A stretch of DNA of 64,000 nucleotides. Origin: Hymenobacter daecheongensis DSM 21074. GTDB lineage: Bacteria; Bacteroidota; Bacteroidia; Cytophagales; Hymenobacteraceae. Under the pieces are notes generated by a model. It had not been told where the DNA came from, ran no database searches, and saw only the letters and a list, made by a program, of their open reading frames with translations. The stretch spans positions 62,001-126,000 of the forward strand of contig NZ_FQYN01000009.1 in the NCBI RefSeq assembly GCF_900141805.1, read 5' to 3'. The position numbers and the translations under genes are program-made. Positions 1 to 64,000 of this stretch are shown here, one piece after another (within the stretch, counting starts at the first letter, position 1; every line of letters starts with the position of its first letter).

Positions 1-333
1 GTGGCCTTCGTGCAGAAAACCACCGAGTATGGCACCAACAGCCCCGCCTTCGTGCCCCCGTTCGTCGATTTCGATGAGCTGAAGCAGGACGTGGCCGGCC
101 TCACGGCCCTCACGCCGCTGCATCAGCAGCTGGAGCAGCTCGCCCTCGACACCGACTCGACCATGATGATGGCCGGCTCGGAGGCCTACGGCAACTCGCT
201 GACCATCTACAACAACATCAAGTTTATGGCCCACAACAAGCAGCCCGGCGCCCAGACCGCCTACGACGACCTGCGCCAGCGCTTCCCCGGCAGCCCCAAC
301 GCCGGCCGCAAGCCCACCCCCGCCAAGAGCTAG
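1..333 (+). CDS. Unknown protein, 3' part only
   Basis: The frame is open from the first base of the window, so the gene very probably begins upstream and the GTG at position 1 need not be the start. The visible 110 residues are hydrophilic, with no membrane segment, no signal peptide in the visible part and no catalytic motif I recognise. The segment around residues 15-75 is probably helical and the last 15 residues are a Pro/Lys/Arg-rich tail. The gene ends just before a strong hairpin at 351-397. I do not recognise the family and assign no function. Confidence 0.7.
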   Translation: MAFVQKTTEYGTNSPAFVPPFVDFDELKQDVAGLTALTPLHQQLEQLALDTDSTMMMAGSEAYGNSLTIYNNIKFMAHNKQPGAQTAYDDLRQRFPGSPNAGRKPTPAKS

Positions 334-350
334 CGCCCGCCGCTACTGCC

Positions 351-397
351 AAAAAGGCCCGATTTCGCTGGTAGCTACCGCGGAATCGGGCCTTTTT
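351..397 (+). terminator. Intrinsic terminator, possibly bidirectional
   Basis: Two 16-base arms, AAAAAGGCCCGATTTC and its near-perfect complement, flank a 15-base loop and end in a T-run. It starts 17 bases after the stop of the partial gene. The two arms also fall in register with the 21-bp array that follows, with motifs at 361 and 382. Confidence 0.8.
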
Positions 398-770
398 GGT
401 GGGAAGGAGGGCCGGTAAAGGTCGAAATCGGGGGTCGGACCCCCAATTTCGGGGGGCGGGCCCCGGAAATCGGGCTGCGGTGGCCCGATTTTGAGCTAAA
501 GTGGCCCGAAATCGGGGGTCGGACCCTCGAAATCGGGCCAACTTGGGTCGAAATCGGGGGTCGGACCCCGGAAATCGGGCCAACTTGGCTCGATTTCGAG
601 GGTCGGCGGGCCGAAATCGGGGGTCGGAGGCGCGATTTCGGGCCACTTTGGGTCGATTTCGAGGGTTGGACCCTGGAAATCGGGGGTCCGACCCCGGAAA
701 TCGAGGGTCGGACCCCGGAAATCGGGGGTCCGACCCTCGATTTCCGGGGTCGGACCCCCGATTTCGGGCC
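361..770. repeat. 21-bp phased palindromic repeat array, about 19 copies
   Basis: The heptamer GAAATCG, or its mirror GATTTCG, or a one-base variant, starts at 361, 382, then 424, 445, 466, 487, 508, 529, 550, 571, 592, 613, 634, 655, 676, 697, 718, 739 and 760. The step is exactly 21 bases every time; only position 403 is degenerate. The 14 bases between heptamers vary but are often the palindrome GGGGTCSGACCCC or contain CCAACTTGG. Because 21 is a multiple of three, several frames stay open as heptapeptide repeats; I do not take these as genes. The array fills the space between the convergent ends of the partial gene and the STAS-like gene. Confidence 0.9.
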
Positions 771-774
771 AGGG

Positions 775-1185
775 CTAGGCCAGTAGCCAGCGCACGGCTT
801 CGCCTTCGTCGCCGAATACTTCCATTTCGTAGTCGTGGATGCGGGCCAGGGTTTCGCGCACCAGGGGTTGCAGGGCGCTGTTGGTGCGCAGCACCTCGGC
901 GCGGGCGGGCGAGATGAAGTAGGCCAGGCGCAGGCGGGCAGGAAGCATGGTGGCCACGGCCTGGGGCAGCCACTGCTGCGTAACCCAGGTGGTGGCTTCG
1001 AGAGAGGGCGCTTCGCGGCGGCGCACATCCATCAGCCAGCGGGTGGCCTGGTGGGTTTGGCCGGCCGCCAGCAGGGTGGCATACTCGGCCTGAAGGGTAG
1101 GCAGGTCGGAGTCCTGAAGCCAGCGGGCGGTGAGCAGGTCGAGGTCGGGGCGGTAGTGGATAGACAGCCCGGGAGTATGGAGCAT
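775..1185 (-). CDS. STAS-like cytosolic protein (paralogue 1 of 3)
   Basis: 136 residues, ATG start. No signal peptide or membrane segment. The layout resembles the proteins at 23760-24155 and 31375-31776: an N-terminal strand pattern with an aromatic W (TARW here, YADW and YAQW in the others), a helix, a central LMD or LND turn, a W-rich helix (TWVTQQWLPQA) and a C-terminal amphipathic helix ending in A.xWL. This fits the SpoIIAA/STAS-like fold, which in Bacteroidota is widespread with no settled role. It is the most divergent of the three copies: its central motif is LMDVRR rather than LND. It lies 48 bases downstream of the restriction-modification gene on the same strand. The fold is inferred from pattern; the function is unknown. 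Confidence 0.75.
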   Translation of the reverse strand: MLHTPGLSIHYRPDLDLLTARWLQDSDLPTLQAEYATLLAAGQTHQATRWLMDVRRREAPSLEATTWVTQQWLPQAVATMLPARLRLAYFISPARAEVLRTNSALQPLVRETLARIHDYEMEVFGDEGEAVRWLLA

Positions 1186-1233
1186 TACGAAAGAAGAAGC
1201 GAACGGCGGGTAGGAAGGGTGGGCCGCGGGGCC

Positions 1234-3996
1234 TTAGCGGCCGGCCGGGGCCTTGCGCCCGGCCTTGGGGGGCGGGGGCAGCAGGGGGGCCTGGAGCTGG
1301 CGGTAGTGCTCAAACAGAAATTCGAGGCGGCTTAGTTCGGTGGGAAAGGCGGCCGAGCGGTAGCACAGGTCCACGGCCCGATCGAGCTGCTGGTGGGCCT
1401 TCACCAGCACGGGGGGCATGGTGAGCGGGTCGTAGAGGGTGGCCAGGCTCTCCTGGGGGAACTGCGCCCGCGCCGCCAGCACCTGCTGCGCCGCCGCTTC
1501 CACGGCCGCGGTTTGCTTCGGGGTGGGGGTTGGGGGGAAGGGGAAGTTGTTGTAGACGAGTGTGCCCGAGTAGCGGAAGTCGCTCTTGAGACGGCCACAG
1601 ATTTGCCGCATCCAAGCCATGTGCATTTGCGAAGTGAATACACCGAACAAGTATGGGGTTGCGTTCGGGATTGTTCGGCACAAGTCGGTGGCGATAATTT
1701 CCTTCGACATGAACCCCACCGGAATGTACTTCCGGTTCTCTGACGTGACTCCCGGTATCAGGAGATAATCACTGTCTGGCTGGCGGTCTTCTGTAAACAA
1801 CTGCGGGAAGTTGGCCCATTTGCGTGTTGATTCTTTGGTGCTTGCCAGCCTCATTTCTTTCACTCGTTGAATTCTTTCCCGCACAAGTGGCATAGACTTC
1901 AACTCAGAAGGGCCGGCCCCTTTCAACCACAAGCACCATCTTGGCTCATTGTAAAGAAATTCACGCGCTCCAAGCAAAGGCTTAATGAAAGCTGCTGCCT
2001 GCGGCTCCTTTGCGACTAATTCCTCCTTCTCCGCGTCTGACATCAGCAGGTTGCCTCCGTCCGTCGGTTGGCTGCCCTTTATCATTGGCGGCACTTGGCT
2101 GAGAGGTTTGCTTCTGTCAGTCACCCAAGCATCATCAGTATCTATTAAGTAGGCATTAATACGACGAACAGGTCGCCCTTGGGCCTCTGATTTGGGCGTA
2201 GCGTAATCGTATAGCATGGCTTGCTTTGGCGCATCTAACCCAAACCCTACTATCACGCAGTAAACAGCCGCGTTATTCTTTGCTTCATTCCCCCACTTAA
2301 AGGTCCGATGAGCAAAATGTATCTGGACCCCATAACGCCTCACCAATTCTCCCCACAGAACAGGCACATGTTCGCCTTGTGTAATCGAGTTTGTTGAGAC
2401 GAACGCAACTTTAATAGCAGTGCCCTGAATGTATTGGGCCGCTTTTAGGAACCACGCAGAAACGTAATCCAATATGCCTGCGGACTTCATGTTTCCAGCC
2501 ACAGCCGCAAGTTCGGCTCGTTGCTCTTTGGTCTGCCAGGATTGCCCGATGAACGGCGGATTGCCCAAAATGTAGCTGAGCTGGTCTTTGGGGGCCACGG
2601 TTTCCCAGTCGGTGGTCAGGGCGTTGCCGTGCACGATGCGGGCGGTGCGGGTGAGGGGCAGGCGCAGGTAGAGGTTGCCGAAGGCTTCGGAGAGGCGCAG
2701 GTTGAGCTGGTGGTCCATCAGCCACATGGCCACCTCGGCAATGCGGGCCGGGAATTCTTCCACCTCAATGCCGTAGGCCTGGTCTACCTGCACGCGGGCA
2801 TACAGGGCCAGGTCGATGGTTTGGCCGGTGGCGCGGCGGTCGGCGAAGAGGCGCTCCAGGATTTCCTGCTCCAGCAGGCGCAGCTCGCGGTACGTGACCA
2901 CCAGGAAGTTGCCGCAGCCGCAGGAGGGGTCCAGGAAGCGCAGCTTCTCCAGGCGCAGGTGCAGGGCATTGAGGCGGGGCCGGTTCTGGCCGGCCTGGGC
3001 CAGCTCCTGGCGCAGCTCATCCAAAAACAGCCCCTGAATGACTTTGAGGATATTGGCCTCGGAGGTGTAATGGGCCCCCAGGTTGCGCCGCTTCACGGGG
3101 TCCGTCACGCTCTGAAACAAGGACCCGAAAATGGCGGGCGAAATGCGCGACCAGTCGAAGTAGGTGCAGCGAATGAGCTGCTCGCGCAGGGCGGCATCGA
3201 AGGCCGGGAAGGGGAAAAACTCCGTGAACAGGGAGCCATTCACGTAGGGCAATTGCTGGAGGTAGTCGGGCAATTGGCGCTGGCGGGTGGCGGGGGCCTG
3301 GTCGAGCACCTCAAACCACTGGGCCAGGCGGGTGCCCACGTCGGAGCCGTCGGGGCGGGTGTGCTCTTCCAGGAAAGCCCGGAAGGCATCTTTCTCGAAG
3401 ATGGCGGTATCCTCGGCAAACAGGCAGAACAGGATGCGCACGAGCAGCACTTCGAGCTTGTGGCCGTGGTAGCCGCCGCGCAGCAGGGCATCGTGCAGCT
3501 CGCCCATCAGCTCGGCGGCCCTGATGTTGGCGGGGTCTTCGGGCTGGTACTGGCGCTTCTGGTAGCCGGTGAGGAAGGAGAACAGGTGCAGGTGCTGGTG
3601 CAGCTCCGAGAGCCCGAAATCGTGCTGGGTGCCCTCGTCGAGGTCGTAGAGGCGGAAGCGGGCGAAGTCGGAGACGAGGATGTACTTGGGCAGCTCGTGG
3701 TCTTGCAGGCCGGGGAAGTAGTCTTTGGCCTGCTGGCCGGCTTTGTCGAGGTCTTTGCCGCGGCTTTTGTGCTCCACCAGCAGGGTGCCCTTCCAGAGCA
3801 GATCAATAAAGCCCTGCTGGCCGGAGAGCTTCTTCACGGGCTCCTCGAAGGTGGCCACGCGGCGGCGGTTCACGCCGAACACGTTGAAAAACTCGCCCCA
3901 GAAGGCTTTGGCTTCGGCATGCTCGCGGGTTTCGTGCTGCCACTCCTGGGCAAAGCGGATGGCGCGGTCTTTTACTTCGGATAGGGATAGGGGCAT
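1234..3996 (-). CDS. Type IIL (MmeI-like) restriction-modification enzyme
   Basis: About 920 residues, almost the length of MmeI (919). The start is the ATG at 3996; the open frame upstream of it is low-complexity. The N-terminus has a PD-(D/E)xK nuclease with D65, then nine residues, then E75-H-K77, the same spacing as in MmeI. A helical spacer follows. The N6-adenine methyltransferase has motif I FLDPSCGCGNFLV near residue 354 and motif IV NPPF near 478. Target recognition and C-terminal helical regions follow. Enzymes of this family cut and methylate with one protein and one recognition domain, so no partner gene is needed and none is present. DNA coding for residues about 480-810 (roughly 2545 down to 1570) is clearly poorer in GC than the rest, which suggests the recognition region was exchanged. 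Confidence 0.88.
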   Translation of the reverse strand: MPLSLSEVKDRAIRFAQEWQHETREHAEAKAFWGEFFNVFGVNRRRVATFEEPVKKLSGQQGFIDLLWKGTLLVEHKSRGKDLDKAGQQAKDYFPGLQDHELPKYILVSDFARFRLYDLDEGTQHDFGLSELHQHLHLFSFLTGYQKRQYQPEDPANIRAAELMGELHDALLRGGYHGHKLEVLLVRILFCLFAEDTAIFEKDAFRAFLEEHTRPDGSDVGTRLAQWFEVLDQAPATRQRQLPDYLQQLPYVNGSLFTEFFPFPAFDAALREQLIRCTYFDWSRISPAIFGSLFQSVTDPVKRRNLGAHYTSEANILKVIQGLFLDELRQELAQAGQNRPRLNALHLRLEKLRFLDPSCGCGNFLVVTYRELRLLEQEILERLFADRRATGQTIDLALYARVQVDQAYGIEVEEFPARIAEVAMWLMDHQLNLRLSEAFGNLYLRLPLTRTARIVHGNALTTDWETVAPKDQLSYILGNPPFIGQSWQTKEQRAELAAVAGNMKSAGILDYVSAWFLKAAQYIQGTAIKVAFVSTNSITQGEHVPVLWGELVRRYGVQIHFAHRTFKWGNEAKNNAAVYCVIVGFGLDAPKQAMLYDYATPKSEAQGRPVRRINAYLIDTDDAWVTDRSKPLSQVPPMIKGSQPTDGGNLLMSDAEKEELVAKEPQAAAFIKPLLGAREFLYNEPRWCLWLKGAGPSELKSMPLVRERIQRVKEMRLASTKESTRKWANFPQLFTEDRQPDSDYLLIPGVTSENRKYIPVGFMSKEIIATDLCRTIPNATPYLFGVFTSQMHMAWMRQICGRLKSDFRYSGTLVYNNFPFPPTPTPKQTAAVEAAAQQVLAARAQFPQESLATLYDPLTMPPVLVKAHQQLDRAVDLCYRSAAFPTELSRLEFLFEHYRQLQAPLLPPPPKAGRKAPAGR

Positions 3997-4065
3997 CGGG
4001 TAGCGGATTGGGGGGTGGAAGATAGGGAGGAATGGGGGGTTGGGCCTCACGCCCCGGCCGCCGGA

Positions 4066-4292
4066 CCTCACCCCCCGACCCCCTCTCCTTGGGGAGAGGG
4101 GGAGCCACGGCGGCGCGGGTGGAGCGGGGGAGGGAATGGAAAAGTCACGATTTGGGGGGAGGAGGAGCCACGGCGGCGCGGGCGGGGCGGGGGAGGGTAT
4201 GAAAAAGCCTCTTCACGGGGTGGTGAAGAGGCTTTTCTGTGGTTGTCGTCTGGCTCCCCCTCTCCCCAAGGAGAGGGGGCCGGGGGGTGAGG
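4066..4292. repeat. Composite inverted repeat of C/G-rich 41-bp arms
   Basis: The arm at 4066-4106 and the arm at 4252-4292 are near-perfect reverse complements built on CCCCTCTCCTTGGGGAGAGG. Between them lie two direct copies of a segment beginning GAGCCACGGCGGCGCGGG (about 4102-4143 and 4168-4207) and a hairpin at 4202-4236. The element fills the gap between the ppk1 stop and the start of the MmeI-like gene. A related element is inserted inside mfd at 39751-39859. Confidence 0.8.
4202..4236. terminator. Intrinsic terminator hairpin
   Basis: The arms AAAAAGCCTCTTCAC and GTGAAGAGGCTTTT close a 6-base loop. The hairpin lies between the ppk1 stop (4309) and the MmeI-like gene start (3996). On the minus strand it sits 73 bases downstream of ppk1 and has A/T-rich ends on both sides, so it probably terminates ppk1 and insulates the next gene. 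Confidence 0.7.
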
Positions 4293-4308
4293 TCCGCCAC
4301 CCGCGCGC

Positions 4309-6408
4309 CTACTTCGCCGCCGGCTTGCGGCGCCGGGTGCTCAGCTTCCTTAAATACTCATACGTTTCAAACTGGGCTCGCAGAGGTTGGGCTTCGGGGT
4401 CGTCCTGGCCGATGTAGTTGTTCTGGAAGTCGCGGGATTTCACGTTGTCGCGGCGCTGCAGGTCGAGCAGGTGGCGCACTTCGGCGCGCAGCTCGTCGCT
4501 GAGAATGGGGAAGGCCACTTCCACGCGGCGGTCCAGGTTGCGGGCCATCCAGTCAGACGAGGCCACGTACACTTTCTCGTGGCCGTCGTTGCCGAACACG
4601 TAGATGCGGGCGTGCTCCAGGTAGCGGTCCACCAGGCCGCGCTGCTGAATGTTCTCGCTCTGCCCGGCCAGCTGCGGAATCACGCACGAAATGCCGCGGA
4701 TGAGCAGTTCCACGCGCACGCCGGCCTGGCTGGCCTCGTAGAGCTTCAGAATCATGCGCTCATCCTGCAGGGCATTCAGCTTGAGAATGATGTAAGCGTC
4801 CTTGCCGTGCTTGGCCAGCTTTATTTCGCGGTCGATGAGGGCCGTGAGCTGCTCGCGCAGCTCGAAGGGGGCTACCAGCAGGTGCTCGAACCCGGATTTG
4901 GGCTGGCGGTCGTGGAAGTAGCGGAACACCTCGGCCGCCTCGCGGGTCAGGCGCGGGTCGGCGGTAAACAGACCGTGGTCGGCGTAGATGCGGCTGGTCT
5001 GCTCGTTGAAGTTGCCGGTGCTGAAATAGGCGTAGAGGCGGTTCTGCTCGTCCTCGGTGCGCGTGATGAGCAGCAGCTTGCTATGCACCTTCAGGTCGGG
5101 AATGCCGAAAATGACGTTGGCCCCGGCCTTTTGCAGCTTCTCGGCCCAGAACATGTTGCTTTCCTCGTCGAAGCGGGCTTTCAGCTCCACCACCACCGTC
5201 ACCTGCTTGCCGTTTTTCACCGCCTTCAGCAGGGCCTTGGCCACCTCGCTCTTGGCCGCCACCCGATACAGCGTAATCTGCAGGCTGGTCACCTGGGCAT
5301 CGGCCGCGGCTTCGGCAATCAGGCGCGTCACGTAGTCGAACGACTGGTAGGGCAGGTGCAGCAGGTGGTCGCGCTCGGCAATGGCGGCCAGCATCTTGCC
5401 GCCGGTGCGGGGCAGCGTGGGGTGGGGCAGCGGCTGCAGCTCGGGGTACTGCAGCTCCGTCAGGCCCAGGTTCGGGAAGCCGAAGAAGTCGCGGAAATTG
5501 TGGTAGCGGCTGCCCTCCACCAGCTCCTCCTTGCCGATGCCGGTTTTCTGCATCACCTTCTTGAGCACGGGCTTGGGCATGCCGGGGTCATACAGCAGGC
5601 GGGCCGGGTAGCCGGTTTCGCGCTTCTGCAGGCTGCTCTTGATCTTGGCCATCATATTGCCCGATACTTCCTCCTGAATGTCCAATTCCGCGTCGCGGGA
5701 GAGTTTCAGGGCGTGCACCTGCACCCGCTGGTACTTGGGGTACAGCTCGTGGGCGCAGCACCGAATCACGTCGTCCAGGAACATCACGTAGTGCTCGTCG
5801 CCCTCCTGAGGCAGCTGCACGAAGCGGCTGCCGTGACGCTTGGTGGGCAGCTCCAGCACCACCACCCGCTCGTCGTCGTCGTGCTTTTTGGCCTTGATGG
5901 GGTCTGTGAGGTACACCGTGAGGTACACGGTCTGGTCCTTCAAAAACAGGTGGTGCAGGTTGTCGTCGAGCAAGACGGGCGAGAGCAGGTCCTGCACCTT
6001 GTCGCGGAAATACTGCTCTACCCAGGCGCGCTGGGTGGCGCTCAGGTCGTGGTCGGCAATGAGGTGAATGTGCTGGCGCTGCAATTCGGGCAAGATGCTC
6101 TCCCGAAACGTCTCGCCGAACTCCTGCTGCTGGCGGCCCACCTCTTCGAGCAGGTTTTTGAGCTGCTCGCCGGGGTCTTCGCCCAGCTTGGCGCGGGTCT
6201 TTTTCTTGAGCTTCACCAGCCGCCGCAGCGTGGCCACGCGCACCTTAAAGTACTCGTCCAGGTTGGAGGAGAAGATGGCCAGAAACTTCACCCGCTCCAG
6301 CAGCGGCACCGCCGGGTTCTGCGCCTCCTGCAATACGCGGCGGTTAAAAGCCAGCCAGCTCAGCTCCCGGTTCAGCAGGACGGGTTGATGTTTCTTGGGG
6401 GTTTCCAT
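4309..6408 (-). CDS. ppk1: Polyphosphate kinase 1
   Basis: 699 residues, the usual PPK1 length. The enzyme reversibly transfers the terminal phosphate of ATP to polyphosphate. The N domain begins LLNRELSWLAFNRRVL, a signature of the family. The two phospholipase-D-like domains carry KVHSKLLLI, with the histidine expected to be autophosphorylated near residue 442, and DGHEKVYVASSDWM, with the second conserved histidine near residue 610. The C-terminus is basic (STRRRKPAAK). The SixA-type phosphatase gene lies 150 bases upstream on the same strand; the two are separated by an inverted-repeat element, so it is unclear whether they are co-transcribed. Confidence 0.97.
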   Translation of the reverse strand: METPKKHQPVLLNRELSWLAFNRRVLQEAQNPAVPLLERVKFLAIFSSNLDEYFKVRVATLRRLVKLKKKTRAKLGEDPGEQLKNLLEEVGRQQQEFGETFRESILPELQRQHIHLIADHDLSATQRAWVEQYFRDKVQDLLSPVLLDDNLHHLFLKDQTVYLTVYLTDPIKAKKHDDDERVVVLELPTKRHGSRFVQLPQEGDEHYVMFLDDVIRCCAHELYPKYQRVQVHALKLSRDAELDIQEEVSGNMMAKIKSSLQKRETGYPARLLYDPGMPKPVLKKVMQKTGIGKEELVEGSRYHNFRDFFGFPNLGLTELQYPELQPLPHPTLPRTGGKMLAAIAERDHLLHLPYQSFDYVTRLIAEAAADAQVTSLQITLYRVAAKSEVAKALLKAVKNGKQVTVVVELKARFDEESNMFWAEKLQKAGANVIFGIPDLKVHSKLLLITRTEDEQNRLYAYFSTGNFNEQTSRIYADHGLFTADPRLTREAAEVFRYFHDRQPKSGFEHLLVAPFELREQLTALIDREIKLAKHGKDAYIILKLNALQDERMILKLYEASQAGVRVELLIRGISCVIPQLAGQSENIQQRGLVDRYLEHARIYVFGNDGHEKVYVASSDWMARNLDRRVEVAFPILSDELRAEVRHLLDLQRRDNVKSRDFQNNYIGQDDPEAQPLRAQFETYEYLRKLSTRRRKPAAK

Positions 6409-6415
6409 GAGGGGT

Positions 6416-6563
6416 AATTAAAAATTAAGAATTAAAAATTAAGAATTGAGAACGAGCAAGGCCGGTAGTCAGAAGTTAGGCCTCTGAGGCCGACGTCATT
6501 CTTGAAGTCAATCCAAGTCTGACATAAGCTCTTTTAATTCTCAATTCTCAATTTTTAATTAGT
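6416..6563. repeat. A/T-rich inverted repeat element
   Basis: Tandem copies of AATTAAAAATTAAG at 6416-6452 are mirrored by TTCTCAATTCTCAATTTTTAATT at about 6536-6560. Roughly 80 unrelated bases form the loop. The right arm overlaps the stop codon of the SixA-type gene (TAA at 6559-6561). It occupies the whole gap between that gene and ppk1. Confidence 0.75.
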
Positions 6564-7047
6564 TACGTGGGTGGTCGTAGAAGTAGAATTCGGCGTTGGC
6601 GCGGTCCAGGTTGGCCCACTGGTCCGTGTTGAACTTGAGGCACACGATGGCGGCCGTGGGCAGCTCGGGCAGCGGGTTGGGCGAGAGCAGGTTCACGAAG
6701 TCGGTGAGGGTGTTGTTGTGGCCCACCAGCAGCACCGACGCGGCTGTATCGGGCAGCTGGCGCACCACTTCGAGCAAGTCCGGCACCTCGGCCTGGTAGA
6801 TGCGGTCTAGTACCTGAATCTGGTCGTGGGGGTAGTCCAGCTCCTTGGCCACCAGCGAGGCCGTGCTCAGGGCGCGCACCGCCGGGGAGCTTACCAGCAG
6901 GTCGAGCTTGATTTCGCGCTTGGCCAGGGCCTGGCCCATGTGGGGGGCATCTTCGCGGCCGCGGTTGTTGAGGGGCCGCTCCCGGTCGTTCAAATCGTCG
7001 AAGTCCCAGCTGGACTTGGCGTGGCGCATCAGGTACAAGGTTTTCAT
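6559..7047 (-). CDS. sixA: SixA-type histidine phosphatase
   Basis: 162 residues. The histidine phosphatase signature LMRHAKSSW lies at residues 6-14 (catalytic His in RHAKSSW) and the second histidine lies in LLVGHNN. The short form with RHAKSSW is typical of SixA-like enzymes, which remove phosphate from phosphohistidine; the true substrate here is not known. No signal peptide, so it should be cytosolic. It is upstream of ppk1, so a link to phosphate metabolism is possible but is inference. Its stop codon lies inside the A/T-rich repeat. Confidence 0.88.
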   Translation of the reverse strand: MKTLYLMRHAKSSWDFDDLNDRERPLNNRGREDAPHMGQALAKREIKLDLLVSSPAVRALSTASLVAKELDYPHDQIQVLDRIYQAEVPDLLEVVRQLPDTAASVLLVGHNNTLTDFVNLLSPNPLPELPTAAIVCLKFNTDQWANLDRANAEFYFYDHPRN

Positions 7048-7143
7048 GCTGCAGAGTAGCTAGGTAGGATTCGCTCTTTACTACGCGCCTCCCAAAATGG
7101 TTATTAAGAGTTGGCTTCGGCCCGCAAGCTGGGCATTAAAACG

Positions 7144-7173
7144 AAAAGACCCGCCGGGAGCCGGCGGGTCTTT
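7144..7173 (-). terminator. Intrinsic terminator of the M43 protease gene
   Basis: AAAAGACCCGCCGG and CCGGCGGGTCTTT form a stem with a 3-base loop. It lies 64 bases downstream of the stop of the 7237-8961 gene. On the minus strand the hairpin is followed by TTTT. Confidence 0.8.
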
Positions 7174-7236
7174 GCAGCGCAGGCCACCAGCCGGGCGGCC
7201 CCGAAGGCCCCACACCGGCTGGCGGCAAGTCGCGCT

Positions 7237-8961
7237 TTACTGCTTCACGAAGCGCTGGTGCGAAACCTGGTCACCGGTTGAGATGGTGAGCATGTACACG
7301 CCCTGCGCCAGCGAGGCAATGTTGAGCTGGCTGCCGTCGAAGCTCACCTGCTTCATTTCGGCTCCGCGCACGTCGTACACTTTCACCGCTACCGGGTTGC
7401 CCAGCAGGTCGGCGGGCACCAGCACGTTCAGCACGCTGGTCGCCGGGTTCGGATACACGCTGAAGTCAGCATTGGCACCCGTGCGGGCCACCAGCGCCGT
7501 TTTGGCCGTGCCGCCGGTGATGTTGACGGTGTAGTCTTCGGTTTCGCCGTAGCTGTACGAGTTGCAGCTCGTGGTCGCCGAGGCGTCGCTCATCACCACG
7601 CGCATGCGGGTGGTGCCGCTCTTAGCCGTGGCAGGCACCGTGAAGCCGAAGCTGCGGGTGGTGGCCACGCTGCTGGCGGCGGCATTCACCACCAGCTCAC
7701 CGGCGTCGGTGAACAGGCCGTTCTGGTTGTAGTCGATGTACACTTTGAAGTACTCCGAGTAAGCCGTACCGACGAAGCCGGCGCTTACGCTCACCGTCTG
7801 GGCAGTACCAGCGCCGATGCTCGGAGCCGCCAAAGCCGTGCCGTTGTAGTAGCCGCCATCAGCGCCCGAGGTGCGGGCCAAAGAGCCCAGGCCCACGTAG
7901 TCGATGAATTCGTAGGCTACGCTGCTGCCTTTGCTGGCGCAATACGAAACCGTGGGGGGCGGCGTGGTGCCACCACCCGGAGCGGTGCCGCCCAGCGAGG
8001 TGAGCAGCGAAGCGCGGCTGCCGCCGGTGGCGAACAGGGCACTCATGCGGGTGCTCTGGCCGGTCGAGAACATGTACATGCAGGCGTCGTCGGTGTAGTC
8101 CATGTAGTTCATGAACATGTCGCCGTTGGTGGTGTTGCCGCAGGTGCGGCGCGGGAAGGCGGGGCAGCCGGCGTTGCTGGTCTGCTGGGTGGGCGTGTCG
8201 CTCACCAGGTCGTTGCCGCAGTTAGCATCGCCCCAGATGTGGCGCAGGTTCAGCCAGTGGCCTACTTCGTGCGTGGCCGTGCGGCCCAGGTTGAACGGAG
8301 CCGACAGATAGCCGGTGCGCCCGAAGTAGTTCGGTCCGATAACCACGCCGTCGGTGCTGGCCGCGCCGCCGGGAAACTGGGCGTAGCCCAGAATACCGCC
8401 GCCGATGTTGCACACCCACAGGTTCAGGTACTGGCTGGCGGGCCAGGCGTTCAGGCCGCCGGTGCTGGTGCTCTTCATAGCATCCGCAGTGCCCCAGGTG
8501 GTTTTGGTGCTCGATTTACGCTCGATACCCGTGGTGGCGTTGCCGTTCGGGTCGCGCTTGGCCAGCACGAACTGCAGGCCGGCATCGGCCGCGAGGCCGG
8601 CGAAGGCGGCGGGCGTTTTGCTCACATCGGAGTTCAGCTTGCGGAAGTCCTCATTCAGCACCGCAATCTGCGAAGCAATCTGGGCATCCGAAATGTTCTC
8701 GTTGGCATTGCTGTAGATGACGTGCACCACCACCGGGATAGTACCCATCAGGGCCGTGCCGCGCCGTGCTGTCGGGTTGGCTTCAAACTGTCGGGTCTGG
8801 CCTTCAATAGCCAGCATCCGCTGCGCCAGTGCCGGATCAGCGGCTATCTGCGCCTCCAGGGCTTCCATGGTAGCGCACTGGCGCGTCTGCTGCGCCTGGG
8901 CCTGCTCACTAATACCTAAGCCCAGGCAAGCCAGAGCAAATGCGTAAACGTTTTTTTTCAT
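7237..8961 (-). CDS. Secreted M43-family metalloprotease with GEVED and T9SS sorting domains
   Basis: 574 residues from the ATG at 8961, chosen because [16 protein letters not shown] begins a clean signal peptide ending AQAQ. A pro-region of about 60 residues follows. The catalytic domain has the zinc motif [11 protein letters not shown] near residues 231-241 and a downstream MNYMDYT Met-turn, as in pappalysin/cytophagalysin proteases. Residues about 360-490 form a GEVED-type beta-sandwich ([13 protein letters not shown] ... GETEDYTV). The C-terminus ([11 protein letters not shown] ... QGVYMLTI ... QRFVKQ) is a type A sorting domain, so the protein should be exported by T9SS and surface-anchored or released. 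It is a tandem paralogue of the next gene; that copy lacks the GEVED domain. Confidence 0.93.
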
Positions 8962-9147
8962 GAGTTTGAAGGTAGGTTTGGTTGTGGAAATGGGAGAACG
9001 AAGGGCCAAAGTATTGAATATTTATGGGGCGGCAAACAGTTTTGCTATGAATATTCGTAAAATTTAGGCAAAACATTTTGTCATATAAGCCGTAGTTGCC
9101 CCGTTTTTTAGAAATATTGCAATCAACTGGTTTTGCTGTCCGGTCAT

Positions 9148-9175
9148 AAAAAAGCCCGCCGTTTGGCGGGCTTTT
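9148..9175 (-). terminator. Intrinsic terminator of the second M43 protease gene
   Basis: AAAAAAGCCCGCC and GGCGGGCTTTT close on a short TTT-containing loop, 35 bases after the stop codon of the 9210-10478 gene. Confidence 0.8.
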
Positions 9176-9209
9176 CTAAGCAGAAGTTCTTGACTGATCC
9201 AGCCGAAAC

Positions 9210-10478
9210 CTATTCTTTCTCGAAGCGCTGACGCATGATCTGCTCGCCGTCCGAGAAGGTCATCTGATACAGCCCTTTGGGCAGCTGAGCCACGTTTACC
9301 TGGCCCTGGCCGTTGTAGGTGGCCTGTTCCATCTCGTGGCCGCGCAGGTCGTATACCGTCACGCTCCAGCCTTTGGCCGCCGCCTGGGGCAGCGTCAGGT
9401 TCAGCACGTCGTGCGCCGGGTTCGGATACATAGCTACGCTGGTAGTAGTGCCAGCCGAGGCCAGCGCCGTGCGCGGAGCGGTGCCGCCCAGCGAAGTGGC
9501 CAGCGAAGCGCGGCTGCCGCCGGCAGCGAACAGAGCGTCCATGCGGCTGCTCTGGCCGGCCGAGAACATATACATGCACGCGTCATAGGTGTAGTCCATG
9601 TAGTTCATCGACATGTCGCCCTGGTTGCCGCACGTCACGTGCGGGAAAGCGGGGCAGCCGCCGTTGCTGGTCTGCTGGGTGGGCGTGTCGCTCACCAAGT
9701 CGTTGCCGCAGCTGGCATCACCCCAGATGTGGCGCAGGTTCAGCCAGTGGCCCACTTCGTGCGTGGCCGTGCGGCCCTTGTTGTAGTTGGTAGCCGAGCC
9801 GCCGGGCACCGACGAATAGAGGCATACAACCCCATCGGTGGCAGCCGCGCCGCCGGGAAACTGCGCGTAGCCCAGCAGGCCGTTGCCCAGGTTACACAGC
9901 CATAGGTTCAGGTACTTATCGCGGGGCCAGGCATCGCTGCCACCCTTGCTGGTGTACTTCACAAAGTCGTTGCTGCTGAACGTGCGGGTTTTGGTCGAGC
10001 GGCGAACTACGCCCGTGGTAGCCGCGCCGTTCGGGTCACGCTTGGCCAGCACAAACTGCACGTTGGTGCCCGAGGCCACACCGGCAAACAGCGACGGCAC
10101 GAGGTTGGCATCGGCGTTGGTGCGGGCGTAGTCTTCGTTCAATACCCGAATCTGGGCATCAATCTGGGCCTGCGACACGTTCTGCGCAGCCGTATTGTAT
10201 ACCACATGCACTACTACCGGAATAGTAACCGTGCCGGCGAGGCGGTTGGCGGTAGGGTTAGCCAGCACCTGCGCCGTGTGGCGCTCAATGCCGCGCATCC
10301 GCTGGGCGAGGGCCGGATCGGCGGCCAGTTGGGCCTCCAGCACTTCCATAGTGGAGCAGTTGCGGCTAGGCGCGGCGGGCTGGTTGCCGATAGCGGCTAG
10401 GCGAGCATCCTGCGCCTGAACAGTGAGAGTGCCCAAACCTAGGCAGGCAAGAGCAACAGCGTAGAAGTTTTTCTTCAT
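9210..10478 (-). CDS. Secreted M43-family metalloprotease with T9SS sorting domain
   Basis: 422 residues from the ATG at 10478 ([16 protein letters not shown], signal peptide ending VQAQ). The pro-region is close to that of the neighbour (DPALAQRM shared). The catalytic domain has [11 protein letters not shown] near residue 239 and MNYMDYTYD as Met-turn; [16 protein letters not shown] is shared with the neighbour. The T9SS type A sorting domain (YPNPAHDVLNLTL ... KGLYQMTF ... QRFEKE) follows the catalytic domain directly, with no GEVED module. The two genes are clearly products of tandem duplication followed by domain gain or loss. Each has its own terminator, so they appear to be separate transcription units. 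Confidence 0.93.
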   Translation of the reverse strand: MKKNFYAVALACLGLGTLTVQAQDARLAAIGNQPAAPSRNCSTMEVLEAQLAADPALAQRMRGIERHTAQVLANPTANRLAGTVTIPVVVHVVYNTAAQNVSQAQIDAQIRVLNEDYARTNADANLVPSLFAGVASGTNVQFVLAKRDPNGAATTGVVRRSTKTRTFSSNDFVKYTSKGGSDAWPRDKYLNLWLCNLGNGLLGYAQFPGGAAATDGVVCLYSSVPGGSATNYNKGRTATHEVGHWLNLRHIWGDASCGNDLVSDTPTQQTSNGGCPAFPHVTCGNQGDMSMNYMDYTYDACMYMFSAGQSSRMDALFAAGGSRASLATSLGGTAPRTALASAGTTTSVAMYPNPAHDVLNLTLPQAAAKGWSVTVYDLRGHEMEQATYNGQGQVNVAQLPKGLYQMTFSDGEQIMRQRFEKE

Positions 10479-10666
10479 GGATTGAGTGGTGGAGGTGAAA
10501 TAAGAGAACCAATATAAGGATAGTCGATGCAAAGGTTTCATGAAAGACATGATTATGTTGAATTTCTTGCAGTGAATACCCTATATTCATATAAAAAGTA
10601 CAACAAACGTATTCTTTCTCCTATTTCAGCCTGATAACGATAGGCGGAACTACCAGCCCCGCCGAA

Positions 10667-10704
10667 CGCAAAAAGCCCGCTGCAGGCGCAGCGGGCTTTT
10701 TGCG
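10667..10704 (-). terminator. Intrinsic terminator of hflX
   Basis: CGCAAAAAGCCCGCTGC and GCAGCGGGCTTTTTGCG form an almost perfect 17-base stem with a 4-base loop, 18 bases beyond the hflX stop. The T-run reads on both strands. Confidence 0.85.
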
Positions 10705-10722
10705 AAATGGTTGGCAGTGGCC

Positions 10723-12042
10723 TTATTCAGCTTCTTCGCCCACCTGATTGGGGTAGCGCTGCCGGTGCAGGGCCGCTACGTGGCGCGTCAGCAGGGCCCG
10801 CAGTTGGTCGATATTCTGGCGCTCCTGGGCCGAAATAAAAATAACCGGGTCGTGCATTTTGGCCATATAGGTGGCCTGCAGCTGGGCCAGCGTGGGCCGG
10901 GGCGTTTCGTCCTCGTCGGGGTTCATGCCCTCAAACGTGTGCTTTTTAAGCGCCGCCGAATCCAGCTCGTACTGGTCAATCTTGTTGAAAACCAGTAGCA
11001 TGGGCTTTTCGGCCGCGCCTATTTCTTTCAGCGTGTCGTTCACCACCGCAATGTGCTCCTCGAAAGCCTCGTGCGAAATATCTACCACGTGCACCAGCAG
11101 GTCGGCCTCCCGGATTTCATCCAGCGTGCTCTTGAAGCTCTCGATGAGGCGCGTGGGCAGCTTGCGGATGAATCCGACGGTATCGGAGAGCAGAAACGGC
11201 GTGTTTTCGAGCACCACTTTGCGCACCGTAGAGTCGACGGTGGCGAAAAGCTTGTTTTCGGCGAATACCTCGGAGCGGCTTAGCAGGTTCATCAGGGTGC
11301 TTTTGCCCACGTTGGTGTAGCCCACCAGCGCCACCCGAATCACGCCGCCGCGCGACTTGCGCTGGGTGGTGCTCTGCTTGTCGAGTTCCTTGAGCCGGTC
11401 TTTCAGAAAGTCGATTCGCTCGCGCACTACGCGGCGGTCGGTTTCAATTTCGGTTTCACCCGGTCCGCGCTGGCTCACGCCGCCGCCGCGCTGCTTATCT
11501 AAGTGGCTCCACAGACCCGTGAGGCGGGGCAGCAGGTACTGGTACTGCGCCAGCTCGACCTGCGTACGGGCCGTGGCCGACTTAGCCCGGCGGGCAAAAA
11601 TATCGATGATGAGCAGCGAGCGGTCCACGATTTTGACCTTCAGCTCGGCCTCCAGGTTGCGCAGCTGCGAAGCCGACAGCTCATCATCAAAAATGACCAT
11701 GCTGGCCTTGGTGTGGTTCACAAAGGCCTTTATTTCGGCCAGCTTGCCCTCCCCCACGAAAGTGCGGATATCAGGCTTGTCGAGGCGCTGAATGAAGCGC
11801 TTGGTGACCTCGGCCCCGGCCGTCTGGGCCAGAAACTCCAGCTCGTCGAGGTATTCGCGGGTCTGGGCTTCGGGCTGGCGCTTATCGGGCACGGCCACCA
11901 GCACGGCGGTTTCCTGGCCCTGGGTGGTGTCGTAGGTGCCGGTGTTGGGGTCGCGCTTAGGGCCGGCCTGGGCGATGTCGATGGTATGGTGCCGGGTGCT
12001 GCTGGTGGCGTTCCAGTTGCCGGTATTGCCTTTTTTTGCCAT
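10723..12042 (-). CDS. hflX: Ribosome-associated GTPase HflX
   Basis: 439 residues. The N-terminal HflX domain contains the glycine-rich linker GGGVSQRGPGETEIETDRR. The GTPase domain has G1 GYTNVGKST near residue 241, G3 DTVGF near 287 and G4 NKID near 352. HflX binds the 50S subunit and splits stalled or idle ribosomes. The extra N-terminal stretch of about 40 residues (MAKKGNTGNWNATSSTRHH...) is Ser/Thr/His-rich and probably disordered. There is a strong terminator after the gene, so it looks monocistronic. Confidence 0.96.
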   Translation of the reverse strand: MAKKGNTGNWNATSSTRHHTIDIAQAGPKRDPNTGTYDTTQGQETAVLVAVPDKRQPEAQTREYLDELEFLAQTAGAEVTKRFIQRLDKPDIRTFVGEGKLAEIKAFVNHTKASMVIFDDELSASQLRNLEAELKVKIVDRSLLIIDIFARRAKSATARTQVELAQYQYLLPRLTGLWSHLDKQRGGGVSQRGPGETEIETDRRVVRERIDFLKDRLKELDKQSTTQRKSRGGVIRVALVGYTNVGKSTLMNLLSRSEVFAENKLFATVDSTVRKVVLENTPFLLSDTVGFIRKLPTRLIESFKSTLDEIREADLLVHVVDISHEAFEEHIAVVNDTLKEIGAAEKPMLLVFNKIDQYELDSAALKKHTFEGMNPDEDETPRPTLAQLQATYMAKMHDPVIFISAQERQNIDQLRALLTRHVAALHRQRYPNQVGEEAE

Positions 12043-12107
12043 GGTATGCGGGTTGAGAGAAGTAGGGCGACGGCCTGGGAGCAGGCCCCGTCGCCGGGAG
12101 AGAGGCG

Positions 12108-12485
12108 TTAGCGCAACGTGAGGGAGTAAGCCGCGACCTGCTCGATTTCTGCCGGGGTGAGCTGCGCTTTGAAGGAAGGCATCTGGCCCAGGCCGTTGGT
12201 AATCATGTACACGCGGCCGAAGGCATTCAGGTTGCTCTTGGTCAGGTCGTGGGCTCCGTTGAGGCCCTTACGGCCGTCGGTGCCGTGACAAACCGCGCAG
12301 CGCTGCGCAAACAGGGCTTTGCCGGCCACTAGGCCCGCGTCGGCGGCCGGCAGCTCGGCCGCCGCCTGGCTACCCGATTCAGCTTCGGGCGAAGTACAGG
12401 CCAGACTGCCGGCCAAAGGCAGCAACAGCAAGCCGATCCGGCACCACGCGGCCGGCCTGCGCCGGAGAAAAACACTACGTATCAT
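12108..12485 (-). CDS. Cytochrome c lipoprotein
   Basis: 125 residues from the ATG at 12485. The upstream open frame is made of octamer-repeat DNA and I exclude it. The N-terminus MIRSVFLRRRPAAW...LLLLPLAGSLAC is a lipoprotein signal with lipobox GSLAC. One c-type heme site, CAVCH, follows with GLGQMPSFKAQLT downstream; its methionine is the likely sixth ligand. It should be a membrane-anchored periplasmic electron carrier. The element TACCTTCG on the minus strand (12497-12490) ends only four bases before the start codon, so the mRNA may have almost no leader. Confidence 0.9.
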   Translation of the reverse strand: MIRSVFLRRRPAAWCRIGLLLLPLAGSLACTSPEAESGSQAAAELPAADAGLVAGKALFAQRCAVCHGTDGRKGLNGAHDLTKSNLNAFGRVYMITNGLGQMPSFKAQLTPAEIEQVAAYSLTLR

Positions 12486-12489
12486 AGCC

Positions 12490-12497
12490 CGAAGGTA
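12490..12497 (-). promoter_or_regulatory. -7 element (TACCTTCG) of the cytochrome c gene
   Basis: It matches TAnnTTTG with one difference and lies four bases from the ATG. Transcription would begin at or beside the start codon. No good -33 TTG is visible. Confidence 0.4.
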
Positions 12498-12504
12498 CGG
12501 CACG

Positions 12505-12639
12505 GTGAAATAGTGAAATGGTGAGATAGTGAGATGGTGAGTTTGATGTTCTGACTGCGCCACTTGCGCCAACTGCGCAAACCGAACATCAAACTCACCA
12601 TCTCACTATCTCACCATTTCACTATTTCACCACTTCACC
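12505..12639. repeat. Octamer-built inverted repeat element (copy 1)
   Basis: The left arm 12505-12551 is five octamers of the form GTGARATR (GTGAAATA, GTGAAATG, GTGAGATA, GTGAGATG, GTGAGTTT) followed by GATGTTC. The right arm 12584-12639 is its reverse complement, with one extra octamer. The 32-base loop carries TGCGCCACTTGCGCC-like sequence that recurs in other copies (18222-18232, 45216-45232). It sits between the divergent cytochrome c and glycosyltransferase genes. Confidence 0.9.
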
Positions 12640-12650
12640 GCCCCAGGCCC

Positions 12651-12658
12651 TACCTTTG
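12651..12658 (+). promoter_or_regulatory. -7 element TACCTTTG of the glycosyltransferase gene
   Basis: An exact match to TAnnTTTG, 23 bases before the ATG at 12682. It abuts the octamer repeat element, whose right arm ends at 12639. Confidence 0.65.
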
Positions 12659-12681
12659 CGAGCTTATTTTTCCCTTGCCCT

Positions 12682-13803
12682 ATGCGCGTTGCCATTGTCA
12701 TCAATACTTCCTGGAATATCTGGAATTTTCGCGGCAGCCTGATTAGGGCTTTGCAGGGTGCCGGCCACGAGGTGCTGGCCATTGCCCCACCCGACGATTA
12801 TTCGGCCCGCCTCGAAACCGAGTTGGGCTGCCGCTTCGTCCCGATTCGGATGGAAAACAAGGGGACCAATCCGGTGAAAGATGCCCTGCTCACGCGCCGC
12901 TTCTACGACATCTACCGGCGCGAAAAACCCGATGTGGTGCTGCACTATACCATTAAGCCCAACATCTATGGCACGCTGGCGGCGAAGCTGGCCGGCATTC
13001 CGAGTGTGAACAACGTGTCGGGCCTGGGCACGGTGTTCATCATCAAAAACCTGGTGAGCAAAGTGGCTCTGGGACTCTACCGCTTCGCTTTTCGCTTTCC
13101 AAAGCGGGTGTTTTTTCAGAACGATGACGACCGGCAGCTGTTCCTCGACCACGGCCTAGTGCGCCCCGAAATCACCGATCTGCTGCCCGGCTCGGGTATC
13201 GATACCAACAAGTTTCGGCCGGCCGCCACATTTGTGCGCCACCAGCCCTTCACGTTTCTGATGATTGCGCGGGTGCTGTATGAGAAGGGCGTGGAAGAAT
13301 ATTTCGAGGCCGCCCGCCTCGTGCGCGCGGCCGTGCCCGGCACCCGCGTGCAGCTGCTGGGTGGTATTGATGAGTCGGGCAACATCGGGGTGAAGCGGGC
13401 TGTGTTCGAGCAGTGGCTGCAGGCCGGCCACGTGGAGTACCTGGGCACTTCCGATAACGTGGCCGCCCACATTCAGCCCGCCGACTGCATCGTGCTGCCT
13501 TCCTACCGCGAAGGCACGCCCAAAACGCTGCTTGAAGCCGCCGCCATGGGCAAGCCCATCGTGACTACCGACGTGCCCGGCTGCCGCGAAACCGTGGTGG
13601 ACGGCCGCAACGGCCTACTTTGCCAGGTGCGCAACGGCCCTGATCTGGCCGCCAAAATGCTCCAGGTCCTCCGCCTTGATGAGGCCGCGCTGGCCGCCAT
13701 GGGCCGCTCCGGTCGCCAGCTGGCCGAGCAGAAATTCGACGAGCAAATCGTGCTCAACAAATACCTGCGCGTGGTGGAAGAAGTACTTCCACGTAGCCAC
13801 TGA
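12682..13803 (+). CDS. Family 4 glycosyltransferase (PglA-like)
   Basis: 373 residues. GT-B fold: the N-terminal half starts MRVAIVINTSWNIWNFRG and contains HYTIKPNIYGTLAAKLAG, typical of the group that adds sugars to undecaprenyl-linked intermediates. The C-terminal half has LPGSGIDTNKF and the donor-site EGTPKTLLEAAAMGKPIV with the EX7E pair. No membrane segment, though a basic helix near residues 130-150 (LYRFAFRFPKR) may touch the membrane. It is followed 66 bases later by rfbC on the same strand, so a role in surface polysaccharide or glycoprotein glycan synthesis is likely. The exact sugar cannot be read from the sequence. Confidence 0.9.
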   Translation: MRVAIVINTSWNIWNFRGSLIRALQGAGHEVLAIAPPDDYSARLETELGCRFVPIRMENKGTNPVKDALLTRRFYDIYRREKPDVVLHYTIKPNIYGTLAAKLAGIPSVNNVSGLGTVFIIKNLVSKVALGLYRFAFRFPKRVFFQNDDDRQLFLDHGLVRPEITDLLPGSGIDTNKFRPAATFVRHQPFTFLMIARVLYEKGVEEYFEAARLVRAAVPGTRVQLLGGIDESGNIGVKRAVFEQWLQAGHVEYLGTSDNVAAHIQPADCIVLPSYREGTPKTLLEAAAMGKPIVTTDVPGCRETVVDGRNGLLCQVRNGPDLAAKMLQVLRLDEAALAAMGRSGRQLAEQKFDEQIVLNKYLRVVEEVLPRSH

Positions 13804-13869
13804 TTCTCAAAACTAAATTATCTTGCGGGCGTACGGGCGGCTCCTGAGCGGCTCCTTATTTATTACTGA

Positions 13870-14415
13870 ATGGAAATCAAGCAGCATGCCCTTGCGGGCG
13901 TTGTGGAGTTCACTCCGCGCATTTTTGGCGACGCTCGTGGCGTTTTCTTTGAATCGTTCAGCGCCCGGATTATGGCTGAGGCCGGAGCCGTAGGCGAATG
14001 GGTACAGGATAATCAGTCCAGCTCAGGCGCGGGCGTATTGCGCGGGCTGCACTTTCAGCGGCCACCGTTTGCGCAGGCCAAGCTGGTACGCGTGGCCACC
14101 GGACGCGTACGCGACGTGGTGGTAGATGTGCGCCGCTCCTCGGCCACCTATGGCCAGCATGTGAGCGTAGAGCTGGATGCCCAGCGCGGCAACATGCTCT
14201 ACATCCCGGCCGGCTTTGCCCACGGCTTTCTCGCTTTGGAAGATAATACGCTGTTTCTCTATCGTTGCACCAATTATTACCATCCTGCTTCCGAAGGCGG
14301 CTTGCTCTGGAACGACCCCACGCTCAACATCGACTGGGGTGCCACCAACCCCATCGTATCCGACAAGGACCGCATCCTGCCTGGTTTCGATACCTTTGAA
14401 ACTCCCTTTGACTAA
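13870..14415 (+). CDS. rfbC: dTDP-4-dehydrorhamnose 3,5-epimerase
   Basis: 181 residues, normal length for RmlC. Conserved features are the start FTPRIFGDARGVFFESF, the catalytic histidine in RGLHFQ, the DVVVDVRRSSATYGQ strand and the IPAGFAHGF turn. The enzyme epimerises C3 and C5 of dTDP-4-dehydro-6-deoxyglucose on the way to dTDP-L-rhamnose. rmlA, rmlB and rmlD are not in the window. It is probably co-transcribed with the glycosyltransferase upstream and ends at a strong bidirectional terminator. Confidence 0.95.
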   Translation: MEIKQHALAGVVEFTPRIFGDARGVFFESFSARIMAEAGAVGEWVQDNQSSSGAGVLRGLHFQRPPFAQAKLVRVATGRVRDVVVDVRRSSATYGQHVSVELDAQRGNMLYIPAGFAHGFLALEDNTLFLYRCTNYYHPASEGGLLWNDPTLNIDWGATNPIVSDKDRILPGFDTFETPFD

Positions 14416-14423
14416 CGCATACC

Positions 14424-14478
14424 CTCTGCGAAACCAAAAAAGCCGCCCATTCCAGGCGGCTTTTTTGGTTTCGCAGAG
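14424..14478. terminator. Bidirectional terminator between rfbC and murF
   Basis: Two 24-base arms (14424-14447 and 14455-14478), perfectly complementary, enclose a 7-base loop. Both contain an A6/T6 run next to GCCGCC. It lies between the convergent stops of rfbC and murF. Confidence 0.92.
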
Positions 14479-14512
14479 AGTATCGGCGGTGAACCGCAAA
14501 TGCGGCCGGGTC

Positions 14513-15814
14513 TCAGATAAGGCTCAATACCGTTTCCAGCCCCATGCCGCGCGAGCCCTTCACCAGAATCTGGCGGTGGCTGAGCGGCTGGGCTTGCAGC
14601 CAAGCGGTCAGCTCAACTTTGGTGGCGAAATAATGCGCGGCGGGGTGGGCGGCGGCGGCGTGGCGCATATCGGAGCCGCAGAGCAGCACGGTGCCGAAGT
14701 GCTGCGCGGCCAGCAGCTCGCCCAGCGCCCGGTGTTCGGCGGCGCTTTCCTCGCCCAGCTCAAACATGTCACCCAGAATCACTACTTTCTCGGCGGCCGG
14801 CGTGGGGCGGGCCGCAAAGCTGGCCACCGCCGCTGCCATCGAGGATGGGTTGGCGTTGTAGGCATCCAGCACCACCTCGTTGCGGGCGGTGCGCACCAGC
14901 TGCGAGCGGTTGTTGGTGGGCGCGTAGCCGGCCAGCGCGGTGGCAATATCGGCGGCTGGCACCTGGAAATAAGCCCCCACGGCAGCCGCTGCCGCCAGAT
15001 TGAGGAAGTTGTAGCCGCCCGTAATTTGGGCCGCTACCTGCGTGCCATCGAAGAGGCGGAGCATGACCTGGGGCGCGGCACTTAGGAGCTTAGCCGGGTA
15101 AGTGTCGGTGGGGTTAGGGTAGGTGACGCGATGCTCTACCTGAGCGGAAAGCCCAGGCAGCAATGGGTCGGCGGTGTTTACGAAAGCCGTGCCCCCTACT
15201 TTGGCCAGAAACCGGAACAGCTCGCTTTTGCCTTTGGCAATGCCGGCTACGCCGCCAAAGCCTTCGAGGTGGGCCTTGCCGATGTTGGTAATCAGGCCGT
15301 GCGTGGGCTCGGCCAGGTGGCTGAGCAGGGCAATTTCGCCCTGATGATTGGCTCCCATTTCCACGATGGCCATTTCGTGCTCGCCCCGCCGGATGCTGAG
15401 CAGCGTGAGCGGCACGCCAATGTGGTTGTTCAGGTTGCCCTGGGTGTACTGCACGCGGTAGCGCTGGCTCAGCACCGCGTAAATCAGCTCCTTAGTGGTG
15501 GTTTTGCCGTTGGAGCCGGTGATGCCGATGATGGGAATGATGAGTTGGCGGCGGTGGTAGTTGGCCAGCTGTTGCAGGGCCACCAGCGCATCGGGGGCGT
15601 AGGTGTAGCGGGCGGGGTCGGTGGCAGCCAGGGCGGCATCATCTACCACGGCATGGCGGGCACCCTGGGCCAGGGCCTGGGGCGCGAAGTCGCGGCCGCG
15701 GAACGTGGGGCCGTTCAGGGCGAAGAACAGCGTATTGTCCTGGGGCTGCCGCGAATCGGTGCTGACGGCCGTGCATTGCTGAAATATCTCGTAGAGGGCC
15801 GCTGCTTCTTCCAT
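14513..15814 (-). CDS. murF: UDP-MurNAc-tripeptide--D-Ala-D-Ala ligase
   Basis: 433 residues. MurF adds D-Ala-D-Ala to UDP-MurNAc-tripeptide in the cytosol, the last soluble step of peptidoglycan precursor synthesis. The N domain has the substrate-binding STDSRQPQDNTLFFAL. The ATP site is GITGSNGKTTTKEL near residues 92-105, followed by NLNNHIGVPLTLL and EMGANHQGEI. The C domain has LDAYNANPSSM. It stands alone, not inside a dcw cluster. It is divergent from the FG-GAP gene, with 58 bases between the two ATG codons. Confidence 0.96.
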   Translation of the reverse strand: MEEAAALYEIFQQCTAVSTDSRQPQDNTLFFALNGPTFRGRDFAPQALAQGARHAVVDDAALAATDPARYTYAPDALVALQQLANYHRRQLIIPIIGITGSNGKTTTKELIYAVLSQRYRVQYTQGNLNNHIGVPLTLLSIRRGEHEMAIVEMGANHQGEIALLSHLAEPTHGLITNIGKAHLEGFGGVAGIAKGKSELFRFLAKVGGTAFVNTADPLLPGLSAQVEHRVTYPNPTDTYPAKLLSAAPQVMLRLFDGTQVAAQITGGYNFLNLAAAAAVGAYFQVPAADIATALAGYAPTNNRSQLVRTARNEVVLDAYNANPSSMAAAVASFAARPTPAAEKVVILGDMFELGEESAAEHRALGELLAAQHFGTVLLCGSDMRHAAAAHPAAHYFATKVELTAWLQAQPLSHRQILVKGSRGMGLETVLSLI

Positions 15815-15872
15815 GCTGTTTGTGCGTAACTTAGGGCTGAGTTATTTACCTGTGAAAAAACGTGTTCCGCCA

Positions 15873-18176
15873 ATGCTGCGTCGTTGTCTTTTCTTATTCG
15901 TATTCGGGCTGAGCCTGCCGTGGGCAGCACCCTTCAAAGCAGAGGCTCAGTCGGGCAATCTGTTTGGCTTTGAGCACCGCAATGTGGCAAAAGTAGTGCA
16001 AGCCACCGATACGCTGCGCAATGCCTGGGCGGGCGGCCTGAATTCGGCCCAGCTTTCCAGCCTCGACCTGAACGGCGACAATCTGCCCGACCTCTACATC
16101 TTCGACCGCCTTTCGCGCCGCTCGCTCACCTACCTGAATGCGCCGGCTCCCGGTGGGGGCCGCCAGTGGCAGTACGCGCCCGACTACGAAGCCCTGTTTC
16201 CCGACGGCCTGCAAAACTGGGTGCTGCTGCGCGACTACGACTGCGACAACCGCCCCGACCTGTTCACGGCCAGCCTCGTGCCGGGCAACATTCGGGTATT
16301 TCGGAACGTGGCCGGCCCGGGCGGGCGGCCTTCGTTTCAGCTGGCCCAGGCCAACCTGTTTTTCTTCGACCCCAACCCGCCGGCCGGCGACGTGAACATC
16401 ACCACCGGCGGCTACAACATGCCCGACATCCGGGACGTGAACGGCGACGGCCGGCTCGATATTCTGTGCCACGACTACAGCGGCTCGTTCGATATCCGGC
16501 TGTTTCAGAACACCAGCACCGCGTGCGGCGGACTCACGTTTCGGCAAACCGATGACCGCTGGGGCGGCACGCGCACCTGCTTTTCGTCGTGCACGTCGTT
16601 TGTGTTTGGCACCGCCCAGTGCCGCTCGCCGCTGCAGATCAACCACACGTCGGGCAACAATATGCTCACGCTCGACCTCGACGGCGACGGCGACCTGGAC
16701 CTGCTCACCGGCCGCGACTACTGCACCGAGCTGACCAAAATCATCAACCAGGGCACCAACGCGGCCCCGCGCATGACCAGCGCGGGCCTCGACTCCAACT
16801 TTCCGGCCAACACCACCCCGGCCCACTTGGCCAATTTCCCGTCCCCGTATTCCCTGGATGTTACCTTCGACGGCTACCCCGACTTGGTGGTGACCCCGAA
16901 CGTGTTCGACAACCTCGACACCATCGACACCCGCCGCTCGGTGCTACTTTATGAGAATGTGAGCCCCACCAATATTCCCATTTTCGTGTACCGGGGCAAC
17001 GACTTTTTGCAGCGCGACATGCTCGACGTGAGCGACAAAGCCGCGCCCACCTTCGGCGACCTCGACGGCGACGGCCGGAAGGATATGCTGCTCGGGGGCG
17101 TGAGCCGCAACACGCCCAACGGCTTCTACCGGGCCTCGCTGGCGTTTTACCGCAACGTGGGCACGGCCACCAAGCCCGTGTTTAAGTTCCAGGATGCCAA
17201 CTACCTCGGCCTGGCCGGCCCCGGCCGCTTCTATGCCTCGCTGCGCCCCGCGCTGGTCGATCTGAACCGCGACGGGGCCCTGGACCTGGCTTTTTCCGGC
17301 TATTCGGCGGGCAGCTCCTACAATTTTGTGGCCTACGTGCTTAATACCGCTGCTGCCAACCAGCCCGCCGCCTTCAACCTGGCCAGCATTGCCTACATTG
17401 ACGGCATTCCGAGCCGGCCGCTCGATACGGCCGCCTTTGCCGATATCGACGGCGACGGCAACGTGGATCTGCTGATCGGAACGGATACCAATACGCTGTC
17501 CAGCGGCTCGCTGCGCTACTATCGCAACAACGGCACGCAGCCCCTGAGCCAGGCTTTCGTATTGGCTGACAACGATTTCGGGCGCATTCGCAATGGCTCC
17601 AACCAGCGCCCGTTTGCTCTCTCGCCCACCGTGGCCGATTTCGACGGCGACGGCACTCTGGATCTGCTCACTATTGATGCAACGGGCACGCTACGGCTGT
17701 TTGCAGACCTGCGCGCCCAGAGCGGTATCTTCTCCGACCGCAGCGACCTGCTCCACAACAGCGTACTCAATCAGTATGAAGCTACGGAGCTGGGCAACAA
17801 GCTCAGCAACAGCTTCGTGCTGGCCGCCGCCGATGTGAATGCCGATGGGGTGCCGGAAGTATTCGTGGGCACGGAAACCGGCGGAGTGGTGGCCTTCGGG
17901 GCCCGCAACAACCGGCTGCTGAGCACGCGCCGCGCTGCCGCACCAGCGCTGGCCCTGAGCATCTACCCCAACCCGGCCACCAGCACCGCCACCATCGAAA
18001 CGCCCCAGCCCGCCCGCCTCACGCTGCTCGACCTCACCGGCCGCTGCCTGCGCACCGAGGCCGCGCTGGCCCGCACGCACACTCTAAGCCTGCAGGGCCT
18101 GGCTGCCGGCATCTACCTCGTCCGCGCCGAAACCGCCACCGGCCAATCCGGCATCCAGCGGCTTATAGTGAGATAG
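15873..18176 (+). CDS. Secreted FG-GAP/VCBS repeat protein with T9SS sorting domain
   Basis: 767 residues from the ATG at 15873. A GTG at 15852 would add VKKRVPP and is a real alternative, since it gives a longer basic n-region. The signal peptide ends FKAEAQ. Eight calcium-type repeats of the form DxDGDGxxDLL are visible (DLNGDNLPDL, DVNGDGRLDI, DLDGDGDLDL, DLDGDGRKDM, DLNRDGALDL, DIDGDGNVDL, DFDGDGTLDL, DVNADGVPEV), consistent with a seven-bladed integrin-like propeller. The C-terminus (IYPNPATSTATIETP ... GIYLVRAET) is a type A sorting domain. The last codons and stop (GTG AGA TAG) are supplied by octamer repeat DNA. The ligand is unknown. Confidence 0.9.
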   Translation: MLRRCLFLFVFGLSLPWAAPFKAEAQSGNLFGFEHRNVAKVVQATDTLRNAWAGGLNSAQLSSLDLNGDNLPDLYIFDRLSRRSLTYLNAPAPGGGRQWQYAPDYEALFPDGLQNWVLLRDYDCDNRPDLFTASLVPGNIRVFRNVAGPGGRPSFQLAQANLFFFDPNPPAGDVNITTGGYNMPDIRDVNGDGRLDILCHDYSGSFDIRLFQNTSTACGGLTFRQTDDRWGGTRTCFSSCTSFVFGTAQCRSPLQINHTSGNNMLTLDLDGDGDLDLLTGRDYCTELTKIINQGTNAAPRMTSAGLDSNFPANTTPAHLANFPSPYSLDVTFDGYPDLVVTPNVFDNLDTIDTRRSVLLYENVSPTNIPIFVYRGNDFLQRDMLDVSDKAAPTFGDLDGDGRKDMLLGGVSRNTPNGFYRASLAFYRNVGTATKPVFKFQDANYLGLAGPGRFYASLRPALVDLNRDGALDLAFSGYSAGSSYNFVAYVLNTAAANQPAAFNLASIAYIDGIPSRPLDTAAFADIDGDGNVDLLIGTDTNTLSSGSLRYYRNNGTQPLSQAFVLADNDFGRIRNGSNQRPFALSPTVADFDGDGTLDLLTIDATGTLRLFADLRAQSGIFSDRSDLLHNSVLNQYEATELGNKLSNSFVLAAADVNADGVPEVFVGTETGGVVAFGARNNRLLSTRRAAAPALALSIYPNPATSTATIETPQPARLTLLDLTGRCLRTEAALARTHTLSLQGLAAGIYLVRAETATGQSGIQRLIVR

Positions 18177-18280
18177 TGAGATGGTGACTTAGCGACTTAG
18201 TGACTTTGATGTTCGGCTTGCGCCATTTGCGCAGTTTAAACAGAAAACTCACTAAGTCGCTAAGTCACCATTTCACCAGT
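18164..18280. repeat. Octamer-built inverted repeat element (copy 2)
   Basis: The left arm carries GTGAGATA, GTGAGATG, then a variant series GTGACTTA, GCGACTTA, GTGACTTT before GATGTTC. The right arm ends ACTCACTAAGTCGCTAAG then TCACCATTTCACC. The arms cover the 3' ends of two convergent genes: the left arm contains the FG-GAP stop and the right arm contains the last codons (GTG AAA TGG TGA) of the omega-amidase gene. The loop carries TTGCGCCATTTGCGCAG, shared with copies 1 and 4. Confidence 0.85.
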
Positions 18281-19068
18281 TCGCGCAGGTCGAAGGGGTC
18301 GGCGTCGTGGAGGGCGGGGAAACGCTCGCGGAAGGCTTCCAGATCGGCGCGGCGCAGGGTGCGGGTGATGCTGGTTTCCTGGTTGCCGACTTCTACCAGG
18401 TATTCGCCGCGCATATCCAGCAGGGCCGAGTCGCCGGCGTAGGCGAGGCTGTTGCCGTCAATGCCCACGCAGTTCACGCCCATCGTGTAGGCCAGATTTT
18501 CGATGGCGCGGGCCCGCAGCAGCGTAAGCCAGGCCGTGCGGCGCGAGGCGGGCCAGTTGGCCACGTAGAGCAGCAGGTCGTAGGGCTCCTGCACCGGGTT
18601 GCGGCTCCAGACCGGAAAGCGCAGATCGTAGCACACCAGCGGGCAGATGCGCCAGCCGCGCCACTCCTCAATCAGGCGCTCGGTGCCGGCGGTGTAAGCT
18701 TCGGTTTCGCCCGCCACGCCAAACAGATGGCGCTTGTCGTAGTGCGTGAGCGTGCCATCGGGGCGCACCCAGAGCAGGCGGTTGTAGTAGCGGTCATTCT
18801 CTTTGATAATGATGCTGCCCACCAGCACGGCTTGGCGGGCGGCGGCCAGCTGCTGCATCCACTGCACAGTAGGGCCATCCATGGTTTCGGCCAGCGCCGC
18901 CGATTCCATGCTGAAGCCGGTGGTGAACATTTCCGGCAGCGCAATCAGATCCGTAGGAATGGAAATCTCATCGATAAGCCGGCCCAGCTCGGTGCGGTTG
19001 GCGGGCGGATCCTGCCACTCCAGCGCGGCCTGAACGAAGGAAACGGTTAAATCAGACACTAGCAGCAA
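18265..19068 (-). CDS. Omega-amidase / nitrilase-family hydrolase (YafV-like)
   Basis: About 267 residues. No ATG is available: TTG at 19068 or GTG at 19059 (VSDLTVSFVQAALEW) must be the start, and the GTG matches the usual family N-terminus. The catalytic triad is visible: Glu46 in ALPEMF, Lys in HYDKRHLF and Cys in PLVCYDLRFP. YafV-type enzymes hydrolyse 2-oxoglutaramate and 2-oxosuccinamate. The next gene upstream on the same strand is a YbdL-like aminotransferase; this pair forms the glutamine transaminase-omega-amidase route that salvages methionine keto acid. The C-terminal LVKW and stop come from repeat DNA. Confidence 0.9.
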   Translation of the reverse strand: MLLVSDLTVSFVQAALEWQDPPANRTELGRLIDEISIPTDLIALPEMFTTGFSMESAALAETMDGPTVQWMQQLAAARQAVLVGSIIIKENDRYYNRLLWVRPDGTLTHYDKRHLFGVAGETEAYTAGTERLIEEWRGWRICPLVCYDLRFPVWSRNPVQEPYDLLLYVANWPASRRTAWLTLLRARAIENLAYTMGVNCVGIDGNSLAYAGDSALLDMRGEYLVEVGNQETSITRTLRRADLEAFRERFPALHDADPFDLRELVKW

Positions 19069-19153
19069 TAATTGGAAGGTGATGGAGAATTTTCTGAATG
19101 TTACTGAAAAAACATGATAACTGAAAATTGAATAATACTATCGGTTAGTGCTG

Positions 19154-20308
19154 CTACAACGCCGCCAGCCGGGCAGCGGCGGCGGCCAGTGTTTCCTCCT
19201 GCTTGGCGAAGCAGAACCGTATCAGCCCCTGGTCGCGCCCATCGTGGTAGAAGGCCGACACGGGCACCACGGCCACGCCCGCCTCGCGGGTGAGGCGGCG
19301 GGCGAATGTCACGTCGTCTTCCTGCGAAATCTGGTGGTAGCGGGCCAGCTGAAAGTAAGCGCCCGGCGCGGGCAGCAGCTCGAAGCGGGTAGGGCGAAGC
19401 AACTCGACAAACAGGTCGCGCTTGCGCTGATAAAAGGCGGGCAGCGCGGTGTAGAGGCCGGTATCGGGCAGCACATCGGCCAGCGCGTGTTGGGTGGGCG
19501 TGCTCACAGCGAAGGTGAGAAACTGATGCACGCGGCGCACCTCGGCCGTGAGCAGGGGCGGGGCAATGCAGTAGCCCACTTTCCAGCCGGTGGCGTGGTA
19601 GGTTTTGCCAAACGACGACAGCACGAAGCTGCGCTCGGCCAGCACGGGCTCCTGCAGGGCACTGCGGTGCGGCTGCCCATCAAATACCATGTGCTCATAC
19701 ACTTCGTCGCTGAGCACGAGGGTAGCGGTATTTTCGAGCAGGGCGGCCAGCGTGCGCAGGTCCAGGGCGGTGAGCACCGCGCCGCTGGGGTTGTGGGGCG
19801 AGTTGAGCAGCACCAGCCGGGTGCGCGGCGTGAGGGCGGCGGCCACCAGGTCCCAGTCGGGGCGGAAGTCGGGCAGGCGCAGGGGCACGTAGACGGGCAC
19901 GCCGCCCTGCAGCCGGATGGCCGGGCCGTAGAGGTCATACGCCGGCTCCAGCACCAGCACCTCGTCGCCGGGGCGTACCACGGCGGCCAGCACCGCATAC
20001 AGCGCCTCGGTGGCCCCGCTGGTCACGGTGATTTCGGTGGCCGGGTCGGGGGGCGTGATGCCGTAGAGCAGCGCCGTTTTCAGGCTGATTTGCTCGCGCA
20101 GACGCAGCAGGCCGGGCATGGGCGCGTATTGCTGGTGGCCGGGCGTGGTGGCGTGGCGGGCCAGCGCCTCACTCAGCACCTGCGGCGGGTCGTAGTCGGG
20201 AAAGCCCTGCGCCAGATTGATGGCCCCGCACTCTGCTGCCAGCTGCGACATGACGGAGAAGATACTGGTTCCGACATCAGGCAGCTTGGAGACGATGGGA
20301 GGAAGCAT
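19154..20308 (-). CDS. Methionine/glutamine aminotransferase (YbdL/KAT-like)
   Basis: 384 residues from the ATG at 20308, chosen because residues further upstream are encoded by repeat DNA and the family (E. coli YbdL, 386 residues) begins here. Fold type I PLP enzyme: INLAQGFPDYDPP at the N-terminus, NSPHNPSGAV, DEVYEHMVFDG and the Schiff-base lysine in SSFGKTYHATGWKVGY near residue 232. The last motif is characteristic of kynurenine aminotransferase/glutamine transaminase K enzymes. It lies 85 bases upstream of the omega-amidase gene on the same strand, which supports a joint role in transaminating 2-oxo-4-methylthiobutyrate with glutamine as donor. Confidence 0.92.
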   Translation of the reverse strand: MLPPIVSKLPDVGTSIFSVMSQLAAECGAINLAQGFPDYDPPQVLSEALARHATTPGHQQYAPMPGLLRLREQISLKTALLYGITPPDPATEITVTSGATEALYAVLAAVVRPGDEVLVLEPAYDLYGPAIRLQGGVPVYVPLRLPDFRPDWDLVAAALTPRTRLVLLNSPHNPSGAVLTALDLRTLAALLENTATLVLSDEVYEHMVFDGQPHRSALQEPVLAERSFVLSSFGKTYHATGWKVGYCIAPPLLTAEVRRVHQFLTFAVSTPTQHALADVLPDTGLYTALPAFYQRKRDLFVELLRPTRFELLPAPGAYFQLARYHQISQEDDVTFARRLTREAGVAVVPVSAFYHDGRDQGLIRFCFAKQEETLAAAAARLAAL

Positions 20309-20345
20309 ATGGTGAGATAGTGAAATAGTGAGATGGTGAGTTTTT
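20309..20345. repeat. Half octamer element (copy 3, left arm only)
   Basis: GTGAGATA, GTGAAATA, GTGAGATG and GTGAGTTT run directly into the next repeat family. No right arm is present. It lies just upstream of the aminotransferase start codon. Confidence 0.75.
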
Positions 20346-20352
20346 TGTTCTG

Positions 20353-20507
20353 TCATCCTGAGCTTGCGAAGGACCTTCCTCTTTCCATACTACGAAATGC
20401 CTTTTAACGCGCAGAGCCCTTTACCATGCGAACGGTGAAGGGCTTTGCTCATTTCAAAAGGCTTCCCACTTAACCGAGGAAGGTCCTTCGCTTTGCTCAG
20501 GATGACA
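20353..20507. repeat. TGTCATCCTGAGC inverted repeat element (copy A)
   Basis: The ends are TGTCATCCTGAGC...GAAGGACCTTCCTC at 20353-20382 and GAGGAAGGTCCTTCG...GCTCAGGATGACA at 20476-20507. Inside is a second, imperfect inverted pair, GCCCTTTACC and GGTGAAGGGC. It separates the histidine kinase stop from the aminotransferase promoter region. Confidence 0.9.
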
Positions 20508-20514
20508 GAACCCT

Positions 20515-22803
20515 TCACAACTTCACCACCCGTAGAAGGTGAATGCGGAAGGTGGTGCCTTCGTTTACCTGGCTTTGCACGTCGATGTGGCCGCCGTGGC
20601 TCTGCACGATGCGGTTGACGAGGTAGAGGCCCATGCCGGAGCCTTCTACGTGGCCGTGGAAACGGCGAAACATGGTGAACAGCTGCGGGCCGTAGCGCTC
20701 CATATCGATGCCCAGGCCATTGTCCTGCACCTCAATGACCGGATGGCCATCTTCGAGCACGCTACGCACCGCAATGCGCAGCTGCCGGCCGGGGGCGGCA
20801 TATTTCAGCGCGTTGCTGAGCAAATTATAGAACACGCTCTGTAGATTGGGCCGCACGAATTCCACGGCTGGCAGGGCCGCGAAATCCAGCGCTACCCCGG
20901 CGTGGGCCGCTCGTAGCTGCTCGTCGATGCTGGTCAGCACCTCCTGGGCCAGCGGCTCCAGCTCCACGGTTTCGAGGGGCAGCGCGTGCCGCAGCTTCTG
21001 CACCTGCACCAGCTCCGAGAGGTTATGGATGGTATCGTAGATCTGCTGCAAGGAGCGCTCGAACATGGCAATGAGCTTCACCGCGTCGGGGTCGCGGAAG
21101 TAGGCCGTGCGGGTCAGCTCCTCGAAGATGCCGGCCATGTTGTTGATGGGCTGCTTGAGGTCGTGCGAGGTGGTATACACGAAGCTGTCGAGGTCCTGGT
21201 TGGTGAGGGTGAGCGTTTCGTTCTGCTCCTCCAGACGCTGCTGGGCGCGCTTGAAGTCGTCGATGTCGGTGCTGGTGCCAAACCACTTCACAATGTGGCC
21301 CTCGGCGTCGCGCATGGGCTGGGCGCGGTGCAGAAACCAGCGGTATTGCCCGTCGGCCCCGCGCATGCGGCCTTCCTCCTCGTATTCCTGGCCGGCGCTG
21401 ATGCTGGCAAAATAGCGCTGCTTCACGCCCTCCACCTTGTCGGGCGGAATTAGAGTGGACCAGTCGATGTGCGCGGCATCGGCCGCGTTGAAACCAGTGA
21501 AATCGGCCCAGCGCTGATTGTAGTACTCGATGGTGCCATCGGGCCGCGCCCGCCACACAATCTGCGGAATGCTTTCGGCCAGAAAGCGGAACTGCTCGTC
21601 GCGCTGGCGCACCTCGGCGGCCAACCCGTCGGCGCGGTGGCGGGCCTGCACCCGCTCGGTGGCATCCACGGCAAACATCAGAATACCCTGGGGGCGGCCT
21701 GCCTCATCGTGCAGCGGCTGGTAAGTGAAGTCGAAGTAGCGGGTTTCGACCGGCTGGGTGGGCTCGCCGATAACGGGCATTGCTATTTCGATGGCCGAAT
21801 ATGGCTGGCCGGATTTGTATACCGAATCGAGCAGCGGTATCAGGCCGTTGCTGGCTACTTCCGGCAGCGCCTCGGCCACGGGCAGGCCCACTTTGGCCCG
21901 CCCGGCCAGCAAGTGCTGAATCTGAGCGTTGGCGAAGCCGATGATATGGCGGGGGCCAAACATGGTGCAGATATAGGCCGGCACATTGCCGATAATAGCC
22001 TGCAATTGCTGGTCTTTCTCCTGCAGTCGTGCCAGGGCCTGCCGCCGCTCATCAATGTCGGTGTTGGTGCCCACCCATTGCAGAATGGTGCCTTCCGCGT
22101 CGCGGATGGCCTCGGCGCGGGCCAGAAACCAGCGGTATTTGCCCTGCTGGTCGCGCCAGCGGTGCTCGTTTTCGAAAAGCGTGCCCGTGGTGAGGGCGTG
22201 CTGCCAGCGGCGGGAAGTTTCGGCGAGGTCTTCAGGGTGAATGAACTTCTCCCAGCCCCACTCCTGCAGCTCGGCAAAGGTGCCGCCCGTCAGGTCATAC
22301 CAGCGCTGGTTGTAGTAGGTCACGCCGCCATCGGGGCGCGAGGTCCAGGCCATCTGGGGCAATACTTCGAGCAGCAGCCGAAACCGCTCGTTGCTCTGCT
22401 CCAGCGCCACCACGCGGTCCGTTACGTCGAGCACGCGGCACAGCACGTAGCGCAACGTGCCAGCCGCCGTGGGCACTGGCCGCAGCTGAATCTGCCAGTG
22501 GTGCGGCTGCAGGGTGCCGTCGCTCAGGCGCAGATCATGGCGCAGGTTCAGATTCTGGTTGCGCTGCTGCTCCACCACTTCCGCTAGGGCCGTCTGCCAC
22601 TCGGCCAGCACGGCCGGGCCGGGCTGCGTAGCCTGAGCAAATACGGCGTGCACCGACTGCCCGAGCAGCGTTTCGCGGGAGCATTGCAGCAGTCGACACA
22701 TGCCGGTATTGGCCGCCACCACGCTCAGGTCGGGGGCCAGCACGAGGTGGGGCGAAAGCAGGGCTTCAAAGAGAAGCTCAAAGTCAACGGCTTCAGCAGG
22801 CAT
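20515..22803 (-). CDS. Soluble hybrid-free sensor histidine kinase with four PAS domains
   Basis: 762 residues, no signal peptide or membrane segment, so it senses in the cytosol. PAS regions lie at about residues 5-130, 140-255, 265-380 and 395-515. The second and fourth share PDGxxxYYNQRWxDxTG and are followed by PAC motifs WVGTNTDIDERR and WFGTSTDIDDFK. The dimerisation helix carries the phospho-accepting histidine in YTTSHDLKQPINN near residue 546. The ATPase domain has N-box LLSNALKYA, G1 DNGLGID and G2 GSGMGLYLV. No receiver domain and no adjacent response regulator, so it is an orphan kinase. It ends eight bases beyond repeat copy A. Confidence 0.93.
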   Translation of the reverse strand: MPAEAVDFELLFEALLSPHLVLAPDLSVVAANTGMCRLLQCSRETLLGQSVHAVFAQATQPGPAVLAEWQTALAEVVEQQRNQNLNLRHDLRLSDGTLQPHHWQIQLRPVPTAAGTLRYVLCRVLDVTDRVVALEQSNERFRLLLEVLPQMAWTSRPDGGVTYYNQRWYDLTGGTFAELQEWGWEKFIHPEDLAETSRRWQHALTTGTLFENEHRWRDQQGKYRWFLARAEAIRDAEGTILQWVGTNTDIDERRQALARLQEKDQQLQAIIGNVPAYICTMFGPRHIIGFANAQIQHLLAGRAKVGLPVAEALPEVASNGLIPLLDSVYKSGQPYSAIEIAMPVIGEPTQPVETRYFDFTYQPLHDEAGRPQGILMFAVDATERVQARHRADGLAAEVRQRDEQFRFLAESIPQIVWRARPDGTIEYYNQRWADFTGFNAADAAHIDWSTLIPPDKVEGVKQRYFASISAGQEYEEEGRMRGADGQYRWFLHRAQPMRDAEGHIVKWFGTSTDIDDFKRAQQRLEEQNETLTLTNQDLDSFVYTTSHDLKQPINNMAGIFEELTRTAYFRDPDAVKLIAMFERSLQQIYDTIHNLSELVQVQKLRHALPLETVELEPLAQEVLTSIDEQLRAAHAGVALDFAALPAVEFVRPNLQSVFYNLLSNALKYAAPGRQLRIAVRSVLEDGHPVIEVQDNGLGIDMERYGPQLFTMFRRFHGHVEGSGMGLYLVNRIVQSHGGHIDVQSQVNEGTTFRIHLLRVVKL

Positions 22804-22913
22804 AAGGCGAAAGAAAAATAAGCGGTTCTGAAGCCAGCAAAACGGGCCGCGGCCGGCGCGGCCGCCCCTGCCGACAAATATAAGTCCGGGCTCCGACCCC
22901 GCCGCACGCCCTG

Positions 22914-22948
22914 CAAAAAAGGCCCTGCTCGCCGGCGAGCAGGGCCTC
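22914..22948 (-). terminator. Intrinsic terminator of msrA
   Basis: GGCCCTGCTCGCC is followed immediately by its exact complement, and on the minus strand by a run of six T. It lies 22 bases after the msrA stop. Confidence 0.88.
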
Positions 22949-22970
22949 GGGAAACGCGCCGGCGCGGCCG

Positions 22971-23642
22971 CTATTCCTTTTTGAGCTTCTCGGCGAAGGC
23001 CTTGCGGAACTTGGCCACCTTCGGCATGGATACGGCGCGGATGTAGGAATCGTCGGGGTGCAGGCGGTAGTAGCCCTGGTGGTAGCCTTCGGCGGGCCAG
23101 AACTGAGTGAAGACCGTCACCTGCGTCACGATGGGGCTGGGGTAGTGCTTGCTGGCATCTACGCGCCGGATGGTGGCCTCAATGAGCTGCTTTTCGGCGG
23201 GGGTGCGGTAGAAGGCCACCGAGCGGTACTGCGTGCCGGCATCGGGGCCCTGACGGTTGAGGGTGGTGGGGTCGTGGGCGGCCTCAAAAAACACGTCGAG
23301 CAGCGTCTGGTAGCTTACTTCCTTGGGGTCGTAATAGATCTGCACGGCTTCGGCGTGGCCGGTCTGGCCGCTGCCTACCTGCTCGTAAGTGGGGTGCTGC
23401 TCTTTGCCGCCGGCATAGCCCGACACCACTTGGCGCACACCGCGCAATTCTTCGAATATTTCCTCCGTGCACCAGAAGCAGCCGCCGGCGAAGGTGGCCA
23501 CGGCCAAGCCGTTGAGAGAGGTAGGAGCATCGCCGGTGGTGGGCTGGCCAAAGGCGGCGGGCTCGCCGCTGGTGGGCTTGCCCTGGGTGCAGGCCGCCAC
23601 GCTCAGCAGCAGCCCCAGCAGGTAGAAAGTTAGCTTGTTCAT
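22971..23642 (-). CDS. msrA: Peptide-methionine (S)-S-oxide reductase, lipoprotein form
   Basis: 223 residues from the ATG at 23642. MNKLTFYLLGLLLSVAAC is a lipoprotein signal (lipobox VAAC), so the enzyme should be anchored in the cell envelope. After a 30-residue linker comes the MsrA domain with GGCFWCTEEIF near residue 52 (first Cys catalytic), SGYAGG, GHAEAVQI and YHQGYYRLHP. It reduces the S epimer of methionine sulfoxide. I see no C-terminal resolving cysteine, so recycling may use another thiol. It is divergent from the STAS-like gene at 23760. Confidence 0.95.
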   Translation of the reverse strand: MNKLTFYLLGLLLSVAACTQGKPTSGEPAAFGQPTTGDAPTSLNGLAVATFAGGCFWCTEEIFEELRGVRQVVSGYAGGKEQHPTYEQVGSGQTGHAEAVQIYYDPKEVSYQTLLDVFFEAAHDPTTLNRQGPDAGTQYRSVAFYRTPAEKQLIEATIRRVDASKHYPSPIVTQVTVFTQFWPAEGYHQGYYRLHPDDSYIRAVSMPKVAKFRKAFAEKLKKE

Positions 23643-23722
23643 CACGCCGCTACATACGCGGTTGGGCGGCGGGCGGATGCTTTCGGCCCGGCCCGGCAGC
23701 GGCGCGGTTGGGCCGGCGGCGC

Positions 23723-23730
23723 TATCTTTC
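23723..23730 (+). promoter_or_regulatory. -7 element (TATCTTTC) of the STAS-like gene
   Basis: It matches TAnnTTTG at seven of eight bases and is 29 bases before the ATG at 23760. Confidence 0.45.
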
Positions 23731-23759
23731 GCATCCGAACCCCAATTTCCCGAGTCGCC

Positions 23760-24155
23760 ATGTCTTTGCGCACGCTGTTTGAAACCTCTTCTATCTGTAT
23801 TGGCTACGATTATCTGAACGACTGGCTCTATGCCGACTGGACCGGCGACCAGACGCTGGAGTCGGTGCAGGCCGGCTGCGAGCAGATGCTGCTGCTGATG
23901 GCCCGCGAGCGGTGCCACAAGGTGCTCAATGACAACACCCGCGTCACCAGCATGTGGTCGGATGCGGCGGAGTGGGGCGGCACGGTCTGGTTTCCGGCCA
24001 TGGCCGCCGCCGGGCTGCAGTATTTTGCCTGGATTTACTCGCCCAACGTCTACAGCCGGCTTTCCACCGACCTCACCCTGCGCCACACCACGGAGCCTGT
24101 AATAGCCACCTTCGACGAAATAGAAACCGCCAAAGCGTGGCTGCGGCAGATGTAG
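23760..24155 (+). CDS. STAS-like cytosolic protein (paralogue 2 of 3)
   Basis: 131 residues, ATG start, no signal peptide. Strand pattern IGYDYLNDWLYADWTGDQTLESV, central KVLNDN, W-containing helix AEWGGTVWFPAMAAAGLQYFAW and C-terminal ETAKAWL. It matches the protein at 31375-31776 most closely (YAQWSGIQTLDIV, RLLNDH). The pattern is that of STAS/SpoIIAA-like domains found singly in many Bacteroidota. No kinase, phosphatase or sigma factor is adjacent, so a partner-switching role cannot be claimed. Confidence 0.82.
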   Translation: MSLRTLFETSSICIGYDYLNDWLYADWTGDQTLESVQAGCEQMLLLMARERCHKVLNDNTRVTSMWSDAAEWGGTVWFPAMAAAGLQYFAWIYSPNVYSRLSTDLTLRHTTEPVIATFDEIETAKAWLRQM

Positions 24156-24300
24156 CGGCACACTTATGTCCAGCGGGCGGCAGCTCAGATGCGGCGCGGC
24201 AAAACAAGTTGGCCCCGAAACGGTCCAGCTTACAAGAAAAGCCGACCTTTACCAACCCGCCGCCGCACCTTCCGTGGCGCGCCTCTTCCCTGCCCAGCTT

Positions 24301-25305
24301 ATGACTCCGCATCCGCTCACCTTCACCCAAGTAGGCACTCCGGAGCCGCACCGCATCCGCACCCGCCAGATTGTGCAGGCCCATCCCGAGGTGAAGCAGC
24401 TGATGACGCGCACGCCGGCCACCTTTGCCATCGGCCTGGCCTGCGTGCTGGCCCAGGTGGCGCTGGCCTACGCGCTGCGTCAGCAGGCCTGGTACGTGGT
24501 GCTGCCGGTGGCCTATCTGGTGGGCGCGTTTTTGTCGCACACGCTGTTCGTGGTCATTCATGAGGCGGCCCACAACCTGGTGTTTCGCAAGGTGTGGCAG
24601 AACGTGGCCGTGGGCATCATCGCCAACTTTCCGTCCATCATCCCGACGGCTATTTCCTTCAAGAATTTCCACATCAAGCACCACGTCTTTCAGGGCGTGC
24701 ACGAGCTGGATGCCGATTTGCCCGACTGGTATGAGGCCCGCCTGATTCGGAACTACGCCGTGGGCAAGGCCGTGTGGCTGTTTTTCTTTCCGCTGTTTCA
24801 GGTCATTCGTACCATTCGCTGCCGCGAGGTGGCCACCGTGGACCGCTACGTGGTGGCCAATATGGTAGCGCAGCTGGCCTTCGACGCGGCCATCGTCTAC
24901 TTCTTCGGCTGGACGGCGCTGCTGTACCTGTTTCTGAGCTTCTGGTTCTCAGTGGGCCTGCACCCGCTGGGTGCCCGCTGGATTCAGGAGCACTACCTCA
25001 CGCTGGACCAGCAGCAGGAGACCTATAGCTACTACGGCCCTTTGAACGGCATCAACCTGAACGTGGGCTTCCACAACGAGCACCACGACATGCCCTCCAT
25101 TCCGTGGAACAACCTGCCCCGGCTCAAGGCCGTCGCGCCCGAATTCTACGAGCCGCTGCTGCACCACACGTCCTACACGCGGCTGTTTTTCCGGTTTCTG
25201 TTCGATCAGGAAATTAGCCTGTTCTCGCGCATCACCCGCAAGTCGCGCGGGCAGGCCACGCTCAAAGATCAGTCGGTGCCCGACCGGCAGCTGGTGGAGG
25301 CGTAG
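24301..25305 (+). CDS. Membrane desaturase resembling sphingolipid delta-4 desaturase (DES)
   Basis: 334 residues from the ATG at 24301. Three histidine boxes bind the di-iron centre: HEAAH at about 87, HIKHH at about 124 and HNEHH at about 258. Four or more hydrophobic segments are visible. Several stretches follow eukaryotic dihydroceramide desaturase closely: an N-terminal HPEVKQLM, SFKNFHIKHHVFQG, GVHELDADLP, and above all QETYSYYGPLN with NVGFHNEHHDMPSIP. That suggests a substrate related to ceramide rather than a free fatty acid. Bacteroidota are known to make sphingolipids, but no serine palmitoyltransferase gene is in the window. A general acyl-lipid desaturase is the alternative. Confidence 0.88.
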   Translation: MTPHPLTFTQVGTPEPHRIRTRQIVQAHPEVKQLMTRTPATFAIGLACVLAQVALAYALRQQAWYVVLPVAYLVGAFLSHTLFVVIHEAAHNLVFRKVWQNVAVGIIANFPSIIPTAISFKNFHIKHHVFQGVHELDADLPDWYEARLIRNYAVGKAVWLFFFPLFQVIRTIRCREVATVDRYVVANMVAQLAFDAAIVYFFGWTALLYLFLSFWFSVGLHPLGARWIQEHYLTLDQQQETYSYYGPLNGINLNVGFHNEHHDMPSIPWNNLPRLKAVAPEFYEPLLHHTSYTRLFFRFLFDQEISLFSRITRKSRGQATLKDQSVPDRQLVEA

Positions 25306-25401
25306 CGCCGGGGAAATTAGGGGGCGCTAAAAAGCGGGGAAGGCAATCTTTTTCGGTATGTTCGTGTTGGCCCAGCATCGTCTCATCGCATATTCCGGCT
25401 T

Positions 25402-25854
25402 ATGAAAAGAGTTTCGCTAGTTCTCCTTGCCACGGCCAGCACGCTGCTCGGCAGCGCTGGGTTGCCGGCCCGCGCCGATAATGGCGGCCTGTCGTCGGTC
25501 ACGGTGGTGGTGTCGCAGCTGGTATCTACCAAGTCGGCGGTGAAAGTGTATTTCTACAACGTGCGCGACAAGTTTCTGCAGCATGGCGGCTACGCCTTTA
25601 TGCGGGTAGTGAAGCCCGGCGGCCAGAATCAGATTCAGCTGCCTATTGACTTGCCCGACGGTGAGTGGGCCGTGGCCATCACCCAGGACATCAACAACAA
25701 CGACAAGCTCGACAAGAACTTCCTGGGCATCCCGACCGAGCCCTACGCCTTTTCCAACAACATCCGCCCCACGGTAAGCGCGCCGGATTTCAACCAGTGC
25801 AAGTTTATGGTGAAAGGCTCGGGCAAGGTGGTTTCGATTGTGCTGAAGAAGTAG
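25402..25854 (+). CDS. Exported DUF2141 protein
   Basis: 150 residues. Signal peptide MKRVSLVLLATASTLLGSAGLPARA. The mature part has the family signature: DGEWAVAITQDINNND, then NFLGIPTEPYAFSNN, including an Asp/Asn-rich loop that may bind a metal ion. DUF2141 proteins are common, small periplasmic proteins of unknown role in Bacteroidota and Proteobacteria. It stands alone between the desaturase and repeat copy B. A TATGTTCG at 25357-25364 is a possible -7 element. Confidence 0.9.
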   Translation: MKRVSLVLLATASTLLGSAGLPARADNGGLSSVTVVVSQLVSTKSAVKVYFYNVRDKFLQHGGYAFMRVVKPGGQNQIQLPIDLPDGEWAVAITQDINNNDKLDKNFLGIPTEPYAFSNNIRPTVSAPDFNQCKFMVKGSGKVVSIVLKK

Positions 25855-25875
25855 CGCCGGCTGTCATCCTTCATC

Positions 25876-26032
25876 TGTCATCCTGAGCAAAGCGAAGGAC
25901 CTTCCTCGTAGTTTACTGCACGGGTCATTCAACGCACAAAGCCCTTTACTGCGCCACGGTAAAGTGCTTTGTGCGTTGAATGACCCGTGCAGTAAACTAC
26001 GAGGAAGGTCCTTCGCTTTGCTCAGGATGACA
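25876..26032. repeat. TGTCATCCTGAGC inverted repeat element (copy B)
   Basis: 157 bases with arms of about 70 bases that are nearly perfect reverse complements from end to end, meeting at a short loop around GCGCCACGG. Outer ends are the same as in copies A, C and D. The inner part (CTCGTAGTTTACTGCACGGG) is specific to this copy, so the inner arms have been kept complementary despite diverging from other copies. It lies between the DUF2141 gene and the start of the peptidase-barrel gene. Confidence 0.92.
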
Positions 26033-26124
26033 GGCGACTCAAAATGACAGACGCCTTGGGCACGCCTCCTGCTTTTGCTTTCCAGCCCCGGCATCGGTTT
26101 CTTGCAGCTTCCCAACCCCTTATC

Positions 26125-29010
26125 ATGCGCCTTTCTCTGCTGCTGCCGGCTGCTCTGAGCCTGTTTTCTGCCCTCGCCGCTTTGGGCCAGACGCTGCCCG
26201 TTCTTGACCAGAATCCGCCCACGTTGCGCTGGCGGCAGGTGCGCACGCCGCACTTTCGCGTCATCTACCCGGCCGGGCTCGATTCGGCGGCTCAGCGCAC
26301 GGCGGGGCGGCTGGAGCAGGTGCACGGGCCGGGCGCGGCCACGCTGGGCGTGGTGCCGCCGCCCATCGGCATCGTGCTGCAGAATCAGACCACGGTCAGC
26401 AATGCCTTTGTCACGTTTCTGCCCCGGCACGCCGAGTTTTTCACCACCCCGCAGCAGGGTATGGGCCTGGGCACCGTCGATTGGCTCGACGGACTGGTGG
26501 TGCACGAATACCGCCACATCGGGCAGTTCGACAAGGCCCGGCAGGGAATAGGCCGAGTGCTGCACCCGCTGCTCGGCGATGGTGGCCTGGGCGTGGCGGC
26601 GGTGGGCGTGCCGCAGTGGTTTTTTGAGGGCGATGCCGTGGGCAACGAAACCGCCCTCACGCGCAGCGGCCGGGGCCGCATCCCGGCCTTCAGCGTCGAT
26701 ATGCGCGCCAACCGGCTGGCGGGCCGCCACTTCGACTACCAAAAAGCCGTGAACGGCTCCCTGCGCGACAACGTGCCCGACTGGTACGGGTTGGGCTATT
26801 TCATGACTTCGTACCTGAAAAACCACTACGGTCCCGCCGTGTGGGCCAACATTCTGGACCGGTACTACAAGTTTCCCTTCTACCCGTTCTCGTTTTCCAA
26901 CAGCATCCGCCGCACCACCGGCCTCACCGTGGAGCAGCTTTATAGCCGCACCATGTCCGACCTCGACTCGACCTGGCAGGCGCAGCAAAAAGGGCTGCCA
27001 CTCACGGCCGGGCGCGACTTTGCCGTGCAACCCGAGCGCCAGCGCCGGCAGGAAGTTTTCACCGAGTACCGCTACCCGCAATACGTGACCGACAGCACCG
27101 TGGTGGCCATGAAAACCGGCCTCGGCGACATCGCACAGCTGGTTTTGCTGAACCGGCACGGCCGGGAAAAGCCGCTGTTTGTGCAGGGCCTGCTGAATAG
27201 CCCGGAAATGCTGTCGGTGGGCGGGGGCAAGGTGGTGTGGCCCGAGTTTCGCTCCGACCCGCGCTGGGGGCAGCGTGTGTATTCCGAGCTGCGGATTCTG
27301 GACCTGGCCAGCGGGCAGCTCACCCGCCTGAAGCAGCGCCGCTATGCCGCCGCCGCGCTCAGCGCCGACGGCCAGCGGCTGGTGGCCGTGCAAACCGACT
27401 CAGCCTACCACCACGCCCTGGTGCTCCTCGATGCCCGCACCGGCGCGGTGCAGGCCACGCTACCCAACCCGCGCAACGATTTCTACCTCCAGCCCCGCTG
27501 GATCGCCGACGGCCGCCTGGTGGTCGTGACCTTGCGGCCGGCGGGCAAAACCATCGAGCTGCTCGACCCCGCCACCGGCCAGGGCCGCGACCTGCTGCCG
27601 GTGGCCAACATCAACCTCACCAACGCCCAGCCCTGGCAGGACTACGTGCTGTACAACTCGCCCCAATCGGGCATCGACAACGTGTATGCGGTGCATACCG
27701 GCACCGGGCAGACGTTCCGGGTCACCTCGCGCCCGCTGGGGGCCTACCACGCCGCCGTGGCCCCGGATGGCCGCCACCTGGCCTTCCACGAGTTTCGCGC
27801 CGAGGGCTCCCGGATAGTGGAAATCCCTCTCGACCCCGCTACTTGGGTGTCCATTCCTACTGCCACTACGGACACGCAGGGCACCTACGCCGCCCGCCTC
27901 AGCGCTCAGGAGCCGGGCGCGCCGCTCATTCAGCCGCTTATGCTGGCCCGCCCCGACTCGGCGGGCCGGGCCTACGCGGTGCGGCCGTATTCGCCGCTGC
28001 GGCACGCGTTCAACGTGTTCAGCTACGGCCTGATTCAGAGTCCGGCTGGCAATGGGCTGAGCCTGGGCATCCGGTCGCAGGATTTGCTGAACACCACCCA
28101 AGCCGTGGTGGGCGTGGGCTACGACCAGACGGAGCGCACGGCCAACGTCTTCGGTGGCCTCAGCTACCAGGGCCGCTACCCCGTGCTCGATGCCAGCGTG
28201 GAGCACGGCGGCCGCGACGCGGCCATCCTCACCACCCAGGGCCGCCTGCGCGACCAGTGGACCTACACCCGCCTGAGCCTCGGCGGGCGCCTGCCCTTCA
28301 ACCTGACCCGCTCGAAATACCTAGAAGCCCTGACCCTGAGCGCCTACTACCTGCGCGAGCAGGTGCAGGGCTACGATTTGCCCGTGCGCAACATCACCGA
28401 CGTAGGCCCCAACCAACCGCTAAACGGTCTGCAAACCTCGCTCAGCTACGTGCGCCAGCTCAAGCAAAGTGCCCGTGACGTGGCCCCGCGCCTGGGCCAG
28501 ACGCTGCTGCTCACCTGGCGCACCACGCCCTTCGGCAGCGGGCTGAGCGCGGGCCAGCTCGGGGCGCAGGGCAGCGTGTATCTGCCCGGCCTGGGCAAGC
28601 ACCAAGCCCTGCGGGTGCGGGGCGGCTACCAGTGGCAGCAGCAGCGCGAGTACCGGTTTGGCGGGGCCGTCTCGTTTCCGCGGGGCGAGAACTACGTGAG
28701 CTTCGACCGGCTGCGGGCCGCCAGCTTCGACTATTATCTTCCTATTGCCTACACCCACTGGACGCTGGGCCGGGTGCTCTACATTCAGCGCCTGCGGGCT
28801 ACCGGCTTTCTGGATATGGCCCACGGCGAAACACGCCTGCGCTCCGGCACGCTGCGCACCCAGCGCTACCGCAACGTGGGCCTCGATGCCAACGTGCTGT
28901 TCAACGTGCTGCACCTGCGGACGCCTATTGAAACCGGCCTGCGGTATGTGTTCAATACCTACACGCGCAGTTGGGTGTTGGAGCCGCTGGTGCTGAATAT
29001 TAGGATTTGA
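26125..29010 (+). CDS. Exported protein: MA-type peptidase, beta-propeller and outer-membrane-barrel regions
   Basis: 961 residues from the ATG at 26125; MRLSLLLPAALSLFSALAALGQ is a signal peptide, while upstream codons are repeat-derived. Residues about 40-300 look like a gluzincin-type peptidase domain with HEYRHIGQFD near 126 and a downstream WFFEGDA, matching the HExxH...E layout but with Arg in place of the usual residue after Tyr (HEYRH). Residues about 320-640 have repeated blades (LLNSPEMLSVGGGKVVW, AALSADGQRLVA, AAVAPDGRHLAFHEF) like a TolB propeller. The last 300 residues alternate aromatic and polar positions (GGYQWQQQREYRFGG, ETGLRYVF) and end in a barrel-like strand. The three-part reading is inference from pattern. 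Confidence 0.75.
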   Translation: MRLSLLLPAALSLFSALAALGQTLPVLDQNPPTLRWRQVRTPHFRVIYPAGLDSAAQRTAGRLEQVHGPGAATLGVVPPPIGIVLQNQTTVSNAFVTFLPRHAEFFTTPQQGMGLGTVDWLDGLVVHEYRHIGQFDKARQGIGRVLHPLLGDGGLGVAAVGVPQWFFEGDAVGNETALTRSGRGRIPAFSVDMRANRLAGRHFDYQKAVNGSLRDNVPDWYGLGYFMTSYLKNHYGPAVWANILDRYYKFPFYPFSFSNSIRRTTGLTVEQLYSRTMSDLDSTWQAQQKGLPLTAGRDFAVQPERQRRQEVFTEYRYPQYVTDSTVVAMKTGLGDIAQLVLLNRHGREKPLFVQGLLNSPEMLSVGGGKVVWPEFRSDPRWGQRVYSELRILDLASGQLTRLKQRRYAAAALSADGQRLVAVQTDSAYHHALVLLDARTGAVQATLPNPRNDFYLQPRWIADGRLVVVTLRPAGKTIELLDPATGQGRDLLPVANINLTNAQPWQDYVLYNSPQSGIDNVYAVHTGTGQTFRVTSRPLGAYHAAVAPDGRHLAFHEFRAEGSRIVEIPLDPATWVSIPTATTDTQGTYAARLSAQEPGAPLIQPLMLARPDSAGRAYAVRPYSPLRHAFNVFSYGLIQSPAGNGLSLGIRSQDLLNTTQAVVGVGYDQTERTANVFGGLSYQGRYPVLDASVEHGGRDAAILTTQGRLRDQWTYTRLSLGGRLPFNLTRSKYLEALTLSAYYLREQVQGYDLPVRNITDVGPNQPLNGLQTSLSYVRQLKQSARDVAPRLGQTLLLTWRTTPFGSGLSAGQLGAQGSVYLPGLGKHQALRVRGGYQWQQQREYRFGGAVSFPRGENYVSFDRLRAASFDYYLPIAYTHWTLGRVLYIQRLRATGFLDMAHGETRLRSGTLRTQRYRNVGLDANVLFNVLHLRTPIETGLRYVFNTYTRSWVLEPLVLNIRI

Positions 29011-29023
29011 GCAACCCAATCGT

Positions 29024-29192
29024 CTGTCATCCTGAGCAGAGCGAAGGACCTTCCTCTGTTAAGCGACAAGCCTTCTGAAATGAGCAAAGCCCTTTACCAT
29101 TGTGGCGGTAAAGGGCTTTGTGCGTTGAAATGTATTTGGTAGCGCGGAAAGAGGAAGGTCCTTCGCTCTGCTTCGCGCCGCTCAGGATGACA
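29024..29192. repeat. TGTCATCCTGAGC inverted repeat element (copy C)
   Basis: Ends TGTCATCCTGAGCAGAGCGAAGG at 29024 and its complement ending at 29192. The right arm has an extra CTTCGCGCCG. The inner pair GCCCTTTACC / GGTAAAGGGC is shared with copies A and B. Confidence 0.9.
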
Positions 29193-29230
29193 GACGATTG
29201 GCAGACGATTTAACATGCTGAAATAGGCAA

Positions 29231-29725
29231 TCACCGCCCTGGCAGCTTCCGGAACGGGTGGGCACCTGCGGCCAGGCGCTCGGCTACTTCTACGGCGCGG
29301 CGGGCGCGGGTTTCGGGTTGTTTGGCGATGGCTATGTGGTAGGCAATGGCCCGCCGGCTGCCGGGCGTGTGGTGCTCAAAACCCGTCTGGGCTTCGGGCC
29401 AGGCGGCCAGGGCTTCGGCCAGCTCGTCGGGCAGGTCGATGTGGTCGGGGTTAGGATCGGGGGCCAGGGTGAGGCACACGCACTGGCCCAGTTGCACCCC
29501 GGCGGCGCGGCACAGGTCCTTGTTCACCATCAGATACCGCTCGCCGGTGCTCAGGGGCAGCAGGCTGAGCCGGATGGGGTAATTATTAAGCGTGCCCAGC
29601 ACGCGGCGCGTGGCTTTGCCGCCCAGCGCCTCCACCACCGCCAGCGGCACGATGATAATCTGGGTGGGCATGAAGTTGGGGCCGCCGGGTTCCAGCAGCG
29701 CCTCAAACGTGAGCGGATTTTCCAT
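29231..29725 (-). CDS. DUF1905/YdeI-OmpD-associated family protein
   Basis: 164 residues from the ATG at 29725. The first 90 residues form the DUF1905 beta domain (FEALLEPGGPNFMPTQIIIVP, VLGTLNNYPIRLSLLPLSTGERYLMVNKDLCRAAG). The C-terminal helical part (LPDELAEALAAWPEAQTGFEHHTPGSRRAIAYHIAIAK...) matches the bacteriocin-resistance/YdeI-like OmdA domain. No signal peptide. Members are of unknown biochemical function. It is divergent from the FrnE-like gene. Confidence 0.85.
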   Translation of the reverse strand: MENPLTFEALLEPGGPNFMPTQIIIVPLAVVEALGGKATRRVLGTLNNYPIRLSLLPLSTGERYLMVNKDLCRAAGVQLGQCVCLTLAPDPNPDHIDLPDELAEALAAWPEAQTGFEHHTPGSRRAIAYHIAIAKQPETRARRAVEVAERLAAGAHPFRKLPGR

Positions 29726-29800
29726 AGAGAGCCAGGGTAGAGGTAGGCGACGTGGGCAGAGCGGAAGCGGCCAGGGAAACCTTTCGGCCAGCTTCGGGCT

Positions 29801-29808
29801 TATCTTTT
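29801..29808 (+). promoter_or_regulatory. -7 element (TATCTTTT) of the FrnE-like gene
   Basis: Seven of eight bases match TAnnTTTG, 25 bases before the ATG at 29834. Confidence 0.4.
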
Positions 29809-29833
29809 CCACTACTCCCCAAATAACACAGAA

Positions 29834-30535
29834 ATGAAAGTAGAAATCTGGTCCGATATCATGTGCCCGTTCTGCTACATCGGCAAGCGCCGCCTGGAAG
29901 AAGCCCTGGCCCGCTTTCCGCACGCCGACCAGGTGCAGGTGCAGTGGCGCAGCTTCGAGCTGGACCCCAACCTGCAGACCAATCCCGGCCAGTCCATCCA
30001 CGAGCTGCTGGCCGAGCGCAAGGGCGTATCGGTGGAGCAGGGCCGGCAGATGAATGCTCAGATGGCCCAGCACGCTACCACCGTGGGCCTGGAGTTCAAC
30101 TTCGATAAAACCATTCCCGCCAACACTTTCAACGCCCACCGCCTCATCCATCTGGCCGCCGCCCACCAGCGGCAGGATGCCATGAAGGAGCGCATTCTGC
30201 GGGCGTATTTCACCGAAGGTCTGAATATCGACGACCCGGCCACGCTCACGCGCCTGGCCGCTGAGGTAGCCCTACCCGAGGCCGAAGTTGCCCAGCTATG
30301 GCAAACCGATGCCTACGCCCAGGAAGTGCGCCACGACGAGTACCAGGCCCGCCAGATCGGCGTACGCGGCGTGCCCTACTTCGTGTTTGCCGATAAATAC
30401 GCCGTATCCGGGGCGCAGCCGAGCGAGCTGTTTGAGGAGGTGCTGGAAAAGGTGTGGGAGGAAGCCCGCCCAATGCCCGTACAGGTAGCCGGCCCGGACG
30501 GCACCGCCTGCGGCCTCGACGGCAGCGCGTGCTGA
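29834..30535 (+). CDS. DsbA-family oxidoreductase (FrnE-like)
   Basis: 233 residues, no signal peptide, so cytosolic. The thioredoxin-like strand and active site IWSDIMCPFCYIGKRR carry CPFC at residues 11-14. A helical insertion follows, with NTFNAHRLIHLA and YFTEGLNIDD, then the cis-Pro loop GVRGVPYFVF. The C-terminal tail ends in two cysteines (CGLDGSAC), which may form a metal or disulfide site as in some FrnE proteins. The likely role is thiol-disulfide exchange under oxidative stress; the partner is not known. Confidence 0.92.
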   Translation: MKVEIWSDIMCPFCYIGKRRLEEALARFPHADQVQVQWRSFELDPNLQTNPGQSIHELLAERKGVSVEQGRQMNAQMAQHATTVGLEFNFDKTIPANTFNAHRLIHLAAAHQRQDAMKERILRAYFTEGLNIDDPATLTRLAAEVALPEAEVAQLWQTDAYAQEVRHDEYQARQIGVRGVPYFVFADKYAVSGAQPSELFEEVLEKVWEEARPMPVQVAGPDGTACGLDGSAC

Positions 30536-30735
30536 GGTGCTTCAGGCACTTCTTGGAACCTGCAGAGGCGGGTGTAAGCCCTCGTTTTAGCGGTACAAGT
30601 CACTTTTCCGCGTGCCACGCTCGCAGAGAACCGAGTAGCTGCCAACCAGCGTTTCAGCAAGTACAGGGCAGTATTGAGGCCAACAGTGGGTAGCCTCGGC
30701 AAGCCTTGCTGCCCACTGCAGCCAGCGCTTTTTCG

Positions 30736-30743
30736 TACCTTAG
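30736..30743 (+). promoter_or_regulatory. -7 element (TACCTTAG) four bases before a start codon
   Basis: It resembles TAnnTTTG (seven of eight bases). Its end is four bases from the ATG at 30748, so the transcript could be leaderless. No well-spaced TTG -33 box is present. Confidence 0.35.
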
Positions 30744-30747
30744 CAGG

Positions 30748-31197
30748 ATGAAATCACTATCCTTTTCCGCTCTACTTCTGTCTGCTGCACTGTTATTTAG
30801 TGGCTGCGACGACAAGCCGGTTGCTCCGTCCATAACGGCTCCTGCCTCGACTACTGCCATCACCGTTGGCGAAGACGGAGCCCCGCCGTATGTGCTGAAC
30901 GAAGTCCAGATCGGTTTGGCGCTCTATCAGAGTTCTCGGGCGCAGCTTGAGGTAAGCGGCAAGCTGAACAACGGAACGCCTATTTCCTTCGTCTTCAAGC
31001 AAAGTTCGCCCAGCGCGGCCGGTACCGGCAAAACGGACCTTGTGGAAGCTACTCTCAACTCCAACATTGCCACCAAACAGGCTACGGGTAGCACAACGCG
31101 GGATGCCGCAACCAACACCGTATCCGGGACCTTCTACTGCCAGTTTACCAATGGCTTACAAGTGAACGGCACTATTACCAATTTACAGCTCCGCTAA
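30748..31197 (+). CDS. Small lipoprotein of unknown function
   Basis: 149 residues from the ATG at 30748. MKSLSFSALLLSAALLFSGC is a lipoprotein signal peptide with lipobox FSGC. The mature part is a Ser/Thr/Pro-rich linker followed by a predicted beta-sandwich of about 100 residues (YVLNEVQIGLALYQSSRAQLEVSG ... GTFYCQFTNGLQVNGTITNLQL). I do not recognise the family. Base composition is slightly lower in GC than its neighbours. It stands alone. Confidence 0.8.
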   Translation: MKSLSFSALLLSAALLFSGCDDKPVAPSITAPASTTAITVGEDGAPPYVLNEVQIGLALYQSSRAQLEVSGKLNNGTPISFVFKQSSPSAAGTGKTDLVEATLNSNIATKQATGSTTRDAATNTVSGTFYCQFTNGLQVNGTITNLQLR

Positions 31198-31374
31198 ACG
31201 CATGCTGCTAATATGAATCATCGAAAAAGGTCATTTCCTGGGTTGGAGTGGCCTTTTTTGCAATGGGTACTTATTGCTGTCAAGATTGACAACTCTCGTT
31301 CCGGCATCCGTTACAGTTCAGTCGTAGTAGATAATCAAAGCGCCGCATCTCCTTGCCACTCTCGCCCAGCTTCC

Positions 31375-31776
31375 ATGATCCAGCCCTCCACGGACCTGAT
31401 TTCAACTCCCCACATCGTGCGCGACCGGGAGAACGAGTGGATTTATGCCCAATGGTCGGGGATACAGACGCTGGATATTGTGCAGACGGCCGGGCTGCAC
31501 TACCTGGAAATGATGCGTGAAGAGCCCTGCCCGCGCCTGCTCAACGACCACCACGACGTGATTGGGCGCTTTCTGGACGTGAATGAGTGGATTGTGAACT
31601 ACTGGGCTCCGCAGGCCGTGCAGGCCGGCCTGCGCACGGTGGCGCAGGTGCTGGCCCCCGGCGTCGAAACCAGCCCTGCCGTGCGTGACCTAATTCAGCG
31701 CCTTGCCCCGCGCTTCACCACGGCCTTTTTCACTACGCTGCCCGAGGCCCAGGCCTGGCTGCGCGCGCAGCCCTGA
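31375..31776 (+). CDS. STAS-like cytosolic protein (paralogue 3 of 3)
   Basis: 133 residues. The ATG at 31375 is chosen because homology with the copy at 23760 begins there (residues ENEWIYAQWSGIQTLDIV); the open frame upstream has no such similarity. Central RLLNDHHDVIG, W-rich helix NEWIVNYWAPQAVQAGL and C-terminal AQAWLRAQP match the family layout. No neighbouring kinase or sigma factor. Confidence 0.82.
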   Translation: MIQPSTDLISTPHIVRDRENEWIYAQWSGIQTLDIVQTAGLHYLEMMREEPCPRLLNDHHDVIGRFLDVNEWIVNYWAPQAVQAGLRTVAQVLAPGVETSPAVRDLIQRLAPRFTTAFFTTLPEAQAWLRAQP

Positions 31777-31783
31777 AACCAAA

Positions 31784-31822
31784 AGCGCCCTGCAAGCGGC
31801 GCGGGGCCGGTTGCAGGGCGCT
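31784..31822 (-). terminator. Intrinsic terminator of the DUF2147-DUF6268 operon
   Basis: AGCGCCCTGCAA and TTGCAGGGCGCT are perfect 12-base arms around a 15-base loop. On the minus strand the hairpin is followed by TTTTGGTTTC, downstream of the stop at 31842. Confidence 0.8.
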
Positions 31823-31841
31823 CTGAGTGGGGAGGCAGTCG

Positions 31842-32882
31842 CTACGGGCTTACCAGGTTCAGGCTCACGTTGAAGTAGAAGGGGTTCTGTAGGTCGTTTT
31901 CAAATACGGGCTTGTCGTCGCCGCTGGGGTTCTGGGTGCGGAAGGAATCAAAGCGCCAGTTGTAGCGGTAGCCGGCCTGGGCCGAGAGCCACACGAAACC
32001 GGCCAGCTGCCGCTCGTAGGTGATGCGCGGCTTCATCTCGCCCCGCCGCAGGTACAGATCCTGCCCGTTCACGGGGCCCAGGTAGTAGGCGTTGCCCTCC
32101 AGCTCGTAGCCCAGCATGAGCAACGAGCTGGTGCCGAAGCTACGGCGCACGTTCACGCGGGCCGGGAAGACGGCTTCCACGCCCCAGCGCGGGTTGAAGG
32201 TGCGGTTATAGAGCACCACTGGAATGTGCAGCAGCTGCCCGGCGCGGTACGTGCGCGTTACACCCAGGCCCCACATAAACGAGTCGGTGGGCTTCCAGCC
32301 GTAGATGGCCGTGCCGCTGTAGGTCAGGGCCTTGTTGTTGAGGTCGTCGAAGCGGCGGTAGTTGCCGTTGAGGTCGCCATTGGCCTGCAGCAGCAGGTAG
32401 TGCTTCTCATTGAAGGGCTTGAACACGGTGGCGTTCAGGCCCGTGGTGCGCAGGCCGCGGTTCAGGGCCTGATGCTGGGCCGAAGCGTTGGGGTTGCTGA
32501 GGCTGACGCCGGTATTCCAGTAGGTCAGGCCCAGGTTCAGGATGAAATTGGAGCGCGAAATCACCGGGGCATTCACGCCCAGGCGCATGCCGCGGTAGTG
32601 GTCTACGGCCTGGGTGGTGGCCCCGGTGGCCTGCTCGCCGGCGGGGCGTGAGGTCAGGTCGAAGCCAGTTTGGGCCTCGTAGCCCACCGAAATGAGCTTG
32701 GTGGGGCTCAGGAAGAGTACCTTCTGGGTGGCGTAGGCCTGGGCGCTCTTGCTGTCGGCATCGCCGAAAGCGTCGAAGTTCAGCGAGTCGGTGGAGGCGG
32801 GGGTGGTCTGGGCCGTGGCGGGGGCCGCCGCGGCTACGCCCAGGGCAAGGGCACCGGCCCAATACAGCAGGGGCCGGCTCAT
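31842..32882 (-). CDS. DUF6268-type outer-membrane beta-barrel protein
   Basis: 346 residues from the ATG at 32882, which overlaps the stop of the gene upstream as ATGA. Signal peptide MSRPLLYWAGALALGVAAAAPATAQ. The rest alternates hydrophobic and polar residues in about twelve strands (for example FILNLGLTYWNTGVSL, SLLMLGYELEGNAYYLGP, FVWLSAQAGYRYNWRF) and ends FYFNVSLNLVSP, fitting a barrel. Proteins of this pattern are annotated as DUF6268; their function is unknown. Translational coupling with the DUF2147 gene suggests they work together. Confidence 0.82.
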   Translation of the reverse strand: MSRPLLYWAGALALGVAAAAPATAQTTPASTDSLNFDAFGDADSKSAQAYATQKVLFLSPTKLISVGYEAQTGFDLTSRPAGEQATGATTQAVDHYRGMRLGVNAPVISRSNFILNLGLTYWNTGVSLSNPNASAQHQALNRGLRTTGLNATVFKPFNEKHYLLLQANGDLNGNYRRFDDLNNKALTYSGTAIYGWKPTDSFMWGLGVTRTYRAGQLLHIPVVLYNRTFNPRWGVEAVFPARVNVRRSFGTSSLLMLGYELEGNAYYLGPVNGQDLYLRRGEMKPRITYERQLAGFVWLSAQAGYRYNWRFDSFRTQNPSGDDKPVFENDLQNPFYFNVSLNLVSP

Positions 32883-33346
32883 TTGGTGGCCGGGGCTTTC
32901 TTCACCTGCCGCTTCCACACATCAGTGCGGCCAAAGAGCGACACGCCGATGAAGCCGCGCACTTCCAGCGTGTTATCGTCAACGAGGGTCATCTCGCAGG
33001 AGTAGTCGCTGCCGTTTTTGGGGTCGTAGATTTTGCCGGCCTCCCACTTGTTTTCGCCCGAGTAAGTGAAGTCGCGCATGTTTTCGAGGCCGCGCAGGGG
33101 CTGTTTGCGCAGCTTTTCCTCGGGGTTGTTGGCATCGGTGCGGGGGGTGCCGTCGGGGTTATTGGGCACTTTCAGCCACACAATGCGGCCGAAATATTTG
33201 TCGCCGCGCTTGAAGATCTGCACCATGCCGGTGCCCTCGCCGTTTTTCCACACGCCCAGCACCGCATCGGGGTTGGGGGCGGGGGCGCGCATTGCCATTG
33301 CGCCCAGCAGCAACAGCACTAAAACCAGGCTTTTCAAGTAGTTCAT
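32879..33346 (-). CDS. Exported DUF2147 protein
   Basis: 155 residues. Signal peptide MNYLKSLVLVLLLLGAMAMRA. The family pattern is clear: VLGVWKNGEGTGMVQIF, YFGRIVWLK, DFTYSGENKWEAGKIYDPKNGSDYSCEM and EVRGFIGVSLFGRTDVWKR. DUF2147 is a small lipocalin-like periplasmic or outer-membrane-associated domain of unknown ligand. Its TGA overlaps the ATG of the barrel gene by four bases, so the two form an operon. Confidence 0.93.
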   Translation of the reverse strand: MNYLKSLVLVLLLLGAMAMRAPAPNPDAVLGVWKNGEGTGMVQIFKRGDKYFGRIVWLKVPNNPDGTPRTDANNPEEKLRKQPLRGLENMRDFTYSGENKWEAGKIYDPKNGSDYSCEMTLVDDNTLEVRGFIGVSLFGRTDVWKRQVKKAPATK

Positions 33347-33510
33347 GGGATGGGAAGGATTGATTTTGCTTCAATAATAAAGCATTGCTCGGTTAAATGA
33401 AAGTATTGCTATCATAAATATTCAAAAGCAGGACTATATAATGTCGTTGGCAGGCTGGGGGTGACCGGGCCCGGATTGCGCCGTAGCATTTCCCGGCCCT
33501 GGGGCCCCCA

Positions 33511-33552
33511 AACGCCAAAACGCCCGGCCTCCACTGGGGAGACCGGGCGTTG
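33511..33552 (-). terminator. Intrinsic terminator of the 232-residue helical protein
   Basis: AACGCCCGGTCTCC and GGAGGCCGGGCGTT (minus strand) form the stem, followed by TTTGGCGTTT. It lies about 55 bases after the stop at 33607. The remaining 150 bases up to the DUF2147 start hold nothing I recognise. Confidence 0.7.
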
Positions 33553-33606
33553 GGGTTGCAACAGGATAAGTCGAGCGGATAGGGGGCAACGGGGCAAGGG
33601 GGCGGG

Positions 33607-34305
33607 CTAGGCCTGCGCGGGCTTGGGCTGGCCGGCAGGCTTTTCGTGGCGGGCGGCGGTGTTGATGACCTTGCGGGCCGACTCGTAGGCGGTGTGAAAC
33701 TTGGGCTGGGGGCGCTGGTAGCGGATCAGGAACTTGTCGATGCGGTTGCGGAGCAGGGCGGTGGCCTGGCGCAGGTCGGCGTTTATTTCGGCTTTCTGGG
33801 CCTTGCCGTCGGCGCGCAGCACGCGGGGCGTGGTTTGCTCCTGCTGGAAGGTGCGGATGGCGGCCTGCAGGTCGGTCAGCTCCTGGGGCAGCACGCCCTG
33901 GCCGGCGAGGGCGGTGGCGTGCTGGGTGGCATGCTGGTGCAGGTTTTGGGCGATGCGCAGCAGGTCGACGTCGGACTTGCGGGTGAGCTGGCGCTCGGTG
34001 TAGTCGCTGTCGGTGTGTAGGCGGATGTCGTTGAGCTCGTCGGCGAGGGCGAGCAGGGCGGCGGCTACCTCGGCGGCGCGCTGGGCCAGGGTTTGTTTGG
34101 TGGCCTTCTTCACGGCCGCGGGCTGCTCGGGGGTGGCGGCCCGCTGCTGACGGTCGGCGGTGGGGTCGAGGTCGGCCACGAGGGCGGCCAGCTCCTGGCG
34201 GGCTTTGCCCAGGGCCTGGTTGGTGGCGAAGAGGTCGGCGTGCTCGTCGAGCACGGCCAGGGTGGTTTGGAGCATGGCCAGCTTGGCCCGTTGCGAATCG
34301 TTCAT
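33607..34305 (-). CDS. Helical protein of unknown function
   Basis: 232 residues, ATG start, no signal peptide. Ala-, Leu- and Gln-rich and almost entirely helical. The first 45 residues (LAMLQTTLAVLDEHADLF...) and residues 75-160 have coiled-coil character. The C-terminal 50 residues are basic (RNRIDKFLIRYQRPQPKFHTAYESARKVINTAARHEK), so nucleic-acid binding is possible but not shown. I do not recognise a family. Its start codon is about 95 bases from the 21-bp phased TGACATG array, which lies directly upstream and could be its control region. Confidence 0.75.
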   Translation of the reverse strand: MNDSQRAKLAMLQTTLAVLDEHADLFATNQALGKARQELAALVADLDPTADRQQRAATPEQPAAVKKATKQTLAQRAAEVAAALLALADELNDIRLHTDSDYTERQLTRKSDVDLLRIAQNLHQHATQHATALAGQGVLPQELTDLQAAIRTFQQEQTTPRVLRADGKAQKAEINADLRQATALLRNRIDKFLIRYQRPQPKFHTAYESARKVINTAARHEKPAGQPKPAQA

Positions 34306-34398
34306 GGTAAGGGTATGGTTAGGGGTGAATAGTTGGGGGAAGATAGGCTAATTCAGAGGTGGTTGCACACGGCCGGGGCGGTATTTCTGCGGGCAGCC

Positions 34399-34621
34399 GT
34401 GACATGGCATCCGCGGCGGGTGACATGGCTCCTGACGAGGGTGACATGCCACTCAACGACCGTGACATGGCTCTTGAAAAGCGTGACATGGCACTGAAAA
34501 AGCGTGACATGCCTCCGGCGCGGGGTGACATGGCACTCAACGAGCGTGACATGCCACTGGCAGGTGGTGACATGGCATTGGCGCGGGGTGACATGCCAGT
34601 GGGTGGGGGTGGCATGTCTGT
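34399..34621. repeat. 21-bp phased TGACATG repeat array, 11 copies
   Basis: GACATG starts at 34401, 34422, 34443, 34464, 34485, 34506, 34527, 34548, 34569 and 34590, with GGCATG at 34611: exactly 21 bases each time. The core is TGACATGSCW, close to the palindrome TGnCATGnCA. The other 11 bases vary; only CTCAACGA is reused (repeats 3 and 7). Both strands stay open as heptapeptide repeats (DMALxxR on plus, MSRxxSA on minus), an expected result of a 21-base period and not evidence for a gene. The array lies between the helical-protein gene and the end of the ATPase/TOPRIM-like module. Confidence 0.92.
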
Positions 34622-34766
34622 TGTGCGGTGGTGCGGGGTTGTATTTCGTGCCTTGCTTAAGGTGAGGCTACAGCTCACATAGTAGAATGACTGGCGCTAA
34701 GCCGGTACAAGGACATCGTCATAGTAGACACAAACTGCAAGTTCGCCCCAGATGGGAAAGCATCAG

Positions 34767-35426
34767 CTAAAGGTTATGAAATTGATCTTCGGCTTCAGTG
34801 AGGAAGTTGTTTAAACTATAGCTAGCCTGAGAACATAGAGCTAAGGTTTTGGCCTTTTTGAGTGGTTTAGCGAGTTCATTATACTTCGCTGGCTCTCTTC
34901 TACCTTGAAGCTTTTGATAAGTTGAAGTTCTCTGAAGTGTAGATTTAGGATTGCTTACTAAATCTGGATTACTATTGGATGAGTGAATAGGTAGTATCCA
35001 TGCCTCTGTCTCTTCTATGGCAATTGCATACGCTATTCTAAAGGTATGTGGACCAATCCACATATTTATTCTATTGTATATTGCTGTTCTGAGCTCTTGG
35101 CAATAATCGGTATTGCCTGCCTTAGTAGGTTTTGAACCATTGTAACCTGCCTCAAAAGCACGGTCTGTATCAATATGAATGACAAAAAAATCACTGTCAG
35201 GTAAGTTGTTAAAAAAATTTTCAATGATTTTTCTGCTTCTGCACTCCTCTTTTACAATAGTCCAGTTGCTGAATGTGTTAATTCCTTGACTAAATTTATC
35301 TGTTTCGTCTTTTACATCGTCAGGCCTAAATGCTCTTATTTCACTTGAGTCAATACCCAAGTGTGATGCTAGTAGATGTTTGATGATTATGACATCAGTA
35401 ATGCCTTCAGCAATTAATCCAATCAT
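34767..35426 (-). CDS. TOPRIM-like putative nuclease of a two-gene defence-like module
   Basis: 219 residues. The N-terminus MIGLIAEGITDVIIIKHLL has the strand-Glu-Gly-x-(T/S)-(D/E) turn of TOPRIM domains (Glu7). The DxD motif is VIHIDTD (Asp86, Asp88). AIEETEAWILPI (Glu138, Glu139, Glu141) is like the acidic motif in DUF4276/OLD-type TOPRIM proteins. Coding GC is far below the window average. It follows the AAA ATPase by 12 bases on the same strand, so they form an operon. ATPase plus separate TOPRIM proteins are known in anti-phage systems such as PARIS (AriA/AriB) and split OLD-like pairs. I cannot say it belongs to either; the TOPRIM call rests on motifs only. Confidence 0.68.
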   Translation of the reverse strand: MIGLIAEGITDVIIIKHLLASHLGIDSSEIRAFRPDDVKDETDKFSQGINTFSNWTIVKEECRSRKIIENFFNNLPDSDFFVIHIDTDRAFEAGYNGSKPTKAGNTDYCQELRTAIYNRINMWIGPHTFRIAYAIAIEETEAWILPIHSSNSNPDLVSNPKSTLQRTSTYQKLQGRREPAKYNELAKPLKKAKTLALCSQASYSLNNFLTEAEDQFHNL

Positions 35427-35438
35427 AAATATTTTATG

Positions 35439-36677
35439 TTAAAAATCTTCATTTATAGCTCCGATATAACCTCTGAGCCACATTTCTGAAAGCTTTAGGC
35501 TTTCAATGTTTTCTCCCTTGGTTTTTATTCTTCTTGTTTTTGTGTGGCCTTCATCGTTTCTATATACCTCAAATAACCTTGTGCTGTCGTCATTGAGATT
35601 GACGCCATCGAGGATTGCCGGATTATGTGTGGTTATTAACACTTGTTTGTTGTTTGATTTAGCCAAGCTTGTTATTTCCTTGACTAAACTTCTGCAAACA
35701 CTTGGATTTAAGGCGCTTTCTATGTTGTCTATAGCAAAAAAGGACGGAGTGGACTTGCTGATAAATAGTGCTAGGTAAAAGAGTATGTGTAAAGCACCTT
35801 CATTTGAATTCTCTGCTGAGAATATGTTATTATTTCTTCTCATGTGCTTGTCTTTGAAGTATAATCTAGAGTTGCTTCTGCCAAGTTTGTAACCTAGATA
35901 TTTTAAATTATCGTCTGCTGATATAATTATCTCATCGAGCCAAGGTATCAGGCTAGTGTATTCTAGCATTGTTTCTCTTTCTTCGTTAGTTAAATTTGCA
36001 ATTAGAATGTCTAGTCCTTCTCCGTATATTCCTAATGGTTGTTTGCGGCTTTCGACAGATACGCCTCTCAATGCTTCTGTATTTGCAGTGTAAATGGAGA
36101 AATTTTTTAAACTTATATAAATATCATCTGGAATAAATAAGTACTTCATTATTTTGTTTATAAAAGAATTTCTTGAGTCTTGTTTTGTGTCTCTGCTTAT
36201 TTCAATGCTATTTAATTTTTCCAATAATTCTTTAAATGAATCATTGGTAATAGAATCGTATTTTGAATGCATTAAATCATTTCTTTTCTTTCTTTCAATA
36301 TCTCTTTTATTTTGTGAATAATCAATATTTTTTTCTGTCCATTCAGAATATATGCTAGTACCTGTAGATATTAAAACAGTGTCATCTTCTAATATTTCTT
36401 CTCCTTGTTGATAAGTAAATTTTACTGTGAATTCGTTTTTTGGTTTCTTATACATAAATGAGCTGAATGTAAGCGAGGGCATAGCAACTCGAATGCCTTT
36501 GCTTGTTAAGCCATCTGGATTTAGATCTTGGCTTTTTGCAGCGCTTAGCATCGCAACAGCTTCTAATATGTTGCTTTTCCCGCTTCCATTTGCGCCAATA
36601 AATATATTGACTCTACCCAAATCAATTTTTTCTGAATAAATTGATTTGAAGTTCTCTATTGTTAAAGACTGTAGCAT
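35439..36677 (-). CDS. OLD/ABC-type AAA ATPase of a two-gene defence-like module
   Basis: About 412 residues from the ATG at 36677 (an ATG at 36695 is also possible). It begins MLQSLTIENFKSI, as many OLD/RecF-like ATPases do. Walker A is GANGSGKSN at about 28-36. A charged central region of about 200 residues (EKNIDYSQNKRDIERKKRND) probably forms the coiled coil. The signature-like NEGALHILFYLAL precedes Walker B FFAIDNIESALNP near residue 314, followed by the histidine switch LITTHNPAI. No nuclease domain is fused; the TOPRIM-like protein follows. The gene is AT-rich (roughly one-third GC by eye) against GC-rich neighbours and was probably acquired by transfer. Confidence 0.88.
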   Translation of the reverse strand: MLQSLTIENFKSIYSEKIDLGRVNIFIGANGSGKSNILEAVAMLSAAKSQDLNPDGLTSKGIRVAMPSLTFSSFMYKKPKNEFTVKFTYQQGEEILEDDTVLISTGTSIYSEWTEKNIDYSQNKRDIERKKRNDLMHSKYDSITNDSFKELLEKLNSIEISRDTKQDSRNSFINKIMKYLFIPDDIYISLKNFSIYTANTEALRGVSVESRKQPLGIYGEGLDILIANLTNEERETMLEYTSLIPWLDEIIISADDNLKYLGYKLGRSNSRLYFKDKHMRRNNNIFSAENSNEGALHILFYLALFISKSTPSFFAIDNIESALNPSVCRSLVKEITSLAKSNNKQVLITTHNPAILDGVNLNDDSTRLFEVYRNDEGHTKTRRIKTKGENIESLKLSEMWLRGYIGAINEDF

Positions 36678-36718
36678 GTCCTGTTTTTTTTGCAAGAAGC
36701 AATTTTATTTCTAATAAG

Positions 36719-39700
36719 TTACGCCCCCACCTTCTCCTCACTCCCCAGCTCCGCCAGAATCCGCTTGGCGGCCTGCACGGACTTCACCTCGTCGATGCTG
36801 ACGATGAGCTGTTCCTTGCGCTCCTTCATGGAGGCGGTGCGGCTGTGGGTCTGCACGTAGTTGAGGATGTTGCCGAACTGCTCGCCTTGGAAGAAGTCGG
36901 CGTTGTCGAGGGCGGGGATGTAGCCTTTGAGCAGGTTTTTCTTGAGGGTGAGCTTCTCGAAGCCGGCCTGGCAGGCCTGCCAGCGCAGCTTCACGATGTC
37001 GGCGAGCTGCTCGACCTCGGCGGGCAGGGGGCCGAAGCGGTCCACCATGCCGGCAATGAGCTTGCGCAATTCCTCGGGGTTTTTGGCGCGGTCCAGCTTG
37101 CTGTAGAGCTGCAGGCGCTCCGACACGCTGCTCACGTAGGCGTCGGGAATCAGGATCTGCAGGTCGGTTTCGATGTTGCACTCCTTGGGGCCCTTGGTGC
37201 CCACGGCGCTCTGGAGGCGGCCGGTCGTGTCGCCGAGGAACAGCTCCTTGAACTCGGTTTCCTTCAGCTCGGTCACGGCCTCGTCGAGAATCTGGTGGTA
37301 GGTTTCGTAGCCCAGGTCGTTGATGAAGCCCGACTGCTCGCCGCCGAGCAGGTTGCCGGCCCCGCGGATGTCGAGGTCGCGCATGGCCACGTTGAAGCCC
37401 GCGCCCAGGTCCGAAAACTCTTCCAGGGTGCTCAGGCGCTTGCGGGCGTCGCTCGGGAGGCCGGCCACGGGCGGGGTGAGCAGGTAGCAGTAGGCCTTCT
37501 TGTTGGAGCGGCCCACGCGGCCCCGCATCTGGTGCAGGTCGCTCAGGCCGTGCAGGTGGGCGCGGTTGATGATGATGGTGTTGGCGTTCGGGATGTCGAG
37601 GCCCGACTCGATGAGGTTGGTGCTCACCAGCACGTCGTACTCGCCGTCCACGAACTTCATCATGCGCTTTTCGAGCTGGTCGCCCTCCATCTGCCCGTGA
37701 ATGTAGGTGATGCGGGCGTCGGGCACGAGGCGCAGGATCATGGCCGCCATTTCCTCGATGTCCTTGACGCGGTTGTGCACGAAGAACACCTGCCCCCCGC
37801 GCTTCAGCTCCCGGGCCACGGCATCGCGGATCAGGATTTCGTCGAATACGTGCAGCTCGGTCTGCACCGGCTGGCGGTTGGGCGGGGGCGTGGCAATGAC
37901 GGACAAATCCCGCGCCCCCATGAGCGAGAAGTGCAGGGTGCGCGGAATCGGCGTGGCCGAGAGGGTCAGCGTGTCCACGTTCACCTTCAGCTCCTTGAGC
38001 TTGTCCTTGGTCTTGACCCCGAACTTCTGTTCTTCGTCGATGATGAGCAGCCCCAGATCCTTGAACTTGATGTCCTTGTTGGTGAGCCGGTGGGTGCCGA
38101 TGAGGATGTCGGTTTTGCCCTCGGCCACCCGGCCCAGCGTTTCCTTAATCTGCTTGGTGGTCTTGAAGCGGTTCACGTACTCGACCGTCACGGGCAGATT
38201 GCTCAACCGCTCGCGGAAGGTTTTGTAGTGCTGCATGGCCAGGATGGTGGTGGGCACCAGGATGGCGGCCTGCTTGCCGTCGGCCACGGCCTTGAAGGCG
38301 GCGCGGATGGCAATTTCGGTTTTGCCGAAGCCCACGTCCCCGCAGATCAGGCGGTCCATGGGGTGGGGCACCTCCATGTCGCGCTTCACGTCCTCGGTGG
38401 CCTTGGCCTGGTCGGGAGTGTCCTCGTAGATGAACGAGGATTCCAGCTCGGCCTGCATGAATGAGTCGGGGGCGAAGGCGTGGCCGGGGGCGGTTTTGCG
38501 CTTGGCGTAGAGCCGGATCAGCTCGGCGGCAATGTCCTTGACCTTTTTCTTAACCGACCTCTTCTTGTTTTCCCACTCCGGGGAGCCCAGCTTGCTCATG
38601 GTCGGCGGCGTGCCCTCGGCCCCGCTGTACTTGGCAATCTTGTGCAGGGCGTGGATGCTTACGGTCAGAATATCGTCGTCGCGGTACACCAGGCGGATGG
38701 CTTCCTGCATATGCCCGTTGATTTCGACCTGGGTGAGGCCGGCGAAGCGGGCAATGCCGTAGTCCTGGTGGGTCACGTAGTCGCCGGGGCTGAGCGTGCG
38801 CAGCTCCTTGAGGGTGAGAGCCTTTTTCTTGGAGAACTTCTTCGCTTCCTGTGCGCGATAGAACCGCTCGAACAGCTGGTGGTCGGTATAGACTACGAGC
38901 TTCATCAAATCGTCCACGTAGCCCTCGCGCAGGGCCAGGAGCATATGCTGGAAGGGCACGTTGTTGTCCAGCTCGTCGAAGATGGTGCGCAGCCGGTCAG
39001 CCTGCCGCACCGAGTCGGCGGCAATGATGCTGACGTAGTTTTTGCTGGCGTTGTCGTGCAGGTTCTTCACCATGCGGTTGAAGTCCTTATTAAAGGAGGG
39101 CTGGGGCCTGGCCTCGAAGCTGAACTCCTCGGCCCCGGTCTTGAAGTGAAACCGCTTGCCGAACTCCACCACCGGGAAGTTCTCAAGCAGCTTCCGGAAC
39201 GACTTGCCCGTTTCGAACAGCTGCTCGGGCTTGCTCACAATCTGCATCCCGGCGGCTCCCGCCAGCAACTCCTGGAATCCCGCGTCGGCCTTCTCAAACG
39301 ACTCGGTCACAATGTCAATCGTCTGGCGCACGTCCTTCACCCACACCGCCGTGTGCCGGGGCAGAAAGTCCAGAAACGCCTCCCGGGTTTCCTGGAGCAG
39401 CTTAGTCTGCACGTTGGGGATGATGCTGACCTGCTGCTTCTGCTCCACCGAAAGCTGGCTCTCGGGGTTGAAGGTGCGGATAGTTTCGACCTCGTCGCCG
39501 AACAGCTCGATGCGGTAGGGCAGCTCGTTGGCGTAGGAGAAGATGTCGACGATGCCCCCGCGCACGGCAAACTGCCCGGCCTCGTACACGAAGTCGGTGC
39601 GCTCGAAGTCGTACTCGGCCAGCATGTCGCTGATGAAGTTCACGTCGAGCTTCTCGCCCACCTTTACTAAGAAGGTGTTTGCTACTAGGCTCTTGCGGTT

Positions 39701-40252
39701 GATGACCTTCTCGAATAGGGCTTCGGGGTAGGTGACAATGAGGGCGCCGGAACCCCTCCCCAACCCCTCCCCAAAAGGGAGGGGCTTTTCAACGTCCTTC
39801 CCAGATATTTTGTCGGCTGGCTCCCCTCCCTTTCGGGGAGGGGTTGGGGGAGGGGTCCGCGTGTTCAGCCGATTCAGCACCTCGGCCCGCATGAGCACGT
39901 TAGCGTTTTCCGTCTCGTCGAAGTGGTAGGGGCGCTTGTAGGAGCTGGGGAAGAGCAACGGATCCTGCTCGGGCAGCAGGTGCTGGAGGTCGGCCAGGAA
40001 GTAGGCGGCCTCGTCCTTGTCGTGCAGCACGAACAGGTGGTGCTGCTCCGGGAACAGGCCGTGCATAGCGGCGGCCACCACGGCATCCTGGCTGCCCACC
40101 AGGCCGCGCAGGTGCAGGCGGGGCAGGTGCTCATCCGGTTTAGCTTCGCCGGCGGGGCGCAGGGAGTGGCGCGTGGCCGGGTTCAGGCGGGCCCCCACGG
40201 TCAATACGGTCGGGTCGAGGCGGTAGAGCTGGAGGAAGTCGGTGACCTTCAA
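36719..40252 (-). CDS. mfd: Transcription-repair coupling factor Mfd with an in-frame palindromic insertion
   Basis: 1177 residues. It starts at TTG (40252); there is no ATG before the upstream stop, and MKVTDFLQLYR is a plausible N-terminus. Mfd displaces RNA polymerase stalled at lesions and recruits UvrA. The N-terminal UvrB-like module is followed by the polymerase-binding domain (GDYVTHQDYGIARF near 492). The helicase has Walker A GDVGFGKTEI near 639, DEEQ near 740 and MRGRVGRS. The TRCF domain ends the protein. Residues about 132-167 are Pro/Gly/Lys-rich and are encoded by a C/G-rich inverted repeat (39751-39859) that reads through in frame. They interrupt the conserved run between LMRAEVLNRLN and ALIVTYPEALFEK. 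Confidence 0.96.
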   Translation of the reverse strand: MKVTDFLQLYRLDPTVLTVGARLNPATRHSLRPAGEAKPDEHLPRLHLRGLVGSQDAVVAAAMHGLFPEQHHLFVLHDKDEAAYFLADLQHLLPEQDPLLFPSSYKRPYHFDETENANVLMRAEVLNRLNTRTPPPTPPRKGGEPADKISGKDVEKPLPFGEGLGRGSGALIVTYPEALFEKVINRKSLVANTFLVKVGEKLDVNFISDMLAEYDFERTDFVYEAGQFAVRGGIVDIFSYANELPYRIELFGDEVETIRTFNPESQLSVEQKQQVSIIPNVQTKLLQETREAFLDFLPRHTAVWVKDVRQTIDIVTESFEKADAGFQELLAGAAGMQIVSKPEQLFETGKSFRKLLENFPVVEFGKRFHFKTGAEEFSFEARPQPSFNKDFNRMVKNLHDNASKNYVSIIAADSVRQADRLRTIFDELDNNVPFQHMLLALREGYVDDLMKLVVYTDHQLFERFYRAQEAKKFSKKKALTLKELRTLSPGDYVTHQDYGIARFAGLTQVEINGHMQEAIRLVYRDDDILTVSIHALHKIAKYSGAEGTPPTMSKLGSPEWENKKRSVKKKVKDIAAELIRLYAKRKTAPGHAFAPDSFMQAELESSFIYEDTPDQAKATEDVKRDMEVPHPMDRLICGDVGFGKTEIAIRAAFKAVADGKQAAILVPTTILAMQHYKTFRERLSNLPVTVEYVNRFKTTKQIKETLGRVAEGKTDILIGTHRLTNKDIKFKDLGLLIIDEEQKFGVKTKDKLKELKVNVDTLTLSATPIPRTLHFSLMGARDLSVIATPPPNRQPVQTELHVFDEILIRDAVARELKRGGQVFFVHNRVKDIEEMAAMILRLVPDARITYIHGQMEGDQLEKRMMKFVDGEYDVLVSTNLIESGLDIPNANTIIINRAHLHGLSDLHQMRGRVGRSNKKAYCYLLTPPVAGLPSDARKRLSTLEEFSDLGAGFNVAMRDLDIRGAGNLLGGEQSGFINDLGYETYHQILDEAVTELKETEFKELFLGDTTGRLQSAVGTKGPKECNIETDLQILIPDAYVSSVSERLQLYSKLDRAKNPEELRKLIAGMVDRFGPLPAEVEQLADIVKLRWQACQAGFEKLTLKKNLLKGYIPALDNADFFQGEQFGNILNYVQTHSRTASMKERKEQLIVSIDEVKSVQAAKRILAELGSEEKVGA
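39751..39859. repeat. C/G-rich inverted repeat inserted in mfd
   Basis: The left arm carries AACCCCTCCCCAACCCCTCC and CCAAAAGGGAGGGGC; the right arm is its inverse (GGCTCCCCTCCCTTTCGGGG, AGGGGTTGGGGGAGGGGTC). About 35 bases lie between the arms. Total size is close to 110 bases, divisible by three in effect, since the mfd frame is kept. The element at 4066-4292 has the same kind of arms. Confidence 0.88.
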
Positions 40253-40405
40253 AACGCAGAAAGGCTAGGAGGGAGGCAAAAGGAACAGCCCGGCCAGGAG
40301 AATATCCGGTCGGGCCAACGGCAGAAACTGTGGTATGCAATACCGCCCGCAAGGTCCGAAAGTTTCCGCGGGCGGCCGAATGCTTGCGTTACGCCGGGGT
40401 TTCGC

Positions 40406-40413
40406 TACTTTCG
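40406..40413 (+). promoter_or_regulatory. -7 element (TACTTTCG) before the 63-residue gene
   Basis: Similar to TAnnTTTG with one-base shift; 52 bases before the ATG at 40466. Confidence 0.35.
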
Positions 40414-40465
40414 TTTCCTGCCGCCCCGAGTGCCCCGCTCCAATCCCCCCAATTTCCTGTTGCGC

Positions 40466-40657
40466 ATGGACCCTACCCGTAACCCCGCCGAGGATACTGA
40501 TTTCGATTTCGACGCCTGGGTGCGCTGGCAGCGGCTACACCACGCCTGGCAGCACGTAGCGGCCAGCCGCCATGCCGCGGCCGGCTACCGGCCGCCGCTG
40601 GCAGTTGAAGCACCCGCCGAGCCCGAGGTTGTGTATCTGCTGCCCGTGCCTAACTAA
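40466..40657 (+). CDS. Small protein of unknown function
   Basis: 63 residues, ATG start. Acidic N-terminus (NPAEDTDFDFD), a W/H-rich centre (AWVRWQRLHHAWQHVAASRH) and a hydrophobic end (EVVYLLPVPN). No signal peptide or membrane segment. It sits in the gap between the divergently placed mfd and the DUF457 membrane protein gene, with a promoter-like element upstream. I do not recognise it. The frame could extend further upstream in mfd-antisense DNA, but the short form fits the gap. Confidence 0.5.
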   Translation: MDPTRNPAEDTDFDFDAWVRWQRLHHAWQHVAASRHAAAGYRPPLAVEAPAEPEVVYLLPVPN

Positions 40658-40714
40658 AGCTCCGTCCACGCATTTTTGCTGAGCGCCGCCGGTCCCCGCT
40701 GCCCGGCGGCCGCG

Positions 40715-40722
40715 TACCTTCG
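40715..40722 (+). promoter_or_regulatory. -7 element (TACCTTCG) of the DUF457 gene
   Basis: Seven of eight bases match TAnnTTTG; 28 bases before the GTG start at 40751. Confidence 0.45.
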
Positions 40723-40750
40723 CGCTTTCGTATTCCTCTTATACTCCAAA

Positions 40751-41491
40751 GTGCGCGGCTCTTCTCACCTGGCCATCGGCCTGATTACCGGCGTGGCCGT
40801 CGGCGGCCTTATAGCCGGCATCCCGTTTTCGCCCGCCGGTATTGCCCTGGCTGGCTTTTCGGCCCTGGCCCCCGACCTCGACCACCCCAATTCCCGCCTC
40901 AGCAAGCGCCTGGGCTTCACCCAGCAGTATGTGCGCTGGGCCTTCGTGCTGGCAGGGCTGGCGTTGGCCGGCTATACCTACAATATGCTGCCGCCCGGTC
41001 CCGAACAGCGCATGGCCTACACCGCCGCGCTGGCCTTCGGGCTGCTGGGCGTGGCCATGCAGGGCGGCTCCACCCGCAAGCTGGCGCTGCTTTTCACAGG
41101 CGCGGGTATGGTGCTGGCGGGGCTGTATTTCGGCTTTCTGTGGCTCAGTCTGCTGGGCACGTTCGTGTGCCTGGCCCCGTTCACCACCCACCGCTCCTGG
41201 ACGCACACCATCTGGGCCACCGGCCTGTGGACCTACATCGGCTACCTGGCCAACCAGAACCTGGGCTGGCACGGCGTGGCGCACTACGCCGGCGCGGGCT
41301 ACGCCTCCCATCTGCTCGCCGATTCGCTCACCAAATCCGGAGTGCGGTGGTTTCTGCCCCTGTCAGATTATTCGTTTAAGCTCCCGCTCATCTCCACCGG
41401 GTCGGCGGCGGGCAACGTGCTGGAGCTGGGCATATGCGTGGGCTATGGCCTGCTGGTGCTGGGGCTGGTTATCGGAAGAATGCAGTTCTAG
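40751..41491 (+). CDS. YdjM-like membrane-bound metal-dependent hydrolase (DUF457)
   Basis: 246 residues from the GTG at 40751, because VRGSSHLAIGLITG is the normal N-terminus of this family (usually M[KR]GSSH). The N-terminal histidine, APDLDHPNS near residue 40, THRSWTHTIW in the centre and GYASHLLADSLTKSG near the C-terminus are the conserved His/Asp motifs. About six hydrophobic segments place it in the inner membrane. Distant members include LexA-regulated YdjM of E. coli. The substrate is unknown. Confidence 0.9.
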   Translation: MRGSSHLAIGLITGVAVGGLIAGIPFSPAGIALAGFSALAPDLDHPNSRLSKRLGFTQQYVRWAFVLAGLALAGYTYNMLPPGPEQRMAYTAALAFGLLGVAMQGGSTRKLALLFTGAGMVLAGLYFGFLWLSLLGTFVCLAPFTTHRSWTHTIWATGLWTYIGYLANQNLGWHGVAHYAGAGYASHLLADSLTKSGVRWFLPLSDYSFKLPLISTGSAAGNVLELGICVGYGLLVLGLVIGRMQF

Positions 41492-42114
41492 CCTTTTAAT
41501 ACTGTTCAGCTTGTTTTCAGTGACCCGGCCGGAGAAATCCGGAATATAAAATTTGCTGCCTCTACCAGGTCTGTTGCAAGTTTATGTATGACTGAATTGC
41601 AAGAAAAGAAGAAAAGTGTTGTGCCGCTGCCGCTGAAAACCAACCGTAACTTGGTCATTGAAGCCCGTTTGGCTTAAGCATAGGATTAAAGCACGATAGG
41701 GGAAAACTTGCTTCACCAATATTAAGCTGTTAGCTTAGCGTCCTACTGGATAATTGTCAGGACTATATAACTCCGCAACAGCACAGTTGTATATATCAGA
41801 TTTTTACGATATATTTTATTTAATATTGTGAAAGCAAGTAAGTACTTCAGGGAGGGAAGGACATCCAACTATTGAAGGCAATAGTTACAGAGTCATTAAC
41901 TGCTTATGGTCAGCCGGCTTGCTGCTGTCTGAATATCTATAAAACGTCTGCCGCTATGATATGGCCCGCCCTATCGGGGCCGCGCCCGCTCAGCCTCGTT
42001 TGAGCTGTCAGAAAGCGTCGCTTTGTATCTTTGACCAGCCTGGTGGTTACCAGGCACCCCGCCCTACCCTACGCTTGCACACCTTTTTTTGCGCTCACAA
42101 ACCAGTTTCCTTGT
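41492..42114. other. Long AT-rich intergenic region
   Basis: This 620-base stretch has no convincing gene. It is poorer in GC than its surroundings. It holds a small perfect hairpin, CCGGA-GAAA-TCCGG, at 41529-41542, and a 29-codon frame at 41588-41677 that starts ATG ACT GAA and encodes a charged peptide ending NLVIEARLA. I see no promoter or ribosome-binding evidence to support it as a gene. The right end carries the promoter of the NYN gene. Confidence 0.6.
42026..42033 (+). promoter_or_regulatory. -7 element TATCTTTG of the NYN-cold-shock gene
   Basis: An exact match to TAnnTTTG, 81 bases before the ATG at 42115. A TTTG at 41999-42002 is upstream with a spacer of 23, longer than the usual 19. 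Confidence 0.5.
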
Positions 42115-43125
42115 ATGAACCAGATGAATAGCCCCCTGATCAGGATCGGTGTCTTCTACGACGGCAATTATTTCCTGAAAATCAGTGATTACTACTACTT
42201 CCAGCACGAGCGTAAGGCCCGCATCAGCATGGAAGGCCTCCACGAGTACATCCGCCACCAAGTGGCAGAGGAAGAGGACGTGGACGTGCGCCTGAGCCAG
42301 ATTATCGACGCGCACTTCTTCCGCGGCCGCCTCTCGGCTACCGAAGCTCGCGACAAGGACCGCCTGTTTCACGACCGGCTGCTCGACGATATTCTCATGA
42401 ATATGAGCATCACCACCCACTACATGCCCCTGAAAACCCGCGACGGCCGGTTGCAGGAAAAAGGTGTGGATGTGTGGCTGGCCCTGGAAGCCTTCGAGCT
42501 GGCCATGCACAAGAGCTTCGATGTGATTGTGCTCATCGCCGGCGACAGCGACTACGTGCCCCTCATCAAAAAGCTCAACACACTGGGCACCCGCGTGATG
42601 CTGCTGAACTGGGACTTCAAATACGTCGATTTCAAGGGCGAAAACCGCGTTACGCGCGCCTCGCAGCAGCTTTTGGAGCACTCCACCTACCCGGTGGCCA
42701 TGCACGACGTGATTGATAACGGCCTGGCCAGCGCCGACGACCTGATCGAAAGCCTGTTTGTGAATGCGCCCGAGCCGGCTTCGTACCCCAGCGTGAAGCC
42801 GCTGCGCCCCACCGGCCCCACGGCCGCTGGTCCGGTTGGCACCGTGGGCATCAGCACCATCAAAAACCTGAAAAACGGGTTCGGATTCGTGGTAATGCCG
42901 CCTAACAACCTGTTCTTCAGCTACGCCGATATGGCCGAAGGCGACTTCAACGACCTGCGCGAAGGCGACTGGGTGGAGTTCACCGTGGGCCGCAACCACC
43001 GCGACGAGGACTGTGCCCGCAACGTGCGCAAGGCCCAGGCCCCCATCGAAGGCGACGACTACGAGGAAGAAGAGGAGTCGGAAGAGCAGGAGCACGAATC
43101 AGCCGGCTCGCCGGAGCGCGTGTAA
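42115..43125 (+). CDS. NYN (PIN-like) domain protein fused to a cold-shock-like domain
   Basis: 336 residues. The ATG at 42115 is preferred (MNQMNSPLIRIGVFYDGNYF); a second ATG follows three codons later. The NYN domain covers about residues 8-215: IGVFYDGNYF with the first acidic residue, KGVDVWLALEAFELAM and LIAGDSDYVPLIKKLNTLG with the other acidic ones. It is a metal-dependent ribonuclease fold of the LabA/DUF88 type. Residues about 240-310 read as a cold-shock-like OB fold (GTVGISTIKNLKNGFGFVV, NNLFFSYADM, LREGDWVEFTVG). The tail is highly acidic. A cytosolic RNase or RNA-binding role is inferred; targets are unknown. Confidence 0.88.
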   Translation: MNQMNSPLIRIGVFYDGNYFLKISDYYYFQHERKARISMEGLHEYIRHQVAEEEDVDVRLSQIIDAHFFRGRLSATEARDKDRLFHDRLLDDILMNMSITTHYMPLKTRDGRLQEKGVDVWLALEAFELAMHKSFDVIVLIAGDSDYVPLIKKLNTLGTRVMLLNWDFKYVDFKGENRVTRASQQLLEHSTYPVAMHDVIDNGLASADDLIESLFVNAPEPASYPSVKPLRPTGPTAAGPVGTVGISTIKNLKNGFGFVVMPPNNLFFSYADMAEGDFNDLREGDWVEFTVGRNHRDEDCARNVRKAQAPIEGDDYEEEEESEEQEHESAGSPERV

Positions 43126-43164
43126 GCAGATTCCGTTAATTAATTAGGATACCAGGCCGTTTTG

Positions 43165-43215
43165 AAAAAACCGCCGGATGCCCTGCCGCGAGGCCGGCGC
43201 GTCCGGCGGTTTTTT
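43165..43215 (+). terminator. Intrinsic terminator of the NYN-cold-shock gene
   Basis: AAAAAACCGCCGGA and TCCGGCGGTTTTTT are perfect arms around a 23-base loop. It lies 39 bases after the stop and may serve the convergent thioesterase gene too. Confidence 0.88.
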
Positions 43216-43232
43216 TGAGCTAATACGGCCGG

Positions 43233-43709
43233 CTATTCGCCGCTGTCGGCATCGGGGAAGAGCAGGTGGTGGAAGTCGCGCTTGTCGGCGGGGTAGCGGT
43301 TGAAGGTGCCCAGGCCGCGGGCCACCACTAGGTTGCGGGCGGGGCAGGCAATGTCGGCGGTGGCTACCACCAGCGTTTTGCCAGTGTGCTCTACCCGGCC
43401 GCGGGCCACTAGCTCGTCGTGCAGGCGCACGGGGTGCAGGTAGTTGATCTTGAACTCGACGGTAGAAACCAGCTCGCCAGCCGTGAAGGCCAATGATAGC
43501 GCCGCCGCTCCCAGGGCCGCATCCATCAGTCCGGCCAGCACGCCGCCGTGGCAGGTGCCGGGCGAGGAAAGGTGCTCGGGCCGTATGGTCATGCTGTAGT
43601 CTACCTGGCCGGGAGCCGTCACGCTCAGCACCATGCCGTTGGCCTGGCCGTACTGGTTTATCTGGTTGTAGATGGCCACGAGTGTGGCTACATCGGGAAG
43701 CTGTTCCAT
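43233..43709 (-). CDS. PaaI-type hotdog thioesterase
   Basis: 158 residues. The hotdog core has MTIRPEHLSSPGTCHGGVLAGLMDAALG, where the HGG and following Asp form the usual acyl-CoA thioesterase site. VEFKINYLHPVR and GRVEHTGKTLVVATADI follow. The protein should be cytosolic and hydrolyse an acyl-CoA; the acyl group is unknown. It is divergent from the Mpo1-like gene with 70 bases between starts. Confidence 0.92.
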   Translation of the reverse strand: MEQLPDVATLVAIYNQINQYGQANGMVLSVTAPGQVDYSMTIRPEHLSSPGTCHGGVLAGLMDAALGAAALSLAFTAGELVSTVEFKINYLHPVRLHDELVARGRVEHTGKTLVVATADIACPARNLVVARGLGTFNRYPADKRDFHHLLFPDADSGE

Positions 43710-43779
43710 AGAAAAAAAATGGGCTGGATATTGGCCGAAAAGTTATGTTTCTTTACCGGATAAGCCTCTGTCTTCGCTC

Positions 43780-44082
43780 ATGCTCCAGCCAGTTACCTTC
43801 GCCGAGTTTTATCCGCGCTACCTGCGCGAGCACAGCCGCCGGGGCACCCGGGTGCTGCATTTCGCTGGTACCACGCTGTTTTTGGTGGCGGCGGTACTGG
43901 CTGTAGTGCAGCAGCGTCCGGCGCTGTTGCTGGCGGGCATTGTGGCCGCCTACGGCTTTGCCTGGGTTGGTCATTTTTTTGTGGAGCACAACCGGCCGGC
44001 TACTTTTCAGCACCCGTGGTTTTCCTTGTGCGGCGACTTTCGAATGTACTTCGACTTGCTGCGCGGCCGGGAGCGGTTTTAG
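43780..44082 (+). CDS. Mpo1-like (DUF962) membrane protein
   Basis: 100 residues from the ATG at 43780. Two hydrophobic hairpin segments (LHFAGTTLFLVAAVLAVV and LLLAGIVAAYGFAWVGHFFVEHN). The conserved motifs FYPRYLREHSRRGTRVLHFAGT, VGHFFVEHNRPATFQHP and the closing FRMYFDLL are those of Mpo1/YGL010w proteins; yeast Mpo1 is an iron-dependent dioxygenase that alpha-oxidises phytosphingosine-derived fatty acids. A lipid role is possible here but not shown. Its stop overlaps the convergent GNAT stop by four bases. Confidence 0.88.
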   Translation: MLQPVTFAEFYPRYLREHSRRGTRVLHFAGTTLFLVAAVLAVVQQRPALLLAGIVAAYGFAWVGHFFVEHNRPATFQHPWFSLCGDFRMYFDLLRGRERF

Positions 44083-44522
44083 AGAGCCTTGCGCATCAGA
44101 AAGTGCCGGATGCTGCCAAACAGCGTGTGCGACGGGGCCACCACCGCGTAGCCCAGCCGTGTATAAAACGGCACCGCCGCCTCGCGGGCGTGCAGCACGC
44201 ACTCCGCGAAGCCCTGCCGGCGGGCCTCCGCTTCCAGCGCTTCCAGCAACTGGCGGCCCACGCCGTGCCCCTGCCACGCGGGAGCCACGGCCATGAAGCG
44301 CACCTGGGCCTGGGCGGGGCCGCCGGGGCTCAGGCGGCCCACGCCGGCCAACTGCCCATCGGGGGTGTGGAGCATGAGGTGCCGGGTGGTGGGCGCGTCG
44401 TCGTCGTCGGCGCGCTCCGAGCCTTCGGGCTGGTTCCAGGGCTGGCGCAGCACCTGGTAGCGCAGGTGGTAGTAGGCCGCAAAATCGGCGGGGGAGCGGG
44501 GTGGGGCGAGCAGAAAGGACAT
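44079..44522 (-). CDS. GNAT-family acetyltransferase
   Basis: 147 residues. The acetyl-CoA loop is VAPAWQGHGVGRQLLEALEAEAR and strand 5 contains VLHAREAAVPFYTRLGY, both standard for ElaA-like GNAT enzymes. A strand with LAGVGRLSPGGPAQAQVRFMAV precedes it. An unusual acidic run (EGSERADDDDAPTT) follows the N-terminal YYHLRYQVLRQPW motif. The substrate is unknown. The ElaA-like start (residues 15-27) is the best clue to its subfamily. Confidence 0.92.
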   Translation of the reverse strand: MSFLLAPPRSPADFAAYYHLRYQVLRQPWNQPEGSERADDDDAPTTRHLMLHTPDGQLAGVGRLSPGGPAQAQVRFMAVAPAWQGHGVGRQLLEALEAEARRQGFAECVLHAREAAVPFYTRLGYAVVAPSHTLFGSIRHFLMRKAL

Positions 44523-44605
44523 GGCGGAAGCAGTTGGGCAGCGGAAAGAACGGAAGCAAAAGCGCAGTTTCGGGGCCGGGCTGTTTAACGCTGTACGTAA
44601 ACTCC

Positions 44606-44613
44606 TACCTTTG
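44606..44613 (+). promoter_or_regulatory. -7 element TACCTTTG of yajQ
   Basis: An exact match to TAnnTTTG, 68 bases before the ATG at 44682. No clean -33 TTG at the normal distance. Confidence 0.55.
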
Positions 44614-44681
44614 ACCCATCGGCTCCCGCCGCCACCGGCAACGGGGCCTCTATGATCTTCCTCTCACCTAAGTTACTGCTT

Positions 44682-45173
44682 ATGGCCTCCTTCGACATTG
44701 TGAGCAAAGTAGATCCGCAGACTCTCGAAAATGCGGTGAACACGGCCCAAAAAGAACTCCAGACCCGCTATGATCTGCGCGATACCAAGGGCGGCATGGA
44801 GCTGAATAAAAAGGACAATACCATTCTGCTTTCCTCCGAAAACTCGATGCGGGTGAAGGCGCTGGAAGACATTCTTCTCGGCCGCATCGTGAAACAGGGC
44901 ATCGACGGCACCGCCCTCGACTTTTCGGCCGAGGAGCAGGCCAGCGGGGCGCTGGTGAAGAAGCTCATCAAGGTGCGCGCCGGCGTGGACAAGGAAGCCG
45001 GCCGCAAAATCACCAAGGCCATCAAAGATGCCAAGGTGAAGGTGGAAGTGCAGATGCAGGACGACCAGATGCGCGTATCGGCCAAGAAAATCGACGATCT
45101 GCAGGCCGCCATTGCCGTGCTGCGCCGCACCGACATCGGCCAGCCCCTGCAGTTTGTGAATATGAAAAGCTAG
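44682..45173 (+). CDS. yajQ: YajQ-family nucleotide-binding protein
   Basis: 163 residues from the ATG at 44682, the usual MASFDIVSKVD N-terminus; an ATG at 44652 would add ten residues not found in the family. Conserved: NAVNTAQKELQTRYDLRDTK, then ISxA-like LDFSAEEQASG, KKLIKVRAGVDKEAGRKI and TDIGQPLQFVNM. YajQ proteins have two RNA-recognition-like folds; some bind cyclic-di-GMP. The gene is followed at once by octamer repeat copy 4. Confidence 0.95.
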   Translation: MASFDIVSKVDPQTLENAVNTAQKELQTRYDLRDTKGGMELNKKDNTILLSSENSMRVKALEDILLGRIVKQGIDGTALDFSAEEQASGALVKKLIKVRAGVDKEAGRKITKAIKDAKVKVEVQMQDDQMRVSAKKIDDLQAAIAVLRRTDIGQPLQFVNMKS

Positions 45174-45177
45174 GCTT

Positions 45178-45281
45178 AGTGAGATGGTGAAATGGTGAGT
45201 TTGATGTTCAAGCTGCACCAACTGCGCCACTGACGCCATCAGAACATCAAACTCACTATCTCACCATTTCACCATCTCACC
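45178..45281. repeat. Octamer-built inverted repeat element (copy 4)
   Basis: Left arm 45178-45208: GTGAGATG, GTGAAATG, GTGAGTTT, then GATGTTC. Right arm 45241-45281 is its reverse complement with two more octamers. The loop carries CTGCACCAACTGCGCCACTG, like copies 1 and 2. It fills the gap between yajQ and the TerC gene, with the GTG start of the latter nine bases beyond it. Confidence 0.9.
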
Positions 45282-45289
45282 TTTTCCCT

Positions 45290-46054
45290 GTGTTTGACAT
45301 TTCTGCCTTTTCCAGCCCCCATACGTGGATTAGTCTGCTCACGCTGACGTTCATGGAAATCGTGCTGGGCATCGACAACATCATTTTCATCTCCATTGTG
45401 GTGAACCGGCTGCCGCAGGAGCAGCAGAAGCGCGGGCGCACCATCGGGCTGCTGCTGGCGCTGCTGTTCCGCATCGGGCTGCTGCTGAGCATCACCTGGA
45501 TTGTGGGCCTGAAAACCCCACTCTTCACCCTGGATGTGCCGTTTCTGGAGCCCCACTTCGCCGTGTCGGGCCGCGACCTGATTCTGCTGGCGGGCGGCTT
45601 GTTTTTGCTGGCCAAAAGCACCACCGAGATTCATACCAAGCTGCAGGGCGAAGAAGAGGAAGCCAGCGCCGGCAAATACGACAGCCTGCTGCGCGTGATC
45701 CTGCAGATCATCGTCATCGACATCGTCTTCTCCTTCGACTCGATTCTGACCGCCGTGGGCCTCGTGGATAATGTGCTGGTGATGATTCTGGCCGTTATTG
45801 CCGCCATGGGCGTGATGCTGGCCTTCTCGGGCTACATCGCCGACTTTGTGAACAACAACCCCACCATCAAGATGCTGGCCCTCTCGTTCCTGATCATGAT
45901 TGGGGTGCTGCTGGTAGCCGAGGCATTCCACCAGGAAATCCCGAAGGGCTACGTGTACTTCTCCATGTTCTTCTCGTTGATCGTGGAAACGCTGAACATG
46001 CGCCTGCGCAAGAAAGCCGCCCCCGTGCACCTGCGCGACTCGCAGTTCGACTAA
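45290..46054 (+). CDS. TerC-family integral membrane protein
   Basis: 254 residues, GTG start at 45290. About seven membrane segments. The two TerC signatures are FMEIVLGIDNIIFISIV near the N-terminus and IVIDIVFSFDSILTAVGL in the middle; their Asp pairs are thought to bind metal. The family includes manganese exporters and tellurium-resistance proteins. A cytosolic loop has an acidic stretch (LQGEEEEASAGKYDS). No ter operon genes are near, so metal export is more likely than tellurite resistance. Confidence 0.93.
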   Translation: MFDISAFSSPHTWISLLTLTFMEIVLGIDNIIFISIVVNRLPQEQQKRGRTIGLLLALLFRIGLLLSITWIVGLKTPLFTLDVPFLEPHFAVSGRDLILLAGGLFLLAKSTTEIHTKLQGEEEEASAGKYDSLLRVILQIIVIDIVFSFDSILTAVGLVDNVLVMILAVIAAMGVMLAFSGYIADFVNNNPTIKMLALSFLIMIGVLLVAEAFHQEIPKGYVYFSMFFSLIVETLNMRLRKKAAPVHLRDSQFD

Positions 46055-46082
46055 GCGCAACGGCGGCTGTCAATGTTCGCTG

Positions 46083-46130
46083 AAAGCCCACCGATCCGGC
46101 GCTGTTTGCGTGCCAGGTCGGTGGGTTTTT
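46083..46130. terminator. Terminator between the TerC and J-domain genes
   Basis: AAAGCCCACCGA and TCGGTGGGTTTTT flank a 23-base loop between two convergent stops. It has an A-run and T-run, so it could work in both directions. Confidence 0.75.
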
Positions 46131-46138
46131 CGTTGTAG

Positions 46139-46933
46139 TCAGTGGTGCCACATTTCGTAGAGGGTGATGCCCAGCAGCAGTACGCTGCACAGGCCAAAGC
46201 CCAGCCGGTAGTCGGGGTTCAGGCGCGGCCAGAGCGTGAGGGTTGCCAGCACGCCCAGGCCCAGCGGCACCAGCCAGGCCAGGTCGGCGTAGATGGTGTC
46301 GGTTTTGATGGCGTGCCGGGCGGACGGGCGCTGCGCCTGCAGGGCCTTGCGCCACAGCGGCGTGCGGCGCACCAGCACCGTTTCGCCCACACCCACCGCC
46401 GTGTCGCTGTCGAAGCTGCCTCGCTCGGTGTGGTGGATGAAGTAGACGTGCGGCTGGGGGTAGCGGCCGGCGGTGTAGTACACATCGGCCGTTAGCACCC
46501 GCACGTGCTCGGTATGCACCCGCGCCAGCAGCCAATCGGCCAGCAGGCTGGCGCTGAGCAGCACGCCCAGCAGCATAACGGGCCGCAGTACTCGCAGCAT
46601 CCGGGCATACTGCGCGGCGTAGCGCTCCTGCACGCTCAGCGGCCGCCGGCGCACGGGCACCGGCCGGGGCATCGTTGGGGTGGTGGTTGAAGTGGCGACT
46701 GACGAGGGCGCGGGCGGGTTGCGCCGCACCCAAAGCAGCGCATCGTAGCCAGCGCGGCGGCGGGCATCGCTCAATACCTCATACGCTTCGTTTACCAGCA
46801 GGTAGCGGGCGTGGGCGGCCGGGTCGGGGGTACGGTCGGGGTGGGTGAGGAGCACTAGGCGGCGGTAGGCCCGCCGTATCTCCTCGGCGCTGGCACCTTC
46901 GTCCAGGCCCAGGGTCTGGTAGTGCGTGGTCAT
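46139..46933 (-). CDS. Membrane protein with N-terminal J-domain
   Basis: 264 residues. The J-domain covers residues 3-67: YQTLGLDEGASAEEIRRAYRRL, the HPD motif in LTHPDRTPD, and YLLVNEAYEVLSDARRRAGYDALL. It is followed by a Thr/Pro/Arg linker. Three or four hydrophobic segments follow (LRPVMLLGVLLSASLLADWLL, LAWLVPLGLGVLATLTLW, FGLCSVLLLGITLYEMW). It should recruit Hsp70 to the inner membrane. No glycine-rich or zinc domain, so it is not canonical DnaJ. Its ATG overlaps the TGA of the gene upstream, so they are coupled. Confidence 0.9.
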   Translation of the reverse strand: MTTHYQTLGLDEGASAEEIRRAYRRLVLLTHPDRTPDPAAHARYLLVNEAYEVLSDARRRAGYDALLWVRRNPPAPSSVATSTTTPTMPRPVPVRRRPLSVQERYAAQYARMLRVLRPVMLLGVLLSASLLADWLLARVHTEHVRVLTADVYYTAGRYPQPHVYFIHHTERGSFDSDTAVGVGETVLVRRTPLWRKALQAQRPSARHAIKTDTIYADLAWLVPLGLGVLATLTLWPRLNPDYRLGFGLCSVLLLGITLYEMWHH

Positions 46934-47373
46934 GCCTGCGGTGGCGGCAGCGGCTGGCTGGCCGCCGCCACGGCCGCTGTCTGGTCCTGCACGCGGCGGG
47001 CGGCCAGCTCCAGCAGCCGGCGGTTCACTTCGCCGCGGTGCCGGCGGTATAAGTCGGTTTCCGGGCCGGTAAGCAGGCCGGTTATCAGCCCGATGATGGT
47101 GTAGCGCAGCTTCACGTTGCGGGCCAGCAGCTCGGCCACCAGGCGCTGCTGCTCTACCACTGCGGCACCCGCAAAGGCTATGTGGTGCTCCCGCACAAAA
47201 TCGGCTACGGTGAGCAGCAGCCGCTCATTCTGCAGCTTGAGCACCGGCCGGAGCGTGCGGTGCAGAAAGTCGCCGAGGGTGGCATCCGGCGCGGCCGGCA
47301 GCGTGGTGACCACCACGGGCCGCAGAGCCAGCAGGGCAGTATCGAGGTCGGAGAGAAGCAGGGAGTCGGGCAT
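46930..47373 (-). CDS. Unknown protein coupled to the J-domain gene
   Basis: 147 residues, ATG start, no signal peptide. Leu/Ala/Val-rich and mostly helical, with a helix NVKLRYTIIGLITGLLTGPETDLYRRHRGEVNRRLLELAARR that might touch the membrane. A Pro-rich C-terminus (ASQPLPPPQA). I recognise no family. The four-base overlap (ATGA) with the J-domain gene implies translation coupling and perhaps a client or partner relation. Confidence 0.78.
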   Translation of the reverse strand: MPDSLLLSDLDTALLALRPVVVTTLPAAPDATLGDFLHRTLRPVLKLQNERLLLTVADFVREHHIAFAGAAVVEQQRLVAELLARNVKLRYTIIGLITGLLTGPETDLYRRHRGEVNRRLLELAARRVQDQTAAVAAASQPLPPPQA

Positions 47374-47440
47374 GAGGAGGAGAAGATACCTGTTGACGAT
47401 GGGGAATAACAGAATCTTTCAGTCAATAAACCGCTTCAAC

Positions 47441-47479
47441 AAAAAAAGTCCGCCCGGCGCGGAGCCGGACGGACTTTTT
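47441..47479 (-). terminator. Intrinsic terminator of the M36 protease gene
   Basis: AAAAAAAGTCCG and CGGACTTTTT flank an internal GCCCGGCGCGGAGCC part-stem. It is 30 bases downstream of the stop codon at 47509. Confidence 0.82.
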
Positions 47480-47508
47480 ATTTGCTGCACTGCAGGCTGT
47501 GAGGCTGC

Positions 47509-50151
47509 TTAGTGCTGCACCATTACCTTCTTGGTGATGGTGCCTTCCGAAGTTTTCAGGCGTACTACATACAGGCCGTTGGCAAGCTCCGTCGTGTTCA
47601 GACGAATGCCTTCCTGCTGCATGCGAGCGGCCGGAACCGAAGTGGTCTGCACGGTTTTGCCCATCACGGTGAGCAGCGTCACCTGTACCGGCACCGAGCT
47701 GTTTACCTGCGTGCGTACCGTCAGCTGATCCTGCGCCGGGTTTGGATACACTTCCAGCAGATTCTCATTGATGGCATTCTTGGCGCTAAGCGTCACGTTT
47801 GGCGGCAGCGAGAAGCCGGCGCGGTTGTCGGTGAGGGAGTTGCTGCTGCCCTGCACGGCGTTGAAGCCCATGCCACGACGAGCAAACACCTGCCAGATCA
47901 GACCGGAGTTAGCGTGGTTGTTGTTGATGCTGTCAGCTTTCAGGATAGCGTCGCGGCCATCGAGGAAGCCGGGGCTGCACTTCTGAATTTTGCAACCATC
48001 CAGCACCAGCTGCAGGCACTTGTTGTTGCCGCCGGTAGCAGCCGTCAGGTTGGCATTGTAGCCATACTGATTGATGAAGGCCCAGTTCAGATCCCAGAGC
48101 ACCGTGGCCCAAACTTCACCGATGTCATGGGTTTCCGTGTATTGGCTACCTACGTAGGCATACGTGTGGTCGTTCTGCCGGAAATCGGTGGTGTAAGGCT
48201 TGCGGCGGATACCGGCTCCGTTGACGGGCAGGTTTACCACATAGTTGCCGATGCCGCGCGGGGTAGTGCCCACGTCGCCGGGCTTGGTAGTCATCCACAG
48301 GCCGAAAAAGTCGCTCCAGCCTTCGCCCATCTGCTCGGCGTTGCCCAGGCAAGCGCCGGTGCCGCCGCCGGTCAGGCGGTTAGAAATGCCGTGGCCGTAT
48401 TCGTGAGCTACGATGCCGCTGTCGAAGTCGCCATCGGGGCCCGCGCCGCCGGTAGCACCTACCGTTACGGTGCCGCCGCCCGCCAGAATGGCTTTCAGCT
48501 GGTCGCCAATGGCTTTGGTTACGAACACCGACGGAATGCGGATGCCAATGCTGTCGGGCGCAGCGCCCGTCATGCCGTTCGGAGTAGCCGTCACCAGGCT
48601 ATCCACTATTACGGCCATGCGGGCCCCGGCATCCTGGGCAAATTTCACCTTAGAGGCAAATGTACATTTGCCGCGGTCAATCACGGCTACGTTGCCGTTC
48701 AGAGCAGTTGGGTTCAGTAGCGGGCCGTTGCAGCCGCGCGAGGGCTTCGTCGAGCCATCATTCACCAGCACCAGGTTGCCGCGATACGTGCTGCCCAGCG
48801 AGTTTACGGTGCGGCCGAAATCAGCCAAGCCGGCCGGATACGTGCCGGCCACCGAAGCCGGAGCCGTTACGATGAGCGTGCCCGGCGCGGCGCTCCAGGT
48901 GAACATCTGCATCTTGCCGCGGGTGCCATCGGGCGGCGTGGCGAAGTTGGCGTTGTTGGTGCCGGCCCCATCCTGGGCTTCGGCCTTCACCTGGTCGGTG
49001 CCCAGACCCAGGTTGGTGTAGTTTTTCTGCTGGAAGTTGGCGGCGGCCTCCGTGAAGCCTTTCACCTGCATCACGTCGTGCATGATGTTGTTCCAGTAGA
49101 ACAGGTTCACCACGGCGGCAGACAGGTTTCCTACCGGGCGCTGGGCCGCGTCGTAGGGGAAGTTGAATTCCAGGTTGGTGCCGCCGTCGGGGCTTACGTT
49201 CTGGCCGGGAATGTAAAGGTTGCGGTTGGCGCGGTCGTCATAGGCGTGCACGTTGTTGCCGCGAGTGATGGTGTACTCGGGGCCGGCAATGCCGTTATCA
49301 TCGTGCCAGCCGAAAGGCGAGGCCGTGGCGTTGGCAGGAGCCACCACCACCTGCCGGGCACCGTGAATCGGGCTTTCGATGGTGATTGGCCACACGTTGT
49401 AGCTGTTGGGCACGCTCACCTTGCTGGCGGTGGCTGGCACCACTTCCGGCCAGTTCGGCGTTTTCAGAGCCCGCTCCGTGAGCTGGGAAAAGGTTACCGG
49501 CTCGTGGGTGGTGTAGGAAATCTTGTTCACGAACGCGCCGGTGCGGGCATCAATGCGCACGGCCCACACGTCGTCGCTGGCCAGGGGCCACAGCAGCACG
49601 TCGTATACCAGCTGCAGCTCGCCGCTGGCCGTGGGCAGATACATCAGCTTGGCCTTGATGTTCTCCTGCGAGATGCCGCCGTCGTTGAAGGTGAGGCCTT
49701 CGGCGGGCGTTTTTTCCTGCTCGGCCCGCAGGCTGGTGGGGGCCGCTACCTGCAGGGCGCGGGCCGCGGCCGCTACGGCCTGGGCCGGCGTGAGGGTGGG
49801 CGTGGTGGCACGGGCACTGGTGGCCACGTTGGGCAGGAAGCTGCTGTGCAGCGCCGTGATTTTGCCGTCGCGGGCTACGTGGGCATCAGCCACGGCATTG
49901 AGCACTTCAATGCCGGCGTGGCGCTGGCGCAAGTAGATGTGCGTCAGGCCGTTGTGGGCATCCGTGTACTGGTTGGTTACGGCCGGATTGCTCAGGTCGG
50001 CCTCGCTCAGCCCTAGCTGGGTGCGCTGCGCCGAAAGTTGGGTGAGGGCGCGGGACAAGGGCGCATTCTGAGCCGAGCCCAGGGCCGGCACGGCCAACAA
50101 TGCTGCCAGTGCCAGTGCCCGATACCCGGACGTAGTAGAAGTTGACTTCAT
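47509..50151 (-). CDS. Secreted M36 (fungalysin-type) metalloprotease with PA and T9SS sorting domains
   Basis: 880 residues, ATG start. The signal peptide is ALALAALLAVPALGSAQ. A fungalysin pro-domain (NQYTDAHNGLTHIYLRQRHAGIEVLNA) precedes the first catalytic part (NLFYWNNIMHDVMQVKGF). A protease-associated domain is inserted at about residues 440-560 (NGNVAVIDRGKCTFASKVKFAQDAGA). The zinc motif HEYGHGISNRL is near residue 581 and the third ligand region is EQMGEGWSDFFG. The C-terminus (VYPNPAQDQLTV ... NGLYVVRL ... KKVMVQH) is a T9SS type A sorting domain. A TAAATTTG -7 element on the minus strand lies at 50226-50219. Confidence 0.95.
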   Translation of the reverse strand: MKSTSTTSGYRALALAALLAVPALGSAQNAPLSRALTQLSAQRTQLGLSEADLSNPAVTNQYTDAHNGLTHIYLRQRHAGIEVLNAVADAHVARDGKITALHSSFLPNVATSARATTPTLTPAQAVAAAARALQVAAPTSLRAEQEKTPAEGLTFNDGGISQENIKAKLMYLPTASGELQLVYDVLLWPLASDDVWAVRIDARTGAFVNKISYTTHEPVTFSQLTERALKTPNWPEVVPATASKVSVPNSYNVWPITIESPIHGARQVVVAPANATASPFGWHDDNGIAGPEYTITRGNNVHAYDDRANRNLYIPGQNVSPDGGTNLEFNFPYDAAQRPVGNLSAAVVNLFYWNNIMHDVMQVKGFTEAAANFQQKNYTNLGLGTDQVKAEAQDGAGTNNANFATPPDGTRGKMQMFTWSAAPGTLIVTAPASVAGTYPAGLADFGRTVNSLGSTYRGNLVLVNDGSTKPSRGCNGPLLNPTALNGNVAVIDRGKCTFASKVKFAQDAGARMAVIVDSLVTATPNGMTGAAPDSIGIRIPSVFVTKAIGDQLKAILAGGGTVTVGATGGAGPDGDFDSGIVAHEYGHGISNRLTGGGTGACLGNAEQMGEGWSDFFGLWMTTKPGDVGTTPRGIGNYVVNLPVNGAGIRRKPYTTDFRQNDHTYAYVGSQYTETHDIGEVWATVLWDLNWAFINQYGYNANLTAATGGNNKCLQLVLDGCKIQKCSPGFLDGRDAILKADSINNNHANSGLIWQVFARRGMGFNAVQGSSNSLTDNRAGFSLPPNVTLSAKNAINENLLEVYPNPAQDQLTVRTQVNSSVPVQVTLLTVMGKTVQTTSVPAARMQQEGIRLNTTELANGLYVVRLKTSEGTITKKVMVQH

Positions 50152-50218
50152 AGAAAAATGGAGGGATGAAAATGAAGGAATGCCCTTCGTTTCTGAGAAG
50201 AGAAGCGGAGGGCTGTTC

Positions 50219-50226
50219 CAAATTTA
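50219..50226 (-). promoter_or_regulatory. -7 element TAAATTTG of the M36 protease gene
   Basis: An exact match to TAnnTTTG on the minus strand, about 67 bases upstream of the ATG. No well-spaced TTG -33 box is clear. Confidence 0.55.
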
Positions 50227-50484
50227 CACACTGATCCGGATAAATCATCATCAGCAGAAAGGCAGCAGATAATTATTTTGGGTTAGTTGTCGGTTGGAAG
50301 GGCAAGGAGTTGATAAATGGCTGGTAGTACGGGTTTTGCGAGAAATAATCCCCGAATTTTATCCTGATATCGGCGCCGGCGGGGGCGTGCCCGGCTCCGG
50401 GCTTGGGCGGCCGGATGCAATGCCGTAGCTTTAGGTGGCGGATATACCACTGCCGCCCCAAACTTCTTGGTGTCACTTTCCCTT

Positions 50485-52956
50485 ATGATGAAAAAACTAC
50501 TCCTGCTGCCGGCGCTGCTGCTGGCGGCCTGGCACCCTGCCCAGGCGCAAACCTTCGTGAAAGATCCTGCGCCGGCACCGGCCACCGTCTGCTACGCGCG
50601 GGCCGAGGACATGCACACCAAGCTGGCGCTGCCCGCCGCCTACCTGGAGCGGCAGCGCACCGGCCGCCGCGGCAGCAGCACCGCCGCCAACATCGAGGTG
50701 ACGTACACCGGCTTCACGCCCCAGGCCCGGGCGGCCTTTCAGCACGCCGTGGAAATATGGGAGTCGGTACTGGTATCGCCCATCACCATTCGGGTGCAGG
50801 CCACCTGGACGCCGCTGGGGGCCGGCGTGCTGGGCTCGGCCGGCGCTACGGCCTATTATAACGACATGAGCGGGGCCACGCGCAGCGGGGTGCTGTATCC
50901 GGTGGCGCTGGCCGAAAAGATTGCCGGCCAGGAGCTGAACCCCACCACCGCGCCCGACATCAACGCCCGCTTCAGCAGCAGCTTCAACTGGTACTACGGC
51001 CTCGACGGCAATGTGCCGGCCGGGCAATACGACCTGGTTTCGGTGGTGCTGCACGAGCTGGGGCACGGGCTGGGCTTTCTGGCCGCCACCAGCTACAGCG
51101 GCGGCGCGGGCACCTACGGCACGCCGCCTTCCGTGTACAGCACTTATATGGAGAACCTGAGCGGACAGGCCCTCACAAACCCGGCTTTGTTTCCGAATCC
51201 TTCCACGGCACTCGGGGCGCAGCTCACCAGCGGACAGGTATATTTTAACAGTAACCTGGCCAAGGCCGTGAATGGCGGCGTGCGGCCGCGGCTGTACGCG
51301 CCGGCCACCTACTCGGCGGGCTCCAGCATTTCGCACCTCAACGAGGCCACGTACCCGGCCGGCAACATCAACTCGCTGATGACCCCGCAGATTGGCGCGG
51401 CGGAGGCGATGCACAACCCGGGCCCGCTCACGCTGCGCATGTTCGATGAAATGGGCTGGTTCAATACCGCCATCCGGCACACCAAGCTGCCCGATTCCGA
51501 AACGGCGCAGAACTTTACCGTGCAGGCCACGCTGGTCACCGACGGCACCATCACGCCCGGCTCGGTAAAGCTCCACTACGCCATCGACAACGGGGCGCTG
51601 ACGGTCGTGCCCATGACCACTACTGGCGGCCTGAGCTACCAGGGCGTCATTGCCAACCCCGGCCTGAACCACACGGTGAGCTACTACATTGCCGCCGCCG
51701 ACAACGAAACCGGCCGCACTTACACCGCCCCCGCTACCTATCAGCCCAGCGTGAGCACCGTGGCCCGCTACTCCTTCGTGGTGGGGCCCGATGCCGTGGC
51801 GCCCGTGGTGCAGCACAAGCCCCTCACGTACCTGTTCACCTCGCAGCTGCCCTACCAGCTGTCGGTGCGCGCCACCGATAACGTGGGCGTGGCCAGCGTG
51901 ACGGTGGAATATGCGGTGAATGGCGTGGCCCGGCCCGCTCTCACCCTCGCCCGCGAGGCCAGCACCAGCACCTTCAGCGGCCCCATCAGCACCACGGCCG
52001 GCCCCCTCGTGGCCGGCGACGTGCTGACTTACCGCATTGTGGCCCGCGACGCGGCGGCCAGCGTGAACCAGGCCCAGACCCCGGTTTATTCCGTGAATAT
52101 CGTGGCCTTCAAGCCAGCGCAGATAGGTTACACCAACAATCTGAACAATACGACTCCGGTTGATTTCGTGGGTGAAGGCTTCACCATCACGCAGCCGGCC
52201 GGCTTCAGCAATCGAGCCATTCACTCCGACCACCAATACGCCGATGATACTACGCTGATTTATCAGCTGCTGGTGCCTATCCGCATCGTGTCGTCGCCCG
52301 TTGTTATGTCGTTTGAGGAAATTGTGCTGGTGGAGCCCGGCGAGCCCGGCAGCGTGTTCCCCACCGAGGCGTTCTACGACTACGTGGTGGTAGAAGGCAG
52401 CACGGACAACGGCGCGACCTGGCTACCCGTGGCCGATGGCTACGATGCCCGCCTGCGCCCCAACTGGCTCAGCACCTGGAACAGCAGCACCACCGCCGCC
52501 GGCAACTCCAACGGCGTGGGCACCCCGGCCTTGTTCAGCACGCACACCTTCGATCTGGCTTCCCGCTTTCCGCTGAACTCCGAAGTGCGTCTGCGCTTCC
52601 GCCTCTATGCCGACCCCGGCGCCCACGGCTGGGGCTGGGCCATCGACAATATTTACATTCAGAACATCGTGACGAGCGTGGCCGCTGACCTGAAAGCCAC
52701 CGGCGGCCTGAGCATCTATCCGAACCCCAGCGCGGGCAAGTTTTCGGTGCGGGCCAGCTTCGCTAAGCCGACCACGGGCCTGGAGCTGCTCGTGCGCAAC
52801 AGCCTTGGTCAGACGGTGTACCGCCAGCCCGTGCCCGCCGCCACCGGCCAGCTCGACCTGCCCGTGGACCTGAGCCAGTTCGCCAACGGCCTCTACCAGG
52901 TCAGCCTCGGCCAGCCCGGCGACGCAGCCACCCGCAAGGTGCTGATTCAGAAGTAA
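50485..52956 (+). CDS. Secreted metzincin-like metalloprotease with T9SS sorting domain
   Basis: 823 residues from the first of two adjacent ATG codons at 50485; the signal peptide is MMKKLLLLPALLLAAWHPAQAQ. The catalytic region covers about residues 40-330, with VVLHELGHGLGFLAA near 185-199 (HExxHxxGxx pattern, incomplete metzincin third ligand) and EMGWFNT as a possible Met-turn. Two Ig/fibronectin-like repeats follow (TLVTDGTITPGSVKLHYAIDNG and SVRATDNVGVASVTVEYAVNG). The beta region around 560-740 is unrecognised. The C-terminus (SIYPNPSAGKFSVRA ... NGLYQVSL ... RKVLIQK) is a T9SS type A sorting domain. It shares no regulatory site with the divergent M36 gene. Confidence 0.9.
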   Translation: MMKKLLLLPALLLAAWHPAQAQTFVKDPAPAPATVCYARAEDMHTKLALPAAYLERQRTGRRGSSTAANIEVTYTGFTPQARAAFQHAVEIWESVLVSPITIRVQATWTPLGAGVLGSAGATAYYNDMSGATRSGVLYPVALAEKIAGQELNPTTAPDINARFSSSFNWYYGLDGNVPAGQYDLVSVVLHELGHGLGFLAATSYSGGAGTYGTPPSVYSTYMENLSGQALTNPALFPNPSTALGAQLTSGQVYFNSNLAKAVNGGVRPRLYAPATYSAGSSISHLNEATYPAGNINSLMTPQIGAAEAMHNPGPLTLRMFDEMGWFNTAIRHTKLPDSETAQNFTVQATLVTDGTITPGSVKLHYAIDNGALTVVPMTTTGGLSYQGVIANPGLNHTVSYYIAAADNETGRTYTAPATYQPSVSTVARYSFVVGPDAVAPVVQHKPLTYLFTSQLPYQLSVRATDNVGVASVTVEYAVNGVARPALTLAREASTSTFSGPISTTAGPLVAGDVLTYRIVARDAAASVNQAQTPVYSVNIVAFKPAQIGYTNNLNNTTPVDFVGEGFTITQPAGFSNRAIHSDHQYADDTTLIYQLLVPIRIVSSPVVMSFEEIVLVEPGEPGSVFPTEAFYDYVVVEGSTDNGATWLPVADGYDARLRPNWLSTWNSSTTAAGNSNGVGTPALFSTHTFDLASRFPLNSEVRLRFRLYADPGAHGWGWAIDNIYIQNIVTSVAADLKATGGLSIYPNPSAGKFSVRASFAKPTTGLELLVRNSLGQTVYRQPVPAATGQLDLPVDLSQFANGLYQVSLGQPGDAATRKVLIQK

Positions 52957-52973
52957 GCCTTTTTGTTGGGTAA

Positions 52974-53014
52974 GAAAAAAGCGGCCCTTCCGAAAGCAGG
53001 GGCCGCTTTTTTTG
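52974..53014. terminator. Bidirectional terminator between protease and efflux operon
   Basis: AAAAAAGCGGCCC and GGGCCGCTTTTTTT arms around a 15-base loop between the convergent stops at 52956 and 53043. Confidence 0.88.
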
Positions 53015-53042
53015 TGCTGACTGTCAGGCTGAGAAAGAGGGG

Positions 53043-54494
53043 TTACTGCCAGCCGCCGCCCAGGGCCCGGTACACATTCACGGAGGCTTGGAGCTGCTGC
53101 AGGCGGGTTTCAACAAGGTCAAACTTCGATTCCAGGGCCTCGCGCTGGGTGAAGAGCACCTCGGTATAGTCGGCGCGGGCGGAGCGGAACAGGCTGTTGG
53201 AGATTTCCACCGACTGGTTGAGGGCGGCCACTTCCCGGGCCTTCGCGTCGTAGCTTTTTTCCAGGTTGCTCAGGTTGGAAAGCTGGTTGCTCACCTCCAC
53301 GTAGGCGTTCAGCAGGGTCTTTTCGTAGCGGTACACGGCCTGGGTCTGCAGGGCGTTGGCGTTGAGATACAGTGCCTTGATGCCGTTGCGGTTCACCAGC
53401 GGCGCGGCTAGGTCGGCTCCCAGGCCGAAGAGCAAGGATTGGGGCGTCGTCACGAGCAGGCCGGGGGTGAAGGCGGCCAGGCCGGCGGCCCCGGTCAGGC
53501 GCAGGGCGGGATAGAAGCTGGCGCGGGCCACCTGCACATCGAGCTTGGCGGCGGCCAGCTGCTGCTCGGCCTGCCGGATATCGGGGCGGTTGGCCAGGAG
53601 CTGGGCGGGCAGCCCGGCCGGGACGGCGGGCGGCAGCAGGCTGTTGAACGCCTCGTCGTGGCGAACTACGGGCTGCGGGTAGCGGCCGGCCAGGTAGTTG
53701 AGCCGGTTCTCGGTTTCGACGATGCGCTGCTCCAGCCGAAACTGCAGGGCGCGGGAGTGCTGCACCTGGGCCGCGAAGCGCTGCACGGCCAGCTCGGTGG
53801 TGCGGGCCGCTTCTTTCTGCAGCTTCACCAGCTCCAGGGCGTTGCCTTGGATGCCGACGTTCTGCCGCACGATGGCCAGCTGGTTGTCGAGGGCCAGCAG
53901 CTCGTAGTAGGAGGTGGCAATTTCGGCAATCAGGTTGGTGGTCATGAAATTTTTGCCCTCCACCGAAGCCAGGTAGCGCATAGCGGCGGCCTTGCGGGCG
54001 TTGCGCAGCTTGTGCCAGATATCCACTTCCCAGCTGGCAAAGGCGCCGAGCTGGAAGTTGGTGAGCGGGTCGGGCGTGTGGCGGCCCTCCTGAATCTCCA
54101 CGTTCTCCTCCGTGGCGCCCTGCAGGGTGTAGCGGCCCACCTTTTCCACGTCGGTGCGGGCCCCCAGGCTCACGAAGGGCAGGTATTCGCCCTGGCGGAT
54201 GCGGACCTCGTTGCGGGCAATTTCAATTTCCTGGAGCGTGATGTTCAGCTCCTGATTGTGCTGCAGGGCGCTGCCAATGAGGATTTGCAGGTCGGGGTCG
54301 GAGAAAAACTGCTGCCACGGCCGGCGGGCCGCGCTGGCGCTGTCAGCCGGGGTGGCGGCAGCAGTGGCGGTGGCGTAGCTGGCCGGAGTGCTGCGGCTTT
54401 CATTTTTTACCACCAGCTCGGGCGTTTTGCAGGCCCCCACGGCCAGGGCCAGGCTGGCCGCGCCGAGGCATTGATATAGTCGTTGCTTACGCAT
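53043..54494 (-). CDS. Outer-membrane efflux factor (OprM/NodT type lipoprotein)
   Basis: 483 residues. The lipoprotein signal is MRKQRLYQCLGAASLALAVGAC (lipobox VGAC). Two TolC-type repeats are visible with long helices (ALQHNQELNITLQEIEIARNEVRIRQGEYLPFVSLGA; ANRPDIRQAEQQLAAAKLDVQVARASFYPALRLTG). NYLAGRYP and VNRNGIKALYLNANALQTQA are typical of the OprM/CusC group. It completes the tripartite pump with the two genes upstream. Its start overlaps the permease stop by eight bases, so translation is coupled. Confidence 0.95.
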   Translation of the reverse strand: MRKQRLYQCLGAASLALAVGACKTPELVVKNESRSTPASYATATAAATPADSASAARRPWQQFFSDPDLQILIGSALQHNQELNITLQEIEIARNEVRIRQGEYLPFVSLGARTDVEKVGRYTLQGATEENVEIQEGRHTPDPLTNFQLGAFASWEVDIWHKLRNARKAAAMRYLASVEGKNFMTTNLIAEIATSYYELLALDNQLAIVRQNVGIQGNALELVKLQKEAARTTELAVQRFAAQVQHSRALQFRLEQRIVETENRLNYLAGRYPQPVVRHDEAFNSLLPPAVPAGLPAQLLANRPDIRQAEQQLAAAKLDVQVARASFYPALRLTGAAGLAAFTPGLLVTTPQSLLFGLGADLAAPLVNRNGIKALYLNANALQTQAVYRYEKTLLNAYVEVSNQLSNLSNLEKSYDAKAREVAALNQSVEISNSLFRSARADYTEVLFTQREALESKFDLVETRLQQLQASVNVYRALGGGWQ

Positions 54495-57400
54495 AAGGCT
54501 CCATTTCTTCCAGTTGCACCCGGGGCTCCACGCCTTCGAGAATCGGGGATTCGTTTTCGTCCCGAATCAGCTTCTTGTTGCCGGCCAGCGTGCCGAAAAA
54601 GTAGTACAGGCCGGGGATGATAATCACGCCGAACACGGTGCCGAACAGCATGCCACCCAGGGCCGACGAGCCGATGGTGCGGTTGCCGATGGCCCCCGCG
54701 CCGGTGGCCACCACCAGCGGAATCAGGCCGGCGATGAAGGCGAAGGAAGTCATCAGAATGGGGCGGAAACGCACTTTCGCCCCCTCGATGGCCGCGTCGC
54801 GGACGCTCATGCCTTCCTCGTGCTTCAGGGCCGCGAATTCGACAATCAGTACCGCGTTCTTACCCAGCAGGCCCACCAGCATTACCAGGCCTACCTGGGC
54901 GTAGATGTCGTTGGCCAGGCCAAACATCTTGATGAACAGGAACGAGCCGAATACGCCCGCCACCAGCGAGAAGATAACGGCCAGCGGCAGCAGGAAGCTC
55001 TCGTACTGCGCGGCCAGCACCAGATACACGAACACCAGCACAATCAGGAAGATGATGGTCGACTCGTTGCCGCGGCCCACCTCGTCCTTGCTCAGCCCGC
55101 CCCAGTCGATGTCGTAGCCGTGGGGCAGATCCTGGGCCACTTCCTGCACCGCCTTGATGGCCTCGCCCGAGCTGAAGCCGGGGGCCGCGCCGCCGCGGAT
55201 GGAGGCCGTGGTGTACATGTTGTAGCGGTTGATTTCGTTGGCCCCCTGGGTCTTCACGATTTTCATGAAGGCCGAAAACGGCACCATCTCTCCCTTGTCG
55301 TTCTTGGCCCACATGTTCAGAATGTCCTCGGGCAGCTTGCGGTATTCGGGCGAAGCCTGCACGAACACCTTGAAAAAACGCTGGTACTTGATGAAGCCCA
55401 GCTCGTAGGTGGAGCCCACCAGAATGCTCAAGGTGTTCATGGCGTTGCCGATGCTCACGCCCTTCTGCATGGCCAGCTCGTTGTCGATTTTCAGCTCGTA
55501 CTGCGGGTAGTTGGCCGAAAAGAAGGTGAACAGGCCGGCCAGCTCCTTGCGCTTTTTCAGCTTGGCCATAAACTCGGCATTCACCTTTTCCAGGGCCTTA
55601 TAGTCGCCGGAATTGGTTTTGTCGAGCAGTTGGAGCTGGAAGCCGCCCGCCGCGCCGTAGCCCGGCACCGCCGGCGGCTCGAAGAACTCGATGGTTGCGC
55701 CCGGAATCTGGTGGGCCTTTTTTTCCAGGTTTTCAATGATGTCGGCAATGGACTCCTTACGCTCCGACCACGGCTTGAGGTCGAGCAACAGGGTGCCGGC
55801 GTTGGAGCCCCGGCCTTCAGTGAGCACCTCGTAGCCGGCCAGCGAGGAGATGTTGGCAATGCCGGGCACGTGCTGAGCCAAGCCGGCCAGGCGCTGCGAC
55901 ACGGCGTTGGTCTGCTCCAGCGTGGTGCCGGGCGGCGTCTGCACAATGGCATAGATCAGGCCCTGGTCCTCGCTCGGGATGAAGCCGGCCGGCAGTTTGG
56001 CCGTGATGGCCCAGATACCTAATCCAAAGGCAATGAGCATGGCGAAGGTGATGAGGCGGTTGGCCACAATGCGCTCCAGCAGGCCGGTGTAGGCGTTGGT
56101 CAGATTCTCGAAGCCGCGGTTGAACCAGTCAAAAAACCGCTGCAGGGGCGTTTTCTTCTTGGGCTGGCCGTGGTGGTTTTTCAGAATCATGGCGCAGAGC
56201 ACCGGCGTGAGCGTGAGGGCCACCACGCCCGAAATGACGATGGCCGTGGCCATCGTAATGGAAAACTGCCGGTAGAAAATGCCCACCGGCCCGCTCATGA
56301 ACGATACGGGGATGAACACCGCCGTCATCATCACGGTAATGGCAATGATGGCCCCGCTGATTTCGCCCACCACTTTGCGCACGGCATTGTAGGGCGAAAG
56401 TTGTTCCTCCTCCATCTTGGCATGCACGGCCTCAATTACCACAATGGCGTTATCGACCACAATGCCGATGGACAGCACCAGCGCGAACAGCGTAATCATG
56501 TTGATGGTGAGCCCGAAGGCCTGCATGGCGCAGAACGAGCCCACCAGCGACACGGGCACGGCCAGGGCCGGAATCAGCGTGGAGCGCCAGTCGCCCAGAA
56601 ACAGAAACACCACCAGGGCCACCAGAATGAAGGCGTCGCGCAGGGTGTGAATTACGTTTTCAATCGAGGCGTCGAGGAAGTTCGACACGTCGTAGGTGAT
56701 TTTGTAGTCCATGCCGGGCGGGAAGCTGGTTTTTTTCAGCTCTTCCAGCTTGGCCTTCACCTCCTTAATTACGTCGGAGGCGTTGGAGCCGTAGGTCTGC
56801 TTCAGCACGATGGCCGCCGAGGGGTACTGGTTCAGGTTGGAGTAGATGTCGTAGTATTCCGAGCCCAGCTCCACGTTGGCCACGTCCTTCAGGTGCAGGC
56901 TTTCGCCGTTGGCGTTGGCCCTGAGAATCACGTTGCGGTACTGCTCCACGTCGTTGAAGCGGCCCTGGTAGCTGAGCACGTACTCCAATGACTGGGCACT
57001 TTTGCCGTCGGCGCGGCCGATGCGGCCGGGGGAGCCGATGACGCTCTGCTCGTCCAGCGCCTTCATCACGTCATCGACGGAGATGTTGTAGGCCCGCATC
57101 CGGTCGGGCTTGAGCCATACGCGCATGGCGTACTGCCGGCTGCCCAGGATGCTAGCCCGCCCGATACCGCCCAGGCGCTGCAGCTCGGGCAGCATGTTCA
57201 CCCCGGCGAAGTTGAACAGGTACTTCATGTCCGTGTTCTTGTCCTTCGAGTACAGGTTCACATACATCAGCATGTTGGGCACCACCCGGTTCACCACCAC
57301 GCCCTCGCGCTGCACCAGCAGGGGCAGGCGGTTGAGCACCTGCGCAATGCGGGTATTCACGTTCACCACGGCCTGGTCGGGGTTGGTGCCCAGGTTGAAC

Positions 57401-57678
57401 ACAATCTGGATGTTGGCCTCGCCGGCGCTCACGGCGTCGGAGGTCATGTACTTCATGCCCGGCACCCCGTTCACGGCCTGCTCCAACGGAATCAGCACCG
57501 ACTCGGTGAGCACCTTGGCGCTGGCCCCCGGGTAGGAGGCGCTGACCATCACCAGCGGCGGCGAAATCTCCGGAAACTGCGATGTGGGCAGCTGCAGGAT
57601 GGCCAGCCCGCCCATGAGCAGGATGACGATGGAAATAACGATGGCAAAAACGGGCCGTCGAATGAATTTACTGAACAT
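54487..57678 (-). CDS. RND multidrug efflux permease (HAE1/AcrB type)
   Basis: 1063 residues, twelve membrane segments expected. N-terminal FSKFIRRPVFAIVISIVILL and two large periplasmic loops. Motif A-like GAGAIGNRTIGSSALGGM is present in the C-terminal half. In the fourth membrane helix the AcrB Asp-Asp pair reads GIVVDNAIVVIE: the first Asp is kept but the second is Asn. The lysine of helix 10 is kept in GLLGKNAVLIVEFA. It should export hydrophobic drugs, bile-like or lipid compounds by proton antiport. The substrate cannot be read from sequence. Confidence 0.95.
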   Translation of the reverse strand: MFSKFIRRPVFAIVISIVILLMGGLAILQLPTSQFPEISPPLVMVSASYPGASAKVLTESVLIPLEQAVNGVPGMKYMTSDAVSAGEANIQIVFNLGTNPDQAVVNVNTRIAQVLNRLPLLVQREGVVVNRVVPNMLMYVNLYSKDKNTDMKYLFNFAGVNMLPELQRLGGIGRASILGSRQYAMRVWLKPDRMRAYNISVDDVMKALDEQSVIGSPGRIGRADGKSAQSLEYVLSYQGRFNDVEQYRNVILRANANGESLHLKDVANVELGSEYYDIYSNLNQYPSAAIVLKQTYGSNASDVIKEVKAKLEELKKTSFPPGMDYKITYDVSNFLDASIENVIHTLRDAFILVALVVFLFLGDWRSTLIPALAVPVSLVGSFCAMQAFGLTINMITLFALVLSIGIVVDNAIVVIEAVHAKMEEEQLSPYNAVRKVVGEISGAIIAITVMMTAVFIPVSFMSGPVGIFYRQFSITMATAIVISGVVALTLTPVLCAMILKNHHGQPKKKTPLQRFFDWFNRGFENLTNAYTGLLERIVANRLITFAMLIAFGLGIWAITAKLPAGFIPSEDQGLIYAIVQTPPGTTLEQTNAVSQRLAGLAQHVPGIANISSLAGYEVLTEGRGSNAGTLLLDLKPWSERKESIADIIENLEKKAHQIPGATIEFFEPPAVPGYGAAGGFQLQLLDKTNSGDYKALEKVNAEFMAKLKKRKELAGLFTFFSANYPQYELKIDNELAMQKGVSIGNAMNTLSILVGSTYELGFIKYQRFFKVFVQASPEYRKLPEDILNMWAKNDKGEMVPFSAFMKIVKTQGANEINRYNMYTTASIRGGAAPGFSSGEAIKAVQEVAQDLPHGYDIDWGGLSKDEVGRGNESTIIFLIVLVFVYLVLAAQYESFLLPLAVIFSLVAGVFGSFLFIKMFGLANDIYAQVGLVMLVGLLGKNAVLIVEFAALKHEEGMSVRDAAIEGAKVRFRPILMTSFAFIAGLIPLVVATGAGAIGNRTIGSSALGGMLFGTVFGVIIIPGLYYFFGTLAGNKKLIRDENESPILEGVEPRVQLEEMEPYA

Positions 57679-57688
57679 GTGCTGGGAT

Positions 57689-57804
57689 TAGTTGTCAGTT
57701 GTTCGTTGCTAGTTGTCAGTTGTTCGTTGTTAGTTACTCGTTATCAGTTGTTAGTCAGTTACTTATTCGTGGTCTGACAACGAACAACTCACAACTCACA
57801 ACTG
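57689..57804. repeat. GTTGTCAGTTGTTCGTTG inverted repeat element
   Basis: Three or so imperfect copies of AGTTGTCAGTTGTTCGTTG at 57689-57760 are mirrored by GACAACGAACAACTCACAACTCACAACT at 57775-57802. It lies between the permease start and the adaptor stop within the efflux operon, so the transcript must read through it. It may set the ratio of adaptor to permease. Confidence 0.8.
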
Positions 57805-57808
57805 GACC

Positions 57809-58894
57809 CTACTCGCTGTACACTTTCAGGTGTGAAATGACGGCCTGCGGGGCCTTGTAGTCGTAGGCCACCTTGTCGCCGTCCTTCACCTTGCGCAGGC
57901 CTTCCAGCAGAATCCGGTCGGTGGCCGTGATGCCGGACCTGATGACGTACAGGTCGGGCATTTCGGAGGCGATGCCCACTTCCTGCTGGTGCACCACGTT
58001 GTGCTTATCCACCACGAAAACGTACTTCTTCTCCAGAATCTCGAACGTGGCTTTCTGCGGGATAATCAGGGCGTGCCGCAGCGGCACAGTCATCAGCACC
58101 GAGCCGGTTTCGCCGTTGCGCAGCAGGCCGTCGGGGTTGGGAAAAGTGGCCCGGAAGGCGATGTTGCCGGTTTCGTTGTTGAAGTCGGCCTCGATGGTTT
58201 GCACGATGCCGGTTTGGTTGAACTCTTCGTTGTTGGCCATGCGCAGCTTCACGTGCGCGGCCTTGTCGCTGGCCTTGGCGTGGGCTTTATAGGCCAGATA
58301 CTCGGCTTCGGGCACGTTGTAGTACACCCACATCTTGCTGTTGTCCGACAGCGTCGTGAGCAGGTCGCCCTCATCCACCAGGCTGCCCAGGCGGCCCTGA
58401 AAATGGTCCATGATGCCGTTGAACGGCGCGCGTACGGTGGTGAACTGCAGGTGCGTCCGGGCCAGGGAAACCTCGGCATTGGCCTTGTCGAATTTGGCCT
58501 GCGCCAGCGCCAGCTCGCTGCCCGACACGATGTTCTTATCGGCCAGCCGCTTGGTGTTCTGGTATTCCAGCCCCACGTAGTTGGCCTCCGCCTGCGACTT
58601 TCTCAGCTCGGCCTGATACACCGTGGGCTTGATCTGAAACATGAGCTGCCCCTGCCGCACCTGCTGCCCTTCATCCACGAAAATCTTTTCCAGGTAGCCC
58701 TTCTCCATTGCCCGCAGCTCGATGCGCTGGAAGGAATGAATCTGGGCTACGTACTCTTTGGTAATGGTGGTGTCGCGCTGCAGCGGGCTGGTTACAAGTA
58801 GCTTAATCGGCGCTTCCGCTTCCTTCTTTTCTTCTTTGCAGCCGGCTGCACAAACCAAAACACCGCAGCTCAGCAGCAGGAATACTCTTTTCAT
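57809..58894 (-). CDS. RND efflux periplasmic adaptor (HlyD/AcrA type)
   Basis: 361 residues from the ATG at 58894; MKRVFLLLSCGVLVCAAGC is a lipoprotein signal (lipobox AAGC). The order is lipoyl half-motif, a coiled hairpin (AELRKSQAEANYVGLEYQNTKRLADKNIVSGSELALAQAKFDKANAEVSLA), the second lipoyl half with TTVRAPFNGIMDHFQGRLGSLVDEGDLLTTL, then a beta-barrel and membrane-proximal domain. It links the permease to the outer-membrane factor. It is the first gene of the operon; upstream is 240 bases of intergenic DNA. Confidence 0.95.
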   Translation of the reverse strand: MKRVFLLLSCGVLVCAAGCKEEKKEAEAPIKLLVTSPLQRDTTITKEYVAQIHSFQRIELRAMEKGYLEKIFVDEGQQVRQGQLMFQIKPTVYQAELRKSQAEANYVGLEYQNTKRLADKNIVSGSELALAQAKFDKANAEVSLARTHLQFTTVRAPFNGIMDHFQGRLGSLVDEGDLLTTLSDNSKMWVYYNVPEAEYLAYKAHAKASDKAAHVKLRMANNEEFNQTGIVQTIEADFNNETGNIAFRATFPNPDGLLRNGETGSVLMTVPLRHALIIPQKATFEILEKKYVFVVDKHNVVHQQEVGIASEMPDLYVIRSGITATDRILLEGLRKVKDGDKVAYDYKAPQAVISHLKVYSE

Positions 58895-59079
58895 AAAAAC
58901 CGTGGGTGATGTGGCAAGTGGTTGGGCAGGCATAAAAGCGTTCGGTCGGAGTAGGGCGGTTGACGACGCAAAGCAACCCCCGCTCACATGAAGCCAAAAT
59001 GAAGGCGCGTCCAGGCCGGCCTGAAAACCGGGCCCGCCGCCAGGCTGGGCCGCCGGCCTGCCCCAGCGCCAAAAAGAAA

Positions 59080-59109
59080 GCGCCCCGCAACGAATTCGTT
59101 GCGGGGCGC
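59080..59109 (-). terminator. Intrinsic terminator of the SpoU methyltransferase gene
   Basis: A perfect 30-base palindrome whose arms are GCGCCCCGCAACGAA and its complement. On the minus strand it is followed by TTTCTTTTT. It lies 26 bases beyond the stop at 59135. Confidence 0.88.
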
Positions 59110-59134
59110 GCTGGCCAATCGGCTCTGGCAGCGG

Positions 59135-59674
59135 CTACCGGCGGGCCGCCAGCATCTTGCTGATAAAATCCCACAGCACCACGCCGGCCGCCACGCTCAC
59201 GTTGAGCGAGTGCTTGGTGCCGAACTGCGGAATCTCCACGGCCGCGTCGCACAAGGCCAGCACCTCGTCGTCCACGCCGAATACTTCATTGCCCATAATC
59301 AGGGCATAGGGCTGGTTGGCAATCGGCTGAAACCCGGTCAGATCCTGGCTCTGGTTGGTTTGCTCCACGGCCACCAGCAGGTAGCCCGCGGCCTTCAGTA
59401 GCTGCACCGCTGCCACCGTGGTAGCTGCGTATTCCCACGCCACCGACTCCGTGCTGCCCAGCGCCGTCTTAGTGATTTCGCGCTGCGGGGGCCGCCCGGT
59501 GATACCGCAGAGCCAGATTTTCTCGATGGCAAACGCGTCGGCGGTGCGGAAGGCGGCACCCACATTGTGCAGGCTGCGCACGTTGTCGAGCACGAGGGTG
59601 AGGGGGAATTTATCCGTACTTTTGAAGTCCGTCACCGAGAGCCGGTTCAGCTCTTCCATGGTTCGTTTGCGCAT
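59135..59674 (-). CDS. SpoU/TrmH-family RNA 2'-O-methyltransferase
   Basis: 179 residues. Motif 1 is LVLDNVRSLHNVGAAFRTADAF (N and R of the SPOUT active site), motif 2 is ALIMGNEVFGV and motif 3 is IPQFGTKHSLNVSVAAGVVLW. The short length, without an N-terminal substrate-binding domain, fits a TrmH-like or TrmL-like tRNA or rRNA ribose methylase; the target cannot be named. A TACCTTTG element on the minus strand at 59702-59695 is the likely promoter, giving a short leader. Confidence 0.93.
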   Translation of the reverse strand: MRKRTMEELNRLSVTDFKSTDKFPLTLVLDNVRSLHNVGAAFRTADAFAIEKIWLCGITGRPPQREITKTALGSTESVAWEYAATTVAAVQLLKAAGYLLVAVEQTNQSQDLTGFQPIANQPYALIMGNEVFGVDDEVLALCDAAVEIPQFGTKHSLNVSVAAGVVLWDFISKMLAARR

Positions 59675-59694
59675 CGCGGAGGGGGTATTTTGCC

Positions 59695-59702
59695 CAAAGG
59701 TA
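59695..59702 (-). promoter_or_regulatory. -7 element TACCTTTG of the SpoU methyltransferase gene
   Basis: An exact match to TAnnTTTG on the minus strand, 20 bases before the ATG. No well-spaced -33 TTG is visible. Confidence 0.6.
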
Positions 59703-59741
59703 GGAACGCGCCGGCTGGCTGACCTTGTTGGTCAACATACT

Positions 59742-59841
59742 TGTCATCCTGAGCCTGCGAAGGACCTTATCCCATCCGTGCGAGTCGTTGTTGTGCTGGT
59801 TATTCAACTGGCATAAGGTCCTTCGCAGGCTCAGGATGACA
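59742..59841. repeat. TGTCATCCTGAGC inverted repeat element (copy D)
   Basis: Ends TGTCATCCTGAGCCTGCGAAGG at 59742 and its complement ending at 59841, about 100 bases in all. It is shorter than copies A-C and lacks the inner AAAGCCCTTTAC pair. Its core has ATAAGGTCCTT arms. Confidence 0.9.
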
Positions 59842-59885
59842 GACGCCCCAACCTGCTTATTCCGCTCCATTCCCCCGTTTGCCCC

Positions 59886-62636
59886 GTGAAATCCAGTACC
59901 GCTGCTCCTGCCAAAAAGCCCGTCCCGATGCATGGCTCCGCCGGCCCCGCCCCGGTGATTGACACGCCGCTGATGAAGCAGTACTACCAGCTCAAGCAGC
60001 AGTATCCCGGCGCTTTATTGCTGTTCCGCGTCGGCGACTTCTACGAAACCTTCGGCGAGGATGCCGTCACCACGGCCCGCATCGTGGACATCGTGCTAAC
60101 CAAGCGCGGAGCGGGCACGTCGTCGGAAGTGGCTTTGGCCGGCTTCCCCCACCACTCGCTCGATACCTACCTGCCCAAGCTCGTGCGGGCCGGGCAGCGC
60201 GTGGCCATTTGCGACCAGCTCGAAGACCCCAAGCTGGCCAAGGGCCTGGTCAAGCGCGGCGTGACGGAGCTGGTCACGCCCGGCGTGTCGTTTCACGACA
60301 ATGTGCTGGAACGCAAGAGCAACAACTACCTGGCCGCGGTGCATTTCGGCAAAACCGAGGCTGGCATCAGCTTCCTTGATATCAGCACCGGCGAGTTCCT
60401 GGTAGCGCAGGGCGACGTGGAATACCTGGGCAAGCTGCTCCAGAACTTCGCCCCGGCCGAGGTGCTGTTCTGCAAGCAGAGCCGCCAGCAGTTCGAAGGC
60501 CACTTCGGCCCCGACTACTGCCACTACGCGCTGGACGAGTGGGTTTTCGGCTTCGACTACGCCCACGATACGCTCACCCGCCACTTCAAAACCACTTCGC
60601 TTAAAGGCTACGGCATCGAGACGCTGCGCGAGGGCATCACCGCCGCCGGCTGCATCCTGCACTATCTGGCCGAAACCAAGCACGACGAGGTCGGCCACAT
60701 TGCCAACATTGCCCGCCTTGAAGAGGACAAATACGTCTGGCTCGACCGGTTCACCGTCCGCAACCTGGAGCTGGTGCAGCCCCAGCACCTGGGCGGCGTG
60801 CCCCTGATCGACATTCTGGACCAGACTGTGACGCCCATGGGCGCCCGCCTGCTGCGCAAGTGGGTGGTGCTGCCCCTCAAGGAGCCCGTCCAGATCCAGC
60901 GCCGCCTCGACACCGTGGACGGCCTGCTGCAGAACCCCGACCTGCTGGGCGAAATAGGCCAGCACCTGCGCCAGATCAACGACCTGGAGCGGCTGATTTC
61001 GAAGGTGGCGGTGCGCCGCATCAACCCCCGCGAGCTGCTTCAGCTCAGCCGGGCGCTGGACGCCATCGGGCCCATCCGGGCGCTGCTGGCCGGCTCGGGG
61101 CTGAAGGCTCTGGAAAAGCTGGCCGACCAGCTCCACGCCTGCGACGTGCTGCGGGAGGAAATCAAAGCCAAAATCCGCCCCGACGCCGGCGTGCTCACCA
61201 ACCAGGGCAACGTGCTCAACGACGGCGTGGACCCGGAGCTGGACGAGCTGCGCGGCATTGCCTTCTCGGGCAAGGACTACCTGTTCCAATTGCAGCAGCG
61301 CGAAATTCAGAACACCGGCATTTCGTCCCTGAAAGTGGCCTACAACAAGGTGTTTGGCTACTACCTCGAAGTCACCAACGCCCACAAGGACAAGGTGCCC
61401 GCCACCTGGATCCGGAAGCAGACCCTGGTGAATGCCGAGCGCTACATCACCGAGGAGCTGAAAACCTACGAGGAGAAAATCCTGCACGCCGAGGACCGCC
61501 TGTTCGTCATCGAGCAGAACCTGTACAATGAGCTGGTGCTGTCGGCCCTGGAGTTTGTGCCGCGCATCCAGCAGAACGCCCGCGCCGTGGCCGTGCTCGA
61601 CTGCCTGGCCAGCTTCGCCGCCACCGCCCGCCAGCACCGCTACGTGAAGCCCGTCGTCAACGACTCCACCCTGCTCGACATCCGCGCCGGCCGCCACCCC
61701 GTCATTGAGCGCCAATTGCCGCCCGGCGAAGCCTACATTCCCAACGACATCTGCCTCGACCAGGACGACCAGCAAATCGTCATTATCACCGGGCCCAACA
61801 TGGCCGGTAAGTCGGCCCTGCTGCGGCAGACGGCCCTGATCGTGCTGCTGGCCCAGATCGGCTCCTTCGTGCCCGCCGACGCGGCCACCATCGGCGTCAT
61901 CGACAAGATCTTCACCCGCGTGGGTGCCTCCGATAACCTCTCGAAGGGCGAAAGCACCTTCATGGTGGAGATGACCGAAACCGCCAGCATCCTGAACAAC
62001 CTCTCCGACCGCAGCCTGGTGCTGATGGACGAAATCGGGCGGGGCACCAGCACCTACGACGGCATCAGCATCGCCTGGGCCATCGTGGAGCACCTGCACA
62101 ACTTCCCCAAGGCCCGGGCCAAGACGCTCTTCGCCACCCACTACCACGAGCTGAACCAGCTGGCCGACGACTGCGAGCGGGTGCGCAACTACAACGTGGC
62201 CGTGCGCGAGGCCGACGGCCGCATCCTGTTCATGCGCAAGCTGGTGAAGGGCGGCTCCGAGCACAGCTTCGGCATCCATGTAGCCCGCATGGCCGGGATG
62301 CCCACCTCGGTGGTGCTGCGGGCCAACGAAATCATGCACCACCTGGAGCAGGAGCGCACCAACACCGAGGAAGCCGTCACCACCGAGTTTGACGACGTGC
62401 TGGCCGGGCTGGATGAGACCCCGAAAACCAACGGCCGCGCCCCCAAGGCTCAGCCCGCCGCCGCTGTAGCCACCGCGCCCCGCCCTAGCCTGCAGCTCAG
62501 CATGTTCGAGCCCGCCGACCCGGCCCTGGAGAAGATTCGTGACCTGCTCCAGCACCTCGACGTGAACACGCTCACGCCCATCGATGCCCTGCTCAAGCTC
62601 AATGAGCTGAAGCTGGCACTGGGCGGGAAGGGGTAG
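59886..62636 (+). CDS. mutS: DNA mismatch repair protein MutS
   Basis: 916 residues. It starts at GTG 59886; no closer ATG gives a complete N-terminus. The mismatch-binding Phe-x-Glu lies in [10 protein letters not shown] near residue 52. The lever and clamp regions follow, with [14 protein letters not shown] and [15 protein letters not shown]. The ATPase has Walker [14 protein letters not shown] near residue 637, [22 protein letters not shown] and THYHEL. The C-terminal [32 protein letters not shown] helps tetramer formation. It has a low-complexity N-terminal stretch of about 20 residues. mutL is not in the window. Confidence 0.97.
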
Positions 62637-62761
62637 AGGCGGTACGAAAACCGTCGCCGCTATTGGCGAAACAGCCAGGGTACGTCTGAAAATAATGTGT
62701 CTGACAATGAGGTAGAAGCGGTTTTTGCCTGAAATTTCAAGTGCTTTTTTTGCGCTGCCTC

Positions 62762-62791
62762 TTGACTTCAAGGAAAACGTGCTTACCTTTG
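62762..62791 (+). promoter_or_regulatory. Promoter of tRNA-Gly
   Basis: TTG at 62762-62764, a 19-base spacer and TACCTTTG at 62784-62791: exact fit to the Bacteroidota -33/-7 pattern. The tRNA begins 40 bases beyond, so transcription starts about 34 bases before the mature 5' end. Confidence 0.85.
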
Positions 62792-62831
62792 TCGCACCAT
62801 TAGCCACCAACACACCGGTGGCTTACCTCAA

Positions 62832-62904
62832 GCGAGAGTAGCTCAGTTGGTAGAGCGCGACCTTGCCAAGGTCGAGGTCGCGAGTTCGAACCTCGTCTCC
62901 CGCT
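62832..62904 (+). tRNA. tRNA-Gly (anticodon GCC)
   Basis: 73 bases fold as a cloverleaf: D-arm GCTC/GAGC, anticodon stem CGACC/GGTCG with loop TTGCCAA, T-arm GCGAG-TTCGAAC-CTCGT. The acceptor is GCGAGAG against CTCCCGC, with one mismatch, A4 against C69, where G4-C69 is normal. CCA is not encoded. A strong hairpin terminator follows. Confidence 0.95.
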
Positions 62905-62906
62905 CA

Positions 62907-62943
62907 GAAAAAAAGGATGTTGCTTCGGCAACATCCTTTTTTT
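62907..62943 (+). terminator. Intrinsic terminator of tRNA-Gly
   Basis: AAAAGGATGTTGC-TTCG-GCAACATCCTTTTTTT: a perfect stem with a UUCG tetraloop, three bases after the mature tRNA end. It separates tRNA-Gly from the HNH gene. Confidence 0.92.
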
Positions 62944-63013
62944 GTTTTTGGTGAGCTTGAAAATTTCATGTTTGAAAATGCAGCCGAGTCTTCCTTTTTT
63001 TGACTAGGAAAGC

Positions 63014-63021
63014 TATATTTG
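63014..63021 (+). promoter_or_regulatory. -7 element TATATTTG of the HNH gene
   Basis: An exact match to TAnnTTTG, 17 bases before the ATG at 63039. The HNH gene thus appears to have its own promoter downstream of the tRNA-Gly terminator. Confidence 0.6.
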
Positions 63022-63038
63022 GGAATACAGCTCGAAAC

Positions 63039-63518
63039 ATGCCGCCCAAAAAGACTGATGCCGAGTTTAGTGAAGCGGTAGCGCAAAGCCTATCGATGGC
63101 GCAGGTTATTATGCGGTTGGGCTTGATACCAGCCGGTGGCAACTATAAAACGGTGCAGACTCGCATTGCCCGCTTAGGGCTGAGCACGGCGCACTTCACG
63201 GGCCAGGCATGGAATACAGGTGCCCGCTTTCAGCATTTTGGCCGGCGAGCGGGCTGGGAAGAGATTCTAGTCGAAAACTCTCCTTACACCTCCAGCAACC
63301 GGTTGAAACGACGGCTGTTGCAGTCAGCACGCAAGGAAGCAAAGTGCGAAGTATGCGGCCTATTGGAGTGGTTGGGCCAGCCGATTCCGCTGGAGTTACA
63401 CCACTTGAATGGCGTCAATAATGACCATCGGATTGAGAATTTACAGTTATTATGCCCAAATTGCCACGCTCAAACCCCAACGTATAGAGGCAAGAATCAA
63501 CGCGCCAGAGTGGTGTAA
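63039..63518 (+). CDS. HNH endonuclease-like protein between two tRNA genes
   Basis: 159 residues from the ATG at 63039. The N-terminal part (SMAQVIMRLGLIPAGGNYKTVQTRIARLGL then STAHFTGQAWNTG) is the DNA-binding region typical of a widespread HNH family. The catalytic region has CEVC, LELHHLNGVNNDHRIENLQLLCPNCHAQT: two zinc Cys pairs and the His-His...Asn...His motif. The final codons, R A R V V and stop (63504-63518), lie inside the 5' end of the tRNA-Leu gene. GC is lower than for neighbouring genes. It could be a selfish endonuclease or a defence nuclease; the sequence does not decide. Confidence 0.9.
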   Translation: MPPKKTDAEFSEAVAQSLSMAQVIMRLGLIPAGGNYKTVQTRIARLGLSTAHFTGQAWNTGARFQHFGRRAGWEEILVENSPYTSSNRLKRRLLQSARKEAKCEVCGLLEWLGQPIPLELHHLNGVNNDHRIENLQLLCPNCHAQTPTYRGKNQRARVV

Positions 63519-63587
63519 CCGGTAGCCACGCGGCACTTAAAATGCCGTTTCCGTAAGGAAGTACGGGTTCGATTCCCGTCTCTGGTA
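63504..63587 (+). tRNA. tRNA-Leu (anticodon TAA)
   Basis: 84 bases with a long variable arm (TTTCCGTAAGGAAG), as leucine tRNAs have. Acceptor GCCAGAG pairs with CTCTGGT (G1-U72 wobble). The anticodon loop reads CTTAAAA with TAA. T-arm ends GGG-TTCGATT-CCC. CCA is not encoded. Its first 15 bases are also the last five codons of the HNH gene. Confidence 0.93.
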
Positions 63588-63593
63588 CTTCAG

Positions 63594-63629
63594 AAAAACC
63601 CTTTTCGCCACCCGCGGGAAGGGTTTTTT
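63594..63629 (+). terminator. Intrinsic terminator of tRNA-Leu
   Basis: AAAAACCCTT and AAGGGTTTTT arms with a loop of about 15 bases, six bases after the tRNA end. Confidence 0.85.
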
Positions 63630-63681
63630 ACTGCCAGCTTCTTTCGTTAGCCTCGTATTTCTCAACGCGGCCGGTTTTGCC

Positions 63682-63689
63682 TATTTTTG
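63682..63689 (+). promoter_or_regulatory. -7 element TATTTTTG
   Basis: An exact match to TAnnTTTG, 31 bases before the ATG at 63721. Confidence 0.55.
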
Positions 63690-63720
63690 AGAGCTACCAC
63701 CTCTATCCGCTGCTATTCTC

Positions 63721-64000
63721 ATGGATGATTTACGGACTACCCTGCTCTCCTTCTCCGCGGAGGACCGCAAAGAGCTGGGCCGTTTCATCCAGCGGCAGGG
63801 CAAGGCGCAGAAGGGCCGCCTCGATGTGCGCCTGTTCGACCTGCTGTTGCAGTCGCGCGAGTACACGACCGATGAGCTGCTGCCCCGCCTTTACCCCGAC
63901 GACGATGAGCCCAACGCCACGGCCTACTACGCCCTGCGCAAGCGCCTGCTGAGCCACATCACCGACTTTCTGCTGCTGCGCCAGCGCCACCACGACCCCA
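63721..64000 (+). CDS. Unknown helical protein, 5' part only
   Basis: The gene starts at the ATG at 63721 and runs off the window end. The 93 visible residues begin MDDLRTTLLSFSAEDRKELG and continue with charged helices (FIQRQGKAQKGRLDVRLFDLLLQ, YYALRKRLLSHITDFLLLRQRHH). They suggest a helical-repeat protein of the TPR-like kind, but no complete repeat is visible. No signal peptide. I do not recognise the family. Confidence 0.8.
   Translation, partial: MDDLRTTLLSFSAEDRKELGRFIQRQGKAQKGRLDVRLFDLLLQSREYTTDELLPRLYPDDDEPNATAYYALRKRLLSHITDFLLLRQRHHDP

Follow-up and report, generated by a model that had tools for sequence, protein, structure and literature searches.

The window analysed here is a 64,000-nucleotide stretch of Hymenobacter daecheongensis DSM 21074 (NCBI RefSeq assembly GCF_900141805.1, contig NZ_FQYN01000009.1, positions 62,001 to 126,000 of the forward strand). 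It contains two tandem arrays with a period of 21 bases, and its coordinates are used below unless another contig (C), genome (G) or locus (L) is named. The features discussed are the following.

1..333, + strand: 3′ part of the family-C gene (160 aa), whose start lies about 150 bp left of the window
428..768: first array, palindromic, period 21, 94 bp past the family-C stop codon
33607..34305, − strand: family-A gene P0001, 232 aa, all-helical model
34306..34398, − strand: gap of 93 bp between array and start codon (range 46–153 bp in the 29 array-bearing family-A loci)
34399..34620, + strand: 21-bp array of ten GTGACATGSC... units and one degenerate unit; self-similarity reaches 34648
34767..35426, − strand: slot gene 2, DUF4276-like (below the Pfam cut-off), PADLOC candidate PDC-M31B (E 4.5e-13)
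35439..36677, − strand: slot gene 1, AAA ATPase, PADLOC candidate PDC-M31A (E 1.7e-83)
36719..40252, − strand: mfd, transcription-repair coupling factor (TIGR00580), the fixed gene beside the slot

The array at 34399 is strictly periodic. TGACATGSC occurs in ten exact copies in the whole window, all of them on the + strand within 34400–34597 and at a constant step of 21 bases, while none of 100 dinucleotide shuffles held ten or more (shuffle mean 1.14); the strict spacing claimed in an earlier note on this DNA is thereby confirmed. That note counted eleven motifs, of which ten are exact and the eleventh, at 34611, is the degenerate GGCATGTC. The lag-21 self-similarity score is 86.6 over 34399–34648. 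Twenty-one bases equal two turns of the double helix. The array starts 93 bp 5′ of the start codon of the family-A gene (34305), and a TATnTTC-like element could be seen by eye in many of the 29 family-A gaps between array and start.

Searches of the protein P0001 against Pfam and PADLOC gave no family, and nothing in NCBIfam passed its cut-off. Its AlphaFold model is all-helical (pLDDT 80, pTM 0.46), and a fold search with it gave no solved structure at E ≤ 0.001. Family members are basic, with pI 8.0–9.8 and a median of 9.4. Relatives occur in 41 of 120 congeneric genomes, and a 21-bp array lies upstream in 29 of the 30 genus loci fetched, this genome's included (the exception is L184), at 46–153 bp from start codons that were partly extrapolated. 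Lag-21 identity in these 29 arrays is 0.55–0.77, and the next-best lag never exceeds 0.43. The earlier note proposed examining relatives for conservation of phase, and the 21-bp period is indeed kept at 29/30 loci. The letters are not: mean array similarity across 28 loci is 0.55 at a normalised protein score of at least 0.75 and 0.38–0.41 below it (0.38 in the lowest protein-score bin), so that A-array unit sequences are unrelated once normalised protein similarity drops below about 0.75.

The family extends beyond the genus. A profile search across the phylum (296 genomes) located family A in 11 of them; with the known loci of G000 and G041 omitted, 23 loci are left. Twenty-two of these are from nine genomes of other taxonomic families, and 13 of the 22 have an upstream lag-21 array (score at least 28, with L232 and L251 near this cut-off), while three more reach a score of 28 solely at lags 42 or 63. 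For scale, 900-bp flanks of EamA transporter genes without an array score below 17 at every lag shown. Downstream of the 22 loci and the paralog locus, lag 21 at 28 or more was never among the top two lags. The 23rd locus is a second A paralog in this genome (C14:107735, E 5.6e-11), adjoining array C14:107409-107647, which differs by eye from the window array. We found no homologs of A among 50,697 phage or 72,556 plasmid records, and searches of the same plasmid records with the second A paralog, B and C likewise gave nothing. As a separate observation, one window protein has its nearest records on Spirosoma and Fibrella plasmids.

The site behind mfd allows genomes with and without gene A to be compared. 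There, at 2–15 kb from mfd, lie 25 family-A orthologs (at least 61% identity) and two further members at 44–45%. In the stretches compared (5–18 kb; ten kb for those lacking A), an array is present in 26 of 27 with A (missing in G084) and in 0 of 20 without it, the latter being a non-random sample of 79 such genomes, drawn, with omissions, from those ranking higher by mfd identity. Two stretches carry C behind mfd, one with an array (G001) and one without (G017), and the G086 stretch, with neither A nor C, has none. The tie to the 232-residue gene that the earlier note drew from adjacency thus holds in relatives, and array presence at the mfd site is explained by gene A.

Two other gene families have arrays of the same period. 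Family B is represented by the gene beside C14:1509-1837 (206 aa), with relatives in 19/120 genomes; lag-21 arrays lie upstream in 21 of 30 loci, and some of the nine array-less loci are gene fragments. Family C, at the left edge of the window, has relatives in 44/120 genomes, with lag-21 arrays downstream in 17 of 30 loci and several more at lags 42/63; none was found upstream in 29 evaluable loci (L415 is short of upstream sequence). As a control, genes for EamA transporters have arrays in 0/30 loci upstream and in 1/29 evaluable loci downstream, namely at the C13 orphan of this genome. No homology between A, B and C was detected (hhalign probability 0.3–0.5%, from shallow alignments). The B model has a helical part and a C-terminal FN3 domain (best match E 5.9e-6), median pI is neutral in B (6.7) and acidic in C (5.7), and 16 B and 19 C members had no Pfam match. 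A Type IIG MmeI-like restriction-methyltransferase lies at 1234-3996, near the family-C gene and array.

Symmetry differs by family. Tested by column permutation, 14 of 21 B arrays are palindromic at p<0.05 (one more at 0.05) and 16 of 17 C arrays, as against 0 of 42 A arrays (one at 0.05), which rules out the palindrome as a common design that includes family A. Further arrays of this genome are palindromic in 4/4 cases (two GACATG orphans and one family-C home array), and those of G042 and G041 in 4/13. The palindrome-like core noted earlier in the window array is weakly present (p 0.08) and not conserved in its family; the orphans with the same motif on C13 and C14 give p 0.03 and 0.005. 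The design that the earlier note saw as common to both window arrays therefore stands for the 21-bp period and not for the short palindrome, which is typical of B and C arrays and not of A.

Within units, the columns diverge unevenly in 52 of 66 arrays, a pattern that fits binding sites built around a core and not the simple neutral decay of a tandem repeat. Of 604 successive core spacings no longer than 64, 519 are exactly 21 and 556 are multiples of 21, counts biased toward 21 by the choice of arrays and cores at that lag; 10/604 are 20 or 22 and none is 18 or 24. The near-absence of spacings of 18, 20, 22 and 24 says that units drift in sequence but not in phase.

The strict period, the conserved core with a freer spacer, and the family-specific side and symmetry together support the reading as a protein-binding DNA element. 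Our best explanation, to which we give about an even chance, is that the array is a helically phased multi-site element of the adjacent accessory gene, including the proposed binding by protein A of its own array. The array would be a cis-acting row of sequence-specific binding sites two helical turns apart, on which one protein, or several copies of it, may occupy one face of the DNA across 200–350 bp; array and accessory gene would form a gene-plus-array module, and the 21-bp constraint would be helical phasing for the bound protein.

The earlier note also took two arrays in 64 kb as a sign of a general structure in this genome. We scanned 464 kb (the window, C13:1-200000 and C14:1-200000) at lags 10–63 with a score cut-off of 30, and retained arrays outside ORFs of more than 250 aa. 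Nine lag-21 segments were found, comprising one in a 368-aa ORF, one part of a heptamer run and seven retained arrays:

428-768, window
34399-34648, window
17903-18196, C13
1509-1837, C14
30415-30609, C14
107409-107647, C14
116635-116918, C14

At lags 42 and 63 there were eight segments apiece, for the most part the arrays already found at lag 21, and a single segment came up at each of the lags 12, 16, 20, 24, 32, 40 and 48; only multiples of 21 and an 8-bp series scored above 36. In two congeners, 380 kb sampled from G042 held nine lag-21 segments (seven retained) and 400 kb from G041 held eight (six retained), the discards being two segments inside long ORFs and two 7-bp runs; other lags, chiefly 7 and 8, are present there too. 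The proposed autocorrelation scan, in the 464 kb covered, thus bears the claim out. Neither of the two conditions under which that note would have given up its claim, a lack of other 21-base arrays or of conserved phase in relatives, was found to hold. Array density over the samples of the three genomes is 15–18 per Mb, an overestimate in that stretches with known arrays were selected on C13 and C14 and in G041. The 8-bp series is of the GTGANATG type (window 12504-12541, 12594-12639, 20312-20340, 45179-45198 and 45252-45286; C14:22204-22294), and its first two members look like an inverted pair.

Some motifs recur away from their home genes. Elsewhere in the genome, GTGACATGSC makes up one more array on C13 and another on C14. 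A loose three-unit pattern matches in 6 of 120 genus genomes, with the array proper, among the match rows, in this genome and G041. Neither the B-home nor the A2-home motif forms an orphan array in the genome; apart from the home arrays they give four single-unit matches with one mismatch each. The first-array motif forms one more array, C18:47587-48058 (L341, L346), 37 bp 5′ of a response-regulator gene that belongs to none of the families A, B and C.

In another reading the arrays are selfish or neutral tandem repeats that spread and slip and are tolerated behind genes, with no role for the neighbour. Among the 20 arrays of the three samples, four precede a gene of family A or B (one at 453 bp); of the other 16, 13, including the family-C home array, have a gene 3′ end within about 107 bp by crude ORF calling, which would suit late insertion in harmless places. 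The C13 orphan sits 3′ of an EamA transporter gene and is missing there in all 28 relatives with usable sequence (locus L389 ends 82 bp 3′ of the gene), and the C18 array contains a segmental duplication by whole units. Such spreading does not account for the gene-specific linkage on a fixed side, for the conserved core, or for one period shared by unrelated arrays throughout the phylum. Nor do the flanks of 21 arrays show a consistent target-site duplication. Two repeats reached p<0.05: an 11-bp direct repeat at the C13 array (p 0.013), which is about chance level among 21 arrays, and one at G042:363503 (p 0.020), which falls inside the array itself. We regard this reading as unlikely, if the strongest of the alternatives.

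In type III toxin–antitoxin systems the toxin is neutralised by a tandem-repeat RNA encoded 5′ of its gene, and the arrays might likewise be transcribed and act as RNA. Their position directly 5′ of a small gene (A 29/30, B 21/30) is similar, the A slot adjoins candidate defence genes, and B arrays fold well, with median z −4.1/−3.7 against dinucleotide shuffles and 19 of 21 below −2 on a strand. The B arrays fold because they are palindromic, however, and the A arrays do not: over 29 loci (first 168 bases, 25 shuffles) median z is 0.39 and 0.30, with 3/29 below −2 on a strand. C arrays are behind their gene, exact two-turn spacing has no RNA rationale, and lag-21 identity of A arrays is modest for an RNA repeat. 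No ToxN/CptN/TenpN-like endoribonuclease was recognised in the searches of P0001 described above or in B, which ends in FN3, and neither model has a type III toxin fold, as that fold is generally known. An RNA role is accordingly improbable.

The array might instead be a boundary or attachment element of a hotspot for defence cargo, promoting cargo exchange. The pair 34767-36677 matches the candidate defence system PDC-M31, and the slot behind mfd is low in GC. Between mfd and the array no DNA homology of at least 150 bp was found in 11 pairs among 10 genomes, and the unpaired G108 and G049 slots are alike in gene sizes. Slot GC is 0.30–0.40 in nine genomes and 0.57 in G039. Cargo differs between the genomes compared, with PADLOC candidates in several (G000, PDC-M31; G039, HEC-01; G091, NsnB; G007, AriA; G075, PDC-M48B; G048, AbiU; G049, weak) and none in the slots of G016, G108 and G068. 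In 9 of the 11 pairs homology breaks at or near the outer array end and returns only in mfd; in the two pairs with G000 it is already lost before the array.

Against a boundary role, 12 of the 20 genomes that lack both A and the array also have low GC (0.40 or less) in the first kilobase past mfd, so foreign-looking cargo does not explain the array. Partial second mfd 3′ ends, mostly a few kb behind mfd, occur in 9 of 30 stretches that contain A, contain C or were chosen for such a copy (G001, G003, G041, G049, G050, G060, G086, G088 and G102); none of the 20 A-negative stretches has one. Such copies are of the kind left by insertion into the 3′ end of a gene. They suggest repeated integration of small islands at mfd in the genus, and point to mfd itself as a probable integration site. 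In this genome, moreover, the arrays of A2 and B are found on another contig. We consider cargo exchange by the array quite improbable.

A period of 21 bases is also seven codons. In this genome one frame per strand is open through all three GACATG arrays, but the corresponding frame has TGA stops in the G041 array. All six frames are stopped in arrays L187 and L202, all three gene-strand frames also in L182, L183 and L201, all three opposite-strand frames also in L177, L185 and L194, and no strand is open in all loci. With these stops, and without a spacing of 18 or 24, an array coding for part of a heptad-repeat protein is very improbable. The arrays are non-coding and generally not RNA structures.

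Returning to the phased binding element, its most likely mechanism, and its weakest step, would be that the basic, helical A protein cooperatively binds its own upstream array, and so regulates the promoter of its gene or serves as anchor for a nucleoprotein filament. Binder and array would then change in step, and the C13 and C14 copies would be secondary sites of the A protein. This is the simplest mechanism and would fit the charge of A; B and C invite no such reading. Several observations count against the explanation as a whole. The same-motif orphans show a weak palindrome that A-home arrays do not. A GACATG array is present in G041, but the A gene of that genome (30% identity; the only one found there) has another motif, which ill suits orphans as A sites. 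The B-home and A2-home motifs have no orphans, the A model has no solved relative, and A, B and C show no homology in shallow alignments. Arrays are missing at 9/30 B loci and, at lag 21, at 13/30 C loci. With an FN3 domain and neutral pI in B and an acidic pI in C, these two are unlike DNA-binding proteins, so a shared mechanism may need a separate binder. Since C arrays are downstream, promoter control cannot be the general role. Presumably either each family uses a similar array differently or a common factor binds them all.

Tandem sites at about 11 or 21–22 bp with the binder gene adjacent are found in iterons (R6K/pSC101), parC of ParM-ParR and stbS of R388. The present arrays are like these in being helically phased tandem sites beside a gene, in family A that of a candidate binder, but they are chromosomal, belong to several unrelated families and turn over in sequence, and A, B and C have no homologs in the plasmid records searched. 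No initiator or partition gene was recognised by eye among the nearest ORFs of the 20 arrays and the mfd slots, and no DNA-binding domain was recognised in A, B or C.

In REP/RAYT systems the repeats are specific to each gene lineage. The likeness is in a gene with its own repeats plus dispersed copies; the differences are strict 21-bp arrays in place of single hairpins, and only two orphans of the window motif. REP/REPIN sequences are reported to flank their RAYT gene, with dispersed intergenic copies (PMC3116915, PMC2817692, PMC3686654). A, B and C were not recognised as Y1 (HUH) transposases, P0001 and the B and C members searched having no Pfam match. A Y1-like ORF near the C13 orphan scores 19.8 bits, below the 23-bit cut-off.

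Arrays of the heptamer TAACTGA are described as intergenic, with many near start codons, in Beggiatoaceae, Cyanobacteria and Bacteroidetes (MacGregor 2015, PMC4679880). They have one fixed 7-base unit, in contrast to a period of 21 with many units and linkage to gene families. The window has TTAGTTG/TCAGTTG heptamer arrays at 57688-57803 that resemble those repeats. At the ptx promoter, BvgA is reported to have multiple upstream sites about two helical turns apart (PMC7250471); that is a single promoter of a known regulator and not a recurring gene-array module. A literature search for repeats of this kind in the phylum and genus, and for sites phased at 21 bp, found no paper whose title concerns such arrays; its coverage was incomplete, which makes this weak evidence of absence.

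That the spacing persists although nearly all the letters are replaced points to a DNA platform of a type not described so far. More tentatively, and with rather less than an even chance in our estimate, these would be phylum-wide gene-array modules in which selection keeps only the 21-bp phase and the symmetry type. The sequence would be re-invented with the adjacent small protein, giving a self-addressed nucleoprotein scaffold (or one with a common binder) in at least three unrelated accessory families. Tandem sites are usually recognised by their sequence; here geometry outlasts sequence within one genus, so sequence searches miss the class, and it was autocorrelation that found the arrays. 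They give a handle on three protein families without known function, make co-evolution of array and protein directly testable, and provide a natural collection of phased arrays for studying the evolution of specificity and phase.

Repeats at this spacing were also met outside the phylum. A one-pattern scan of named genomes gave, among the matches listed and with coding and non-coding unsorted, mixed repeats in many phyla; they include GACATGNC motifs at 21-bp spacing in Sinomonas, Diplocloster and Hormoscilla (for example L062, L064, L085 and L099), at several loci per genome.
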